From the NCBI RefSeq assembly GCF_964355755.1, contig NC_092672.1, positions 5,146,001-5,210,000 on the forward strand: a DNA stretch of 64,000 bases, read 5' to 3'. This stretch comes from Antedon mediterranea. Lineage: Eukaryota; Echinodermata; Crinoidea; Comatulida; Antedonidae. The position numbers and the translations under genes are program-made. Every line of letters starts with the position of its first letter. The first letter of the stretch is position 1. The notes under the pieces were generated by a model, which saw only the letters and a list, made by a program, of their open reading frames with translations, did no database searches and was not told where the DNA came from. Positions 1-64,000 of this stretch are shown one piece after another.

Positions 1-2217
1 AGGGAAGGGAAAATGAAAAAATTACAATTTGCAATTTGTTTAGTGGGGTCCGGACCTCTGTGATAAACACTCCCACCCATTCCAACTTACCCGCCTACTC
101 CCTCTCCCCCCAACTCACACAAGCTGCACCTAAAAATATTAATTAAAATGCAAGATAAACTGCATGATTGACTTATTTTTTCCAATTTTTTTTTAACATT
201 TTATTCTGCTGCTTTTCTAAAAAAAAATTTCCATGGAAGATTTATGGATGGGGTTGTTAAAAATATTCATTTTTATTATTTTAATGTTTTAATAACTAAA
301 ATAGTTTATGTGTAAACAGCACAATTTATGATTTAAATAGTTTTATTTATATAATTTACCATAAAATGTATTATAATCCTACCAAGTGTTTATGTCGTTG
401 AAAAGGATCTGTGACACCTGAGTATATTGACATTTGAAAAAACGATAAGTATAAAAATATTATTTATATTAGGCTTAATAAAGTTGAAAATTGGTTATTG
501 ACATTAACTATTTGATTCCTGGAGTATTTGGATAGGACAATCCGATCTAAGTATTTAATCTCGTACTTACTTGTAAATAAAATGCACACCTAAATATTTT
601 TAAATTTAGCAATATAATGCTATGACCTTTGACTATAGTAATACTGACCTTTGCCAGTGATATACAATATAGTTAGATCAAATGATATACAATCCAAAAG
701 CAAACTGCTGAAAAAAATTATGCTGCTGTGGTTATTTTTTTTTCTCAAGTTGGGACATGGGGCCAGTTTCTGTTGTAAACGCTATCTTTATGTTAAATTT
801 TCTTGTGTTAATGTTTGTAAAAATGGTGTTTTCTGTAGACTTCTTTAGATATTTTTCAATTCAAATGAGAAATGAAAAATTATATAAAAAATATTATTTT
901 TAGACTTACAACATTATCTGCTATATTTGTGTTCCCAAATAACCATTTAATTTAGTGGTTTCTGGTTGTTGACAAAAAACTCTATCGTTACCCAAAATTC
1001 AACGCAATCAGGCGGTCAAAAGGTCAAGATATCACAACTGTCAGCTAAAAGTTGCACAGCGAAAACCGTTATTTTCCAATGCCATTTAAACTAGTTATAT
1101 CAAATTTTTCAGCAACCAACAAATTTAGTAATTTTTTTGCAGCAAAAGCAGGACCCTGATGCACTCCGGTTCAGATGTAGTTTGCGATTTTTTCCAACTG
1201 TGATCGCAATCATAAATGATAGAACTTTAAATGGTTTTTAATAATGATGCTCGATTCAAATGAGGACAAAAGTCTTTATTTTATATACTGTAATTGTAAA
1301 AGTTCGTTTCTACACATGTACCAAAAATATATTTGTGTCACTTCTAGCGACCGGACAGGACAACAAACAAACAAACACAGATAAACCAACATTGGATGGA
1401 AATGTCATTTATTATGACGAATACTTAAACATGTATAATTGGTAAAACATAGATGACATTATTAACACAAATCATTAAAATTAGACCTGTCTAAGTTACA
1501 CAAAACTATTTTCCTACATACTTTGGAAAATTCTCTTTTTCTAACATTAACAGGTTAGGGAATAGTGAAATATTGTGATGTAAGGGAAAATAACTAACAA
1601 TTTAATTCATAGTTATTGGTTCAATATAATGTACTAAATAACAAAGTAAGAGAATTGGCCACTTGATCGTGTGATATTTGTTTTTGTTGATAAGTTGGCA
1701 GTTACTGGGATATCAACATAACCCAAGTTTGTACTGGAAAGGTCACAGGTGTCAGATAAAATGAGCTATCAAAATTGTATTGGGAAGGTTTTACACTACA
1801 CTTGACATGACGTTGACCTTGAATGGACTACTGTAGCATCTAACTGCCTGCTGCACACATAATATTTTAAAAGGAATGTTAACATGTTTTCATCGACAAC
1901 CACCCACTGATTGAAATGTTTTTTTTGGGAGCAGAAATTTAGCAGAAATGCAGTTTATATAAATATTACATTTTCAATATATCTTGAAATAAGGTTTACC
2001 CGGTGTAACATTCTCGGCATGGTACGGCAGAACAGCACTAGTCCTCAATTCTACGCACGCGCACCAGAGATCAAATTGAAACACCCTCATCTTTCAGTAT
2101 TTTATTCACGAAAAATACATCAGGAACAGAACATTAATTCTAAACCACCCGGTGATATACTGAAATTTATTCAATTAATTTCAAACAATAAAGATGAGGA
2201 AATCTGTGATAAAAGCT

Positions 2218-2253
<36 letters not shown>

Positions 2254-2345
2254 CTTAATGTGCTTTCCTCCTTAATTGCATTATTAATATCAAACACAGA
2301 CAAAGCAATTAAATCCAAGTTATAATATTGAATTTTAATACTTAC
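1..2345. other. Intergenic or intronic DNA with no gene recognised
   Basis: AT-rich DNA with short open frames that lack convincing splice sites or family similarity. It could hold further 3' exons of the HPS4-like gene, because the conserved C-terminal part of HPS4 is not found elsewhere in the window, but I could not identify any. A TA dinucleotide run is annotated separately at 2222-2251. Confidence 0.5.
2222..2251. repeat. TA dinucleotide microsatellite
   Basis: An uninterrupted alternating TA run of about 30 bases lies in non-coding DNA, about 95 bp from the putative HPS4 exon at 2346-2418. Open frames crossing it are artefacts of the repeat. Confidence 0.9.
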
Positions 2346-5300
2346 ATGGCCATATTTTTTTACTGCTTTAATCAATAAACTGGACACCAATTGAGTTGGG
2401 AATTCATTACACAAAATTCTGAAATAAAAACATTATCTTCCTAATTTTTGTAAATCATCTTCGCCAACCATCCGGTCAAACGAGTTGGAGCTGGAAAATG
2501 TATAGATTGTTTCACCGACCAATCAGGGCTTTTGGTTGATGACCGTTCTCTACACACAAAATGGCATTAGCGGGCAGCCTGAGTAATACTCAGAATGTAT
2601 CTATTTATTATTTATAGTGATTGACCTCTTGAATTAAAGACTGGTCTCCCAGAGGGCCAGGTTATATATGTCAGTGGCTGTGTGTACTAGTACACTGGAG
2701 TAATCCTCTACTCGTCTCGAAAGATGTAAAGTGCGCATTAGCCAGATGTGTACACTGGACCTACTATTTTTTTGGTCCTTATTCAAGAAGATTCGTTCTA
2801 CCACCAGAACCATGAAGCGAGTGAGCATAAAGCTATGGATTAAGGTTTCACTACCTTAACCGCTTGACCACTCACTCGCTCAATGTGATCTCTGTTATGT
2901 CCTAAACTTGAAATTTAAAGCGTTTGTTTAAACAAAGTTAGAAATTTTTGACTATTTATAATTATGTTTCTTTGTTAAGTTTATTTATCCATGTATTATG
3001 TTGCATATTTATATACAAGACATTAGTAATCTGTTATTTTTTTCAATTTTTAAATCAGTATCAGTATTAATTAATTTCCGAATTATTATCTTATTGTATA
3101 ACAATAATAAGATGTAGAAGTAATCAATAAGGTGCTAAACTAATTATAGGTCACAGACCTAGATATGACATAATATTTAAAATTAGGCATTGTACCATCT
3201 TGCTGGTTAGTTGAGCAATAAAGTAATGTGTATGCAGTATTTTTTAATAGAGATATGATATATAGCTCAGTTTTTACTGAGACAATTTACAAACAAAATA
3301 AAAAGTAATTGCTGTTGGATGCGTATCAAATAAAAAAAAAACCTGTATAAGGGAAACCATCCAAAAACAGAAATTTAAAAATTTAAAAGGTTCCATTATT
3401 TTGAATTTGTTAATTCCTTCATCTTTTTATTTCGGAGTACCATGATGACATAATAAATCCATAACAAAAAAGAAGCTTAATCTAAGAAAACAATTGTAAA
3501 GGAAATTAAAAAAAAAAAAGAATTGAGATAGTACTGATGGAAGTTAAATAGGGATAATATTCCATTCGTTAACAGCATAACAGCACTATTTAACATAACT
3601 CTGCCTTATGAAATATAACAGTCAATCAACCTATACACACACATAATTACTGTTTATATAACACCTAAATAAATTTCTATCATTTGATTGGACGATTGTG
3701 GGTCACACGGCGTTTAATAGTACTTTTTTCGTGTACGTGAATGTCTTATATTCGTGTAATAGTACAAATAATGCCATTTGGTGAATGATGAAAGGTTATA
3801 TAATATATAATATTACCATTCATCATTCACCTCATGCCATTATTTGTACCGTTGCACTCATAAACATTCATTATTTGTATAATACTACACGTTTTTGGAA
3901 AGACGATTAGAAGAATACTTATTTATAATTACCTATTTTTATAGAGAATACATCCAGACAGGACACCATGATGACGACGACAGTTTTGAAGTATATGACA
4001 TGACCTTAAGAATATACTTCCCATACTCTATAACAGTAAAATGAAAGGTTAAGGGTCAAACTTATAAAATGGATACCTCATTTTAAAGAAAAGCCTTATA
4101 TCTTTGTAATTATTTTAAGTTGATCACAGGCTTGTAGAAGAACACCTTTGTGGTGTTACAAGCTTTTCCGTGTAAAAATAAAGTATTTATTATATTATCA
4201 ATGTGTGCTTGACCTTAGTTGGCGGATCCCTGATTTTAAAATAGGGGTAATGCTTTATCTTTATAGTTATTATATAACAGAATTATAGTTTCTGATATTT
4301 ACGAGGAAATGGGCCAGATAAAACCTTCTTTATCTCCCGATGGACCTTCAATCAAGTAGTCTGTAATATTTATTTATTAATACAGTTAACTCTCCCAATA
4401 CCGGACACCTTTGGGCTGGCCTAATAATAAGTCTGGTTTTCCCGGAAAGTCTGGTATTCGGAATGTGTTTTTAATGGTAAAAATGAATTTGGAACCTTTT
4501 AAACCTCAAGAAACGTTTGGTTTTGGAAGAGTTGACTGTAGTTATATTAGATTCAGGTGTCTACAAGTAAATTTTTTAAATACTACTGACTGAGCAGTTT
4601 CTTATTTTGGTTTCTATGGCAATAATAATATTAATACCAAAAAGAGGGTAAGTTTGATTTTAGAATATTGTGTGCAGTGGAAATTCTCCCAATATATTGG
4701 ATAAACGAAAAAACTCTAGACAGAGATAGGAGAATAGAAAACATATTAATATCGGTCCGAAGATTCATGAATTATTAAGTGAAATAGTTGATGATGTATT
4801 TTTCAAAATATTTAGTTTTAAAAATTTATAAAAACCTCCCCATATTTCATTTTTCAAAGTTCGGAGGTTTGGTATTGTTGAGATTCAATAGACAAATTAC
4901 ATTTTAAAATTATAAAACATATTACCTTTGGAATATTTAAAGTTGGAATGGATTCAAACAATGATAAGACCGAGTTACCATGGCGATGAATGAAAGATAA
5001 ATAACATGACCATATATCTTTCATTGCACATAGAAAGAAATCTCTGTTCAGGGACTCCTGTAACAAACAACATTTTTATTCATTATAGTGTACAACAATT
5101 CATATGTATTGGTCCAATTCTTTATATCACATATACAGTAGGAAAAAGTACAGTTAAGTAATATGCACACAAATAAAATAGTTTGTATGATATAAATCCA
5201 AAGGCAAATTACTGAAAAAATCAGTGGCTGGATCTCAATGGAGATACAAAATAAAATAATGACAATGCTGTGGGTATCAGTGGCTGGATCTCAATGGAGA

Positions 5301-7598
5301 TACAAAATAAAATAATGACAATGCTGTGGGTATCAGTGGCTGGATCTCAATGAAGATACAAAATAAAATAATGACAATGCTGTGGGTATCAGTGGCTGGA
5401 TCTCAATGGAGATACAAAATAAAATAATGACAATGCTGTGGGTATCAGTGGCTGGATCTCAATGAAGATACAAAATAAAAAAGCGAAAACCTAAATCAAA
5501 ATATATATATATATATACATTTGTATATTTACTTTATCGTTTTGATTTCGCTTTTCGCTTTTTTTTTTGTATCTCCACTGAGATCCAGCCACTGATACCC
5601 ACAGCATTGTAATTTTTTCAGTAATTTGCCTTTGGATTGATATATATAAACACACAGGCACAGAACATTAATTCTAAACTGTTCGGTGATATACTTAAAT
5701 TTAATTAATTAATTTGAAAAGAAAAGAAGAAAATCTGTGAGAATGATAAAAAGTCGCCCCAACCGAGGTTCAAACTCGGAACCTTATGCTTGATACAATG
5801 ATATGCAGATGTCTTAACCATGGAGCTATAAAATTATAGCCCCATGCCTTAACCATTTGACCACTTCATACCTGCTGAATCTTGGTGATGGAGCCGTGGA
5901 ATAAAACAAACAGCCTATAGAGGGCAGCAAGTCTGCTTTTCAAAGTCTTGTTTTGTAATTTTAAACTGCCAGCTAAGGCCTACATCAAATAAATTATTTA
6001 AGTCATTAACCATGATTCTGTGAAATAGCCAATCAATCAAATAAAAAAATTTGCCCAAAGATCTTTCTACACTATCAAACTAGTTTGAAAAAAAGGAGTG
6101 TGATGTGTCTAGATGGTAGTGATATTACTACCATCTAGACACATCACACTCTTTTTTTCAAACTAGTTTGATAGTGTAGAAAGATCTTTGGGCAAAGACA
6201 GTTTGATAGTGTATTTTTTCATTCTGTTTTCTGTTCTGTAATTCACAGTACAAAGTTGTTTAGGACAAATTGAAAAGAAGGTAATTCATATAGAATTCAA
6301 TTTTGAGTATTTTAAAGATACATTGCTCCCAAAAACATGAAAAATATAGATTCAATAGAGAAAGTAATTCTCTTTTGCAAAAAAGTAGTGCTTTCGCTTA
6401 TATTATTAATTATACTCAAGAAAAAATAAATAGTTAAATTGAACCAAAATGCTACTGAATTCCATCCAAACAATGGGGCTACCGATTGAATATTTTTGTC
6501 TTTTTTCAGGTATTTTGTTTTCAAAGTTTAAATAAATATTTTGTGACTAGAAAATAATTTTTTTGGAAAATACAGACAAGATACAACACTTACAATAATA
6601 TAAACTCCTTCATAAGCGATAGCAAACTTGACGTTCTTCATTGTGATAACTGATGGTGGTGACTTTGAGATTGACCCAATGAAGGAGATTGCACCGACCA
6701 ACTGACCACTAAGCATACACTGCTGGTCAATAGACACCTGTGGTCATAATGAGGGGTCATCATTATTGACATTTGTGACTAAATAACAGACATACATCAA
6801 ATGAAGGTTTATTTATATTTTATAATAAACAATAATAGAAAATTGAAACCACTGCTAGCTACGTTGTTTATACGTACATTATCAGGACGAAAATAGACAA
6901 TGGCATCTTGCGGATCATCCTCCTCCTTCTTGTTGATTGACGTATCATACACAAAAAAGGTATTTTCACCAATACTTGAATGTGAAAATATTAAAACATT
7001 ATTAAGTAAAAAAAAATAATAAGTGCATACATACTATTACTAGTTACTACAGTGGAATGGAGAGAAAATTGTTCATGAGTTGTTTTCTACTTCCAAACTT
7101 TTGCAATCTACCGAGTTGTTTTTACTAGGCTCCAGACTAGTAGTATACCTAGCCTAGGCCTACTATTCTATTGAATTGGAAATGTGCATTTTTAGGCCTA
7201 GGCCTAATATAATATACTAAATAGACCCTATCGATCAAAAATATATAATTATAATAATTAAATAAGCCTAGAGGCCTAGGCCCTAGGCCTATTTTTAATT
7301 TTAAAAATTAACAACTTTAATTGAACAGAAAAAATATGAATTTAAAAAAATAGTTTGTAGGCCTAATATTATTATTAAAGAGTTTAAAATAGGTTAACCA
7401 AACAAACAACAACTATTTTGGTCTAAAAATATTTTCTAGGCCTAGGCAAGGTCTACGGAGTTCGAGAGCTGGAATGATGGTCGGCACCTTCGCCTTCCTG
7501 TCGAGTTCGAGTCTACCTTATCTAGCCTAGGGCCTAGGCCTACCAAATAATTCTCAAAATCGACATTGCAAATCACAAAACTTAACATACTTTGCCAT
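2346..7598 (-). CDS. HPS4: HPS4-like BLOC-3 subunit (partial gene model)
   Basis: HPS4 pairs with HPS1 in BLOC-3, a Rab32/38 exchange factor in lysosome-related organelle biogenesis. Exons, in gene order: 7591-7598 (ATG GCA AA), 6878-6974, 6594-6737, 4926-5057 and, less certainly, 2346-2418. The phases of the first four agree. The second exon encodes TFFVYDTS and VYFRPDN, matching the FFLYDGS and CYFYP region of vertebrate HPS4. The third encodes IDQQCMLSGQLVGA, SKSPPS and KFAIAYEG, matching LDQQELLCGQIAGV, SDSPPT and KLKFAI. The 4926-5057 exon (LSFIHRHGNS, LSLFESIP) resembles the following helical part, and 2346-2418 (ILCNEFPTQLVSSLLIKA) the ILYKG...TQL stretch. About 35 residues expected after KFAIAYEGVYII, a segment before 2346-2418 and the C-terminal half are not found, so the model is incomplete. 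The gene is divergent to MTRFR. Family assignment is firm for 6594-7598 and tentative below 5057. Confidence 0.72.
2640..2885 (-). repeat. Possible tRNA-derived SINE fragment
   Basis: Read on the minus strand from about 2885 there is a tRNA-head-like segment containing GTGGTCAAGCGGTTAAGG, resembling the A-box region of Ser/Leu tRNAs. A clear B box is not visible, so this may be only a degraded SINE. The open frame across it shows no similarity I recognise and is not called a gene. Confidence 0.35.
3660..3900. mobile_element. MITE-like element, copy 1 (ATTTGATTGGACGATTGT family)
   Basis: The block has ATTTGATTGGACGATTGTGGGTC, GGCGTTTAATAGTAC and CATCATTCACCTCATGCCATTATTTGTACC. It matches 10620-10850 and, in part and inverted, 61915-61985. 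The centre (about 3775-3838) is an inverted repeat built on ATGCCAT...GGTGAATGATGA. Dispersed copies with internal symmetry point to a non-autonomous DNA transposon. Confidence 0.6.
4095..4200 (+). mobile_element. LINE-type 3' tail fragment
   Basis: A sequence around TTGATCACAGGCTTGTAGAAGAACACC and CAAGCTTTTCCGTG, then an AATAAAGTA word and a TTATTA tail, recurs at 31920-32010 with an ATT-repeat tail. Shared sequence ending at a simple repeat is typical of truncated non-LTR retrotransposon 3' ends. No coding remnant is seen. Confidence 0.5.
4383..4538. mobile_element. Pogo/Tigger-like MITE flanked by TA
   Basis: The element begins CAGTTAACTCTCCCAATACC and ends GAGTTGACTG, with TA on both outer sides, the target duplication of Tc1/mariner and pogo elements. 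Internally it contains CCGGACACCTTTGGGCTGGCC. Relatives sit at 11027-11246 and 54928-55103. It lies in an intron of the HPS4-like gene and has no transposase. Confidence 0.65.
5187..5645. mobile_element. Foldback element with an internal 56-bp minisatellite
   Basis: The left end (ATAAATCCAAAGGCAAATTACTGAAAAAATCAGTGGCTGG, from about 5192) is the inverse of the right end (about 5570-5645), giving terminal inverted repeats of several tens of bases. Between them are 56-bp tandem units, a TA run and a second symmetric segment around AAAGCGAAAACC and CGCTTTTCGC. A half copy lies at 34600-34720 in SPAG5. Confidence 0.75.
5221..5478. repeat. 56-bp tandem repeat, about 4.6 units
   Basis: Units starting TCAGTGGCTGGATCTCAATG begin at 5221, 5277, 5333, 5389 and 5445, an exact 56-bp period. 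Units three and five share an A for G change in the GGAGATA word. The last unit is incomplete. The array lies inside the foldback element at 5187-5645. Confidence 0.92.
5755..5870 (-). repeat. tRNA-like SINE head
   Basis: On the minus strand there is GTGGTCAAATGGTTAAGGC (A-box like) and further on GGTTCCGAGTTTGAACCTCGG (B-box and T-arm like). The T-arm hairpin is intact but the spacing and middle are too long for a tRNA. A tRNA-derived SINE head or a degraded tRNA copy fits best. Confidence 0.5.
6050..6197. mobile_element. Near-perfect 148-bp palindrome, family A MITE
   Basis: Arms of about 72 bp, starting TTGCCCAAAGATCTTTCTAC and meeting at GTAGTGATATTACTAC, are inverted copies of each other with essentially one single-base difference. 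The arms hold the family A core ACACTATCAAACTAGTTTGA. It lies in an HPS4-like intron and would fold into a long hairpin as single-stranded DNA or RNA. Confidence 0.9.
7150..7545. repeat. Cluster of AGGCCTA-rich sequence
   Basis: AGGCCTA or CTAGGCC words occur about ten times here, upstream of HPS4 exon 1 and around the divergent promoter. The same word recurs near 35700-35825 and 55890-56220, also close to the 5' ends of genes. It may be a local sequence bias or a motif; the sequence alone does not decide. Confidence 0.5.
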
Positions 7599-8177
7599 TA
7601 AGAAGTTGCGGATCTATTGCATCTGTAACTGATTCATTTTATCTTATAAAAATATGTTTTAACACAAATTATAAACATTTTCATATCCAACTTCGCCTCT
7701 TCTTTATCAAAAAACATCAGACTACGTGTACCACCTGATTGGTCATGTGATTGAACATGTTACAACCAAAACAAAAACAGATACCAGATACAGTGGTTGG
7801 TAGAGTGTGTGAGAGACAGTCAACACTCTTACTCCTCACACTTTCATGTTTTGTTGTAATAATCAGTTATAAATGGTAATGTATTGAAATCAGAATGAAG
7901 ACATTGCTGGCAAAGATATACTGCATGAAATATTTCAATATGCAAGTAGGCCTAATTTAATAATAAAACAATATTATTATAAATAAGTAGTAAACTAAAC
8001 TTAAAAAGAGGCCAGCTTGATTGAGCTACAGTCAGTAGAGGTTGTACGTTCAATGACAAAAAATGCCTATATTATTATAATACCTTATCTGTTATATAGA
8101 AGAGGCTTTACTATAATAACAGATTTACGTAGACTTGATCTTTCAGAAACCATCTCTAGAAAATCAGGAAAATCGAA
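7599..8177. promoter_or_regulatory. Divergent promoter region, HPS4-like / MTRFR
   Basis: The start codons of the HPS4-like gene (minus, 7598) and MTRFR (plus, 8178) are 579 bp apart and point away from each other, so both transcripts must begin in or near this segment. No TATA box or CpG-rich core stands out. Confidence 0.5.
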
Positions 8178-9480
8178 ATGATGAAGTTTATATACAAAAC
8201 CAACTTTGCACAACTGTTAAATACTGTCAAACTTACTGGTACTTTTTCCAAAAACCAATTTCAGAATTTGCAACCATGCAAAACCTTATGTTTGTGTAAG
8301 CAAGAATTCACTTCATTCTTTGAAAAAAGACCAGTTTCAGTTGGGCTATGTTTTCAAAAACGATTACAGAATTTAACTTGTATACAAACCTGGAGATGGA
8401 CTTCACTTGCTTTTAAATCATCCATGCAGAACAGACAACGAAGAAAAATAGAATATCCAGAATTAAACGAAGAGGATTTACAGGAAGAGTTTGTAAAAGG
8501 AAGTGGACCTGGTGGCCAGTCCACAAACAAAACTAATAATTGTGTCGTTCTTAAGCATAAACCAACAGGAATAGTAGTTAAGGTACCATACTAATTGTTA
8601 ATCCTATTTGAAGCATGCGCTGAGACCCAAAATTCTGGAAAGAATTCACTAGTCTGCAGTGGATGTCATACTCCCCACACTAAAAATTTTAATATAGACT
8701 TATACCGAATTCAACACAATAACTTTATATTGAAGACAATTCTCATAAAAATATAGTAGAGAACCCCTCCTTTCTTGGTTCCTTCTAGGAATGCAAAAAT
8801 GTGAGTAGTTTGACCAATCGCAACATAATGAATCATCTAAACTGTTGCTTCTGATTGGTCAACTTGCATTACATGTACGCCATCATGTTGCATCCAAATG
8901 GAACTAAGCTTCAGGACACCTCTATAAGGCCAATTTACACAGACGAGTGATAACAGTTGTGCTTGTCGCATGTACAATCTGTATCTATCCTGACCGGGTG
9001 TCCGCCCGTCCGCTCCGCGTTTTGTGTAAAATAAGAAATAAACACAGATTCTATATTTCTATTTTCCGCTTACCATTACCGCTGTGTAAATTGGCCTTTA
9101 TGGGAACACCCATGAATCAAAAGTGAAGAAATGGGTTTTAAAACACTATGACACATTTGGTTACATCTTGTTTTTCTCTAATAAACACTAATTTTTAACT
9201 AAAAAGAAGCTATTTCCACTTATAAAATGAATCTATTATTTTCCAGTGTCATCAGACGCGATCACAGCATGAAAACCAGAAAATCGCAAGGCGCTTACTA
9301 AAAGAAAAACTTGACGAGCGTTTAAATGGAGAGAATAGCCAACTGAATCAACTACACATGATGAAAGTTAAAAAACAAAATGAGAAGAAAAGAAGAACAA
9401 GGATTAAACTTGAACAATTAAAAGAATTTAAGAAGCAGTTTCAAGAAAGTGATGCATCTGAAATTGAAAATGACAAGTGA
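8178..9480 (+). CDS. MTRFR: Mitochondrial translation release factor in rescue (MTRFR, C12orf65 type)
   Basis: This class I release-factor homologue acts in mitochondria, where its GGQ loop helps release peptides from stalled ribosomes; unlike RF1 it lacks codon-recognition domains. Two exons, 8178-8582 and 9247-9480, join in phase 0 to give 212 aa. The first about 90 residues are basic and variable, as expected for a mitochondrial presequence. Then come [21 protein letters not shown] (GGQ near 113-115) and [20 protein letters not shown], and the second exon opens [18 protein letters not shown], all matching vertebrate C12orf65 almost position for position. A lysine-rich C-terminal helix and tail follow. 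The start is the first of two adjacent ATGs. Human MTRFR is 166 aa; the extra length is mostly N-terminal. It is the only plus-strand gene and is divergent to HPS4. Confidence 0.93.
8926..9100. mobile_element. Family C inverted-repeat MITE in the MTRFR intron
   Basis: AAGGCCAATTTACACAGACGAG at the left pairs with GTGTAAATTGGCCTTTA at the right. The interior includes CTGTATCTATCCTGACCGGG and CGTCCGCTCCGCG. Related copies are at 20732-20882 and 40157-40353. No coding capacity. Confidence 0.75.
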
Positions 9481-9963
9481 AAGACTAATTGATGTTGACT
9501 GTTTATGTTTTCATACCATCCAACAGCAGGAAACTCGTCCATAACATAATAGATAAATTATTATTTATCGTGCTCATAAACATTTGAGGCTTTGAGAGCG
9601 GAGTAGAGGATGAGAATTAAACCTGTGTTCTCACATAATACAGGAAGTCTCCAGATAAAAACCACCCTTTGGATCCAAGGGGTTAGCAGATTTGAATAGT
9701 ACCTGTACAAATTAATGAGACAAAAATATTCATAAATAATTTTTAATGTCATACATGCCAACACCCGTTTTGACAATTCCACATTTTAGGTTTGTCTACC
9801 GGCCTCGTCATTGTGCTCCTTGTTTTCTCTATTTTTTCTCCTGAATTACAAAGATAACTGAAATCTGCAGTCTCTATCATACAAACCTCCTGGTTTCCAG
9901 AGACCCTATTTCATCATTTTCTTGAATCATTGTACATACTATTATTTTATTTGTGATTTGATG

Positions 9964-9969
9964 AATAAA
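9964..9969 (+). terminator. Candidate polyadenylation signal of MTRFR
   Basis: AATAAA about 485 bp after the MTRFR stop codon, followed within 30 bp by T/G-rich sequence. It is the first canonical hexamer I noticed in a suitable place; alternative sites are possible. Confidence 0.45.
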
Positions 9970-10619
9970 TGTATTTGTATTTTGCGGTCATAAATTATTG
10001 ATTGAGGATTGTCTCTCACATAGTTACCACACAGTATCAGTCTGCACTCTCTCACCTCTGCTCGATGATAGAGGGCAGTGTTGAGCGAAAAAACAACGAC
10101 TTTATCGGAGGTAAATACGGTAAACTTTGCGGTTTAACTTGTTCTGTCTTCAAACACGTTTGGTCTAAAGGTACATCAGATATAATCCTGACAGCTATCA
10201 GAGTTACATTGGAGTTTTAATAGATTAAATTGCAATCACAAGCACTTTTGTTGTTGGTTGTAACTCAGATATGATTTTAAAGATTAAAAAAAATATATGA
10301 TTATCAATTAGCACAAAAGTGTGAAATACAATTCATGGTAATTTCAAATTAAAATTTGCCTATGATTATTAAAAGTGTTATTAAATTATCACTTTTTAAT
10401 TATAATTATTTATATTTAATGTTAAAGCATAATTCTACTTTATTGAAAGATACGAAAATTATCAAACTAAAAAAATACATGATTAATAAAATATACAATA
10501 TTATAAAATATATACAGTTAAAAAACTTTTTTAATGCTACCTAAAACTGTCCAAGTCCTATATTTGAGTTTTATAATTATGTGTTTGGTTATACAATAAT
10601 AATAGTCTATTTTATATAA

Positions 10620-10850
10620 AACCATAAATTCCTGTCATTTGATTGGACGATTGTAGGTAAAATGGCGTGCAATAGTACGCACTACTGAACGGTATAAGCC
10701 TATCTTTTATTGAATCTGATGGCATTCGTTTTGATGAAAGGTTATATTTCATCATTCACCTCATGCCATTATTTGTACCATTACAATCATAACCATTCAT
10801 TATTTGGACCATTACACTCATAACCATTCATTATTTGTATAATATTATCC
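10620..10850. mobile_element. MITE-like element, copy 2 (ATTTGATTGGACGATTGT family)
   Basis: Shares ATTTGATTGGACGATTGTAGG, GGCGTGCAATAGTACGC and CATCATTCACCTCATGCC with 3660-3900. The right part contains a short internal duplication: CATAACCATTCATTATTTG occurs twice with a 31-bp period. Confidence 0.6.
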
Positions 10851-11026
10851 ATAAGATAAAATGTTGTTACATACATTGTACAAAATTGTAATAAATGTTT
10901 GTAATACAAAATCCCTGAAAGTAGACTACACTAAAATGAACCACTTATTTTGACTACCATAAAGTCATAAAAAAGCTGTGATATGCAATCTATGTATGTT
11001 TGATCAAGATGAGATCTACAGTATTA

Positions 11027-11246
11027 CAGTCCACTATCCCAATATCAGACACTCATGGGCTGGCCTAAAATGTCTGGTTTTCCAAAAATTCTGGTATTTA
11101 AATTTTTCTATTTATTTATTTATTCAATATATCATAATCGCAGCACAAGGCTGGATTAAAAAATTGTGTTTTTAATTGTAAAAAAGAATTTGCACCTCAA
11201 GAAAAGTCTGGTTTTGTGAGATTTGATGGTTTTCAGATATTGCAGA
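11027..11246. mobile_element. Pogo-like MITE, diverged copy
   Basis: CAGTCCACTATCCCAATATC at the left and the internal words GGGCTGGCCTAAAATGTCTGG and CTCAAGAAAAGTCTGGTTTTG correspond to the elements at 4383-4538 and 54928-55103. The right end is less clear. It lies immediately downstream of the SLC13 stop codon, so it may form part of that 3' UTR. Confidence 0.5.
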
Positions 11247-11278
11247 GTGCAGACCAAAACGATTGCAACTGTCCTAAA

Positions 11279-14200
11279 TCAGCATACACATGTTCCGTTA
11301 GAGGGCGCAGTCATGTACATATGCGCTGTTGACGGAAAAAACGTTGATTCAGTTAGACATGTGCTGCTTTCATCGGCTGCCCACGCTGGAAAGTTTCGCG
11401 AATCAAATATCAGGATACCGTAAGTATTCATCATTAAGTTGATAACAATGATTCCGATCACATTCATCATAGCACCAGCTTTGGCCTATTTTTAACATCA
11501 CAAAAAAGAAATAATTCAAATTTAAACATTTTAGAAATTCTTAAATAGACTCAGTCAATCTTTCAACTTATAAAATTACTCATAAATAACATATTTATTC
11601 AAATAAACACCTCAAATAATGTTCTATGGAGGGGGGGGGGGAGGAATTTATTCGATTGAAGCATTTATTCAACATGGGGTGTTTAATCAATATCAACATG
11701 GTATTTATTATTTGTATAATCTACCACCTTTCAAAGCCCCGGTATCAATTACTTATAACAATATGAAGTCAGCTGCTTTAACTTGCAATATTTATATAGA
11801 ACATCATTAGTGGCTCGAATTCTCTGGGATTCCTCGGATTGCTATAAAAGTACAGTCTTAACTTCCCACTTAAAGCCGGCTTTATCAGATAGACGGTCTT
11901 ACTAAAGCCACCCCTATTAGACCATTGCTATAAAACAGTCTTAGCAAGGTACATATGTGGCGTACACAACCTTTTCAGATTGGCAACCTTATCTTGATTA
12001 CAGATAAGATTTTCAGCTTTGTAAGTGGCTAGTGTAAAAATGTGTGTGCTTTAAGGCCTTAGTGTAAATACGAAAAAAAACTCACCATATCGGGGATTGT
12101 TAGTTGTCCATAAGAAAATGCGATAGCGTTAGGAGGCGTGGCTACTGGGAGCATAAACGCCAATGAACAAGCTAATATTGATGGTATGACAAAATACAAT
12201 GGGTTTTCACACAGTGCTTCAGCCTGATAAGAAAATACAAATTGTTTTATGGCCTGATAAGAGAGTGAAAAATACACATTACTTTAACGTCAACAAAAGA
12301 TTGTCACTTGCCGCTATCATTCATTTCCGATATTGTGTCAAAAATAGACATTTTTAATTTAGATGTGAATGCAGCAAAGACATGTATGATCAAAATCATT
12401 ATCCTGGGCCGTAGCCACCAGCACGGTGGTAAGGTTTCAACCTGACCACTTTTTCACAGAGGCCTTTGACAACCTAGTGGCTTGAACAGAGATTGTACAG
12501 TTTTCTTGTGAAAACTGTACCACTTTATTCCTTGCGACTACATTGTTATTTTACAAGGCTGTGTTGACATTATAATTGTTATAATATAACATAACTTTCA
12601 GCATTCATGCATTTTGCTGATGTTCATTATACTTATATAAAAAAGTACATTATGTGGTCCAATTTGATAAAATAAAAATGAAATTGTAATCTTCAACATA
12701 CATGCATGTCACTAGAGCACAGGTAGTGTACTAGTACTATCTTTGAATAGAGTGATCTGATCAGAAAAAATAAGTCTACATGTGATCTCCCTGATCATGT
12801 GATTTATACCTGTGTTAGTTATTATAGATTGTTTTGACTTAACATTAAATTTTGAATAAACAATTCCAGTGGAATATTAAAGATGTATTGTCTCCCAAAA
12901 AATGAATGTTAATAAAATCAAACTTTAAATAGGCCATTTTGCAGCTTTAATAAAGCTACTTTACTAAAAAGACAAAAGAAACTTTTTTTTTGCTTGAAAT
13001 TATACTTTTTCAGGTAAATATATTTTTCGATCCAGTTTTTGGTCAATGTAAATAACTATTATGTGACATTAAAATAGCAAATTCAACAACAAATTTGGGG
13101 ACAATATATTTTTAAGAACAATACTTGCTTTGGGAACCACATAACATCAACTACAAACTTTACTTACGAGTTCTGCCAAGATTGGTGCAAATATGGAAGC
13201 TGTTGATACATTACTGGTAAATTCAGTAAACATAGCAATCACCACGGTGATGATCAACAAAAGAGCCCAAGGTGGTATTCCATCTAGAGTTGCAAACTTT
13301 TCACCCATCCACGCACTCAAACCTGATTTCTAAATTTAAGAAAAATCAATGATACATAACAAACGATTAACTCTAAATTACAGAAAAACTTCAATATTTT
13401 TATATATTTATTTCAAAATATCTCAGTAGTATCTAAAAAGTACAAAATGTCAAAAAGTAATTTAATTATAATTAAAGGTGACTTTGATGAAATTTCAGCT
13501 AAACTGCAGCTTGGTGGTTAACGTGCTTGCCTTCCAATTCCGAGATCCAGGGTTCAATCCTGACCTCGTGCCAGGGTTGTAACTCTCACGACTCTTTCAT
13601 CTCAACTCTCTAATATATTAAATAGTTTATATATCCTGTAATTGCAGAGTTGCTTGCTGTTGGATGATTAAGAAATAAAATAAAACAGTATTCGCTCATA
13701 TACCTACCTCGCACCCATCAGCTAAGGCAAATCCACCTCCAAGTAGAAGTATAATATTCCAGGCCAACTTCTTTTGTGTGATCTTCCAATCAAGAAGAGC
13801 TTTCCTGGGACCAACTGGTGACTCATCTATAGTTAAAGTCACATACATGTTTACATCAAAAAATCAGTTGGGCTAATTACACATACAAACATAAGTTTGT
13901 TTACTGAATGTTAGAAAAGGGAATATCTCTCCAGGTATGCTACAATAATGGTTTAAGAATGTTGTTGCAAAGGCCTCGACATTGCAGTGCCAGCCTCATG
14001 TTTACGGAATGTAGAATTCCCTCTTTTTATGAATTGTTAAGAATATCAATATATGGCCTGATGTGTAGACTTAATGCAAGCAAAAATATTTTAATCTCAA
14101 CGATTATAAGCAATGTCTTAGTTAAGTCGAAGATGCTCTCCAGATGGAATGCCATCCTGAGATGAGTAGTAGTAATTTTGTTTATTTTATTTATTTCATT

Positions 14201-17200
14201 TATATGTAATTTACTTTCTATGGACCAGAGTTTCCGAAATAAAAGATTGAATGAATGAATGAATATGAGTTCTGTTTTTGTTTTCAAAGATTGAAAGAGG
14301 CCTAAAAAAAACCAAGAAATCTAAAATCCGGTTAAAGATGGTTTATAGATATTAATGGAGAAGTACAAACCATTATTTTTTCTACAGCAAAGAAAGTTTG
14401 GTACATCTGCTGGGAAAACATACAGAAGAAAACATACAAAGATTGCTGCAGTTGCATCAGTCACGTATCTAATTAAGAAAAAAAAATCATGTTTGTAAAT
14501 ATACAGTACAAAGACAGTAGAACAAAGTGTCACTTTTAACCCCTAGGGGTTGGCTGTAGTATATTGTAAAACCTCAAAAAGAAGCCCATGGGCTTCTTCT
14601 TTATTTTAAGACTCCTGGGTGGGCTTCTTTTCGATGTGAGTTTTATTTCGAGAAATTATAGTTTATCACTCCTGTTATTGGTAAATTTCTTTTGCTGTTG
14701 GTTGGGTTTGGAAATAAAAGAAAAAAAAATAAAAAGTGATAAATTCGTTCGTTTTGGGTTTACTTTTGCAAAACCAAAGAGGGGGCTTCTTTCTGAGATG
14801 GGCTTCTTTTCGGTTTTACGGTATACATACTTCCCCTAACAGCAATGTTTTTTTTTATATATATTTGGAAAATTGCCATTGCCTTAAGCAAATTCATTCA
14901 CTATCCTTTTTAAAAGTTGGTAATCCTGTTTACAAGACAAACATATTCAAGATGAGCTACATGAACAAAGTCTTATTACAAGTCTTTCGGAGTGGAGTTT
15001 GTAATTTGTCATTAGAAAAAATCCTGACATGACAGGACTTGAACCGACAACCCTTGAATTGGAAGCCAAGCATCACAACCACCAAGCCACAACTCCACTT
15101 ATTTATCCTTAACTTACTCAGGTTCAGGAAAAATGGCTGACCATCCACCAAATCCTGGTATGAAGGACGGTTCACGAAATATCCACATTAATACCAGCAA
15201 CAGAAAGTGACCAAACACTGCACCTTCAGCCCATCTGAATAATAAAATATTGATTTTAAAATTTATGGTTTAAAGCATAGTAAAAACAAAGGATATCAAG
15301 AAATGACCTGTCACATTAGAGAATGTAGGCCTATATACTGTATATATAATTATATATAAACTTGGCAAACACTGTAAATCCATATAATTATATTAGATGG
15401 GTACAGGAGTCTGTTAGTTAGAAGACTTTTTCCAGGCTTAAGACATTTTAAAGAATAAATAATATATTTTAAAGACAAGTTTTGGCCTAGCCAAACCCGA
15501 TTTACCGGCTGTTTTTAATGCTAAAATTGATCTGGCCAAATTTCGAAATACATATATATATATATGTTTAAAGTGTCATTTTAATTCAGTGTATAGTTAC
15601 AAAACATTAACCATGCATATACAGTGCTATTACCCATTACCTAATAGGTCCCAAATCATCGTACTGCTTTCTGAGCACGTCATTGGCCGATTTCTGGTCT
15701 TCTCCAGAATTACAATTACAGCGTAAGCACTCACAGCACTCTTTGCCACACCCTCTGAATAAGAAGACATATTTAAATAGAATTTAATTAATATAAGAAT
15801 GTACAGTATGGTATAAACATACTGTAGATGTCAAGTAAACCAGCACTGAAGTCAACTGATACTATGTATGACGGCCATGTGTCTTCAGAAGAAGATGAGG
15901 CTACAAGAATAGTAACACAGTTACAGTAGAACACTTATTCGGGAGACCAACCTAGGTGTCCCATTAATAAGGGTGTCCAATGAATAGGGTTTGGTCATAG
16001 TTTTAAAACATATATTTCCCCTTGTTTGTTTCATGGGAAAGTGTATCTTAAAGGGGTGTCCCTTGAATTTTTTTTCAAAGGAAAAGCAGTTTAGCTACCA
16101 CTTTTATTAGTACATCTTGAAAAAAAATAAGATTTTTGTTATAACAAATAATATTCAAAATACAAAATAGCATACCTGAAGCCAATAAACAGGAATTGTA
16201 GCCATAGCCAGGCTAAGATTTCAAGTATAATCATCCCAGGTAAACAGTAGGCCAACCAGCTGGCAAAGGTCACCCCAGCAGCATTACCATACAAGCTGGA
16301 AGAATGAAATGATCAACATGGGAATTATTACACCTGTCATATTTAAATATATATTTGAACAATGTTAAGTGTCAAATTGGGATACTGATATCTGAGGTTG
16401 CACTAAATTTTAATATCAATATTAACTAAAATAAAAAAGTTAACAATTATCAATACTGAATGTTTGATAATAAGAATATTTGATAATAAATTGTGTGTGT
16501 CACTTTAAACAAACAAAACTTTATAGGGCAATTTTTAATTCTGCTTAGGTGTAGTATCTGATACTCATTTACACCTGGATAAAAAACAAAAACACGTATA
16601 GAAAATACTAAGATGTTGGTTTTTATTAGGTACCATGGGTACTAAGTAAAACCATGAGCAACTCGCTCCCAACATTTTTAAAGCTCTGTCTACACTATCA
16701 AACTAGTCTGACAAAAAAATGTAATGTGCCCAAATATAGTAGTATAATATAGTAATATGACATCATTGTGTCTATATATGGACACATTACATTCATCACA
16801 TAAAGTTGATAGTGTAGACAGAGCTTTGCTATGGTGCAACAAGCTTTCTTTGGGACTGACATATACATCTGTAGACAAAAATATAAATAACGTTGCTGAG
16901 GAGTAGAATGCAATTTTAAAATGCCAATCTTACAGTATAGTAAAGATACAGGAATGGTTTCATAGAAACTAGTTGGTGACAAGAACGCTAGTTGGTCATA
17001 CCCAGTACCGTTTTGATTTTACGATCATTCGTGAAACCACCTCACAAATTTTGAAAAATAGAAAGCCAAAGATAGAATATTAATATTCAATCATAAGAAC
17101 ACTATTTTAAACGATTTTTAGGCAAAAAAAACTTTTAAAATCCGGAAACTACCACTGAGCTACACCAAATGACTTGATGTTTGCAACTCTTACTCACTCG

Positions 17201-20200
17201 TCAATGACTGACTGTGCGACAAGATTAGGGCCTGTTCCCGTAAGAGTAGCAGTACCACCGATATTAGCCGCATAAGGTATACACAAAAGTAAGGCTTTAC
17301 TCAGTGCCTGATCTTCACTACATAAACTTTTAAAATCTATGATGACTGCAGCTGCTTCTTCTTCATCAGATTTTGGTTCTTTTTCATCTTCAATATTTAC
17401 TTCATCATTGTCATCTTTTTCAGTCAATCTGTTTTAAAAAAGAAACACAATTATTTAAATTTGTTAAAAATTCTACAATTTTCACTATACATTAATATGT
17501 ATTTTTGGTAAAGGTTAAATAATAACTGTACTATTAGCAATTTAGATTTTTGTATAATTTCTAGTTAAAAATAAAGCTAGCTAATGTTTGCTGGTTTTAT
17601 TATTTTTTATTTTGTGAATTAGTTACTTTTTTTTTATCTGCCAATATCTGTAAATTCAACTTTTTGTAGAATTTAATTAATTATTTTACCAAGAATTTTT
17701 TTCTACAGTCGTTGCTCATTTGCTAGTGAATAAAAAAGGTGTTGTTTCTCTTCATAATTGAATAACACTGTTAAGCTACAGTATGCAAAATAAAATGTAT
17801 TTGTTTCTACAACCATGCTGTTTCATACAAGGCTCTGGGGTAAGCTTTAAAGCTCTGTCATCAAACTTTATGTAACAAAGAAATCTGATGTGCCCATATA
17901 TGGATATGTCACTACCATATTTGGGCATATCACTACCATATTTGAGCATATCACACATTTTTTTCAGACTAGTTTGATAGTGTAGACAAAGCTTTAGGCA
18001 TCTTTATGCCATAGCTTTTCCTGCAAGATCCGGTAGGAATAAGAATGACTGAATTCCTACCGGACATCAACACTGGAAGTAACGACTTCTTCAACATCCT
18101 CAGATGTGTCTTCTGTCTGTGTGCCGTTTCCTTTCATCTCGTTTTCTTCACACACCTTATATCCACCATTAGCATATGAATTATTTCTTGCCTAAATTAA
18201 ACAAATTATTAATTTAAACTATACGGTAAAATACATTTGCTAACAACCAACCACCAAGCAATACAATTGTTTAAGATTCAAGTTTTGAAAGAAATCTAAA
18301 TTTATGACTAGTCCTACTGTCCATATTGCTTCAATTAAATTGATTTAATACTGCCATCAATAAAATAAAAATACAACAACAGCTATTTTATTATCAATTT
18401 ATTTCTTAACTTTTTGATTTATTCTTCTGGTGAAGACTCCAGTACTTCTCCAAGAGGGCTTAGTACCAACCGTATGTCCCATCCAATGAGAGTTAAGGAT
18501 TAACTAAGGATACAAGCAATATGTCACAGACAGGTCTCAAACCAATGCCTCTCACATGCTAGTCCGATATCCCTTACCAGGCCCATAGCCAAAATGCATC
18601 AGAGAGGATTTTTTTGACACCAATTATTTTGCAAGCGCAGTGAGCAAATGTCGGGTCGAGTCGGGTCCAGGGGCCGAAGGTGCCTGGAAGTTGGCTCTCA
18701 GAGCAATTTCGGTTGTTTTAATCAGCTTACACACAAAAGTCTGATGTGCCCAAATATAGTAATAACATGCTTAAATATGGTATGGTATGACATCATCCTT
18801 TTACCGCGCTGCAATGCAACAAAAATAAATGCAGTCAGCAAAACATATATGGCCGCTTAACATTTTTTTTTGTCACATAAAGTTTGATATAGTATAGACT
18901 GAGCTTAAGGCCTACAAAAGATCAAACCCTACCTCAGCTCTTTGCTTTAACACTTCACCAAGCACAGCCTGAGCTATTGGCACCATCATGGCAGTAGTAG
19001 CCGTATTACTGATCCACATTGAAAGAAAACCAGTACAGATCATGAAACCAAGCATCAACCTAACATGTACAGAATTAAATCATTTATTCCTGCTACTACC
19101 AGACTACAATATGTCAGTAAATTACTTATTTGTTCGAGTATTGTTCTGTCTTTACAACATTCATAACAATAGATTTGCTTGTAGAGAGGAGCATGTGTGC
19201 AGACACAGTGGTTCTGGGTGGAGAGCTTGCCATGTTGAAGGAAAGTTTCACTGGTTATACTATGCGTCTGATAAGACCACTAATATAGAGTATAAGCTAA
19301 GTTGTTTTGTGTTTTAGAAAATTAGAACGTCTCCTTTGAGACACCCAATTCAAGGGAGAACCCCAATTAAGAAGGGGGGGAGGGGGGGGGATAGACATTC
19401 CTGTGAGACAGAAATGTGGCAATATTAAGGGGGAATGTTAGGTCCTTTGGTGTTCATAGAGGTTATACTGTAATAAGCACTGAGTACCATTATACTTTAC
19501 CAAGGCAATCTAACAACAGGAGACTGAGCTCGTCTTGCCAAGGAACATGTTCTTATGTCTGGCTGCGACAAATACCAACGGTATTGTACAGTTTCTGTTA
19601 AGGGACATGGAACTGATTGTGTCGCAGCCACAGATAAACACTTTGATCTCCAGAGCTCAGCATCCTGTTATTAGATTGCCTTGACCGTACTTACCATCTT
19701 GGTTCTGACCCAACAAATAGTAAGATCCTTAGAGCAATACGTCGATGCAGATTCCAGGTTTCAATGGCTATAGCCATAATCAAACCACCCACAAATAGGA
19801 AATTGGTATCTTTGAGGTAATTACGGCAGACATCGTCAGATTCCTGCACCCCTAGCATCGGGAATAAGATGACTGGCAGCAAGGCAGTAACGGCAAGAGG
19901 CAGGGCTTCTGTCATCCAGTATCCAGCCATAACGATGACCACAAAGCCTCCTTTAGCTGGCTGTCAAGAATAAAGTTTTTAAACATTCAATTAACTACAG
20001 GACCTTTCTTGAGAGACAGATGACAGATTATTAACAAAGTAAATATGATCATTTTTAGTTTAAATCAGTGGCGTCGCTGGCTAAGCCCAGAGGACCAGAG
20101 CTTACATGGCCACCGAGCAGTGGTCAGAGAAAAAAAAAGGCATTAAAATATGTCGAAAAAGGCTGAAAACGGTTGAGGCTTCCAGCATTGGTTCCATAAA

Positions 20201-22776
20201 CCAGGGGTAGGCCTCTGCGTTACTCCACTGTATATGACTTGGCATACAGTAGTAGAATCCTAGTATTAGGGAACACTTTCGGGACCCAACAAACTCTTTA
20301 ATAGTATCCACTGAATATGGGTTGGCTGTAGAGTTAAAACATATATTTCCCCATGTTTGCTTCGCAGGGGTCCAAAAGGAGAGATTTTACTCTATTTGGA
20401 ATATACAGAGAAATTCACTCCCTTTAGTCCAACAGTGTTTTGATCAGTACAATATTTTGGAAGAATATATGAATGAAGAAAAACAATTGCAACAAATTTA
20501 TTGAGAAATAAAGATTTAATGGGTTGTTCAGTCATAAAGCACAAATTCACACATAAATTATGTGATAGTTAAATCCTAGATTTCTTCAACTTGTTTCAAT
20601 TTTGACAACCAATCTTGATGATTTTTATGATGTTCTAAAACAGAGTTCAAAACAAACAATAATTTTATATAGTATGCTATAAAATGTTTAACAGCTACAG
20701 CATTTGTTTGTACAAAATTAACCAAATAAGCATTAAGGTCAATTTACACAGACGAGCAATCTGTATCTATCCTGAGCGGAAACCGCCCGTCCACACTGCA
20801 TTTGTGTAAATGGTCATAAGGGATGATATAGATTCTATACTTCTATTACCATTACCACTTGTCTGTGTGAATGGGCCTTTACAGTACAATTAACTAATTA
20901 TTATAAGTAGTGCATTGTCAACATTTCAATTTACATAAATTGCAATTTATAAATAATTAAAATTTAAATAAACTGGTTCACAGCATAAGGTTATTTATTG
21001 CATTTATTCTTTATAGAATTATTTTTTATAGGGTCTCGATGTTTAAAACTAAACAAAGGCTTTTTTATTTAAATAAATATGTTTATCGCACAGCCTTAAT
21101 AAATAAAAATTGTTGTTAAATAAATATGATTAGGTCATATAATTGTTGAACTGTTAAACAAGAGATAACCTATCAAGGTTATCTTATATTATTTACCTAA
21201 AGTTTATGATTGCTATAGTGTATATAATATGACTATTTATAATATACAATAGGTACATTACAAGATAGGCCTATATTTCCCCCTGAAAAAGCTGTAATTA
21301 ATTGCAAAAAATAGTAAAATTGACTGAAAGTCAATGAGTTTTTGGATGAATTTACAGTAACCAATTATTTTGTCTTTTTATAAGTGAAAACATAAATGTT
21401 AATAATACTAATGCATAATTATTATCATCCTGTATTATTATCATGTATTATTATCATGTATTATTAGACATAGATCTAGCATGAAATATTCTTCTGGTTT
21501 GTAATCAAACATGGATGTATATACATTTTTTTTTTCTTATTTTACCATTGAAAAATTATACATTGCATGGCTGTGGAGAATTTTCTTCATTTTCTTTACT
21601 TGCTTACGTCTTTTTCATTTCGTTTATTTGACAAACAAACCATATTATAGAAATACACAGAGAGCAGCAGGGACTGCTAAATAAACAAGATTACTATAAC
21701 TTGATGACATATTGTATTCCTCCCCACCCCCTTTATAATAATAATAATAGTTCGTTCTTATATAGTGCTCTACAAGCAAGCTTCTCTAAGCGCTGAACAT
21801 TATTACCCCAGTCATTTTTTGGATCAAACACGTATGGAAACATACTCCCATAATGCAGCTAGTAATCAGCGCAAAGTTGTGTCTTGATCTAACCGGGTAC
21901 CCATTTATACACCTGGGTGGAGAGAGGCAAACGTAAATAAAGTATCTTGCTAAGGATACAAGCAATGCGGCGATAGTTGGATTCGAACCTCGGTCTCACG
22001 ATCAGTAGTCCAACGTCCAACACCCTGCGCCACACGCCCTTTTTATGCTTTTTTTTAATTTTCAGAGTGTATACATTTGTTTGCATAACTTTCAATTGAA
22101 CTTTGTACTATAATGATATTCTTTAAGTATGTTATTACTTTGACTATATCTTGTCTTCTTGCATTCACAAAAAATATATTTGAATTTCATTCATTTCAAA
22201 CTGAACTGTCTCATTGTGAACAAAACAACGCAAAAATGCTGGTATAATAACTTACAATGTAATCAATTATATTACAGTACCTTAGCATAAAGATAGATAC
22301 TGTACAATGTGTTAGATATTAGATAAAATGAATCAAAATTAACTACAATATTTTAAAGGGTAGTTCCATATATTAAAATATTGTTTATTATAAAATTTAA
22401 ACTTTTGCAGCAACATTGATAAATCCCTATTTTATTGTTTGACAGCGGAACAACCATAATGGAATAAAGCTCAATTGTTCACCGTTCTAAATTCTTGTCT
22501 ACACTATCAAACCTTATGTGACAAAGCAAATGCCCACATATGGACACAATGACGTCATCTCACTAGCATATTTGGGCATTTGATAGTGTAGACAGAGCTT
22601 AAGACAACTTTTTTTGTAAGTTTTTTTCCGAAATTGAACTAAATAAGAACAAACAAAGCCATACTTACCCCATTTTGGTAAACAATTGGTAATATTCCTG
22701 CTATCAATGGTAGGAATATTATAACTATTGTTTGTCTAAACGCCCAAATCTCCTTCAATATACTTTTTCCAGCCAT
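11279..22776 (-). CDS. SLC13 family sodium-coupled dicarboxylate/citrate/sulfate cotransporter
   Basis: A plasma-membrane protein that moves carboxylates or sulfate with Na+. Thirteen exons, in order: 22669-22776, 19695-19960, 18933-19059, 18061-18191, 17198-17428, 16176-16295, 15641-15754, 15118-15234, 14371-14468, 13708-13826, 13168-13329, 12086-12223, 11279-11485; all phases agree and give 645 aa (human members about 570-630). Family signatures: [44 protein letters not shown] (first SNT motif, 142-144), [29 protein letters not shown] (second motif, 516-518), [12 protein letters not shown] and the C-terminal NFPAWA. The SNT motifs bind Na+ and substrate in this family. An acidic loop ([11 protein letters not shown]) precedes GGTATLTG and a Cys-rich patch ([15 protein letters not shown]) follows. 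The chosen ATG has G at -3 and +4; an in-frame ATG-less opening extends upstream. Substrate among SLC13A2/3/5 types cannot be decided; the C-terminal tail is longer than usual. Confidence 0.95.
11629..11642. repeat. Short G homopolymer run
   Basis: A run of about a dozen G residues in an otherwise AT-rich intron of the SLC13 gene. Such runs are prone to length error in assembly. Confidence 0.8.
13493..13690 (+). repeat. tRNA-derived SINE, plus orientation
   Basis: The head contains GCTTGGTGGTTAACGTGCTTG (A-box like) and AGGGTTCAATCCTGAC (B box), in tRNA spacing, followed by an unrelated body and an A-rich end near AAGAAATAAAATAAAA. The same head occurs in opposite orientation at 14885-15105 and 29962-30182. 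It lies in an SLC13 intron. Confidence 0.75.
13908..14265 (+). mobile_element. LINE 3' fragment with reverse transcriptase C-terminus
   Basis: The plus-strand frame encodes [20 protein letters not shown] and [11 protein letters not shown], which resemble the YNNALR...LMCRL region at the end of non-LTR retrotransposon reverse transcriptases. It is followed by an AATAAAAG word and a GAAT-type tetranucleotide tail (about 14240-14262). This is a 5'-truncated insertion in an SLC13 intron and is not expected to be active. Confidence 0.75.
14560..14822. mobile_element. Inverted-repeat element, AAGAAGCCC ends
   Basis: The left end GTAAAACCTCAAAAAGAAGCCC is inverted at the right as GGGCTTCTTTTCGGTTTTACGG. 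Two further GGGCTTCTTT words lie inside. Open frames across it (14588-14839 and 14736-15032) look like by-products of the repeat. It is an intronic MITE in the SLC13 gene. Confidence 0.7.
14885..15105 (-). repeat. tRNA-derived SINE, minus orientation
   Basis: On the minus strand it starts near AAGTGGAGTTGTGGCTTGGTGG, has B-box-like GTCGGTTCAAGTCCTGTC, and continues into a body ending in CATTCACTATCC (plus-strand reading). The body is shared with 29962-30182. It ends about 13 bp from the donor side of SLC13 exon 15118-15234. Confidence 0.75.
15927..16090. mobile_element. Pogo-like MITE fragment
   Basis: ACAGTAGAACACTTATTCGGG opens a segment of GTGTCC-type repeats (GTGTCCCATTAATAAGG, GGTGTCCCTTGAA) like those at 50232-50396 and 63747-63931. 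The right end is not distinct. Intronic in the SLC13 gene. Confidence 0.5.
16681..16826. mobile_element. Family A MITE copy
   Basis: Ends AAGCTCTGTCTACACTATCA and, inverted, TTGATAGTGTAGACAGAGCTT; the interior has TGTGCCCAAATATAGTAG and TATGGACACATTACATT. About 146 bp, non-coding, in an SLC13 intron. Confidence 0.88.
17850..17995. mobile_element. Family A MITE copy with shortened left end
   Basis: The left end reads AGCTCTGTCATCAAAC, missing the TACACTA part of the consensus; the right end TTGATAGTGTAGACAAAGC is full. The interior repeats the TTTGGGCATATCACTACCATA word. SLC13 intron. Confidence 0.82.
18728..18907. mobile_element. Family A MITE copy, diverged
   Basis: Contains AAAGTCTGATGTGCCCAAATA, GACATCATCC and a right end close to AAGTTTGATATAGTATAGACTGAGC. 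The left terminal repeat is missing and there is an inserted GC-rich stretch. SLC13 intron, about 26 bp from exon 18933-19059. Confidence 0.65.
20068..20240. repeat. Dispersed repeat, AGTGGCGTCGCTGGCTAAGCCC type
   Basis: The opening AGTGGCGTCGCTGGCTAAGCCC and the words GGCATTAAAATATG and AAGGCTGAAAACG resemble, partly in inverse order, 44623-44785, and the CTGGCTAAACCCAGGGGCC block at 30600. It is a moderately diverged interspersed repeat of unknown class. Confidence 0.45.
20732..20882. mobile_element. Family C inverted-repeat MITE
   Basis: Left AAGGTCAATTTACACAGACGAGC and right CTGTGTGAATGGGCCTTTA are inverted copies; the interior has CTGTATCTATCCTGAGCGG. It is the shortest of the three copies seen. 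SLC13 first intron. Confidence 0.72.
21735..22045 (-). repeat. tRNA-derived SINE, near full length
   Basis: On the minus strand the head has GGGCGTGTGGCGCAGGGTG (A box) and GAGGTTCGAATCC (B box) in tRNA spacing. A conserved body follows with GGTACCCGGTTAGATCAAGAC, CTAGCTGCATTATGGGAGTATG and GCGCTTAGAGAAGC, and it ends in an ATT/ATA simple repeat (21737-21750). Headless copies lie at 24690-24840 and 61712-61850. Intron 1 of the SLC13 gene. Confidence 0.85.
22490..22600. mobile_element. Family A MITE copy, internally deleted
   Basis: Both ends are present (CTTGTCTACACTATCAAACC; TTGATAGTGTAGACAGAGCTTAAG) but it is only about 110 bp because part of the right arm is missing. It lies 69 bp downstream of the donor of SLC13 exon 1. 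Confidence 0.85.
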
Positions 22777-23415
22777 GACTAGTGTGGAACAGGCGTTTCT
22801 CCTGAACTGACTTCGTCCAGGGGCTGCATACTCCGTCACCACGGTGATGTCAGGTCCTTGAGTGCTTGATAAACATGAGTTGTAGTCCCTTTTCTGAAAC
22901 AGGCCCTGGTGGTCGTAATCTGATAACAGTTTTGATTCGCTGTTCATTGTTTTATGCAAACATTTCATTGGCTTTAAGAGTGATAAATCTTTCATACATA
23001 ATTTATCATCGTCAATCTGACCTTTCTACCCTTCAAATTTTGTTTGTTTTATCAGGTCGGTCTACAACTTCTCAACCTGTTGCACACATGAGTATGAAAC
23101 TTTACTACTGAAACCATTAATTATTTAAGTACAGTATACGATTGAGGGCAGTCACACCTTTCTACAGATTGTTATATTAACATTTACAAATTCAAATTAG
23201 TTTTTACAAGTTTAAAATTAGTATCAATTGACAAAACACAATTTTTTCTAAAGTTGATGCTTTTATTAGCCACACAATTTTTTGTTTAAATACAACTAAA
23301 ATTATTTTACCAATTACCAACCATGTGACATATTCAGAATAAACAGCGGCAGTCATGTTATCAACTTATTTATTTTGTCTATACTGTATTACCAAGAGGG
23401 TTAAGTTTAGTTAGT

Positions 23416-23525
23416 ACCCAAATATGGTAGTGATATGTCCAAATATGGTAATGATATGACATGTTCATGTATGGGCACATCACATTTTTTAGTCACATAA
23501 AGTTTGATAGTGTAGACAGAGCTTT
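23416..23525. mobile_element. Family A MITE copy, left end missing
   Basis: Interior words ACCCAAATATGGTAGTGATATG, GACATG and GGGCACATCACATTTTTTAG lead to an intact right end TTTGATAGTGTAGACAGAGCTTTAA. It lies between the SLC13 and SPAG5 genes. Confidence 0.82.
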
Positions 23526-23663
23526 AATCTGTATGAATAGCTCACCATATGTTATATAAGGTATCTACACAATTACTACATCAGTCGCTATTTCTGGATT
23601 ATGGTATAAAGGAACTAAACTAGAGAAAACTGGGCATAAAATATTTACAAATTACAAATGGAA

Positions 23664-26600
23664 TTAGTCTTTGAATAGTTCATGCAAGCCTTGAATTGAG
23701 CGATGTGTAGCAAATGAGGCAGGAATATTGGTAACATGCTGAAAGATAAATATAATAATAATAAATGGGACATATATGGCGCATTATGCAAAGCTTCAAT
23801 ACGCTTAACAAAAGAAATAAAAAGTGGAAAACTAAGAAAAAAAAAAGAGTTAAAGAGGTGGGTTTTTAGAGCAACCTTAAAATAAGCGATTGAAGTAGCC
23901 CGACGGATAAAGATTGGTAAACCGTTCCAAAGGGCGAGAGAGGCCCAAAAAATGGAACGAAAACATAGAATTAACATTATATGAGCTCACAAATGCAAAA
24001 ACACTGTTTCTTTATAATAATGCTGTACACTAGAACCCCTATTACGGGAACACCTTCAGAACCCATCAAAGTGTTCCCTGAATATACTGTATAGTGCCTC
24101 TTGATCATGTAACAGGAAAGGTATTTGTCTGTCTACACTATCAAAATTTATGTGACAAAAAAATGTGATGTGCCCATATATGGACATGATGATGTCATAT
24201 CACTACCATATTTGGGCACACTTTTTTGTCAAACTAGTTTGGTAGTGTAGATAGAGCTAATAAGCTTAAGGATGATGTCTTACCTTTTTACATAAGTCTA
24301 GCATTGTGTCTAGTTGTACTATTTCTTCTTCTGCCTTCTTCCAATTGTCTTTAAGTGTTTTCATCTAAGAATATATAAAGAAATACATATAAGTGTGTAA
24401 AGCCTTCTCTACACTATCAAATTTTATGTAACAAAAAAATGTGATGTGCCCATATGATGTTATATCACTACCATATTTGGGCATATCTCTACCATATTTG
24501 GGCATATCTCTACCATATTTTGGTACATCACACTGGCAAACATTTCAACATTTTATTACACACAGCCTGATTCACGAAGGATATCAAACAAAATTTAACA
24601 ACAAAATAAAATATATAAGATGATAATCACATAAAATAGATCAAAGTCCATCATGATGAAACCATATTTTTAGATTACAAAAACGGTTAGATCAAGACAC
24701 AACTTTGCACCGATTACTAGCTGCATTTAATGGCAGTATGTTTCCATGTATGTTTAACCCAAACAAAATGACCAGGGTAATATTATGTGAAGCGATTAGA
24801 AGCATTGTGTAATATGTGCTATGTAAGAACGAATATTATTTATTATGTGGAACTATATAGGGTTTCTATTATTAATAAATTTAATATAAATGGGTATTTT
24901 CAGTTGTGATAGCTTACCTGTCTAGATGCTTTGCTGTTAAGTTTCTCATAATAATCATTCTTGGCCATCGCATGCAGTTTAAGTTTTTCCATCTGTGTAA
25001 TAAATCAAACCAAATTGTTAGTAGAAATTTAAAATTTTCTAATGCTTTTAATCATATTACTTAGTATGTTATTCATTAATGTATTTTTATTATAGTGTTA
25101 GAAAAATTAAATTTGAGACTGAGAGGAATATGTAAAAAAAAAAAGTTGAATAATAAATATAAAATATAGAAATACAAATTTATCAACTAAATAACTAAAG
25201 CTTGGTTCCCACTAGAACGTAACGCAAGGACGTAAACGCAACGCAAGCGTTTTAAAGCTTGGTTCCCACTAGAACGTAACGCAAGGACGTAAACGCAACG
25301 CAAGCGTTTTAACCAATGGCAAGCGAAGTTATAGACAGTTAGCAATCACAAGCGAATAAGCCATCGGTTGTGATTGGTCAATTCACTTGCGTTGCGTTAC
25401 GTCGTTGTGTTGCGTCGCTAGTGGGAACCACGCTTTAACCTTCCCCTCTAACCAATCTCTTTCACTAAACAAAAAGTGAGCGAATGATTTCATTAGTGGC
25501 CACTGAATATAGTGTTAGAAAAATTCAATTTGAAACTGTGAATGGGATATGTAATAGAAAAATTGAATATAAAACATAGAAATACTTAACCTAACCCTCT
25601 AAATAATCTCTTCCACTCAACAAAAAGTGAGCGACTAATTTCAATTTTTATTTATTTCCACAAAATAACATATAACATATAATTTACTTATTTAATAAAC
25701 TAGTTAGTTGATAGATAAACTTGCATATAAACACAATGAAAAAAAAGTAGTTCAGTCATGTGGGGGGTGGAGAGTCAGATAAGTTAAGATTTCATTGGTG
25801 GCCATACGATGGAACAAAGTCGGCTTTTACATACCTCTTTTTTAAGTGAGATATTATCTTGAATGATCTTTTTGGCGTCCAGTTCACCTTCTACACAATC
25901 CAGACGTCGTGTCATTTCAGTTAGTTCTTTTTCCAGTAACTGTTGCTGCATGTTGGAACCTTTTATCAAATTCTGTAATGTGCCTATTTCTTCCTTCAAA
26001 TGCTATCAATAAAAATACACACACCAAAAAACAGTTATTATATTCAAAATGAAAGATCTCTATTGATATATTCATTCATTCATCCATCTTTTTATTTCGG
26101 AATACCATGATGACATAATAAATCAATCAATCAATCAATCAGATTTATATAGCGCCAGTATCCATAATAATGTTCAAAGGCGCTTGACAAAGTTAAGCAG
26201 GAAATGCCTCTGTGTAAAAATGGGTTTTTAGTCGTGTTTTGAAAGTGTTGATGTTTTCAGATGTCTTTATGTCGATTGGCAGTTTATTCCACAAAATGGG
26301 TGCTGCACAGGAAAATGCACGATGGCCATATGTCTGAAGTTTCCATTTAGGAACATGAAGGAGAAGTTTATTAGATGAACGCAGTGTACGAGACGAAGCT
26401 TAATCTAAGAAATAATTGTACAGATAACAACAAAAAAAGAATTAAGGTTCTACAGGATAACATACAAAAGATAGTCAATGCAACAATTTATTCTATTCCA
26501 CTGTATGTGCATTCTTGACAAATTAAAAACGTGGCGATTAATGGCCATGATCTAAGAACACTAACACGATTTTTTAAACTAATTTTTTAATGAACTTATC

Positions 26601-29600
26601 AAAAACATATACGGTAAAAGCTTACTTTATTTTCAATCTGCAAATCTGAAAAGCCATCCAGTTTAGTAGCCATAGTATTAAGTTGTTGCTGTTTATAACC
26701 AATTATCATATTCTGTTCTGCCAATTCTGACATTCTGGATTTTAGTGTCTGATGGAGGCGTCGTTCACGGCATTCTGATTCCTGAAGCCTCTCTCTAAAC
26801 TGCCCATTTTCAATATCAAAATAGTTGATTGTCTTTTTCAGTCTGTCTTCAATCATTTGTCTGCAAAAAATGTTTATTTTAAATAATAATAAAATTTAAA
26901 ATTAAGGTTTTAACAGTCATAGAAAACAGGGGCAGATCCAGAAGGTTGTGGGCATTGTGCATATTCACTACTCTAAGACAGGAAATTCAGTTTAACTGGT
27001 ATTTGTATAAACAAATAAACATTACCGTTCTTGGATTAATTCTTCATTCTTATTCATCAACTCCATTTCATTCTCCTTCATCGACGACACAAGTTTTTGG
27101 AACAAGCTACATGTCGCTCTTACAGAATCTCCGAGCGATTTCTTCTGAGAATCACTCTGGCCATCATCAGATTCATTCACTGTGGTATCAGTGTTCTGGA
27201 TTCTTTGTGGTTTAACTGCAGTAAAGGCACTGCTTTCTGATCCTAGAACTGGTGACTTTTGACAACCAGTGTCTGGTTCAACGTCAGTAGTATCATATCT
27301 ATAAGTAGTATCTGGTTGATCGTCAGTATCATATCTATAAGACATTTCTTGTGTATGGTCTCCGCCATTAATAGCTTGCAATATTGAGGCTACAAGAGAA
27401 ACTTCTGAGTGCGATGAAGCATTTACAGAATCTTCAACAGTCTCTGAATATTTAATTTCACCCAACTGCTTTTCTAATCTTTGACCTTTTACGGAAAGTA
27501 CATCTGATTTCTATCAAAAATAAATAAAATTATTAAGGTAAAATGCACTTTAAATAAAGTACTCCCAGTGATGTAACTTCAGATGGCAATTCTAACACCA
27601 ATTAAAAAGATACAGAGCTGCATTAGCGTCATCAAACTAGAAAAAATGACACCAGTCATAGAGCAAATAAACAAAATGAAGATAATATATCATATTGTAT
27701 AAATACCTGTTCACATTGCTGAGGCATCTCAAGTGAATTAATAGCAGTAACCATCAATGACTGCAGACTGTCAATCTCTTTTGATGCATCTGCCATCTCT
27801 GACAGCTGGTTCAGTAACATTAGGTGAGCGTTTGCTTTGGTGTTGTCCAGCTCACTTTCGCAATCCATCAGTTGTTGTCTATAAAACACATTCAATATAA
27901 AGTTAATTAAAGTTTTAATGTTGATTTCATTCACTGTGTTTCAAGGTTGCAATCCTGTTCACAGTTCTATTACAAGTTTTTGAGAGTTGAGTTATTTTCT
28001 TTTTTTTTGTCCTGAGAAAAAATCTGACAAGATTTGAACCCATTACCTCAACATAGATGTGGCCTCCTGTAACTCATCCATTTCTTCTAACTTGCTGTAC
28101 AATGTCATCTTGTACCGAGACAGGTCTTGTATCAGTGCCTGGCACTCCGATTCCTTCTCTGTTAATGTCTCATTCAATGCTTGGCATTCTGTCTTCACAA
28201 AATCATGTGATTCCTTATAATTTTCTTCCATTTTCTTGGATACATGATTAAGAAAATGCATAAAAAAATGTGATGTGCCCATATATGGACATGATGATGT
28301 CATATCACTTCCATGTTTGGGCATATCACAACCATATTTGGGCACATCAAACTTTTTTGTCACATAAAGTTTGATAGTGTAGACAGAGCTTAAATATGCT
28401 TAAGCCTTGTCTACACTATCAAACTTTATGTGACAAAAAAATGTGATGTGCCCATATATGGACATGATGATGTCATATCACTTCCATGTTTGGGCATATC
28501 ACAACCATATTTGGGCACATCAAACTTTTTTGTCACATAAAGTTTGATAGTGTAGACAGAGCTTTAGAAGGTAGTGGTAGTGAAGCTGTGACTACATTAT
28601 CAAACTTTATGTGATGTGCCCATTATATGAACATGATGATTTCATATCACATGTTTTGACACAACACACTTTTTTTGTCAAAGTAGTTTGATAGTGTAGA
28701 CAGCTTAAGGATTTGAAACTAGGATACTACAAAACCATTAAACTATATGCGTCACTCATATTCACCACAAAATCAACAAGAAACACAATCTAGTTCTCCA
28801 TTGAAAAGCACTGGTTCAACACTTTCTGCCTCCATTCAAGTTTCTCTATTTTAGTTTTGATAGCATCGAGGGCTAATATACTACTAGCATAACCTATGCT
28901 AGGCCTGTTAAATTTCACAAAATACAAACTTGTATGCTTTGTTTTGCTTGATATAATTGCGCCTTCACTTGGAAATTCATCCTAATCTCCTGAAACTGGT
29001 CAGCAATTCGCCTTTTATTTTCAGTATTCTCTTGTAGAAGCTCTTCAATCTTTGAATGCAGCGATTGAATTTCATCTTTATAAGCAGATTGCAACCTATT
29101 GAAATAAGATTATTTATAGTAAAGACATCTTGATATGCACAATTCGGTATACTCTAAAGCTCTGTCTACACTATTAAAGTTTATGTGACAAACAAATGTG
29201 ATGTGCCCAAATGGACATGATGATGTCATATCACTACCATATTTGGGCACATCACACTTTTTTTGTCACATCAAGTTTGATAGTGTAGACAGAGCTACTA
29301 TTATTGTTCTGTAATTAGACTTAAAACCACAGTACAAAATGCTACTTATATCATGTGTTCGTATTTAGGTCGTTGGTCCGTCATTGGACAAACCTTTTAA
29401 TTAATTGCAATGTGTGCGTACTGTGATAACATTCTCGACAACACAAATTGACTCTCATAATGATTGCCGTCAGCTAAACTATCTTTTCACTAACTTGTTA
29501 GAACATAATTTTAGGAACATTTAACTTAACTTGAATGAAGACCTGTACATTGTTAATTTATTTTTCTTAACTTTTAAAACGTCATGTCTATTATTAATAA

Positions 29601-32600
29601 CAAATCATTTCCCCAAAAAGTGGAATATCACATACTCTGAACACTTCTTGTTAAGCTCATCATTGGCAGCACCAAGTTCTGCAATCACTGCTTCATTGTG
29701 AGTTTGTTGTCTGTAAGTCTGATCAGTCTGGACTATCAAAGAGGCTTCCAAAGACATTTCATTCAGGCAACTCTCAATAGCCTTCTGATCGTATAAAGTG
29801 TTTTGTTCTTGAAGATAACTGACAGAATCTTTACACTGGTCAAGTTCTGCAAGAAAAATTATTAAATTGTATGAAATTACAATGACAACTTTATTAGCAG
29901 GGAAGTTCATCAGTGTTTGTGATAAATCTGATAAGCTATATATCAAAATGATGGTGCTTTGTTTTAGTTCATTCACTATCCTTCTCAAAGGTGGCAATCC
30001 TGTTTACAAGACAAACATATACACAAGATGCTCTACATAAACATAAGTCTTATTAAGTCTTTGGGAGTGGAGTTGTAATTTGTCATTAGAAAAAAATCCT
30101 GACATATGACAGGACTTGAGCCCAGGACTCTTGGATTGGTAGTGACAAGCATCATAACTACCAAGCCACAATTGCACTCTAGCTTAAACAAACAAGGATG
30201 CTTTTAAGTTACCCATTTTAGTCTGTTCGAAACAGGTTAAGAATTCAGTATACTGATGTGTAGCAACTCCTAGCTCTAGGCTAGCTTTCTTGTAAAGTTC
30301 ATCCAGTTGTGACCTCTCAGCCTTGGTGAGTTCCAACTCCATTCTAAGCTCATTTATATATTCATTAGCTTCATTTACTTCTTCAAAAGCATTGCCTACC
30401 CTTGCATCATTCTCTTCCATTTTGACTTTCATCAATAAATTCTAAGAAAGAGGAATTCAATTTCAACTATTGAAAATGTTTCGTTTTTTAGGGGACTGAC
30501 ATTCACCTTCTATACAACTGGTATATCCATATCTGTTACCTGGGAGTAGAGAGGAACAGTGTGGATGAAGAATCTTGTTTACAATGGCTATGAGCGTTCA
30601 CTGGCTAAACCCAGGGGCCCCAGAAGTCAAGGGGCCATAGAGCATGAGCAGTCCCAGCATTGAAGGGCCATTAGGAGTGCTAAACCTTGGGCCTTTGACC
30701 TGTGTGTTACACCACTGCTTGTTCAAAACAATCAACAAGAAGTTAAAATGGGCTGTATCTCTAACCAGAAAATGATCTGTGTAATGCAACTACCCAGCGT
30801 TGGAGGGCCCCTTAGGAGTGCTAAACCATGGGCCTTTGCCCTGTGCGTTATGCCACTGCTTCTTCAAGACACTCAACAAGAAGTGAGCTAAATCTCTAAC
30901 CACTGTGCCAAAGTTCAGAGGCCAGAGTTTATCACATCTTACCTCTTCTTTGTATTTCTTGCATTCCTCTTCCATTTGTCTTACCAACACTTCAAGACTA
31001 GCATAATAATCATTTAAACTTTCCATCTCCTCCTGAAATTAGATAGAAATTTTAATTAATTTTCTATTATCACACAAACTAATGTATTTCACATGTCCTT
31101 GTATAACATTAGTCATCTTAAGGCCACCTCAAACAGCGTCGTACAATAAGGCCCACAAGTCGTCTCATCGGGGAGAAAATTAAACATGTTTAAAGTTCTT
31201 GCCACAACCTAAAAACTATGGCCGACGCTATCTCAAGATGACTCGCCTCGTCGGGATTCAACTCAGACAGCACTGATGAGTCAAGATGTTTTTCGTCGGG
31301 GCCTCATCGTACGATGCTGTCTGAGTTGGCCTTTAAACAACCGAAAGACTGTTAATATGGGACCTTTTGAATATGTTGCAGAAAAACGTTTCCATACAAT
31401 CTCATAAAACCTACCTGTACTTCATCTTCTTCTTGAAGAGCATCTTCAAACCGAGAGAACGATTTTAAACTTTCTTCAAGTTCCTTCACTCGATCTGTGG
31501 CAGCTTTTAGTTTCTCTTTCAGGTTGCCATTCTCCTTGACATCATCTCTCATTCTCTCCACTTCCTTTTTGTGTTGTCGATATGCTCTACAGAGATCTTG
31601 CTGAAGGTTTTGTATCTGTTTCTGATAGTGAGATTTTGTACAACTAAGGTCTGCTTCAAGGATATTTGTTTCATCACATTTCTAAAAAAAAATATGTATT
31701 AAGCTCTGTCTACACTATCAAAAAAGTGTGACGTGCAAAAATATGGTAGTGATATGCCCACATATGGTAGTGATATGACATCATCATGTCCATATTATAG
31801 GCACATCACATTTTTTTGTCCCATAAAGTTGATAGTGTAGACAGAGCTATACTGATGAAGCAAATTAGATGTTTACATATTTTTGTTCTCTCATTTGTTA
31901 TTTTAAAATGTGTAATTTACTGTAAGTTGATCACGACCTTGTAGAAGAACACCTTTATAGTGACACAAGCTTTTCCGTGTTAAAATAAAGTATAATTTAT
32001 TATTATTATTATTAAGACATTTTTGGTATTTAGGATATCTGTATTTAAAATACACAAACCTGAATAAGAGTTTGTTCCAGAGAGACTATCTGTTTAGTTT
32101 GTTCTCCGACTTGGATTTCAAGTTCCTCAATGGCTTTTTTATGTAGAGACTGCGAAGACAAGTTATTCATATAAAGTGACACGATTTATCATCAAATTAT
32201 AACACAATTTGAAATTTGATTGTAAAGTATGATAGACACTCTACTCTCATTGCCTTGTCCAAGGGACAGATCCTTGATAAACATATTAATATCATTGACC
32301 TGTCAAATATAAATGTAAAAATAGTTCATTTTTTTTTTTTTTAGCTGTCAGTCAGTCAAAAGGGGGAGAGCATCGTTGGATTCATCTGTGTTCATCTGAT
32401 GGGATGTAAATATGTCCTGTGTATGCACATTAAATAACATTAGTCTAGCGTCCGTAGAGGGCTTGAGTCAAATTTTCCTCAATGAGGACAATAGAACATT
32501 TACAGAACAAGAATTGCACCATGCTTTCAAAATGAAGTCTTAAATTTAAGTTTAATGTGAAAATCTTGCACACACCAGAATTGAACCAATGTCCTGGGGT

Positions 32601-35445
32601 GAAAGTCAAGCTACAGCTCTATGTATAAAAAATAATGTTAGTCCATACCTTAAAGTGTTCTTCCTGTTCAACTAATTCCCTCGACATCTGAATGACCTCT
32701 TGATCTTTCTCTTTGCCATGATTCTTCATGCTATTAACCTTACTCTCTAGTGTTTGAATGTCTTGTCTTAGAATCTCATTGCAGATGGCAGTACTCTCCA
32801 GCTGATTGTGAAGTTCACTGTCATTCTGGCTTTCCTCTTGTGTAAAACTTAATAAAAAAAAAAAACACAACACAATTAAGCTCTGTCTATACAATCAGAC
32901 CTATTTTGACAAAAAAGTGTGACATGCCTAAATATGGTAGATACAGTATGACACACCACATTTTTTGTAACATCAAGTTTGATAGTTCAGTGCAATAAAA
33001 TAAAAACAATATAGTGTTTATTTTATGTAAATTATATCTCAAAATGTATGTGTAAGCCACAAAAACTACAAGAACTTTTTGACAAGACAGTGTGTCACCA
33101 TCATGTCATTCTGTAGGTTAGTGCCTTAGTTTCTGTTTATGACATAAATCTGCTCTATATTCTGCTTTTACAGAAACTAACCTGCCAAATAAACTACTGT
33201 AGTTAAACCTGACTGAAGGTAATCAACCCCTGATCCTGGCTAAGTAAACTATGACTATAGATGTCATCCAGTAAAAAGAAATAAATAAAGCAGGTACGTA
33301 TGTTTACTTACTTTAAATCGATATTAGCTAGAGGAGATGTGCATGAGGTAGCATCTGAAGTTTGATGTGGCGTTACAGAAGTAGATTGGTCTTTAAAGGA
33401 ACGAGGAGTGAACTGGGTAGCAGTGCTCTTTACTGGCGGAGGTGTCATATTCACAGCTTCATCAACCATCACGACAGGAAAGGTTCCTTGCTCTTGCCAC
33501 GACCTTGGAGTCATCTGAGAGATGCCATCTTTCAGATGTTTTGGTGTGATACTTGTGGAACTATCTGAAACGATCTTTTGATAAGGTGTTGCAGTTGTGC
33601 CTTCATCTTTAGAAGGCACTGGTGTCATGCTGGTGAACACATGTATTGATCTAGCTGGTGTTGTGTTAACTGCAGAATTTGTTGTGTCCACATGCTTTAA
33701 GAGATTCTTTGGGGAATTGAATAGACAATCTTTTGGGCTTGAAAAACTATCTATCATTTTAACTGGAGAGAAGGATGAATGGAAGGAATGTAGACAATCA
33801 GTTGATGCTGTATCTCTGGTTGTGATCAAGTCGAAGTTATCTACATGCCATTCTGGTGAAGCATGTGAAGCACTGTCACATACATTAAACAAATTTACAG
33901 ATGTGCTTTGGAAAGGGGAATAGGATGCAAGGGACTCTTTTATTTCTATGTGGCACTGGTCTCCATCATTTTGTGGTGAGGTAGTTACTGCATCCTCTAG
34001 AGGTTTTAGAATCTGTGATGGTTCAGTTTCAGCTGATTGTGCACTTGATGTTTCTTTTAATTCTTGACTTCCTTTCGTACTGTATTTAGCATTGTCGTCT
34101 TGTAAAATTGCAAGTTGTTTTTCAATTATGCTGTTGACAAATTCTGTAATGGCATCGTCGTCAATTGGTGGAGAAACACCATTGTGTTTTAATAGAATGC
34201 TGCAATCTGGCGTGATTTGCTGAAAAAAATACAATTGGTACAAATATATATTATTTATTCTTTTCAGTGTAAATGAAATAGAACTCAAAAAGGCATACAC
34301 TAATCACAGCTACATAGAAATATTTTCTCTAAACAATGACGTACATAGTATGAAACCTCACTCCTATCCTAAATACTGTATAACCGAACTTAACCCTCTA
34401 AACACTCCATTCTAAAGAATTAATTATAGAGTGCATTGCTGTGCTCTAACATAGGCACATGTCGTATTATGTGTAGCATTGTGTGGTGTTTAGTAAGATC
34501 AAGCTATTCATATTATCATAAAAATATACAATAATATAAATGACAGAGCTTTATGGCTAGTGTTGCCTGAAAGCTCTGCTAACTCATTTTTCTGGTTGGT
34601 TTACTTTATCGTTTTGATTTAGCTTTTTGCTTATTTTATTTTGTATCTCCATTGAGATCCAGCCACTTATACCCACAGTATTGTCAATTTCTTTCAGTAA
34701 TTTGCCTTTGAATATTATAAATTAATATACCAGTTTTTCTTCTCTAATGTTTACTTTACAGGGTGATGCATCTCCTTGACTAATTTTAGGCTTTTCAACT
34801 GATTCATCTCTTAGAATGCAAGGGGTCTTGGATCTTTTTAATTGCTTCTTTAGAGGTCGTACTGGGGTAAAGCAGGTTGGAGAAAAAGATTCCTGATGAT
34901 CAGTAGTAGATGGCTTCTTTCTGGAGAGAGTCGTCGCTGGTGTGAGTGACAACAAACTGGTAGAGGAGTTCACAAGACTAAGAGGCTTGCGATGTGGAGT
35001 TTTGCATCTTGTAACAGATTTCTAAATTTAAAAAGAAAACATGTTTAGCATCCTGTATTATTATCAAAAAAGGAAGGAGGAGGCCCCCCTCTCACTTTTC
35101 CTCCCCAAAGTGTGTCGCCTGTTTTCGTCGATCCTTCTGACGTGAACTATTGTATCTCAAATGTTTAAGTCTTGACAAAAAATAAACAAAATACAACATA
35201 CTTTTATCTCTTTTTAAAGCATACTGTAAAGGAATGTTTAAACAAAAAAAGGCGGTGTCCAAAAAAGAAGCGAGCGCTAATCATTAATCTTTTTTCATTT
35301 TACCTAAATAAACTACTGTACAAAAAAAGAAGCAGTAAACACAAATTAAAATGCAACAATTATTGTTTGATTTGTTACTCACAATGTGTCGTTGAGAAAG
35401 TTTGTTTTCTTTGTCCTTGTCTACAAGAGGTGTGTGGTGATACAT
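23664..35445 (-). CDS. SPAG5: Sperm-associated antigen 5 (astrin) homologue, mitotic spindle/kinetochore coiled-coil protein
   Basis: Astrin acts with SKAP at spindle microtubules and bioriented kinetochores. Eighteen exons: 35383-35445, 34731-35021, 33312-34219, 32649-32847, 32060-32150, 31415-31681, 30943-31032, 30213-30441, 29636-29846, 28930-29095, 28047-28234, 27707-27878, 27026-27510, 26626-26860, 25835-26002, 24918-24992, 24284-24364, 23664-23738; about 1,330 aa (human 1,193). The first about 420 residues are Ser/Thr/Pro-rich with a run of MTPxS/FTPRS-like repeats, like human TTPFSTCS...FTPSAPQEKST; the rest is almost all coiled coil. Best anchors: SILQAINGG with GSESSAFTAVKP (human SILTAVADE, GSDKSAFTRVAS), CSLFQKLVSSMKENE, and the C-terminus AEEEIVQLDTMLD + VTNIPASF + IQGLHELF (human EKLDDIVQHI, LLSIPEVV, LQGLLEFL). 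Phases agree everywhere except exon 32060-32150, whose 91 nt breaks frame (see findings). The start is the first ATG in the 35383-35490 open segment. Confidence 0.9.
23741..23980 (-). mobile_element. LINE 3' fragment abutting the last SPAG5 exon
   Basis: The minus frame encodes ALWNGLPIFIRRATSIAYFK and VALKTHLFNSFF, the WNxLPxxIR...FKxxLKTHLF ending of many LINE reverse transcriptase proteins. It runs into an ATT-repeat tail (23750-23764), only about 12 bp from the splice acceptor of SPAG5 exon 23664-23738. Confidence 0.8.
24025..24110. mobile_element. Pogo-like MITE fragment
   Basis: Contains ACACTAGAACCCCTATTACGGGAACACC and AGTGTTCCCTGAATA, the end motifs of the pogo-like elements described at 63747. 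No complete second end is seen. SPAG5 last intron. Confidence 0.45.
24127..24258. mobile_element. Family A MITE copy
   Basis: CTGTCTACACTATCAAAATT and GTTTGGTAGTGTAGATAGAGC are the ends, with TATATGGACATGATGATGTC inside. Its edge is 26 bp from the donor of SPAG5 exon 24284-24364. Confidence 0.88.
24401..24535. mobile_element. Family A MITE copy with internal 24-bp repeats
   Basis: The left end CTTCTCTACACTATCAAATT is followed by three CTACCATATTTGGGCATAT-like units in a row, which produce the open frame at 24441-24623. The right end is missing. SPAG5 intron. Confidence 0.8.
24690..24840 (+). repeat. Headless SINE copy, plus orientation
   Basis: GATCAAGACACAACTTTGCACC, ATTACTAGCTGCATTTAATGG and GTATGTTTCCATG match the body of the SINE at 21735-22045; the tRNA head is absent. 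It ends in an AT-rich tail. SPAG5 intron. Confidence 0.75.
25199..25437. mobile_element. Family B MITE with duplicated left arm
   Basis: Ends AGCTTGGTTCCCACTAGAACG and CGCTAGTGGGAACCACGCTTT. The first 57 bp occur twice head-to-tail (starting 25201 and 25258), virtually identical. The interior includes CAATGGCAAGCGAAGTTATAGACAG and TTGTGATTGGTCAATTCACTTG. SPAG5 intron. Confidence 0.88.
26112..26400 (-). mobile_element. LINE 3' fragment with RT C-terminus
   Basis: The minus frame encodes RAFSCAAPILWNKLPIDIK and NTFKTRLKTHFYTEAFPA, followed by a short 3' UTR and a GATT-repeat tail (plus-strand ATCA units near 26121-26142). It shows the same C-terminal pattern as 23741-23980 but a different tail, so it is a separate LINE family. 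SPAG5 intron. Confidence 0.82.
27945..28043 (-). repeat. SINE remnant touching a SPAG5 donor site
   Basis: GGTTGCAATCCTGTTCACAG, ATTACAAGTTTTTGAGAG, CCTGAGAAAAAATCTGACAAG and TTTGAACCCATTACC match the body and B box of the SINE at 29962-30182. Its tRNA-head end stops within a few bases of the donor of exon 28047-28234. Confidence 0.6.
28263..28392. mobile_element. Family A MITE copy, left end missing
   Basis: From AAAAAATGTGATGTGCCC to GTGTAGACAGAGCTTAAA it is identical by eye to 28436-28565, displaced by 173 bp. The breakpoint is about 28 bp upstream of the acceptor of SPAG5 exon 28047-28234. Confidence 0.88.
28401..28566. mobile_element. Family A MITE copy, full length
   Basis: Ends CCTTGTCTACACTATCAAAC and GTTTGATAGTGTAGACAGAGC. 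It forms a tandem pair with 28263-28392. SPAG5 intron. Confidence 0.9.
28590..28708. mobile_element. Family A MITE copy, shorter
   Basis: GACTACATTATCAAACTTTATG and GTTTGATAGTGTAGACAGC are the ends; the interior lacks one TTTGGGCATATCAC unit. It is the third member of the cluster at 28263-28708. Confidence 0.82.
29157..29296. mobile_element. Family A MITE copy, full length
   Basis: AAGCTCTGTCTACACTATTAAAG and TTTGATAGTGTAGACAGAGCT are inverted ends of a 140-bp element. SPAG5 intron. Confidence 0.9.
29962..30182 (-). repeat. tRNA-derived SINE, minus orientation
   Basis: Shares CATTCACTATCCTT, GGCAATCCTGTTTACAAGAC, GGAGTGGAGTTGTAATTTGTC and the B-box-like region CCTGACATATGACAGGACTTG with 14885-15105. 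The head on the minus strand has AATTGTGGCTTGGTAG. It ends about 30 bp from the donor of SPAG5 exon 30213-30441. Confidence 0.75.
30595..30905. repeat. Two direct copies of an interspersed repeat
   Basis: CCCAGCATTGAAGGGCCATTAGGAGTGCTAAACC...GCCACTGCTT-like sequence occurs at about 30650-30740 and again at 30792-30875, with CAACAAGAAGT following each time. The first block opens CTGGCTAAACCCAGGGGCC. SPAG5 intron; the open frames here are repeat-derived. Confidence 0.6.
31116..31336. mobile_element. Inverted-repeat MITE, GCGTCGTACAATAAGGCC type
   Basis: AAGGCCACCTCAAACAGCGTCGTAC at the left pairs with GTACGATGCTGTCTGAGTTGGCCTTT at the right. The interior has CTCATCGGGG and CTCGTCGGGATTCAACTCAGAC. 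One copy seen. SPAG5 intron. Confidence 0.72.
31701..31848. mobile_element. Family A MITE copy, full length
   Basis: AAGCTCTGTCTACACTATCAAA and AAGTTGATAGTGTAGACAGAGCT are the ends. It begins about 19 bp upstream of the acceptor of SPAG5 exon 31415-31681. Confidence 0.9.
31920..32010 (+). mobile_element. LINE-type 3' tail fragment
   Basis: GTTGATCACGACCTTGTAGAAG, CAAGCTTTTCCGTGTTAAAATAAAG and an ATT-repeat tail match 4095-4200. SPAG5 intron. Confidence 0.55.
32879..32987. mobile_element. Family A MITE copy, diverged
   Basis: AAGCTCTGTCTATACAATCAGAC, GTGTGACATGCCTAAATATGG and CATCAAGTTTGATAGT are recognisable; the right terminal part is degraded. It begins about 30 bp upstream of the acceptor of SPAG5 exon 32649-32847. 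Confidence 0.75.
34600..34720. mobile_element. Half copy of the foldback element
   Basis: TACTTTATCGTTTTGATTTAGC, TTTGTATCTCCATTGAGATCCAGCC and TTTCAGTAATTTGCCTTTG match the right half of the element at 5187-5645, without the 56-bp array. It ends about 10 bp from the donor of SPAG5 exon 34731-35021. Confidence 0.75.
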
Positions 35446-36659
35446 TATGGTACCTATATATACACAATAAACAAATTTCAAAGAAATCATAACTAAATTT
35501 TACTAATTAGGCTAGATAGGGCTATATGTATGTAGCACTCACTCTGTCTGGGACTCTCTGTGGCCCCTGCTGGGGGAAAGTCACAAAAAAGAAAACATTT
35601 TAGTTTTAAAATGCAGTCGGTACTAACTAGGCACAGTCAGCAGTATTCAATTTATATAGCCTTGCTAGAGGCAAAGGGTCAGTATTATGTTTCATCTTCA
35701 TTGATTGAGCCTACTTGCCTAGTAGGCTAGGCGGATCCGGCTAGGCTAGCTAAGCCTAGGTACGGTAAGCTACTACCCGCGAGGAATCGCTGACTGAGTG
35801 AGTGTAGGGGCCTAGCCCTAGGCTCCTTCTTGTCTTGGCTGGGGTGACAGCGTGACATATCACAAGTGATGATAACCAACTGTTGTATTATACATTTAAT
35901 TATTTATAAATTACTAGCCTATGCTACTTACACAAAGAGAGATAGAAAAATCAAAACAAAAATCTCACGATCAATTCATTTAAACACCTTTTAAATTTGG
36001 TGTCAATTAGCTTTGTGTATTCTCAACGCTGATTGGTCCATTGACATTCATTCGAATAATACTGCGCCCTCTATTAAGTTTGTCCAAACAAACTTCTAGT
36101 CTTGATGTACGTAAATGATTTATGACTATGAAAAGTGTATTTATTCAAACAGTGTGTTGCCAAACTTAACATGAAAATAAAGAGTCTTTCAAGTAAATAA
36201 AACTCATGATATACCATAATTGTTTGTTGTATATATGGAATTTTTATTCTGAAATAATCAATATATTATTATGTCGTATTGGACGGTTAAAAGTAATTGT
36301 AAGTAATCCGTTTAGCAGCTAAGTAGTCTTCCGTATAATTATTCACTGTGATTCAAATTATCCGATTATTGCACTGAAATTGCGTTCGTTGTACGTCTGG
36401 TTATTGCGTTCGTTGTAGCCTGCGTTTGGCTGGATATTGCTTTCGTACTTTAAAAAGTCTCTGTTTGATCTTATTAGCTCTTCCCTCTGATCTTCGACAA
36501 ACAACAACAGCATAATAGTTCAAATTGCTGGTCTCTTACCATGATCCTTTTAGCCGTTAATTAATCAAATTAGCATTGTGTGTAAGTCAATAAGTTCCGT
36601 CCTATTGTAACACAAATAATGTTTTCAATCACTTTTAGAAAAAGTTTCTCTCTGCGTAT
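35446..36659. other. Region between the SPAG5 start and the unknown gene
   Basis: This must contain the SPAG5 5' UTR and promoter; the stretch 35520-35830 carries several TAGGCTA and AGCCTAGG words and is more GC-rich. It also holds the 3' UTR of the unknown gene, whose stop codon is at 36660. I see no further exon. Confidence 0.5.
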
Positions 36660-38624
36660 TTAAACTGTATATTCTACCTCTTCAACCTCCATTATTGGTT
36701 CCATGATTTTTGCAACTCCACTAACCTTTCGAAATTTATGTTTATCTCTAATTACAAAGGTTTTTTGACCGCTTCCACTTGGTTTATTTTCAGGAGCTCG
36801 TCTGTACTCGACCGTCATACCACAAATGTTCTGTAGTCTTCGCATATAGCACTCCTGATCAAATCGAACGTCGTCAATTTGGTCTTGAACCGTGTTAATT
36901 TTCTGCAGGTTGTACGAAACCATTTCCATCCGTCGACTGGATTCACGCCGAAGCTTTGAGGCGATTAAATCAAGAACTTCGCCTCGATGCAAGCCATGGC
37001 AATCAGGAACCGGATTCTGACAAATTCTAGCCCAGTCTGATCTTGCTCGCTCAACCTGTTGGATCAAACATTTGCTGAGAGTGACGATGGAATTAAGTTG
37101 TTGATCAACGTTGGTTAGAGGACTTGCATCTATATCATACTCTTCACTTGGATCTTCTTGATCTTCCAGGAAGTGTTTGACAGCGTCTTTATCCTCCTTA
37201 GTGACGTCATGCCAATACACTCTTACATTGTCCCAATATCTGGAAAAATACTCCAGCTCCTCTATGTCTTCCTTTATTTCGAAAGAGTCAAACGATTCCT
37301 CTTTTTCGTCATCATTGAAATCCAGTGTGTTTGTGTGCACTTTCAAGTTTTCGTAGTCTTCTGTTTTCTCTGTCTTAACTGTCAATTTTGCTGACACGTG
37401 ATCAATGTTGTTGAAGGCTCGCACTTCACGTTCTGCCTGTACACATTTGCTCAACATTTTCACTTCCTTGGTGTTTACTGATTTGTCTGCCATTTCAAAT
37501 GAACGTGTCATTGTGCCGCTCTCTATCAACTCCTTTTTGAGTGTCTGTGTCTCGTCATCAACCATTTTTGGTTTAACCTTTCGACTTCTGGCTTTTTTGG
37601 TGAGACGTGCCAATCTAAAAGCTTCACTTAGCTTTCCTCTCTTTTTCTTCTTTGGCTTCTCCTCTTCATTGGAAGCGGCTGTATCAATTCCAGTTGATGT
37701 CTGTGACGACACTGTGCTGTCCATCTCGACCTCAAAAGAAGTGTCTGAAGCAGTTGACAGTTCAGGGCTTTTGGCAGCACCAACTGATGCAGCTTTGGCG
37801 GAGGGTGGGCGTTTAGATGACGCAATACCAATTGAGAAATCATCATCTTCTCCCATTACGTTTCTAATTTCGACTTGAAGGGCATCCCATTTTCTGACTT
37901 CTCTTTCTCGTTTCAGTTCGTCCCTTCGACGGCGTCGAGAAGTCGGGCTCTCACAGCCAGGAATATTTTCTTCCACTCTACTGAAAGATTTAACACCAGA
38001 CTCCTTAATTCTACCAACTGTAGTATATCTAGCTGGTGACCATGTACTTGCAACAGCTTGACCAGTAGTAGGCCTACTGGTGGTAGCGGCATTCGAATCG
38101 TCATTGGAAACAACCTGGATAACAAACAAATATATTTATTTAAAAACAGATATGTATTTATATGGCTAAATTACAATGTGATCGAGAATAAAATGTTAGC
38201 TTACCTGCTGTTGTCGTCTATTGCGACGGTTGAAGAATCTACGGAACCGTGCAAAGCGACGCCACCATGGAGAGGATGGACGTGCCTATCAATAAATATG
38301 AAATAAGATAAACTTCTTAAAAACAACTTTAAAAAAACCCATAAAATATGTAAATATGCTAGCAATGACATGATTGATAAACATTTTACATGTTTGTTGA
38401 TCGAAAATATTGACATAATTAAAGTATGCACCCACTAGGCTACACCTCGTTCGCGCACCAAGCCGATCGAACACCACTTCTACGCACTCTTACCTCTTAA
38501 CAAATTTCATGTACGGTCTTATAAAAGTATCGCTTAAAATTAAACATTCTTTACTCACGTTTTCTCTGCGATATTCTTCATTTTGTTGTTGTAGTTTATC
38601 AACTGATTGTTTATTTTCAGCCAT
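36660..38624 (-). CDS. Unrecognised 533-residue charged protein
   Basis: I do not recognise this gene. Three exons, 38559-38624, 38205-38285 and 36660-38114, join in phase 0 with good GT-AG borders; the large last exon is open for 485 codons, so the gene is probably real. Features in order: a Gln/Glu-rich helical start; a strongly basic aromatic segment (PWWRRFARFRRFFNRRNRR, residues about 28-46); a Ser/Thr-rich region; a basic cluster (SRRRRRDELKRER); an acidic segment; a second basic cluster (KKKKRGK, about 204-210, possible nuclear signal); DETQT (about 236-240), which resembles the dynein light chain LC8 anchor; KSVNT and KCVQA, degenerate versions of the same pattern; then an acidic stretch and a C-terminal predicted helical domain of about 200 residues with RYWDNVRVYWHD and DQECYMRRLQNICG. 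No signal peptide or membrane segment is seen. Function unknown. Confidence 0.8.
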
Positions 38625-39427
38625 CGTAATGAATTAAAATCTTTTCCGAGTATAAATATTGAATATTTAACTAAGAAATCACTGAGATAAGTTACTTTCC
38701 AGCGTGCTTAGAAAGAATGATAAGGTTTGTTGACACCGTACCTCCTTGGTAACTTTGTGTACGAGCCTATGGTAACGTTACGCGAGCGTATCTTAGGCAT
38801 GGAAACGGTGACGCGTTTTAAAAGTAAGTTTGAAAAACAGCGCCGCACACCAAGTTTACCCAGATAAATAGCTAACTATTCAATAGAGGGATTAATGACA
38901 TTTACCTTACTCAGTACTTATTATTACATTTATTATCAATAAATATCATGTTACACTTTTCATTCGTTTGTTACACTTATATAACTATATATTTCATTAC
39001 AAAATAAACTATTATTACTAGTACTATTACAACCTATATCTACTTGTTCGCAACTGAGGACGAACAATGATTTCATAACAAACTTATACTACAAACGATA
39101 AACTTTTTTACATACGTCGTTTAATAGAAAAAAAAGTGGAAATCTGTATTAAACGGGATAAAAATTACATACGCTTTAAACTTTTATATATATTCAATAA
39201 TATAAAATTGTTTTTGATAAACATCTTAAAACATTAGGATTATTAAACTAAAATTCATGAAATTAAAATGTAGGCCTCCTAAGCAAAGGTGGGACTTTAT
39301 TACTGAACTATTTTACAATATGGTACGGGAATATAGAACCTTTTGTGGGTACGATCGACGAAGGTCTCATCGATAAATAATCGAATATAATCGCTATCTT
39401 ATTATTATTATTATTATTTATTATTCT
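38625..39427. other. Intergenic region before the SLC6 gene end
   Basis: Holds the promoter and 5' UTR of the unknown gene at its left (with CpG-containing sequence around 38755-38845) and AT-rich DNA beyond, ending in an ATT repeat at 39401-39425. It also contains the 3' UTR of the SLC6 gene. No coding exon is seen. Confidence 0.55.
39401..39425. repeat. ATT trinucleotide repeat
   Basis: A TTA/ATT run that ends three bases beyond the stop codon of the SLC6 gene and would therefore be transcribed as the first part of its 3' UTR. Confidence 0.85.
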
Positions 39428-42400
39428 TTATAAATCCATCCAATGTTGCAGCTAAAATGAACAAAGAAAAAAAAAGACAGTATTTCAAAAATTTAACTAA
39501 AACACAATATATAAATCATATACATGCATAATAATATGTCTATAAACGTTTATTAGTTTTATTGTATGAAAAGATTCACAATCAATTATTGTGCAAAAAG
39601 TAATCATTACCTTAAATCTTTTGACGTCATTTGTAGCTAAAATGCTCGCATGTTCCTTACATGGACTCATAGCCAAAGCCAGTCTCTGAAATACCAAGAA
39701 TAAAGTGGAAAGTGTACTGACAAGGTTCCCGTAAAAAATATATCTCCGGTTAAGAGGGGGTGGGGCACATATTTTAAAGGAACAGATACGCTTACGTAGT
39801 GATATGCTAAAATATGGTAGTGATATGACATCATCATGTCCATATATGGTCACCAAGTTTACTGGGACAGATACGCTTTTAATACTTCTATGCAAAATTA
39901 AGTATAGAGTAGCTATACGCACCTGTCGAATTGAACCCGGAATAACTAAGAATTGGTATATAGCTGTTATGGGTATTGCGATAATTGACGCCATAGCAAA
40001 ACACAATCCAATCGTATTGGCCCAAGATGGATAGTCATATATGTAGTTAGACTCCAGTGGAGCATATAGTATTATGCTGACTAGGACAATAAACTGAAAG
40101 ACGAACAGTAAGAAAATTATTGGTTAAAATATAAATTATTAGCGAGTTTGACCCTTAAGGCCAATTTACACCACCGACGAGCGGTAACAGCAATACAAAT
40201 TTAGAATCTATGTTATTCCTTTTATGACCATTTAATTACACACAACGCCGCGGAGCGGACGGTCGGCTTTCGCTCAGGATAGATACCGGTACAGATTCTA
40301 CGGGGACAAGCTACGCGGTTTCCCGCTTACAGTTACCGCTCGTCTGGCCTTTACTCCACACAGATGTGACGTACTATGACGAATTTGATCGTAACATGTT
40401 CATGTGATATTAAACGCGTCATAATCGTCATCGTCACGGTTACCATGGCTGTAAAGCTTGGTTCCCACTCGGACGCATAGCAATGCAAGAACGTAAGCCG
40501 CAACGCAAGGAAGCGAGTTGACCAATCAAAAGCGATGGATTATTCGAGATGTCGCTTGTGATTGATCAATTCGTCCTTTTGTTGCGTCCTAAGAACCAAG
40601 CTTAATAACCACCGTACAGCTGTGTGTGAATGTTATCGCAATATTGATAAGACCCAATACTCACCAAAAGAAAAACTGGTGTAACAAATTTCCAAAGAAT
40701 TTTCCAGAACATTCCCGGACGCACGCCACACATTTCTTCGATGTCATTTGAAAAATATTGCGTTCCTGTACGTAACAACAGAAATTGACAGTATTCTATG
40801 AAGCATATTTGTGTGTTTTATATGAATATAAACTTAAAATTGAAGAAGAAAAAACAGCACCAACCATAGATCCATGAAATACCAATAGCTTCGAAGAAGA
40901 CCGCCACCAACAGAGACGTTCCACCAATGTAGGCATCTTGAATTGTCAGTAAATACATTCCGCCATATGTAACATTTGGTAACGCTAGAAGGAACACGAT
41001 TATCACTACAATTGCAGTCAACAGTTCCCTCCGTTTGTTAAATAGATGTGGGAATTCGTCAGCAATACCTGTTAATACAGCTTCGAATCCTCCAAACTAA
41101 GCAATGGTTTTTAAAAAAAGGGTTCAAGTTTATTACTTAAAAATACAATTTATTAACCTAAATTTTATTCCGAACAAAATAAAGGGTACACGGTATAGTA
41201 GTTAAAATGTTTCTATGACATTTTAAAATGAATAATAATGTTCTGAAATAATATTAAGAAGACCGCCCTCTATATCGTCACACAATTTTTGGTTTCTTTG
41301 ACTTTGTCTTTTGTCAGCCAAATGTATGTTATCAACGATTCGGTTTTCATTTAAAACATTTTATTAAATAATACATTAAAAGTGATGAGGTCTGGAGATT
41401 ATTATTTTAAATTATAATTTTGGTTAAGAAATGTAAAAATAATCCTTCCAGTAGGCCTACCTGACTGTCAAGCCCAAGCGTGATAAGCATCAGAAAGAAA
41501 ATGATGGCCCACCCTGTAGAGCCTGGTAGTGTGGAAATAGCTTGCGGGTAGACGACAAATACAAGGCCTGGTCCTGACATTACACAAACAAAACATGTAT
41601 ACATTTATTATAAATATAAGCATAGGCAGTTGTGTAAACATCTGTACATTTACTAACTAAACTATTAATTATTGTTAGAAATTTAAAATGAGCATCATAG
41701 TTTGGTAATTGAATGAAAAACTAGCCAACGTCAATTTCAAGAGGTGCTGTGTTTCTTTAGTGTAGTATAGTGAAGACAATTAGTTCCCACATCTAGTTTA
41801 GGTTCTAGACGGCGATTATTGGTAAAAGATTTGCACACATGGCGTGCAATACGTATACTTGAGCTCGATTTCTGTCAGACAATGTTTTTTTGGTGAAAAT
41901 TAACGTTTTCTTTTGTCTTTTTATAAGTAAAATAATTTGTTTTTGCTGATTTTTTTTTCTACAGAAGTGAATAACTTTATTAAATCTGCAAAATGGCCTA
42001 TTAAAAGTCTGATTTTATTAATCTTTATTTTTCGGGTTTTTGGACGATAATACATCTTTAAGCAAATTAATTTACCGTCCGTAGCCACTTTTTCGATTGG
42101 TTTATGCTGTGTTACAGACATGTAACCAAGAAAAGAGAAAATCACAAAGCCAGCGAAGAAGCTTGTCAAGCTGTTAGCAATAGACGTCCGTAACATATCT
42201 CTGAAAACAGCAATATAAAAATACATAAATAATAAATATTAATATTTTGTTACCTTTGACCCTTTTTATTAAGGAAAAATGAATTAAACTTTGAACTTTA
42301 AAATACAAATGAAAAATGTGTTTACCTGTAGCAGTTGTTTCTAAATCGGTTATAGCTAGCAAATGCTATATGAACACCAAACCCTGCCCCCAGAGAATAA

Positions 42401-45400
42401 AACATTTGAGTTGCCGCATCAATCCAAACCTAGCCAAAACAAATAATAAATAAAAATATTGAATCGAAAAGACTAAATCGACATAACATACTCTTTGAGC
42501 AGAAGTGACAAGCATGAGGTTTGAAGACTTTGGACACATTTTACCAGTGTTTTCGATAGCAGGACAATTCGAAAATTGATCCGGCAAGCAACATCGCCCT
42601 TATTATGTAACATGTATACAACAAGAAAGCTAGTTAATCGGTGAAATCATGCACTGTTCCATAATAAGTATGGACTTTCGACTTAGGACATAGGAACATC
42701 ATGATCATTCTATTCGTTAAAATTGGGACGTACGTCCTAATTCCATTCCTCGACACATATTTTGTGAATTCTGGGACCGCACTTGACGATCAACAAGAAA
42801 AATCAATGCGTAGGTCAAGTCTTCGCAAATTGAAAAAGCCTCTAAATACCTGGGATGTTTTCAGCGTCGCAAAGTCTGGCGTCAGATAGAATTTGATTCC
42901 GTCGGCTGCACCAGGTAGTGTGATCCCACGAAGAAACAAAATGCCTAGTACAATGTATGGCAGCGTGGCTGTAATCCATACTACCTATAAAAACGCATTA
43001 GTTGGATTATATTAAATTCTGTAAATTGTAAAAGTATTATTATGATGTTATTAAATGAGACGTATACATGCAGTTTATACCGATATCACTGCTCCTTAAG
43101 CTTGGTTTTCACTAGAACGTAGTCGCAACGCAAGTGAGTTGACCAATGGCAATCGACAGTTTGAATATTTCATCGCTTGTGATTGGTCAAATCACTTAAG
43201 CTTGGTTCCCACTAGAACGTAACGCAAGGACGTAAACGCAACGCAAGCGTTTTAACCAATGACAAGCGAAGTTATAGCAGCGAATAAGCCATCGCTTGTG
43301 ATTGGTCAATTCACTTGCGTTGCGTTACGTCCTTGTGTTGCGTCGCTAGTGGGAACCACGCTTTACGTTGCGTTACGTCCTTGCGTTGCGTTTCTAGTGA
43401 GAACCAAGCTTTATACATGTGTATTTATAATGTTTTGCTAACATCCGTTTGTCACCCCATCTGCCTTTGTGACGTAATTACTTTAGTACAACTATATTCT
43501 CACCTTTCCAGACGTCTTTACTCCTTTCCAAAGCGAGAAATAATCGATAAATATGACAAATAGAAGACATAAGCAGAGATCCCATTTGATGCCACCGAGA
43601 TCCTCCAACCCGGAACTGTGCTGAACTCCTAACACTTTTCGACTGAAGAATCAATGGTAACTTCATTATTACATAGAAATAAAATGGTAATGTGTTGGAT
43701 GGAAAGATATTTTTTTTAATTTTAACAAAAATTCACTGTTCTGTACACGTTTTGTTAAAATAGAACAGTCAATCTTTTAACGCATGCAATATTCTCCCAA
43801 TTTAACTAAAAACATTCATTACTATACAGTATAAACAACTATGATCTGAGCTCGTCACCAACTCTAGTGAGATCGAATCGACATAGGTGATCCGCGCATA
43901 GGCCCAAGTAACGTAAAACTAAACGTAAAGCGTGGTTCCCACTAGCGACGCAACACAAGGACGTAACGCAACGCAAGTGAATTGACCAATCACAAGCGAT
44001 GGCTTATTCGCTTGTGATTGCTAACTGTCTATAAAGCTTGGTTCCCACTAGAACATAACGCAAGGACGTAAACGCAACGCAAGCGTTTTAACCAATGACA
44101 AGCGAAGTTATAGACAGTTAGCAATCACAAGCGAATAAGCCATCGCTTGTGATTGGTCAATTCACTTGCGTTGCGTTACGTCGTTGTGTTGCGTCGCTAG
44201 TGGGAACCACGCTTAACTTCGCTTGTCATTGGTTAAAACGCTTGCGTTGCGTTTACGTCCTTGCGTTACGTTCTAGTGGGAACCAAGCTTAAGTATGAAA
44301 TTGTTGCATACTTACAAGTAGAATTCTTCCGCTGGTGACACACCATTCGTAGAATTGACCGTAACATTGGCACCGTCAACGTACGCTATAGTATCATTAC
44401 TATCGGTTTCATAACAAAATTCTGTATTCCATTCGTGACCACATGTTAGCCAGGGTAAATTTAGTGTGAACGATGAAAACAGGTAATACACGGACCAGGC
44501 AATGAGAACGTTATAATATAAAGCTACCAGAAATGCTATAATCACAACAGCAACACCCGTTCCTGAAAAGAAGTTTAAAAAAATTGTACAAAACCAAGTA
44601 TTACCCCATTGTATTTGTATGAACAGTGGCGTAAGGCAGAGGCCTGACGCCCTTGGTTTAAGAAACCTGAGTAGCCATCCAAGTTTTTAGCCTTTTCCGC
44701 ATATTTTAATGCCTGTTTTTCCCTCTGGGCACTGCTCAGGGTCCCCATAAACTCCCATGGGTTTAGCTAGTGAGCGCTCATAGTCGTTACGTTACGTTAT
44801 GCTTCACTCATAAAATATAGATGCATATATTATGCAATTGTGTAATATGTATGTATATAAGAAATGATTTTTTTTTTAATTTTGTATCTATTATGTTGTG
44901 TTTATTGTTTTATGTTTTATGTGTAAAAGGGTCCTGCGAAAACAGAAGTGTAAACTTCTCTATGCAGGATCCTTGCCATCATTTATGCTATGAAACTGTA
45001 TTTATATAAACGATGAGTAAATAAATGTGAATTGAATTGAATGAAATGAATGTGTATTAATAAGATTTCGGCTTACACTATGTTAATATAAATAGTTCAA
45101 CTTACGGTATAAGTTGCCATTTTGCCAATTTAAGTCTATAATTAGCATCACTAGTATTTTGAACGGTAATGTCGGCACGTACACGGTGACGATATGTTTA
45201 AAGAAATATTAAGGAGATCAACTTATGCCTTGAATCGGCACACGGATGGGTGGACCTCTGTTACGTTGTTAACTTGTGGCTGCACTGACATGACGTGACC
45301 CTTAAGCGTGGTTCTCACTAGCGACGCAACACAGGACATAACGCAACGCAAGTGAATTGACCAATCACAAGCGATGGCTTATTCGCTTGTCATTGCTAAC

Positions 45401-46146
45401 TGTCTATAACTTCGCTTGTCATTGGTTAAAACTCTTGCGTTGCGTTTACGTCCTTGCGTTACGTTCTAGTGGGAACCAAGCTTTAGTGGAGAAGCATGTG
45501 GTTAAGTGTAACATCTGAGTCCACAGCGCATAGAGACTAGTATTATGCGCTATACAAATTTAAAACAATTAATGCGACAACTTACAGACGTACATGTGAT
45601 GTAATTGATTTACCTTTGAACAGAGGGCAGATCTTCCAAACGGTAATGGCACCACACCGATGAAACTGTCCCAATACTAGCTCCATGTACAAGAGAGGCA
45701 TTCCACCGAGAACCAGAAACAAAACGTATGGTATAAGAAAAGCTCCTGTAAAAGCAGATAAGTAAACGATCAGTTTTTACTTAAGCACTTCTTAAGCAAA
45801 AAACGATTGGTTAAAATGCAGGTTTGAATAAACGAGAATGTCTAACACTCAATTAAGACTTACCTCCTCCGTTTCGATAACATAAATACGGGAATCTCCA
45901 AACGTTAGCAAGATCAACTGCATATCCAATAACAGAAAGTATAAAGTCGAGTTTCTTGTCCCAGACATCTCTTTCTTCTACGTCATCAAGACTATCCACA
46001 CGGCGAGCAATTTTCGTTTCCGTTTTCCCAGTATCTTTAGCCATAGTTACCAACGTTTCTTTCGTCTCATCTGGCTTGATGGCATCTGGATCTGGAGAAG
46101 CTAGCATACGCTTCCATCCAACGTCAATAAACTCAATGTTCTCCAT
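39428..46146 (-). CDS. Monoamine (dopamine/noradrenaline-type) Na+/Cl- transporter, SLC6 family
   Basis: SLC6 monoamine transporters clear dopamine, noradrenaline or serotonin at nerve terminals. Thirteen exons: 45864-46146, 45614-45745, 44316-44562, 43504-43642, 42850-42984, 42326-42429, 42076-42200, 41461-41573, 40865-41096, 40665-40765, 39923-40093, 39611-39685, 39428-39451; phases agree and give 626 aa (human DAT 620). TM1 reads [19 protein letters not shown], with Asp78 at the amine-binding position shared by DAT, NET and SERT. The large extracellular loop has [10 protein letters not shown] and several N-glycosylation sites. [10 protein letters not shown]-like and [11 protein letters not shown] (TM5), [14 protein letters not shown] (TM6), [24 protein letters not shown] (TM8) and [16 protein letters not shown] follow. 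The tiny last exon encodes LQHWMDL, equivalent to LQHWLAI of NET and LRHWLKV of DAT, which favours the DAT/NET branch. TM8 has Gln426 where monoamine transporters usually have Ala, Ser or Thr. Confidence 0.95.
39797..39849. mobile_element. Family A MITE fragment
   Basis: Only the interior remains: AGTGATATGCTAAAATATGG, TAGTGATATGACATCATCATG and TCCATATATGG. No terminal repeats. SLC6 intron. Confidence 0.65.
40157..40353. mobile_element. Family C MITE copy
   Basis: AAGGCCAATTTACACCACCGACGAGCGG at the left and ACCGCTCGTCTGGCCTTTA at the right, with CGCTCAGGATAGATACCGG inside in inverse sense to 8926-9100. The most GC-rich copy. SLC6 intron. Confidence 0.75.
40453..40602. mobile_element. Family B MITE copy, diverged
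   Basis: AAGCTTGGTTCCCACTCGGACGC, GAGTTGACCAATCAAAAGCGATGG, GCTTGTGATTGATCAATTCG and AGAACCAAGCTTAA; ends inverted, length about 150 bp. SLC6 intron. Confidence 0.78.
43096..43413. mobile_element. Family B MITEs, two adjacent copies
   Basis: A left-half copy (TAAGCTTGGTTTTCACTAGAACG, GCGACAGT-like interior, ending GGTCAAATCACTTAAG near 43200) is followed directly by a complete copy beginning AAGCTTGGTTCCCACTAGAACG and ending with two successive right ends (GCTAGTGGGAACCACGC at 43345 and CTAGTGAGAACCAAGC at 43395). SLC6 intron. Confidence 0.85.
43929..44292. mobile_element. Family B MITE cluster, head-to-head halves
   Basis: From left to right: an inverted right half (GCGTGGTTCCCACTAGCGACG), a complete element (GCTTGGTTCCCACTAGAACAT to GGGAACCACGC) and an inverted left half (AACTTCGCTTGTCATTGG to GTTCTAGTGGGAACCAAGC). 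The segments are almost identical in their shared parts. The block ends about 24 bp from the donor of SLC6 exon 44316-44562. Confidence 0.88.
44623..44785. repeat. Dispersed repeat related to 20068-20240
   Basis: AGTGGCGTAAGGCAGAGGCC, TTTTTAGCCTTTTCCGCATATTTTAATGCC and CTCCCATGGGTTTAGCTAG recall the block at 20068-20240 in inverse arrangement. SLC6 intron. Confidence 0.45.
44820..45055 (+). mobile_element. LINE-type 3' end fragment
   Basis: GGTCCTGCGAAAACAG and CTATGCAGGATCC form a short hairpin, followed by AAATAAATGTG and a GAATT/GAAAT-repeat tail. This pattern (hairpin, AATAAA, short tandem tail) resembles 3' UTRs of non-LTR elements. No coding remnant is visible. SLC6 intron. Confidence 0.45.
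45303..45485. mobile_element. Family B MITE copy, full length
   Basis: AGCGTGGTTCTCACTAGCGACGC and GTTCTAGTGGGAACCAAGCTTT are the ends; the interior is the standard AAGCGATGGCTTATTCGC and CATTGCTAACTGTCTATAACTTCG. SLC6 intron. Confidence 0.88.
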
Positions 46147-48206
46147 GTTTAAAGATTGCTTCAAAAGAAAACTCTAAAATTAAAACAAAAAAGAAGTTTG
46201 GACAAAGAAAGAGAAATTGTAAAACATGTATACTTTCTAATAACTCAATTAAGTTACCGTCACATGTGATACGATGTGTAGGCCAACACTGTATTACATT
46301 GTATATTATAGACAGTACCGATAATCTTCTATGTTGTACGTTACCTGAGAGATTCGCCGTTATATAATAATGAATGTACTTTTTCAAAGTTATTTCCAGG
46401 GCAAGGCCTTTATCCAATATATATATAGTATAGTTAGTATAGTAGAACTAGTAGAATGAGCTACGATTTTATAAAATCATCCAAGAGTTTTAAACGATCG
46501 AGTCAAAAAAACATTGAATTCTATCCAAATCGTGCCAATACATCCATATTTAAAGCACGGCCCTAATTAGTATGCATACACTGGGAGGGAATTATATACT
46601 GAGAAATAGTGATTTACGACTAAGGATGTGGATTAAATGAAAAGGAATACAGAGTAGCTGGGGAGAACAGGAAGAATTAAATAACGTACTCCGGGAATTA
46701 ACATCTGGAGTAGGAGAAATTGTGAGTAGAAAAAGGGTGGTTGACCTAATGGTCAGCAGAGTGTTATCAAACTTACCTCACCAACGTTTACTTCGTCCTG
46801 AATGTGGTCAAACAGTCCAGTGTGGTCAGTGATAATTAAATGATTATTTAACATTATTTTAATATTCTGTCAAAAACACTCAAACGGGCACTCAAATGTA
46901 GCAGAGCGCGTGATTGCCGTATCTGTTACTGACACTAGTCGATCGATAGCGCGGTCTGTTTCTGATGTCCAATATTAAAAAATTGATTATATATCATTGA
47001 TCTAAACGAACTATCGTCCAATGCCGTTATGGCGATTTTTTGTCAGTTTAAACAAAAATTAATAAGGCCTACCCAATAACTATATTCTAAGAGAGTGTGA
47101 CGTTTTCTACACAATATTAAAAACATCAGGGTATTTAAAACCCTTTAAAACTTAATTTCATATTAGATTTCTAGCCTCTGATTTTATTAGTTAAACCCTT
47201 AAGTATCGGTAACACAATAACACACTGACAATTGTTCTCTTTTTTTCATAACAATTTATATATTTTTTTAATAGAAAAACTGAACAATAGCTTGTAATGT
47301 AATGGACAAATATATAGAGTTCGCATGACCGTAGTTGACTGTCTACTAGCAGAGGTTAATACACATTGAAGGACAAAATACTAAAATGTAAATAAAACAC
47401 AAAATGATGACGCGCAATACAAAATGATGATTGGTTTATGGTGCAAACAGGGATATGTAAAAAGACTCCCTGGTGCAACTGACCGCAGGTAAACAGAAGT
47501 ATTGACTTTTTTCTCAATTGTACACAACGCTATGTTGACCTATATTATAAAGATGACTTTATTGAAAACAATCACTATAAAAACAAATACTGTGATTCGA
47601 GACTATAAAACATGTAGAATGGTATTTAAACATACACTGTTCAGTAGGCTAGTTATTTCTAAATACTGCGATAAGGACAAACTTGATGTATTTACGAAAG
47701 AAAATTCGTATGTGGAAATACTTTATTCGATTCTCGTGGCTGTACATAATGTATACAGTATCAAATACGTATCACATGTTACGCCTGTCATAAACTTAAC
47801 CCATAATACATGCGTCACTTGCGATACATATGTGACACTGTATTAAGTGATATGCCTATATCCTGTGGACATACAGTAGGCCTACATAGAATCGAAATAT
47901 TGTATTGTAGCATTAATGTAATTGGAATCATGGATATAAAAACATGTATAACGTGAAAGATGATGTTTAAAAAACACAGATTTGGGAATTAATAAAATGT
48001 TGACAATTATGGATTTACATTTTAGATTATTAATAATAATTAAAGACGGATGTTATAATAGGAATGTATTCAAATTGAATGATTTAAGATTACATATGCA
48101 CATAAAACAATATTTCAAGACGTTATTTTCACTTGTTTCAATTTTAAATGTAGTTTTCTCGTGCCGTATACTGGAGAAAAAAGAAGTTGATATAATGAAC
48201 TAGAGC

Positions 48207-48346
48207 TTAGGTTCTGTCTTGACTATCAACCTAGTTTGACAAAAAAGTGCGATGTGCAAAAATATGGTAGTGATACGACGTCATCGTGTCCATATATGGG
48301 CACATCACATTTTTTGTCACATAAAGTTTGTAATAGTGTAGACAGC
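48207..48346. mobile_element. Family A MITE copy
   Basis: GGTTCTGTCTTGACTATCAACC at the left and AATAGTGTAGACAGC at the right, with TATGGTAGTGATACGACGTC inside. Intergenic. Confidence 0.82.
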
Positions 48347-48365
48347 TTTCCTTTGTGAAAGTTTG

Positions 48366-48521
48366 AACTTGGTTCCCATTTCGACGCAACGCAATGACGT
48401 AGGCGCAACGCAAGTGAGTTGACCAATCGTAAGCGATAGTTCGAGTGATCCATTGCGTTGTGATTGGTCAAATTACTTTCATTGAGCTCTACGTCCTTGT
48501 CCTAGTGAGAACAAAGCTTTA
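48366..48521. mobile_element. Family B MITE copy, diverged
   Basis: ACTTGGTTCCCATTTCGACGC and CCTAGTGAGAACAAAGCTTT are the ends; GAGTTGACCAATCGTAAGCG and TTGTGATTGGTCAAATTAC inside. It directly follows the family A copy. Confidence 0.78.
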
Positions 48522-48868
48522 AACGTGCCTAATTTCAAAATTCTCTGCTAATATTTTCTACAAAGCGAACAACGGCTGGCTCTACTGTTTAAAAGAAATT
48601 CTAATTAATTTGGTGTTCCAAAAATGACGAACCAAACGTCAAAAGAAAACAAATATGCGTATGATATTACATGTGTGTAAATACTTAAAATATTTTTAAA
48701 ATACTCAATACATATTTAAAAATCAACAACAATGTTTTAAACGGATGACAAATAGTAATCTCAGAATGTTATTAAAAAGATTACCTAGACAAGTAACGCT
48801 ATGATTTTAAACAAAATGAAAATGTGTTTATTTAATAATTACTGTGGTAATATCCTTACTCTCTATGC

Positions 48869-48948
48869 TCATTTCTGGTTCACACTAAAAATATGCACAG
48901 TTTCATGTTTCCTATACGTGAAATTGATTTAGTGTGAACCACACTATA
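48869..48948. mobile_element. Short inverted-repeat element, TGGTTCACACTAAA ends
   Basis: CTGGTTCACACTAAAAATATG at the left and TTTAGTGTGAACCACAC at the right; about 80 bp with a partly symmetric middle (GTTTCATG/TACGTGAAAT). One copy seen. Confidence 0.55.
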
Positions 48949-50231
48949 GTCCTTTTGTAATAAATTTACTAACAAATAAATCGTATTGTTCATACTGTAT
49001 GTAACATGTAATACAACAGATTTGGACAATAAAGAATACACAGCTCAGAAATTGGAGTAAAACCGGAACTATCGCAACACAGGGTTGTGAGCATGTGCAG
49101 AAGCTTGTTCACTTTCATAGTCTAGGTTTCACATAACAACGCAATGAAAAGCACACTACAGTAACTAATAAGTGACCAGTGATAAAAAGTGAAATTATGA
49201 ATTAAAGTACAGTGTGAATCAAAAATACAATAATCACTGTGAAAGAGTTTTAACCAAAGATTGTTTCCTGGTACTCATAAAATCAAATAAGTTCTTCTGA
49301 CAATTCAAGCTACACTTTCTCTATCAACTTCAAATTAATGAACTTAAATGTTTTGTCAGACCAGCTGTGTGTACCGAGTTATATAACAAATAGTACATTT
49401 TTATATAAAAAAATAGCGATTGATTGTTATAATGAAATTCTTACTAAACTCCAACATGGATAGTTACAGTTAGTCCAATATATGGCTTGCACAAATGACA
49501 AAACAATATTAACAGCACTGTTATAATGACACTACCAAGTTAATTCAACATAGCCCGTTCTAGTATGAATTCGGAATATAGTATTCTCAAGCAAACACAG
49601 ACTTTCAAAAACTTGGTGGATTATTTCTTCTACATATACGTCTACACTACTTAAAACAATGGTAATACAGAATGGACATTGTAATATATTTAAAGTTACG
49701 GAGACTTCAAAACCAAACAGACGAAACTTTGTTCCCAACCCTAAATCCATGAGTGCCACGCCCCACAATCCACCCACCCCACCCTTGACCTCCAGTTAAA
49801 CTACATCGGTACCTTCATTCAATCATACAAGAAATAATGAACACACACATTAAAAACAATTTTACAAAATGCCACTATCTTATTGTACTCAAATTTAAAA
49901 ATTGGAAACAGGTGGAACCATTTGAACGTACTTTAAGAGATCAACACACCCCTTAAATCAAAATGGTACAATCCAATTACAATCTATTTCACAGCTGTAC
50001 TATATATCATAAGGTAAGCACATCAATAATTTACTTCTATGCCTTATTTAGATTTTATCTTTTGCATAGACTTTTAAAAGCACATGTTTAATGTGCAACC
50101 AGAATTTGAATCTACCCGTTTTAGATTACTTTCTATAAAACATTTTTGTCAAATCTAGATTTTTTTCTTTTTGGACATTTGTAAAGACTTTTGATGATAA
50201 ATTTAAACGGAATTATTCAATATATATCTAG

Positions 50232-50396
50232 ATACAGTAGTAGATCCCCTATCCTTTGGGATACCCTATTCAGGGGGAACCCCTACTAAGGAGGCACACA
50301 ATGGGGAATATATGTGATGTTGGCAAACCCTATTAAAGGGGCGACGTTTTCCTGTTAAGGGGACACTGTTTTATGTCCCTTAATAGTGGATCTACT
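50232..50396. mobile_element. Pogo-like MITE
   Basis: TACAGTAGTAGATCCCCTATCC at the left and AATAGTGGATCTACTGTG at the right are inverted, with GTTAAGGGG- and GGGGAACCCC-type words between. It lies 3' of PPP4C. Confidence 0.7.
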
Positions 50397-50751
50397 GTGA
50401 TTTCAAATTCTCAATAATAATTTCTTATAAATTTAAATATCATGCTTTCTCAATAATGTGCGAGTGAGTGAAAATTCAGAACTATATCTCTCTACGCCGG
50501 TCACAAATTCATTCTACAAATTAATCAAGAATCAAGATATAAAAAACTCTCAATAGAAATCGGTAATCAACAATTAGCTTCACAATAAAACTATTTCTTA
50601 AAATTTATCCGATGGAAACTTCCTTTATATTGCCTTGTCCTGGAAGATTTTGGTTGAGTGTTTTTTTTATTTTTGATGGAGTTACAAATCCCTTGGAAAT
50701 TGGTAATTATTAAAATATTTACAGATGGTATCAAATTGAATATTACCAACA

Positions 50752-53700
50752 TCACAGAAAGTAGTCTGGTTGTGGTTTCTTGGCTGGAATACCTCTTGAT
50801 TCCTGTAATAAAAAAAAGAGAGAAAATATATCTAAATATTATTCTACGTTGTGGCTATGTTTAATCGTTGTACGACGATGTATTAAGAGAAGATGTCAAA
50901 ATTGGTATTGATGGGTTTTAAACCATAGCATAAACTTGCCTGAGCCTTTGGCCTGCTTATGGCAGTGTGATGTTACATTCTTTTAGTTATTTATGGCGCA
51001 ACAACATCATGGCGCAATGCACTTTAAAAAACCTAGTACATCTTTCGAGACTAGTAGGGGGTTAGCACAGTGTATTATTCACACACATCCACTGTCTTAA
51101 GTAGGCCTTCTAGTACAACAATGAAGATAGCAAGGAGTGGAAATCATATAAGGATAAGTCATACCTGTGGGGCTGCTTCAAATATCGTAAAGTCTTTTTG
51201 TAAATGTTCATCAAGTTCCAAAATGGCTGCAACATTACCACATCTGTACAATTTAATAAAGAAAAAAAAATATTTTTGAAAGATCTTTATTCACGGGATA
51301 CTTCTACTAAGGGACACCATGAAGCAAACGAGGAGAAATACGTCTTAACAATAATAATAACTGATTTTTATTGCTAACAAAAAAACAACATAAACATATC
51401 ATTGGTGATAAGATTTAGTTAAAAGAAACTAATCACAACTTAACACCAACTTTCATAAGAAATAGTATAACTAAAGCGTGGTTCCCACTAGCGACGCAAT
51501 GCAAGGACGTAATGCAACGCAAGTGAATTGACCAATCACAAACGATGGCTTATTCGCTTGTGATTGCTAACTGTCTATAACTTCGCTTGTCATTGGTTAA
51601 AACGCTTGCGTTGCGTTTACGTCCTTGCGTTACGTTCTAGTGGGAACCACGCTTAAGAAATATGCCATATGTTGAAATAATTAATTTAACGTATTTAAAA
51701 TGAAGAAAAAGAAGATAAATGTAAAGCTTTAAGTTACGATAACTATAAATAAATATCAAATAATAAAAATAAAAAATGTGGTAACAATAAAGCCAAACAC
51801 TATTTTAGTTGAACCATCTATTGGGTCTTGAAAGTAGCCAGCTTAATCTAATGAGCAAAGGCTCACGTTTGTAATCTATACAAAAGACATTCATTCATAT
51901 ATCCATTCCAAATACTGTATACTGTCTTCAAATCCTAACTACAAATTTTTCTAAAAATTATTGCTCTGCCACTTAGTATGTTTATCTGTAACTAATTGCC
52001 CACTATTGGGTTAAATTTGCCATTGGATTTTTCGGGCAACAAACCAAAAAAAGAATTATTCAAACAATATTTCATACGTTACCTATAACAATAGTTTGGC
52101 GCGGACCAGACCGTTAACACTGTTTCATTGAAGTGCCATTTATAGCCCTCCATGACAAGTTGATGTGCTCTACATATCATTTCAACATCGTTGGTCTCAT
52201 TAAATAGTTGTACCACATCACTGCCAAACAAATAGCCAGCACCTCTAGGACTCACTCCCCATCCCTGTGTATCTAAAGCAATTAGAAGCAGTACGTTAAC
52301 TACACATTAGGGAGGTTTCACAATCTTACGAATACGATAACGAAAACACACGCACACGTATTCGTTTTTCGTAAGCCAGTAAAAATCTGTTTCGTATGGC
52401 AACGAAATATTGAGGGCGCCGTCCAAAATATGACAGCGGTAAATTTGAGCGAAGGGCAGGTACGTGTTGCTTGGCTGCCTAGGCCTAGCGTAACATCAAA
52501 GTGAGTGAGGACTTTAAAAACTGATATTTATCAAAATTGACCTAGCATTTTAGTAAATTACTTTCAATAAATCTATTATTATATTATAATCATGAATAAT
52601 TCCTGATTGAAATGCAAAATGTGCAAATAGATAAAAAAACTACACTCGTTTTGTAGTTACGAATATGACTGATGATGATATTCGTCAACACGAAAACGCT
52701 TACGAATATGAAATGGGGATCAGCTCAAAAGTTTTACAAATGTGTGACGTATCGTTTTTGTTATCGTATTCGTAAGGTTGAGAAACCTTCCTATTATATT
52801 ATCATTACAAAATTACATTTACTTGTGAAATATTGAAGTCATTTCTGATTTCAGTCATTTGAGGTCACAGGTGTTGACTGAAATGTTTTCTCCGAGTGTT
52901 GGTGCCTTATGGCAACGGAGGTCTGTAATATGATGGCGCTAGTTCATTTGAATACCACCTGGGTATATATGAGGCACGTACAATAATGCTCTCTCACTTA
53001 GCAACATACAACATCCATCTATTCATTATAAGGTCCTCCGACTGTATTAGCCACTCCTTTACAAACTTAAAATGTATATGTTGTTTTAAATATTGCCAAA
53101 ACCAATAAAATAAATAAAATCCATAAACTAAACACACTCTCTGCAACCCATTTGGTTAAATGCAAATATCTTGCATTGTGGGAGATGTATGCGATTGAAT
53201 ATAGACTGTGTTCTCACCTTCTGGATCTGACCAGAGAAGGTCGCACATGGGGCCGTCGTGAGGTACCTCTTGTTTGCGATCTATGATTCGTATTTGGTCC
53301 AATGTGTTGATAGATGGTGAAAGGCCACCATGAACACAGAAAATCTGCGAAAAAAAAAATTTTCATTATTTACTCAATTTGTTAATTTAAGGGTCTTTCA
53401 CACCTGTTCCGGCACGGTTCCGGTCCAAAAGGGAAAAACAAATCAAACATCAATGTTTTATTTTAACGACGCTCCATGGAGCTTTGCGCCAAACGATATG
53501 CGCAGCCATGTAAAAACGAAACATTGAAACTGATTTGATTTGCTGGCGCACACCCTTGCCGGGACAGGTGAGAAAAAGCCGTACCATTAATTAGAAGTAC
53601 CATTAATGAATATTACTTTATGTTGAAAATTTTAAAACACTGTACCTTTCCATCTATAATTGCTGACAGGCTAAGGTAATCAAAGATTTCTGTGCAGTAA

Positions 53701-55553
53701 CGCCATACTGTTATGGATCCGTACTTGCGAAGACATTCATCGTAGAATCCGTATACTTGCGTGATTTGTCGACTCTCATGATTACCTCTAATCAGCGTTA
53801 TTCTGTCGGGATATCTTACCTATAAACATAATAAATTAGACAAAGCAATAGGTTTGTTAAATTTGTATGGCTTTTATGCATTATATGTATGGTAGGTATA
53901 AATTATTTAAATATTAAGCAACAATTGATTGGTATATATCTATCAGAACAGAGAAATAAATAGGCTTTAATAAAGAATAAACAAAACAGTCTTAAGCTTT
54001 GTCTACACTATCAATCTTTATGTGACAACAAAATGTGATGTGCCCATATATGGATATGATGATGTCATATCACTACCATATCTAGACATACCATACTTGT
54101 TTTTGTTAAACTAGTTTGATAGTGTAGACAGAGCTAATACATTCTTTAAATAAAAAGCATGATTAAAAAATTGGACATACCTTAAGTGCTAATAACAATA
54201 AAAACGTCTCTACGCTGTAAAATCCTCTGTCTACAAAATCCCCTAAAAATAGATAGTTAGTGTCCGGAACATCTCCTCCAACCTTTGATTTAAATAAAAA
54301 AGAAAATAAATTAACATGTTATTCAAAAGTTATTAAAATGTGTAGTTTCAGAATGTTTTTGCTAGCACATGCAAGTTAAAAAAACAGCAACTGTAACTAA
54401 CAGCTAAATAAATTTAAATCAAGCATGCTATAATTATAGACAATTCTATAACAGCATGGTTACATTATACAACATACCTTAAATAACTCTTTGAGATCAT
54501 AAAACTGTCCATGTATATCGCCACAGACTGTGACCGGTGAATCAACTCTTTGTACATTACCTTCTTCTACTAATATTTCCCTGAGGACGAAATTAAATAA
54601 AATCTTTGATTACCAAGAATTACCGAAAAACATGAATAAATCTTTCAATCATTGAATATAAATGTCAGGTGTCATCCTTAAGTAGTTTTCTCGCTGGCCT
54701 GAATTCACTGTTGCTGTACAGTTTTTTTTTTATAAAAAAACAAATATTAAGGATTGTATACATTACTGTAAGTACCTTATCATAAAAGTTTCTGTGAAAT
54801 GGGCCAGTTACAATACTACAGTAGGAGTTTTTACAGGCCTGTCATGAGATTTACTGGCCATTGGTCAGTGAACATGCACTACTGTAGGGTGGGTTGATGA
54901 ACAGTACGATTTCTAAAAAATACTATACAGTCAACACTCCAAATACCGGACACCTTTGTGCTGGCCAACTATGTCAGGTTTTCCAGAAAGTCTGGTATTC
55001 AGAATGTGCTTTTATTGGTAAAGAGGAATTTGGGACCTTTTGGATCTCAAGAAAAATCATTGGAGAGTTTCCGGTTTTCAGAGAGTCCGATGTTTGGAGA
55101 CTGTATATACTGTATCAATAATAGGAATTTTTAATATCTTTTCTTACCTGGCTTTGGCACATAATGCCTTGACTTCACTTTCTTTAATAATTTCACATCT
55201 TCTTAGCTGCTCTATTTGTCTGCAGAATGCAAAAGAAAGTTAAAACTCACACTTTGCTATTTTTTATTTTTTTTGTACTATATAATATTTGTTCTATTTT
55301 GTTAGGGTTGCATATTTAGGGTTTCATGCTTATTTTGTATACCATTCCATGATCATGTTATTGTATTTGTACTGTACTGTATATGTTTTTATTTTGATTA
55401 TGGAATAAAAATGTTGATGATTGAAGTGGTGAAAGAGGAGGTTAAATATATTATTAGTTGGCACTACTAAAATGTGTATTTTGAAAACTCTTTTCAATTC
55501 ATCTTTTCTTCCTAGATAGATGCTTACCTGTCTAGGTCACTGCAGTCGGTCAT
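50752..55553 (-). CDS. PPP4C: Serine/threonine-protein phosphatase 4 catalytic subunit
   Basis: Catalytic subunit of the PP4 complexes, which dephosphorylate phosphoserine/threonine in centrosome function, DNA repair and splicing. Nine exons: 55528-55553, 55148-55219, 54478-54580, 54181-54282, 53646-53819, 53218-53344, 52083-52272, 51165-51243, 50752-50802; phases agree and give 307 aa, the length of human PPP4C. The N-terminus reads [18 protein letters not shown], then the metal-binding PPP motifs GDIHGQ (53-58), GDFVDRG (81-87) and GNHE (113-116), plus the HGGLSP, LLWSDPED, SPNYCYRCGN-like (APNYCYRCGN) and EAAPQ signatures. The end PDYFL is the conserved C-terminal tail that is carboxymethylated on Leu in PP2A, PP4 and PP6. 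[16 protein letters not shown] distinguishes PP4 from PP2A and PP6. Nothing is missing. Confidence 0.98.
51278..51340. mobile_element. Pogo-like MITE end fragment
   Basis: CACGGGATACTTCTACTAAGGGACACC recalls the GGGATACC and AAGGGGACAC words of the elements at 50232 and 63747. Only one end is visible. PPP4C intron. Confidence 0.35.
51473..51655. mobile_element. Family B MITE copy, full length
   Basis: AAAGCGTGGTTCCCACTAGCGACGC and CGTTCTAGTGGGAACCACGCTTA are the ends. It is nearly identical to 45303-45485. PPP4C intron. Confidence 0.9.
52310..52788. mobile_element. Inverted-repeat element of about 480 bp
   Basis: GGAGGTTTCACAATCTTACGAATACGATAACGAAAAC at the left and GTTTTTGTTATCGTATTCGTAAGGTTGAGAAACCTTCC at the right are near-perfect inverted repeats. 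The interior has further CGTATTCGTTTTTCG and GAATATGACTG words but no open frame. Longest non-autonomous element in the window. PPP4C intron, 38 bp from exon 52083-52272. Confidence 0.85.
53390..53585. mobile_element. Inverted-repeat element, TTTCACACCTGTTCCGGCAC ends
   Basis: GGGTCTTTCACACCTGTTCCGGCAC at the left and, less exactly inverted, CTTGCCGGGACAGGTGAGAAAAAGCC at the right. The same end occurs inverted at 59868-59895 (GTGCCGGAACAGGTGTGAAAGAC). PPP4C intron. Confidence 0.65.
53994..54135. mobile_element. Family A MITE copy, full length
   Basis: AAGCTTTGTCTACACTATCAATC and GTTTGATAGTGTAGACAGAGCTAA are the ends of a 142-bp copy, about 45 bp from the donor of PPP4C exon 54181-54282. Confidence 0.9.
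54928..55103. mobile_element. Pogo/Tigger-like MITE flanked by TA
   Basis: CAGTCAACACTCCAAATACC at the left and TTGGAGACTG at the right, with TA directly outside each end. The interior shares CCGGACACCTTTGTGCTGGCC and TCTGGTATTCAGAATG with 4383-4538. PPP4C intron. Confidence 0.75.
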
Positions 55554-57914
55554 TGTTAAGCACACAGCAGTAGTTAAAAGTCAATATACCCAGCTTTGCT
55601 ATTGTGTCTGAGGGAGAAAAAAAAGATCAAAATATGGTAATGATATACTAAGTACGTCAATAAGTGTATTCATTTCTATCAATGGTAAATAATACAAAGC
55701 AATACAATAGAATATAAAATGAAAATTAAACTATTGTTTTATTCTTGTCAGCACGGTAATCAAAGTTTTGTTGTGGAATTTTGGTCAACTTTCATCAATA
55801 GATTTAATAAAATTAAAAAAAAAAACACATAGCAGCATGGAAATCTAAGATAGATACAATAGTATATATATAGACATATCTACAGTACTAGCTAGGCCTA
55901 CTTACTACTTTAGTAAGCCCTAACTAAAAAAGATTTTAGAAAAACGTTAAGATTAAAGACATGTTTTTGAAAAAATATAACGGAAGGAAAATGAAAATAT
56001 TTTCACTGTCAACCTTCAGCACCGTTTCCCCTTAAAAGAAAGATTTAAAAGACAATTTTCGTACTAGGCCTAGCCATCTATGGAACACCCATCTATGCTA
56101 GGCCTAGTAATAGGCAGGTTACTCACTGCGTTCAACCCCCGGCGGCATTGCCATTGAAACAACGGTACCGGCGATGGCGGGTAGGCCTGGCCTAGGCCTA
56201 GGCTAGGCTTTCTAGACTATTTCTAATCTAAAATAGAACATAACATACGACGTGAGACAGCTTAGAATAAACAGGAAACAACAATTATACTTACTAAATT
56301 AATTTGAATTCACGCGTTGGTGTAACAACATGAAATTTAATCAATTTCGAATAAAGCTAGGCTAGGCCTCCTCGGAAAGAAAATTACGACACAGCTAGCG
56401 GCACTCTCTGAACGACTTCTTACGTCACTTGTTTGCGTGTAGTAGCCTTCACTGTACTGTCGCTATATAGTATTTGTTCCTACCAGCATAAGTATGGCAC
56501 GACAAAATAGACAATTAAAATAGCGATAGCGAAATTCCTACTTCTATCAACTTTGTAAACATAGGCCTACAATTAATGAAGTTAACTTGGCCACCTGACG
56601 TAGATTAATGCTTCATTAAATGTTGAGTTTAGCTTGGGTATGTGCTAATTTAGTTTTCAATCCTCCTTGGTTTTATTAGCTATGATCAGTACCAGAGTGG
56701 TTTTATTCTCTGGTAGGCCAGATAAATCATAGCTAATAAAAATACTCGAAGTTCCTGCAAACCTGAATCCGACTTTCCTAGTAGGCTACCAAGCCGTATA
56801 GTAATGTAATAAAACAAATACAATTCTAAGTCACCACATAAATTGTTTATTGTGACGTACAATTACAAATATTTACTAATTAGTCGACTTGGGCACTTTT
56901 GTCGTACTTTATACTATTACGAATTGGAATCTTATTATTTACTTATAATATTTAACAAAATATACAAATTACAATATGAAAAGCACTTTTTACACAAAAG
57001 CAATTACTGGATTTATCAATTACATTGACCCCGTTGATTATATTTAAAAACAGCAATTATAGTTTCTTAGGAAACAAACATTTTCTGTCAATTACAAATT
57101 CACTTTTTACAACAATTCTGACTAAATCAGTTCTTTTCAAAATACAAATATATACAATTCTACACTATATTTTTAAATTTAACAATAAACAAACAAACAT
57201 TCAACATGTATAATACTGAATAATAAATAAAGTTTAACATGATTTTTATAGCAATATTCGAGCGTTCAAAAGCGCGCGATATTGTTTTCTTTTGTAGGTC
57301 TATTTTCACGGCTCCAGGGAAGAACAACCACCTGTGCTAAACAAAGTTTAATTGACTTGAACTGAATTAGAACGGTAAAATAATATAATACAAGATACAG
57401 TTGGTTTATATTGCCCTCTGTAAAGGGCAACGCAAGTGCCTATAGCCGAATTCTCGTTTGTGACTGGTTACGTCAAGCAAGTAGTCGCAACGTGTGTGGA
57501 AACCAAGCTTAAGCAGGCTACGTGCGTTTTAGTAAGGATAAATGTTAACAACTTTATATTCACATATATAGGGCTCATAACTAAAATTAGTATACATTTT
57601 TTAGTACTTTGTACGTGTGAACTTTCTAGGCCACAAGTCACGAATGATTGTTTATTCTGTACTGCACTTTTAGAAGGTCAATGTTATGAGTGGGAGATTA
57701 GTACGCGGATCAACTATATAAAAACCCGGATATCAACAATATAGTTCATAGGTTCCGCCAATGGTTCCACTATAAGCACAACGGAAAAGGCAGGAGACGG
57801 ATTTCTTTTTTCATCGTTCATATATCAAGTAGTGAACTATGTCCTTCAAACGATATTCTGGCGCGTAAGTTTATATAGGCCTATAAATTGGATCCAGCCG
57901 AAATTTGTGACATC
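55554..57914. other. Region between the PPP4C start and the GPCR end
   Basis: Includes the PPP4C 5' UTR and promoter; AGGCCTA words cluster at 55890-56220, and the more GC-rich stretch at 56120-56230 could be the promoter. From 56840 to 57400 the DNA is very AT-rich with open frames (56843-57028, 57025-57213, 57436-57744, plus) that I consider chance. The GPCR 3' UTR occupies the right part. A family B fragment is at 57418-57511. Confidence 0.5.
57418..57511. mobile_element. Family B MITE fragment
   Basis: AAGGGCAACGCAAGTG, TTGTGACTGGTTACGTC and GTGTGGAAACCAAGCTTAAG are recognisable; the left end is missing. Confidence 0.55.
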
Positions 57915-60900
57915 TTAATTTTTTAATTTACTTCCTGTCAACTGCAAAGGTATCTCAGACGTCTGAGTCAAGCTCTTTTTTGATGACAAGCTATACGTGT
58001 TCTCTATGGTTGAGTTTGGTGGTGAGGCAACTCCTTCTCCAATATTATTGAATTCCTTGTTTTCACTCTGTAATGGAACCAAATTGTTAGATCATTCATT
58101 CATTCAACATTTATTCAAAGAGAAGTCATTGAACAAAACCAACAAATATGCAATTCGATCGTGCATAGTAAAGAATAATAATAAGGCACAGTCCATTATA
58201 GAGAATACTTTTTAGGAAACAGTTTAATAAAAAAAAATATTTGTCTCATATCCTAAAATAAAAAGAAATTCATAAGCAAAAGAAATATCAAGACCCATTC
58301 TGATTTTATGTTTACTTTTTATTTAACTTTATTGAAAATAATAGTAATTACTAGGAGTAGGCCTAGGTTAGTGAAAACTTCCTCCTTTAGCATTAAGAAA
58401 GACGGCTAGCTTAACCAATAGCCAGTACTTGGTCATACGCTGGTACCATCATAAAATTACAACACTCCACCCACAGCTAATATTGATAAGTGGGTCATTT
58501 TCTGAACTTCATTCTTCCTATGTCCTCCTTTTGGAACTTAACTTGGATTAGGTGGAGGTTGGAAGAAGTTAACAACCAGTCTATTGCATAATAGGACACT
58601 ACTTCTCAAGTGTAGGTGTTTTTTTAGAAAAAAATCCGTAAATAATATGAAAGAATTTACCTTTTTCAAGCTAACTTTAAAGCCTCTTTTCTTCTTCATG
58701 CTCGTCCATGCATTCTTGACCTAAAAGACCATAATCGATCATGTTAATAAATTCTAACCTTTATATTGTTTTATTTTTTTTTTTAATACTGAATTTATTT
58801 TTAATATTTTGAATTGAATTGTATTACAAAACTTTGAATTAACAGCATTTGATAATACTTTGAGAAAAGTGTAGATGACGACAGAGGGCGTTCTATTTAA
58901 TACATCGGCCCATATCAACGATACAAAAAACTCGAGTTGTGTATTATTTTCTTGCTAATGAATTTCTTGGAACTCCTGCAATGAGCATAACATAATCATA
59001 TCATACTATATGCCTACCTCTCGACTCCAGAAAAACTGAGTAAGCCAAATAAAAACTCCCTGGCAACTATTGGCGATGACAAACACGTACTTAAGCCATA
59101 TGTCATCGAAAAACAGTACCAAGTATCCTGTTACCCACGTGACTCCAATAACTGGTAGGAGTAAAGTAGCGCGTAGTGCGACGTACCTGTGACAAAAAAA
59201 AAGAATTATTAGTCATTCTTCATGGACCTATAGGTTGTTTTTGTTAGGCCTACTTTTTTATACCTCGATGTTGTAAACACGTTCGTCTGTTGGCTTTTAC
59301 ATACAGTATATAGGTTAATGAGCATTGTTTTACAACAGTACATAGATCATGTATCGCCTGGTACTTACCAGCATAACATATATTATAATGTAATCGATAG
59401 TGTTGTTATTAGTTTTTACTGTTTCAACTTACTTTATGTCATCTACTTGACGCTTCTTTGTCACGTTTGCACTACGAGACTTTTTAGAAACTTCAAACAG
59501 TACTCTTGAAATGAGAGCTATATTAACCTATATAGTAAACGTATATAAAAAGTTAGCAAGTTGGAAAGATTTCTTCGATACCTTAATCAATACCAAAAAC
59601 ACTGTAGTATACGTCTACTGGGAGTGAACGTCGTTCGTCGTCGATACTTAGCCTATATCAGTAGGCCTATAAAAAAATGGTTTACTTTACCAGAACAACA
59701 GCAACAACCGGACCAACGAATCCCCATATTGCCTTTTCTTTATAATTTAACCAGCATTCTCTGAAGGGAAAAAGACAATCCATTTACAAATTTATCGACA
59801 GGGAAGTACTTCTGAGGAAATATGGGCAATCAGTCAAAACACTACATAAGCGCAACAGGTATAAAGGTCTTCCGTGCCGGAACAGGTGTGAAAGACACTT
59901 GAACACGTCGTCGATAAGTGAACGAACCCAAGATTTGTATATAGATCTTCAGGTAAAAGAAAAATGAGTTTACTAATAGTTAGACACTGACGTTGTGCTC
60001 TAACCAATGTAAATATATATAAATTAAGAAATAATAAATGTGGGGTATACATTCAGTAAAAGAGAAAAACAAACAAACGAAAATGACTTACTCGTCTAAA
60101 ACATAATCTTCTTGTGTCACGGCGGCCGTTACTAAAACGACGATAAGCGGCAACCCCCAGCCGACGAATCTACTCCATTTCATTCTTTTGTGATGATTGG
60201 CAAACGAATAAAATACTTTGGCATACAAATCCGCACTAAATATCATCATCCATACAAACACCACCAGTAGACTGTAGTGGAGGATTCCGGCATAAATAGC
60301 ACAAACAATCTATCAAAGGATCGGAAACTATTACTTATTAAACAATGATTTACCATTAGGTGTTTTCGTCTGATTCTTATTATACGGTATTGTGTCTAAC
60401 GACAATAAACAGAGCCTACAGTTTCTTCCTTTCTGATTATAACCTTTCTCCTATTATATGCCTACATTGTGCCCCACCCCTGTCCTAATACGCTATGTAA
60501 ACGCTTTTCAGCAAGAGGTTTGGCTGAATGATTGGTAAAATAATAAACAGTGCTATAAGCATACAGAAGTATGATTATACAGACTCTAATGTTCTAAATG
60601 CGCCATTCACTTTTTGTATAGTTTGGGGTAAATCGTTTACCATATTACGCAAACAAGCGCGCATTAGTATTTCTTGGAAGCTTTATTGATGACACCCGGA
60701 AATGTTTATCAAAATGATAAAAGTTCAGTAAGACTCAGGGATTTACCCTCTTGTCCTATGTTCCTAAATTAACATGAACAAATATTTACCGAAATTCAAC
60801 TATTACTCTAACAAGTTTCACTTTGACTAAACACTTCTTTTGTGCCTGTGGTTTCAGGGTAGTGATATTCACTTTAATAGGTCAAAATGAGTTAGGCCTA

Positions 60901-63900
60901 GTTGGTTTTTATGAGGTAAATGCATCAGTAACTGTAAGTCTATTGGAAATTACTTGCAAAAAATGTCGACAGACTAGCCTAAACTGTGACGTAAATTCAT
61001 GTTATCATTTATATTAGGTTTCCTGTTATTATTATTATTATAGGAACTTTAATGACGACGTAAAACGTCAGAAAACGAAAGACTGAAAACCATTTCTGTT
61101 ACATTAGATTTCGAAAATGATATCAAAACAACGTTACCTCTTGTTTTTTAGCCAGTTGTAACGTCATGAATACCACGTTACTTAGAATAGCCGCAATTAT
61201 GAGGTTTGTTAGTATTTTAAAACGCATTGACTTTCTCAAGTCCCTATAAAAACAAAACATATACTGTACAATGAAGATTACGGTATGTCCGAGTGACTAC
61301 TCTGAATGCCTATTATACTAGAAGATGTGTTTATTTTAACAACACAACACAAACAATAACAAGAAAAATATTTTTTAAATACTTATTCATACTAATAATG
61401 ACAAGCAATTGTTGCCACGACATATTGTTAAGCTAAGATTGTTTATTCGTTTATTTAACAATACTATTATATGCCTCAGCATAAAAGGTACGACTCTAAT
61501 GAATTGCATTATAAATTATATAGAAAAATACTTACGGTAATATATTTTGCGTCACCAGAGCAACAATAAGGAAAATAGTTGAGATTAATAATCCGATATA
61601 TGTTATGATGCTTAACCGTTTCTGATCTTCATCGGAAATCTAGAAGGAATAAAACATGAAGTCTCAGAAATATGCAGCCATGCCAATATGTAGGCCTACC
61701 TATCTGGAATAGGTCAAAACACAACTGCGCTGATATACTGCTGGTTGCAACATTATGGAAGTATGTTTCCAGGTGTTTGACTAGGGTAATAATGTGAAGC
61801 GCATGAGGCTTTGTGCATTAAGTGCCATAAGATCGACGACGTATATATACCTGTTGTATTTCAAAAGCAATAGTATAAAAAAATATTTTCCAAACGCGAA
61901 AAGAAAAGATTAAACGATCGTTTAATAGTGCGTACTATTGCACGCCATGTGACCAACAGGAATTTATTTAGGTGTTATATAATATTACATATTCACACTC
62001 TTTCTCAATAGTGGTGAGTATCATTCATTCTAGTACTTACTACCTTTAATGATTGTATTGTTTCCTTTTATTCATATAAACTATCTTTACTAGCATTTTT
62101 TAACAATATATGTTACTTTGTAAATTGTGAGAATTAAGTTTGAATTTGACATACCGTTGGCTCGCTAGTCTGAAACAGAATCGCATAACTAGTAGTGTGG
62201 TTACACTTGCACTTCACTTCGTTTTTATCGGAATCGTCAGTTTCGCATCCGTTAGTAGACCACGACCTATAAAATAACAACACTATGTTTTGAGTTGAAA
62301 TAAGGGCGGCGTCAGAAGGGAGAGTCATTGAGCACACCAGACCCAGGTATAAGTCATAAGTAAGTGTATTCAGAATTTGTCCCCACTAAGTATAAGTTTG
62401 TTTTCCACTGAGCGATATTCTCACGAATCAAACATCGAGTTTTGATGTGTAGCGCATTTTTTCTAAAGCCTTGTTTACACTATAAAACTAGTTCGATCAA
62501 AAAGTGTGATGTGGTTAAATATGGTAGTGATATGCTTAAATATGGTAGTAATATGTCAATGTTTTCAAATAAATTCGCCAATGGAATACAGGCTGTAAGA
62601 CCAGGGAGTTGTTATTAGATAATGGGAACAGGATGTTACTGTAGTAAAAAAAATGGCCTCTATTAAAATCTTTTGAATTAAAAATAACTCTGCGCCAGTG
62701 AACTTTAGTTTAGACATGAATTGAAGGGGAAAGAATTGCGTGGGTGTATTGTAGCATTATTTTATCAATCAATGAAAGAGCTTCGTTATTGGTGATACTT
62801 ATGATAACACACAGATATCATTAAAATACAAAATCGTAAATCGGTATAGAAACGAAATGTTCATTTACTTCAATGATTCGTTAAAAAATCCACACACGGC
62901 AGTTTCATTATCCTTTTTGTCACGAAATCTCTGAAACAGAATATAAAGTATCAATAAGAAATTTTGTTTAAAATGGAGTTACAAAAAAAGAAATAAAAAA
63001 TATTATATGGTTAAACAAAAAATTGAAAAGAATATAAATATACATTGTTTGGTTGCTTTTAACAATGATCCCTTGTAATTCATTCATCCGTTCATTTCTT
63101 TTATTTCAGGAAGTACATCTATAGACAGTAACACAAAAGAAAATATAACAATAAGTCACAATACACTTACTTTAGTTGGAAATTTAAACATTATTTCGAT
63201 TCCTGATTCGATTTTTGTTTTCGTGCTATCAAATATGAAGCTTTGAAAAATGTTGCTTACAACTTCAACGGTTGAATTTGTATTGCCGTCCAAGCCACTT
63301 TAATAAAGGAAACAGAAAGGTTATTAACCACCAAAAATAAAATAAATATTTATAAACAAATTGCTACGATAGGTAGAAAAAGTTAAATTGGTCAGAAGTG
63401 TAACGCGTAATTGTACTGTTCACCCAGTTAATGCGCCAAAGTGTATAAGTATAGCTAAACACGCCATATATGCCAACATGTTTTTAGTCGCGTGCAACGC
63501 GACTCTACAGCTCACTATGCCGGTCGGTTGGTCGCGGTCGGTCGGTTGGTTGGTCGGTAAACACTAAATTGAGCACGCGAATGCACCCATGTATATGGCC
63601 TTGTTCTCAATAAGCCTAATCGTCTATAAACTATAAAATCCGACCAACTAAAAACAAATATTTTACACACAAAAAACCACGAAGAGAAAAAACATATCGT
63701 GAATATCATACTTGTTATCTAGAGGTGATTAACATGTATTTTTCTACAGTAGAACACCTAATAAGGGGATACCATCGGAATCTAACAGTGTCCCCTTAAT
63801 CAAGACAATTGCCTTGCTTTGATTTAGCGTGTCTGCTGAATAGGATCTGGCCGCTTTGTGGGAAAGTGTTTTTTAGTAGTGGTGTCCCCTGATTAGGGAT

Positions 63901-64000
63901 GATGTCTCAAAGGAGGGGGGTTCCACTGTATTATTAACGTAAAGTTTTATACGATACCTGTCTTTTGCCGACTGTTTTAGCTCATTGTAGTCTGTTGGTT
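57915..64000 (-). CDS. Adhesion G protein-coupled receptor, C-terminal part (5' end outside window)
   Basis: A class B2 receptor: the extracellular GAIN domain cleaves itself at the GPS and a tethered peptide then activates the seven-helix domain. Exons in order: 63958-64000 (cut by the edge), 63171-63297, 62869-62930, 62155-62266, 61536-61639, 61138-61243, 60092-60309, 59691-59760, 59433-59527, 59018-59186, 58661-58720, 57915-58067; phases agree and give 438 residues. The GAIN end has VCGFFNES, SWSTNGC and KCKCNHTTSYAILF, with HTT at the cleavage position (62191-62199). Helix 1 is SIITYIGLLISTIFLIVALV; helix 2 NLIIAAILSNVVF; then IVCAIYAG and DEECWLNY provide the conserved disulfide cysteines. 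Helices 6-7 read LLLPVIGVTWVTGYLVLFF and YVFVIANSCQGVFIWL, both typical of the class, followed by a short Ser/Lys-rich tail. The N-terminal domains that would define the subfamily lie outside the window. Confidence 0.93.
59868..59895. mobile_element. End fragment of the CACCTGTTCCGGCAC element
   Basis: GTGCCGGAACAGGTGTGAAAGAC is the inverse of the left end of 53390-53585. Only one end is present. GPCR intron. Confidence 0.5.
61712..61850 (+). repeat. Headless SINE copy, plus orientation
   Basis: AACACAACTGCGCTGATATACTGCTGG, ATTATGGAAGTATGTTTCCAGG and GACTAGGGTAATAATGTGAAGCGC match the body of the SINE at 21735-22045. The head is missing. GPCR intron. Confidence 0.72.
61915..61985. mobile_element. 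MITE-like element fragment, copy 3
   Basis: AATAGTGCGTACTATTGCACGCCATGTGACC and AGGAATTTATTTAGGTGTTATATAA are the inverse of the left end of 3660-3900 and 10620-10850. GPCR intron. Confidence 0.55.
62463..62557. mobile_element. Family A MITE fragment
   Basis: TAAAGCCTTGTTTACACTATAAAACTAG is the left end, followed by GTGTGATGTGG and two TTAAATATGGTAGTRATATG units. The right half is absent. GPCR intron. Confidence 0.72.
63480..63562. repeat. Short GGTCGGTTGGTC-type tandem repeat
   Basis: Several imperfect CGGTCGGTTGGT units follow a palindromic GTCGCGTGCAACGCGAC. It is a GC-rich island inside an AT-rich GPCR intron; both features suggest part of an interspersed repeat. Confidence 0.6.
63747..63931. 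mobile_element. Pogo/Tigger-like MITE flanked by TA
   Basis: CAGTAGAACACCTAATAAGGGG at the left and AAAGGAGGGGGGTTCCACTG at the right, with TA outside both ends. The interior repeats GTCCCCTTAAT and GTGTCCCCTGATTAGGG. The right end lies 27 bp from the donor of the GPCR exon at 63958. Confidence 0.78.

Follow-up and report, generated by a model that had tools for sequence, protein, structure and literature searches.

A three-exon gene of unknown family in Antedon mediterranea is one of five constrained paralogs in its own genome

A gene that appeared to be an orphan in the genome of Antedon mediterranea turned out to be one of a family of five constrained, duplicated genes in the same genome. 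It lies in the window analysed here, a 64-kb stretch of DNA (C3:5146001-5210000), where three exons on the minus strand (36660-38624) are spliced into a product of 533 aa, with GT-AG introns that are all in phase 0 (Table 1). The longest frame of the window is a 491-aa stop-to-stop frame holding exon 3, compared to at most 228 aa in 30 windows simulated with matching dinucleotide content. The product of exon 1 is a short, charged segment, and the 360 bases 3′ of the stop codon contained no polyA signal. Since four paralogs have the identical exon layout and show constraint at the protein level, the gene model is beyond chance, and the window locus is an intact protein-coding animal gene. The original prediction had described a real three-exon gene with consistent phases, a 485-codon last exon, an Arg/Trp/Phe-rich segment, two basic clusters and a helical C-terminal domain. 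The gene and its last exon, which consists of 484 open codons plus the stop, were borne out, and the remaining elements are all present, the clusters as RRRRR and KKKKR and the helical domain as a predicted one. Additional to that first reading are the five-gene family, the Arg/Trp/Phe segment as a separate and most conserved exon, and a regular array of TQT-like motifs.

Table 1. Features of the window gene, with positions counted from the first base of the window.
Feature	Position	Strand	Residues or location	Basis or remark
Exon 1	38559..38624	-	1-22 (22 codons)	ATG start, GT donor; present in all five paralogs
Exon 2, basic-aromatic segment	38205..38285	-	23-49 (27 codons)	AG/GT borders, phase 0; in all five paralogs
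Exon 3	36660..38114	-	50-533 + stop	484-codon open frame plus stop (485 codons)
RPSSPWWRRFARFRRFF, most conserved family element	38232..38282	-	24-40	Alignment and genome-wide DNA pattern
Basic cluster RRRRR	37923..37937	-	109-113	Sequence
Basic cluster KKKKR	37638..37652	-	204-208	Sequence
LC8-site-like array, four 12-residue units (TQT, TMT, VNT, VQA)	37419..37562	-	234-281	Motif spacing
C-terminal domain, predicted helical hairpin	36822..37121	-	381-480	Common to C4 paralogs
X-box-like 14-mer ACCTCCTTGGTAAC	38740..38753	+	About 120 bases before ATG	X-box consensus fit; weak

A six-frame search of the genome (354 Mb in 18 contigs) identified four relatives of the C3 gene, namely two near copies in tandem on C11 (C11A and C11B) and, on C4, a more divergent pair that is likewise in tandem (C4A and C4B), the three loci being on different chromosomes. 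C11A and C11B are 89-90% identical to the C3 gene across exon 3, and the C4 proteins are 21-27% identical to the C3/C11 proteins. Spliced models of the four relatives encode 531, 528, 336 and 318 aa and have the three-exon, phase-0 layout of the window gene; both C11 proteins stop two residues before the end of the window protein. All five members combine the three-exon, phase-0 structure with RPSSPWWRRFxRFR in exon 2 and a C-terminal RA...W...C..P.P domain. The exon-2 motif and the C-terminal domain are defined as two family signatures that can be used for searches by others. Genome searches seeded with C4A and C4B gave no further family members, with the reservation that a missing match in such a search does not prove absence. 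A weak extra match on C5 belongs to a separate gene, where the matched stretch looks by eye like a class C (GABA-B type) receptor tail.

The proteins of this family are under purifying selection. The 92 differences between C3 and C11A comprise 37 synonymous and 55 non-synonymous ones (dN/dS 0.41), and the comparison of C4A with C4B gave dN of 0.40 and dS of 1.66 (ratio 0.24); in parts of exon 3, dS is too high to be corrected. The C3 and C11 copies align at 91-92% from exon 2 through the second intron to exon 3, and for exon 1 with its flank the value is 87-88%. A stretch downstream of the window gene (35952-36220) has its match upstream of C11A, as would be expected if both loci descend from one tandem array. 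Beside the window gene, at 36380-36430, there are two units of a 24-bp minisatellite, TTGCGTTCGTTGTACGTCTGGTTA, and a strong expansion of this repeat was seen in the C11 spacers (L009 about 650-1450 and 3525-4470; 31 seed matches). C4A and C4B are near-identical in the 5′ flank and exon 1 (L010 1700-1860 and 7700-7920), with synonymous sites of exon 3 near saturation, and this 5′ near-identity suggests either local gene conversion or strong constraint. On the opposite strand within the C4 tandem pair (L010 227-535 and 5171-5575, minus strand), frames were observed that by eye resemble exons of a glutathione S-transferase.

The basic-aromatic segment of exon 2 is where the five proteins agree most. 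Its motif, RPSSPWWRRF[AS]RFR[RK][FY]F, is nearly invariant in the alignment of proteins that are otherwise 21-27% identical, and the corresponding DNA pattern occurs at exactly five places genome-wide, all of them family genes, with 0 for the reversed control. A transposable element was ruled out, because the pattern has only these five genomic places. An amphipathic helix of basic and aromatic residues can be drawn for the segment, and about 10% of shuffles reached its helical moment, which is therefore not unusual for its composition. Calmodulin binding was considered and rejected, as a 1-5-10 spacing (W30, A34, F39), judged by eye, suits the C3/C11 copies but not the C4 copies. A full-text literature search for SPWWRRF returned no paper.

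The C-terminal domain is homologous to its counterpart in the C4 proteins, with E 3e-7 in one BLASTP comparison. AlphaFold predicted a pair of long helices flanking a P-x-P loop, with pLDDT mostly between 60 and 78 for the block, declining to about 50 where helix 2 ends and below 50 in the flanks, and the C4A model gave the same outline at lower confidence. The helical hairpin is a prediction of moderate confidence. The charged middle part of the protein, which is mostly confined to the C3 and C11 proteins, is low in complexity and, judging by its composition, probably disordered.

Pfam showed no match for the window protein at E<=5. With permissive cut-offs, the family members gave sub-threshold noise only and no Pfam family at or near its cut-off, SPIN90_LRD (E 0.015-0.03 in one family member) being part of that noise. 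Searches of the PDB by sequence and by profile returned chance matches only, Foldseek against the PDB had a best E of 0.67 with generic helical proteins, bacterial, archaeal and viral contigs, which together with the gene's own genome were the genomic sequences covered, contained no relative, and Rfam had no match within the window. The statement that no domain is familiar thus held up under profile search and structure prediction (Pfam, PDB and Foldseek), neither of which gave a clear match to a known family, and "unknown family" stands for Pfam, the PDB, and bacterial and viral collections. In this respect the window family is like orphan (taxonomically restricted) animal gene families, which are likewise intact, constrained, duplicated genes without a catalogued domain.

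Residues 234-281 comprise four units, VDDETQTLKKEL, IESGTMTRSFEM, ADKSVNTKEVKM and LSKCVQAEREVR, whose motifs lie at 238, 250, 262 and 274, a spacing of exactly 12 residues, and an additional TNT at 310 is in phase with them. With literature-type motifs, three- and four-term regular spacing was reached in 0 of 4000 local shuffles. Shuffle frequencies for the density of TQT-like motifs alone were about 0.01-0.04, and a motif-free periodicity test over periods 6-30 was borderline, with 29 of 500 shuffles reaching the observed value. Because the definition of a TQT-like motif was picked after the sequence was seen, these statistics are suggestive only. The anchors of the array are identical in the C3 and C11 copies. 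The array is missing from both C4 paralogs and is therefore not the function common to the family.

The motifs resemble sites for the dynein light chain LC8 (DYNLL). The strict ELM pattern for LC8 binding is [^P].[KR].TQT, and no motif of the window protein fits it in this form. For this reason we termed the array LC8-site-like and did not file the protein as a client, though many proven LC8 sites deviate from TQT (PMC12057147). In LC8 motifs, which span about eight residues, threonines flank a Q anchor, and anchors with N, M, S or G in this place are also known (PMC10046861, PMC12057147). For example, TMT is a verified LC8 site in Drosophila ASCIZ (PMC10046861), and gephyrin binds LC8 via EDKGVQCE (PMC12057147), which LSKCVQAE of our array resembles. 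Anchors of the type [TVI][Q/N/M/S/G]T were found at 238, 250 and 262 (and at 274 with A at +1), that is, at least two within a region that is disordered by composition. Dynein light chains are encoded in the same genome. ASCIZ and Nup159 are known multivalent LC8 clients (PMC5963919). The window protein is similar to ASCIZ/ATMIN, Nup159, Chica and Bassoon in that a charged, probably disordered stretch carries several motifs of the TQT type; TMT and other non-TQT anchors, as in the window protein, are documented (PMC10046861, PMC12057147). It differs from them in its strictly regular 12-residue spacing, its single canonical TQT and the putative status of its LC8 sites, and no similarity to them was found outside the motifs.

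We infer, as a tentative reading, that the protein is a scaffold inside the cell, mostly charged, of low complexity and probably disordered, which in the C3/C11 branch would be paired by LC8. LC8 dimers would bind the 234-281 array and thereby hold two chains side by side. Anchoring of the complex on an acidic surface, for instance membrane lipid or a further protein, would fall to the basic-aromatic segment of exon 2, and phosphorylation of the invariant RPSSP might act as a switch for it. A partner would be bound by the C-terminal helical hairpin. If LC8 does bind the array, the branches with and without it in one genome would offer a natural comparison for the origin of multivalent LC8 scaffolds.

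About as likely as this scaffold is an adaptor of two modules that works without LC8, in which the exon-2 helix would bind membrane lipid or a partner and the hairpin a second partner, leaving the middle part of the C3/C11 proteins as a fast-evolving spacer. What all five proteins have in common is confined to exon 2 and the C-terminal domain, and the array-free C4 proteins and the borderline motif-free periodicity also agree with such an adaptor. It requires, however, that the TQT-like spacing be fortuitous, against which stand the exact 12-residue spacing, not reproduced by any shuffle when literature-type motifs were used, and the array anchors that remained unchanged between C3 and C11. 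Rather unlikely, in our view, is a new animal protein family whose ancestor was a two-module adaptor of basic-aromatic helix and helical hairpin, and in which the C3/C11 branch alone acquired the regular 12-residue array for LC8 binding; the outcome would be a previously undescribed scaffold paired by LC8.

In a further, improbable reading, the basic clusters would direct the protein to the nucleus, where it would be associated with nucleic acid or chromatin in the early embryo or germ line. The C3/C11 proteins contain other basic stretches besides RRRRR and KKKKR, all of them resembling nuclear localisation signals, and a protein that is disordered by composition, duplicated and fairly fast-evolving would suit this role, but Pfam revealed no DNA- or RNA-binding domain and the clusters are largely missing in the C4 proteins. 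The least probable reading is a ciliary or flagellar protein controlled by RFX. In its favour are the X-box-fitting 14-mer about 120 bases upstream of the ATG in both C3 and C11A, RFX half-sites at similar positions in C4A and C4B, and the action of LC8 in the ciliary-centrosome system (PMC9481538). The 14-mer is weak evidence, as chance would supply about 0.09 of them per 300 bases; it is absent from C11B, C3 and C11A do not count as independent cases, and axonemal-protein folds matched at E 0.67 or worse.

Two neighbouring genes were also observed in the window. A coiled-coil gene adjoins the window gene at about 26.6-35.0 kb on the minus strand, and one of its exons (33311-34303, minus strand) contains repeated S/T-x-T-P units (TSMTP, TTATP, SITP, QMTP, NMTP, QFTP and SVTP) and has no Pfam family. 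Directly upstream of the window gene, at 39.9-46.2 kb on the minus strand, lies a gene for an SLC6-type sodium:neurotransmitter symporter, with Pfam SNF detected in several of its exons.
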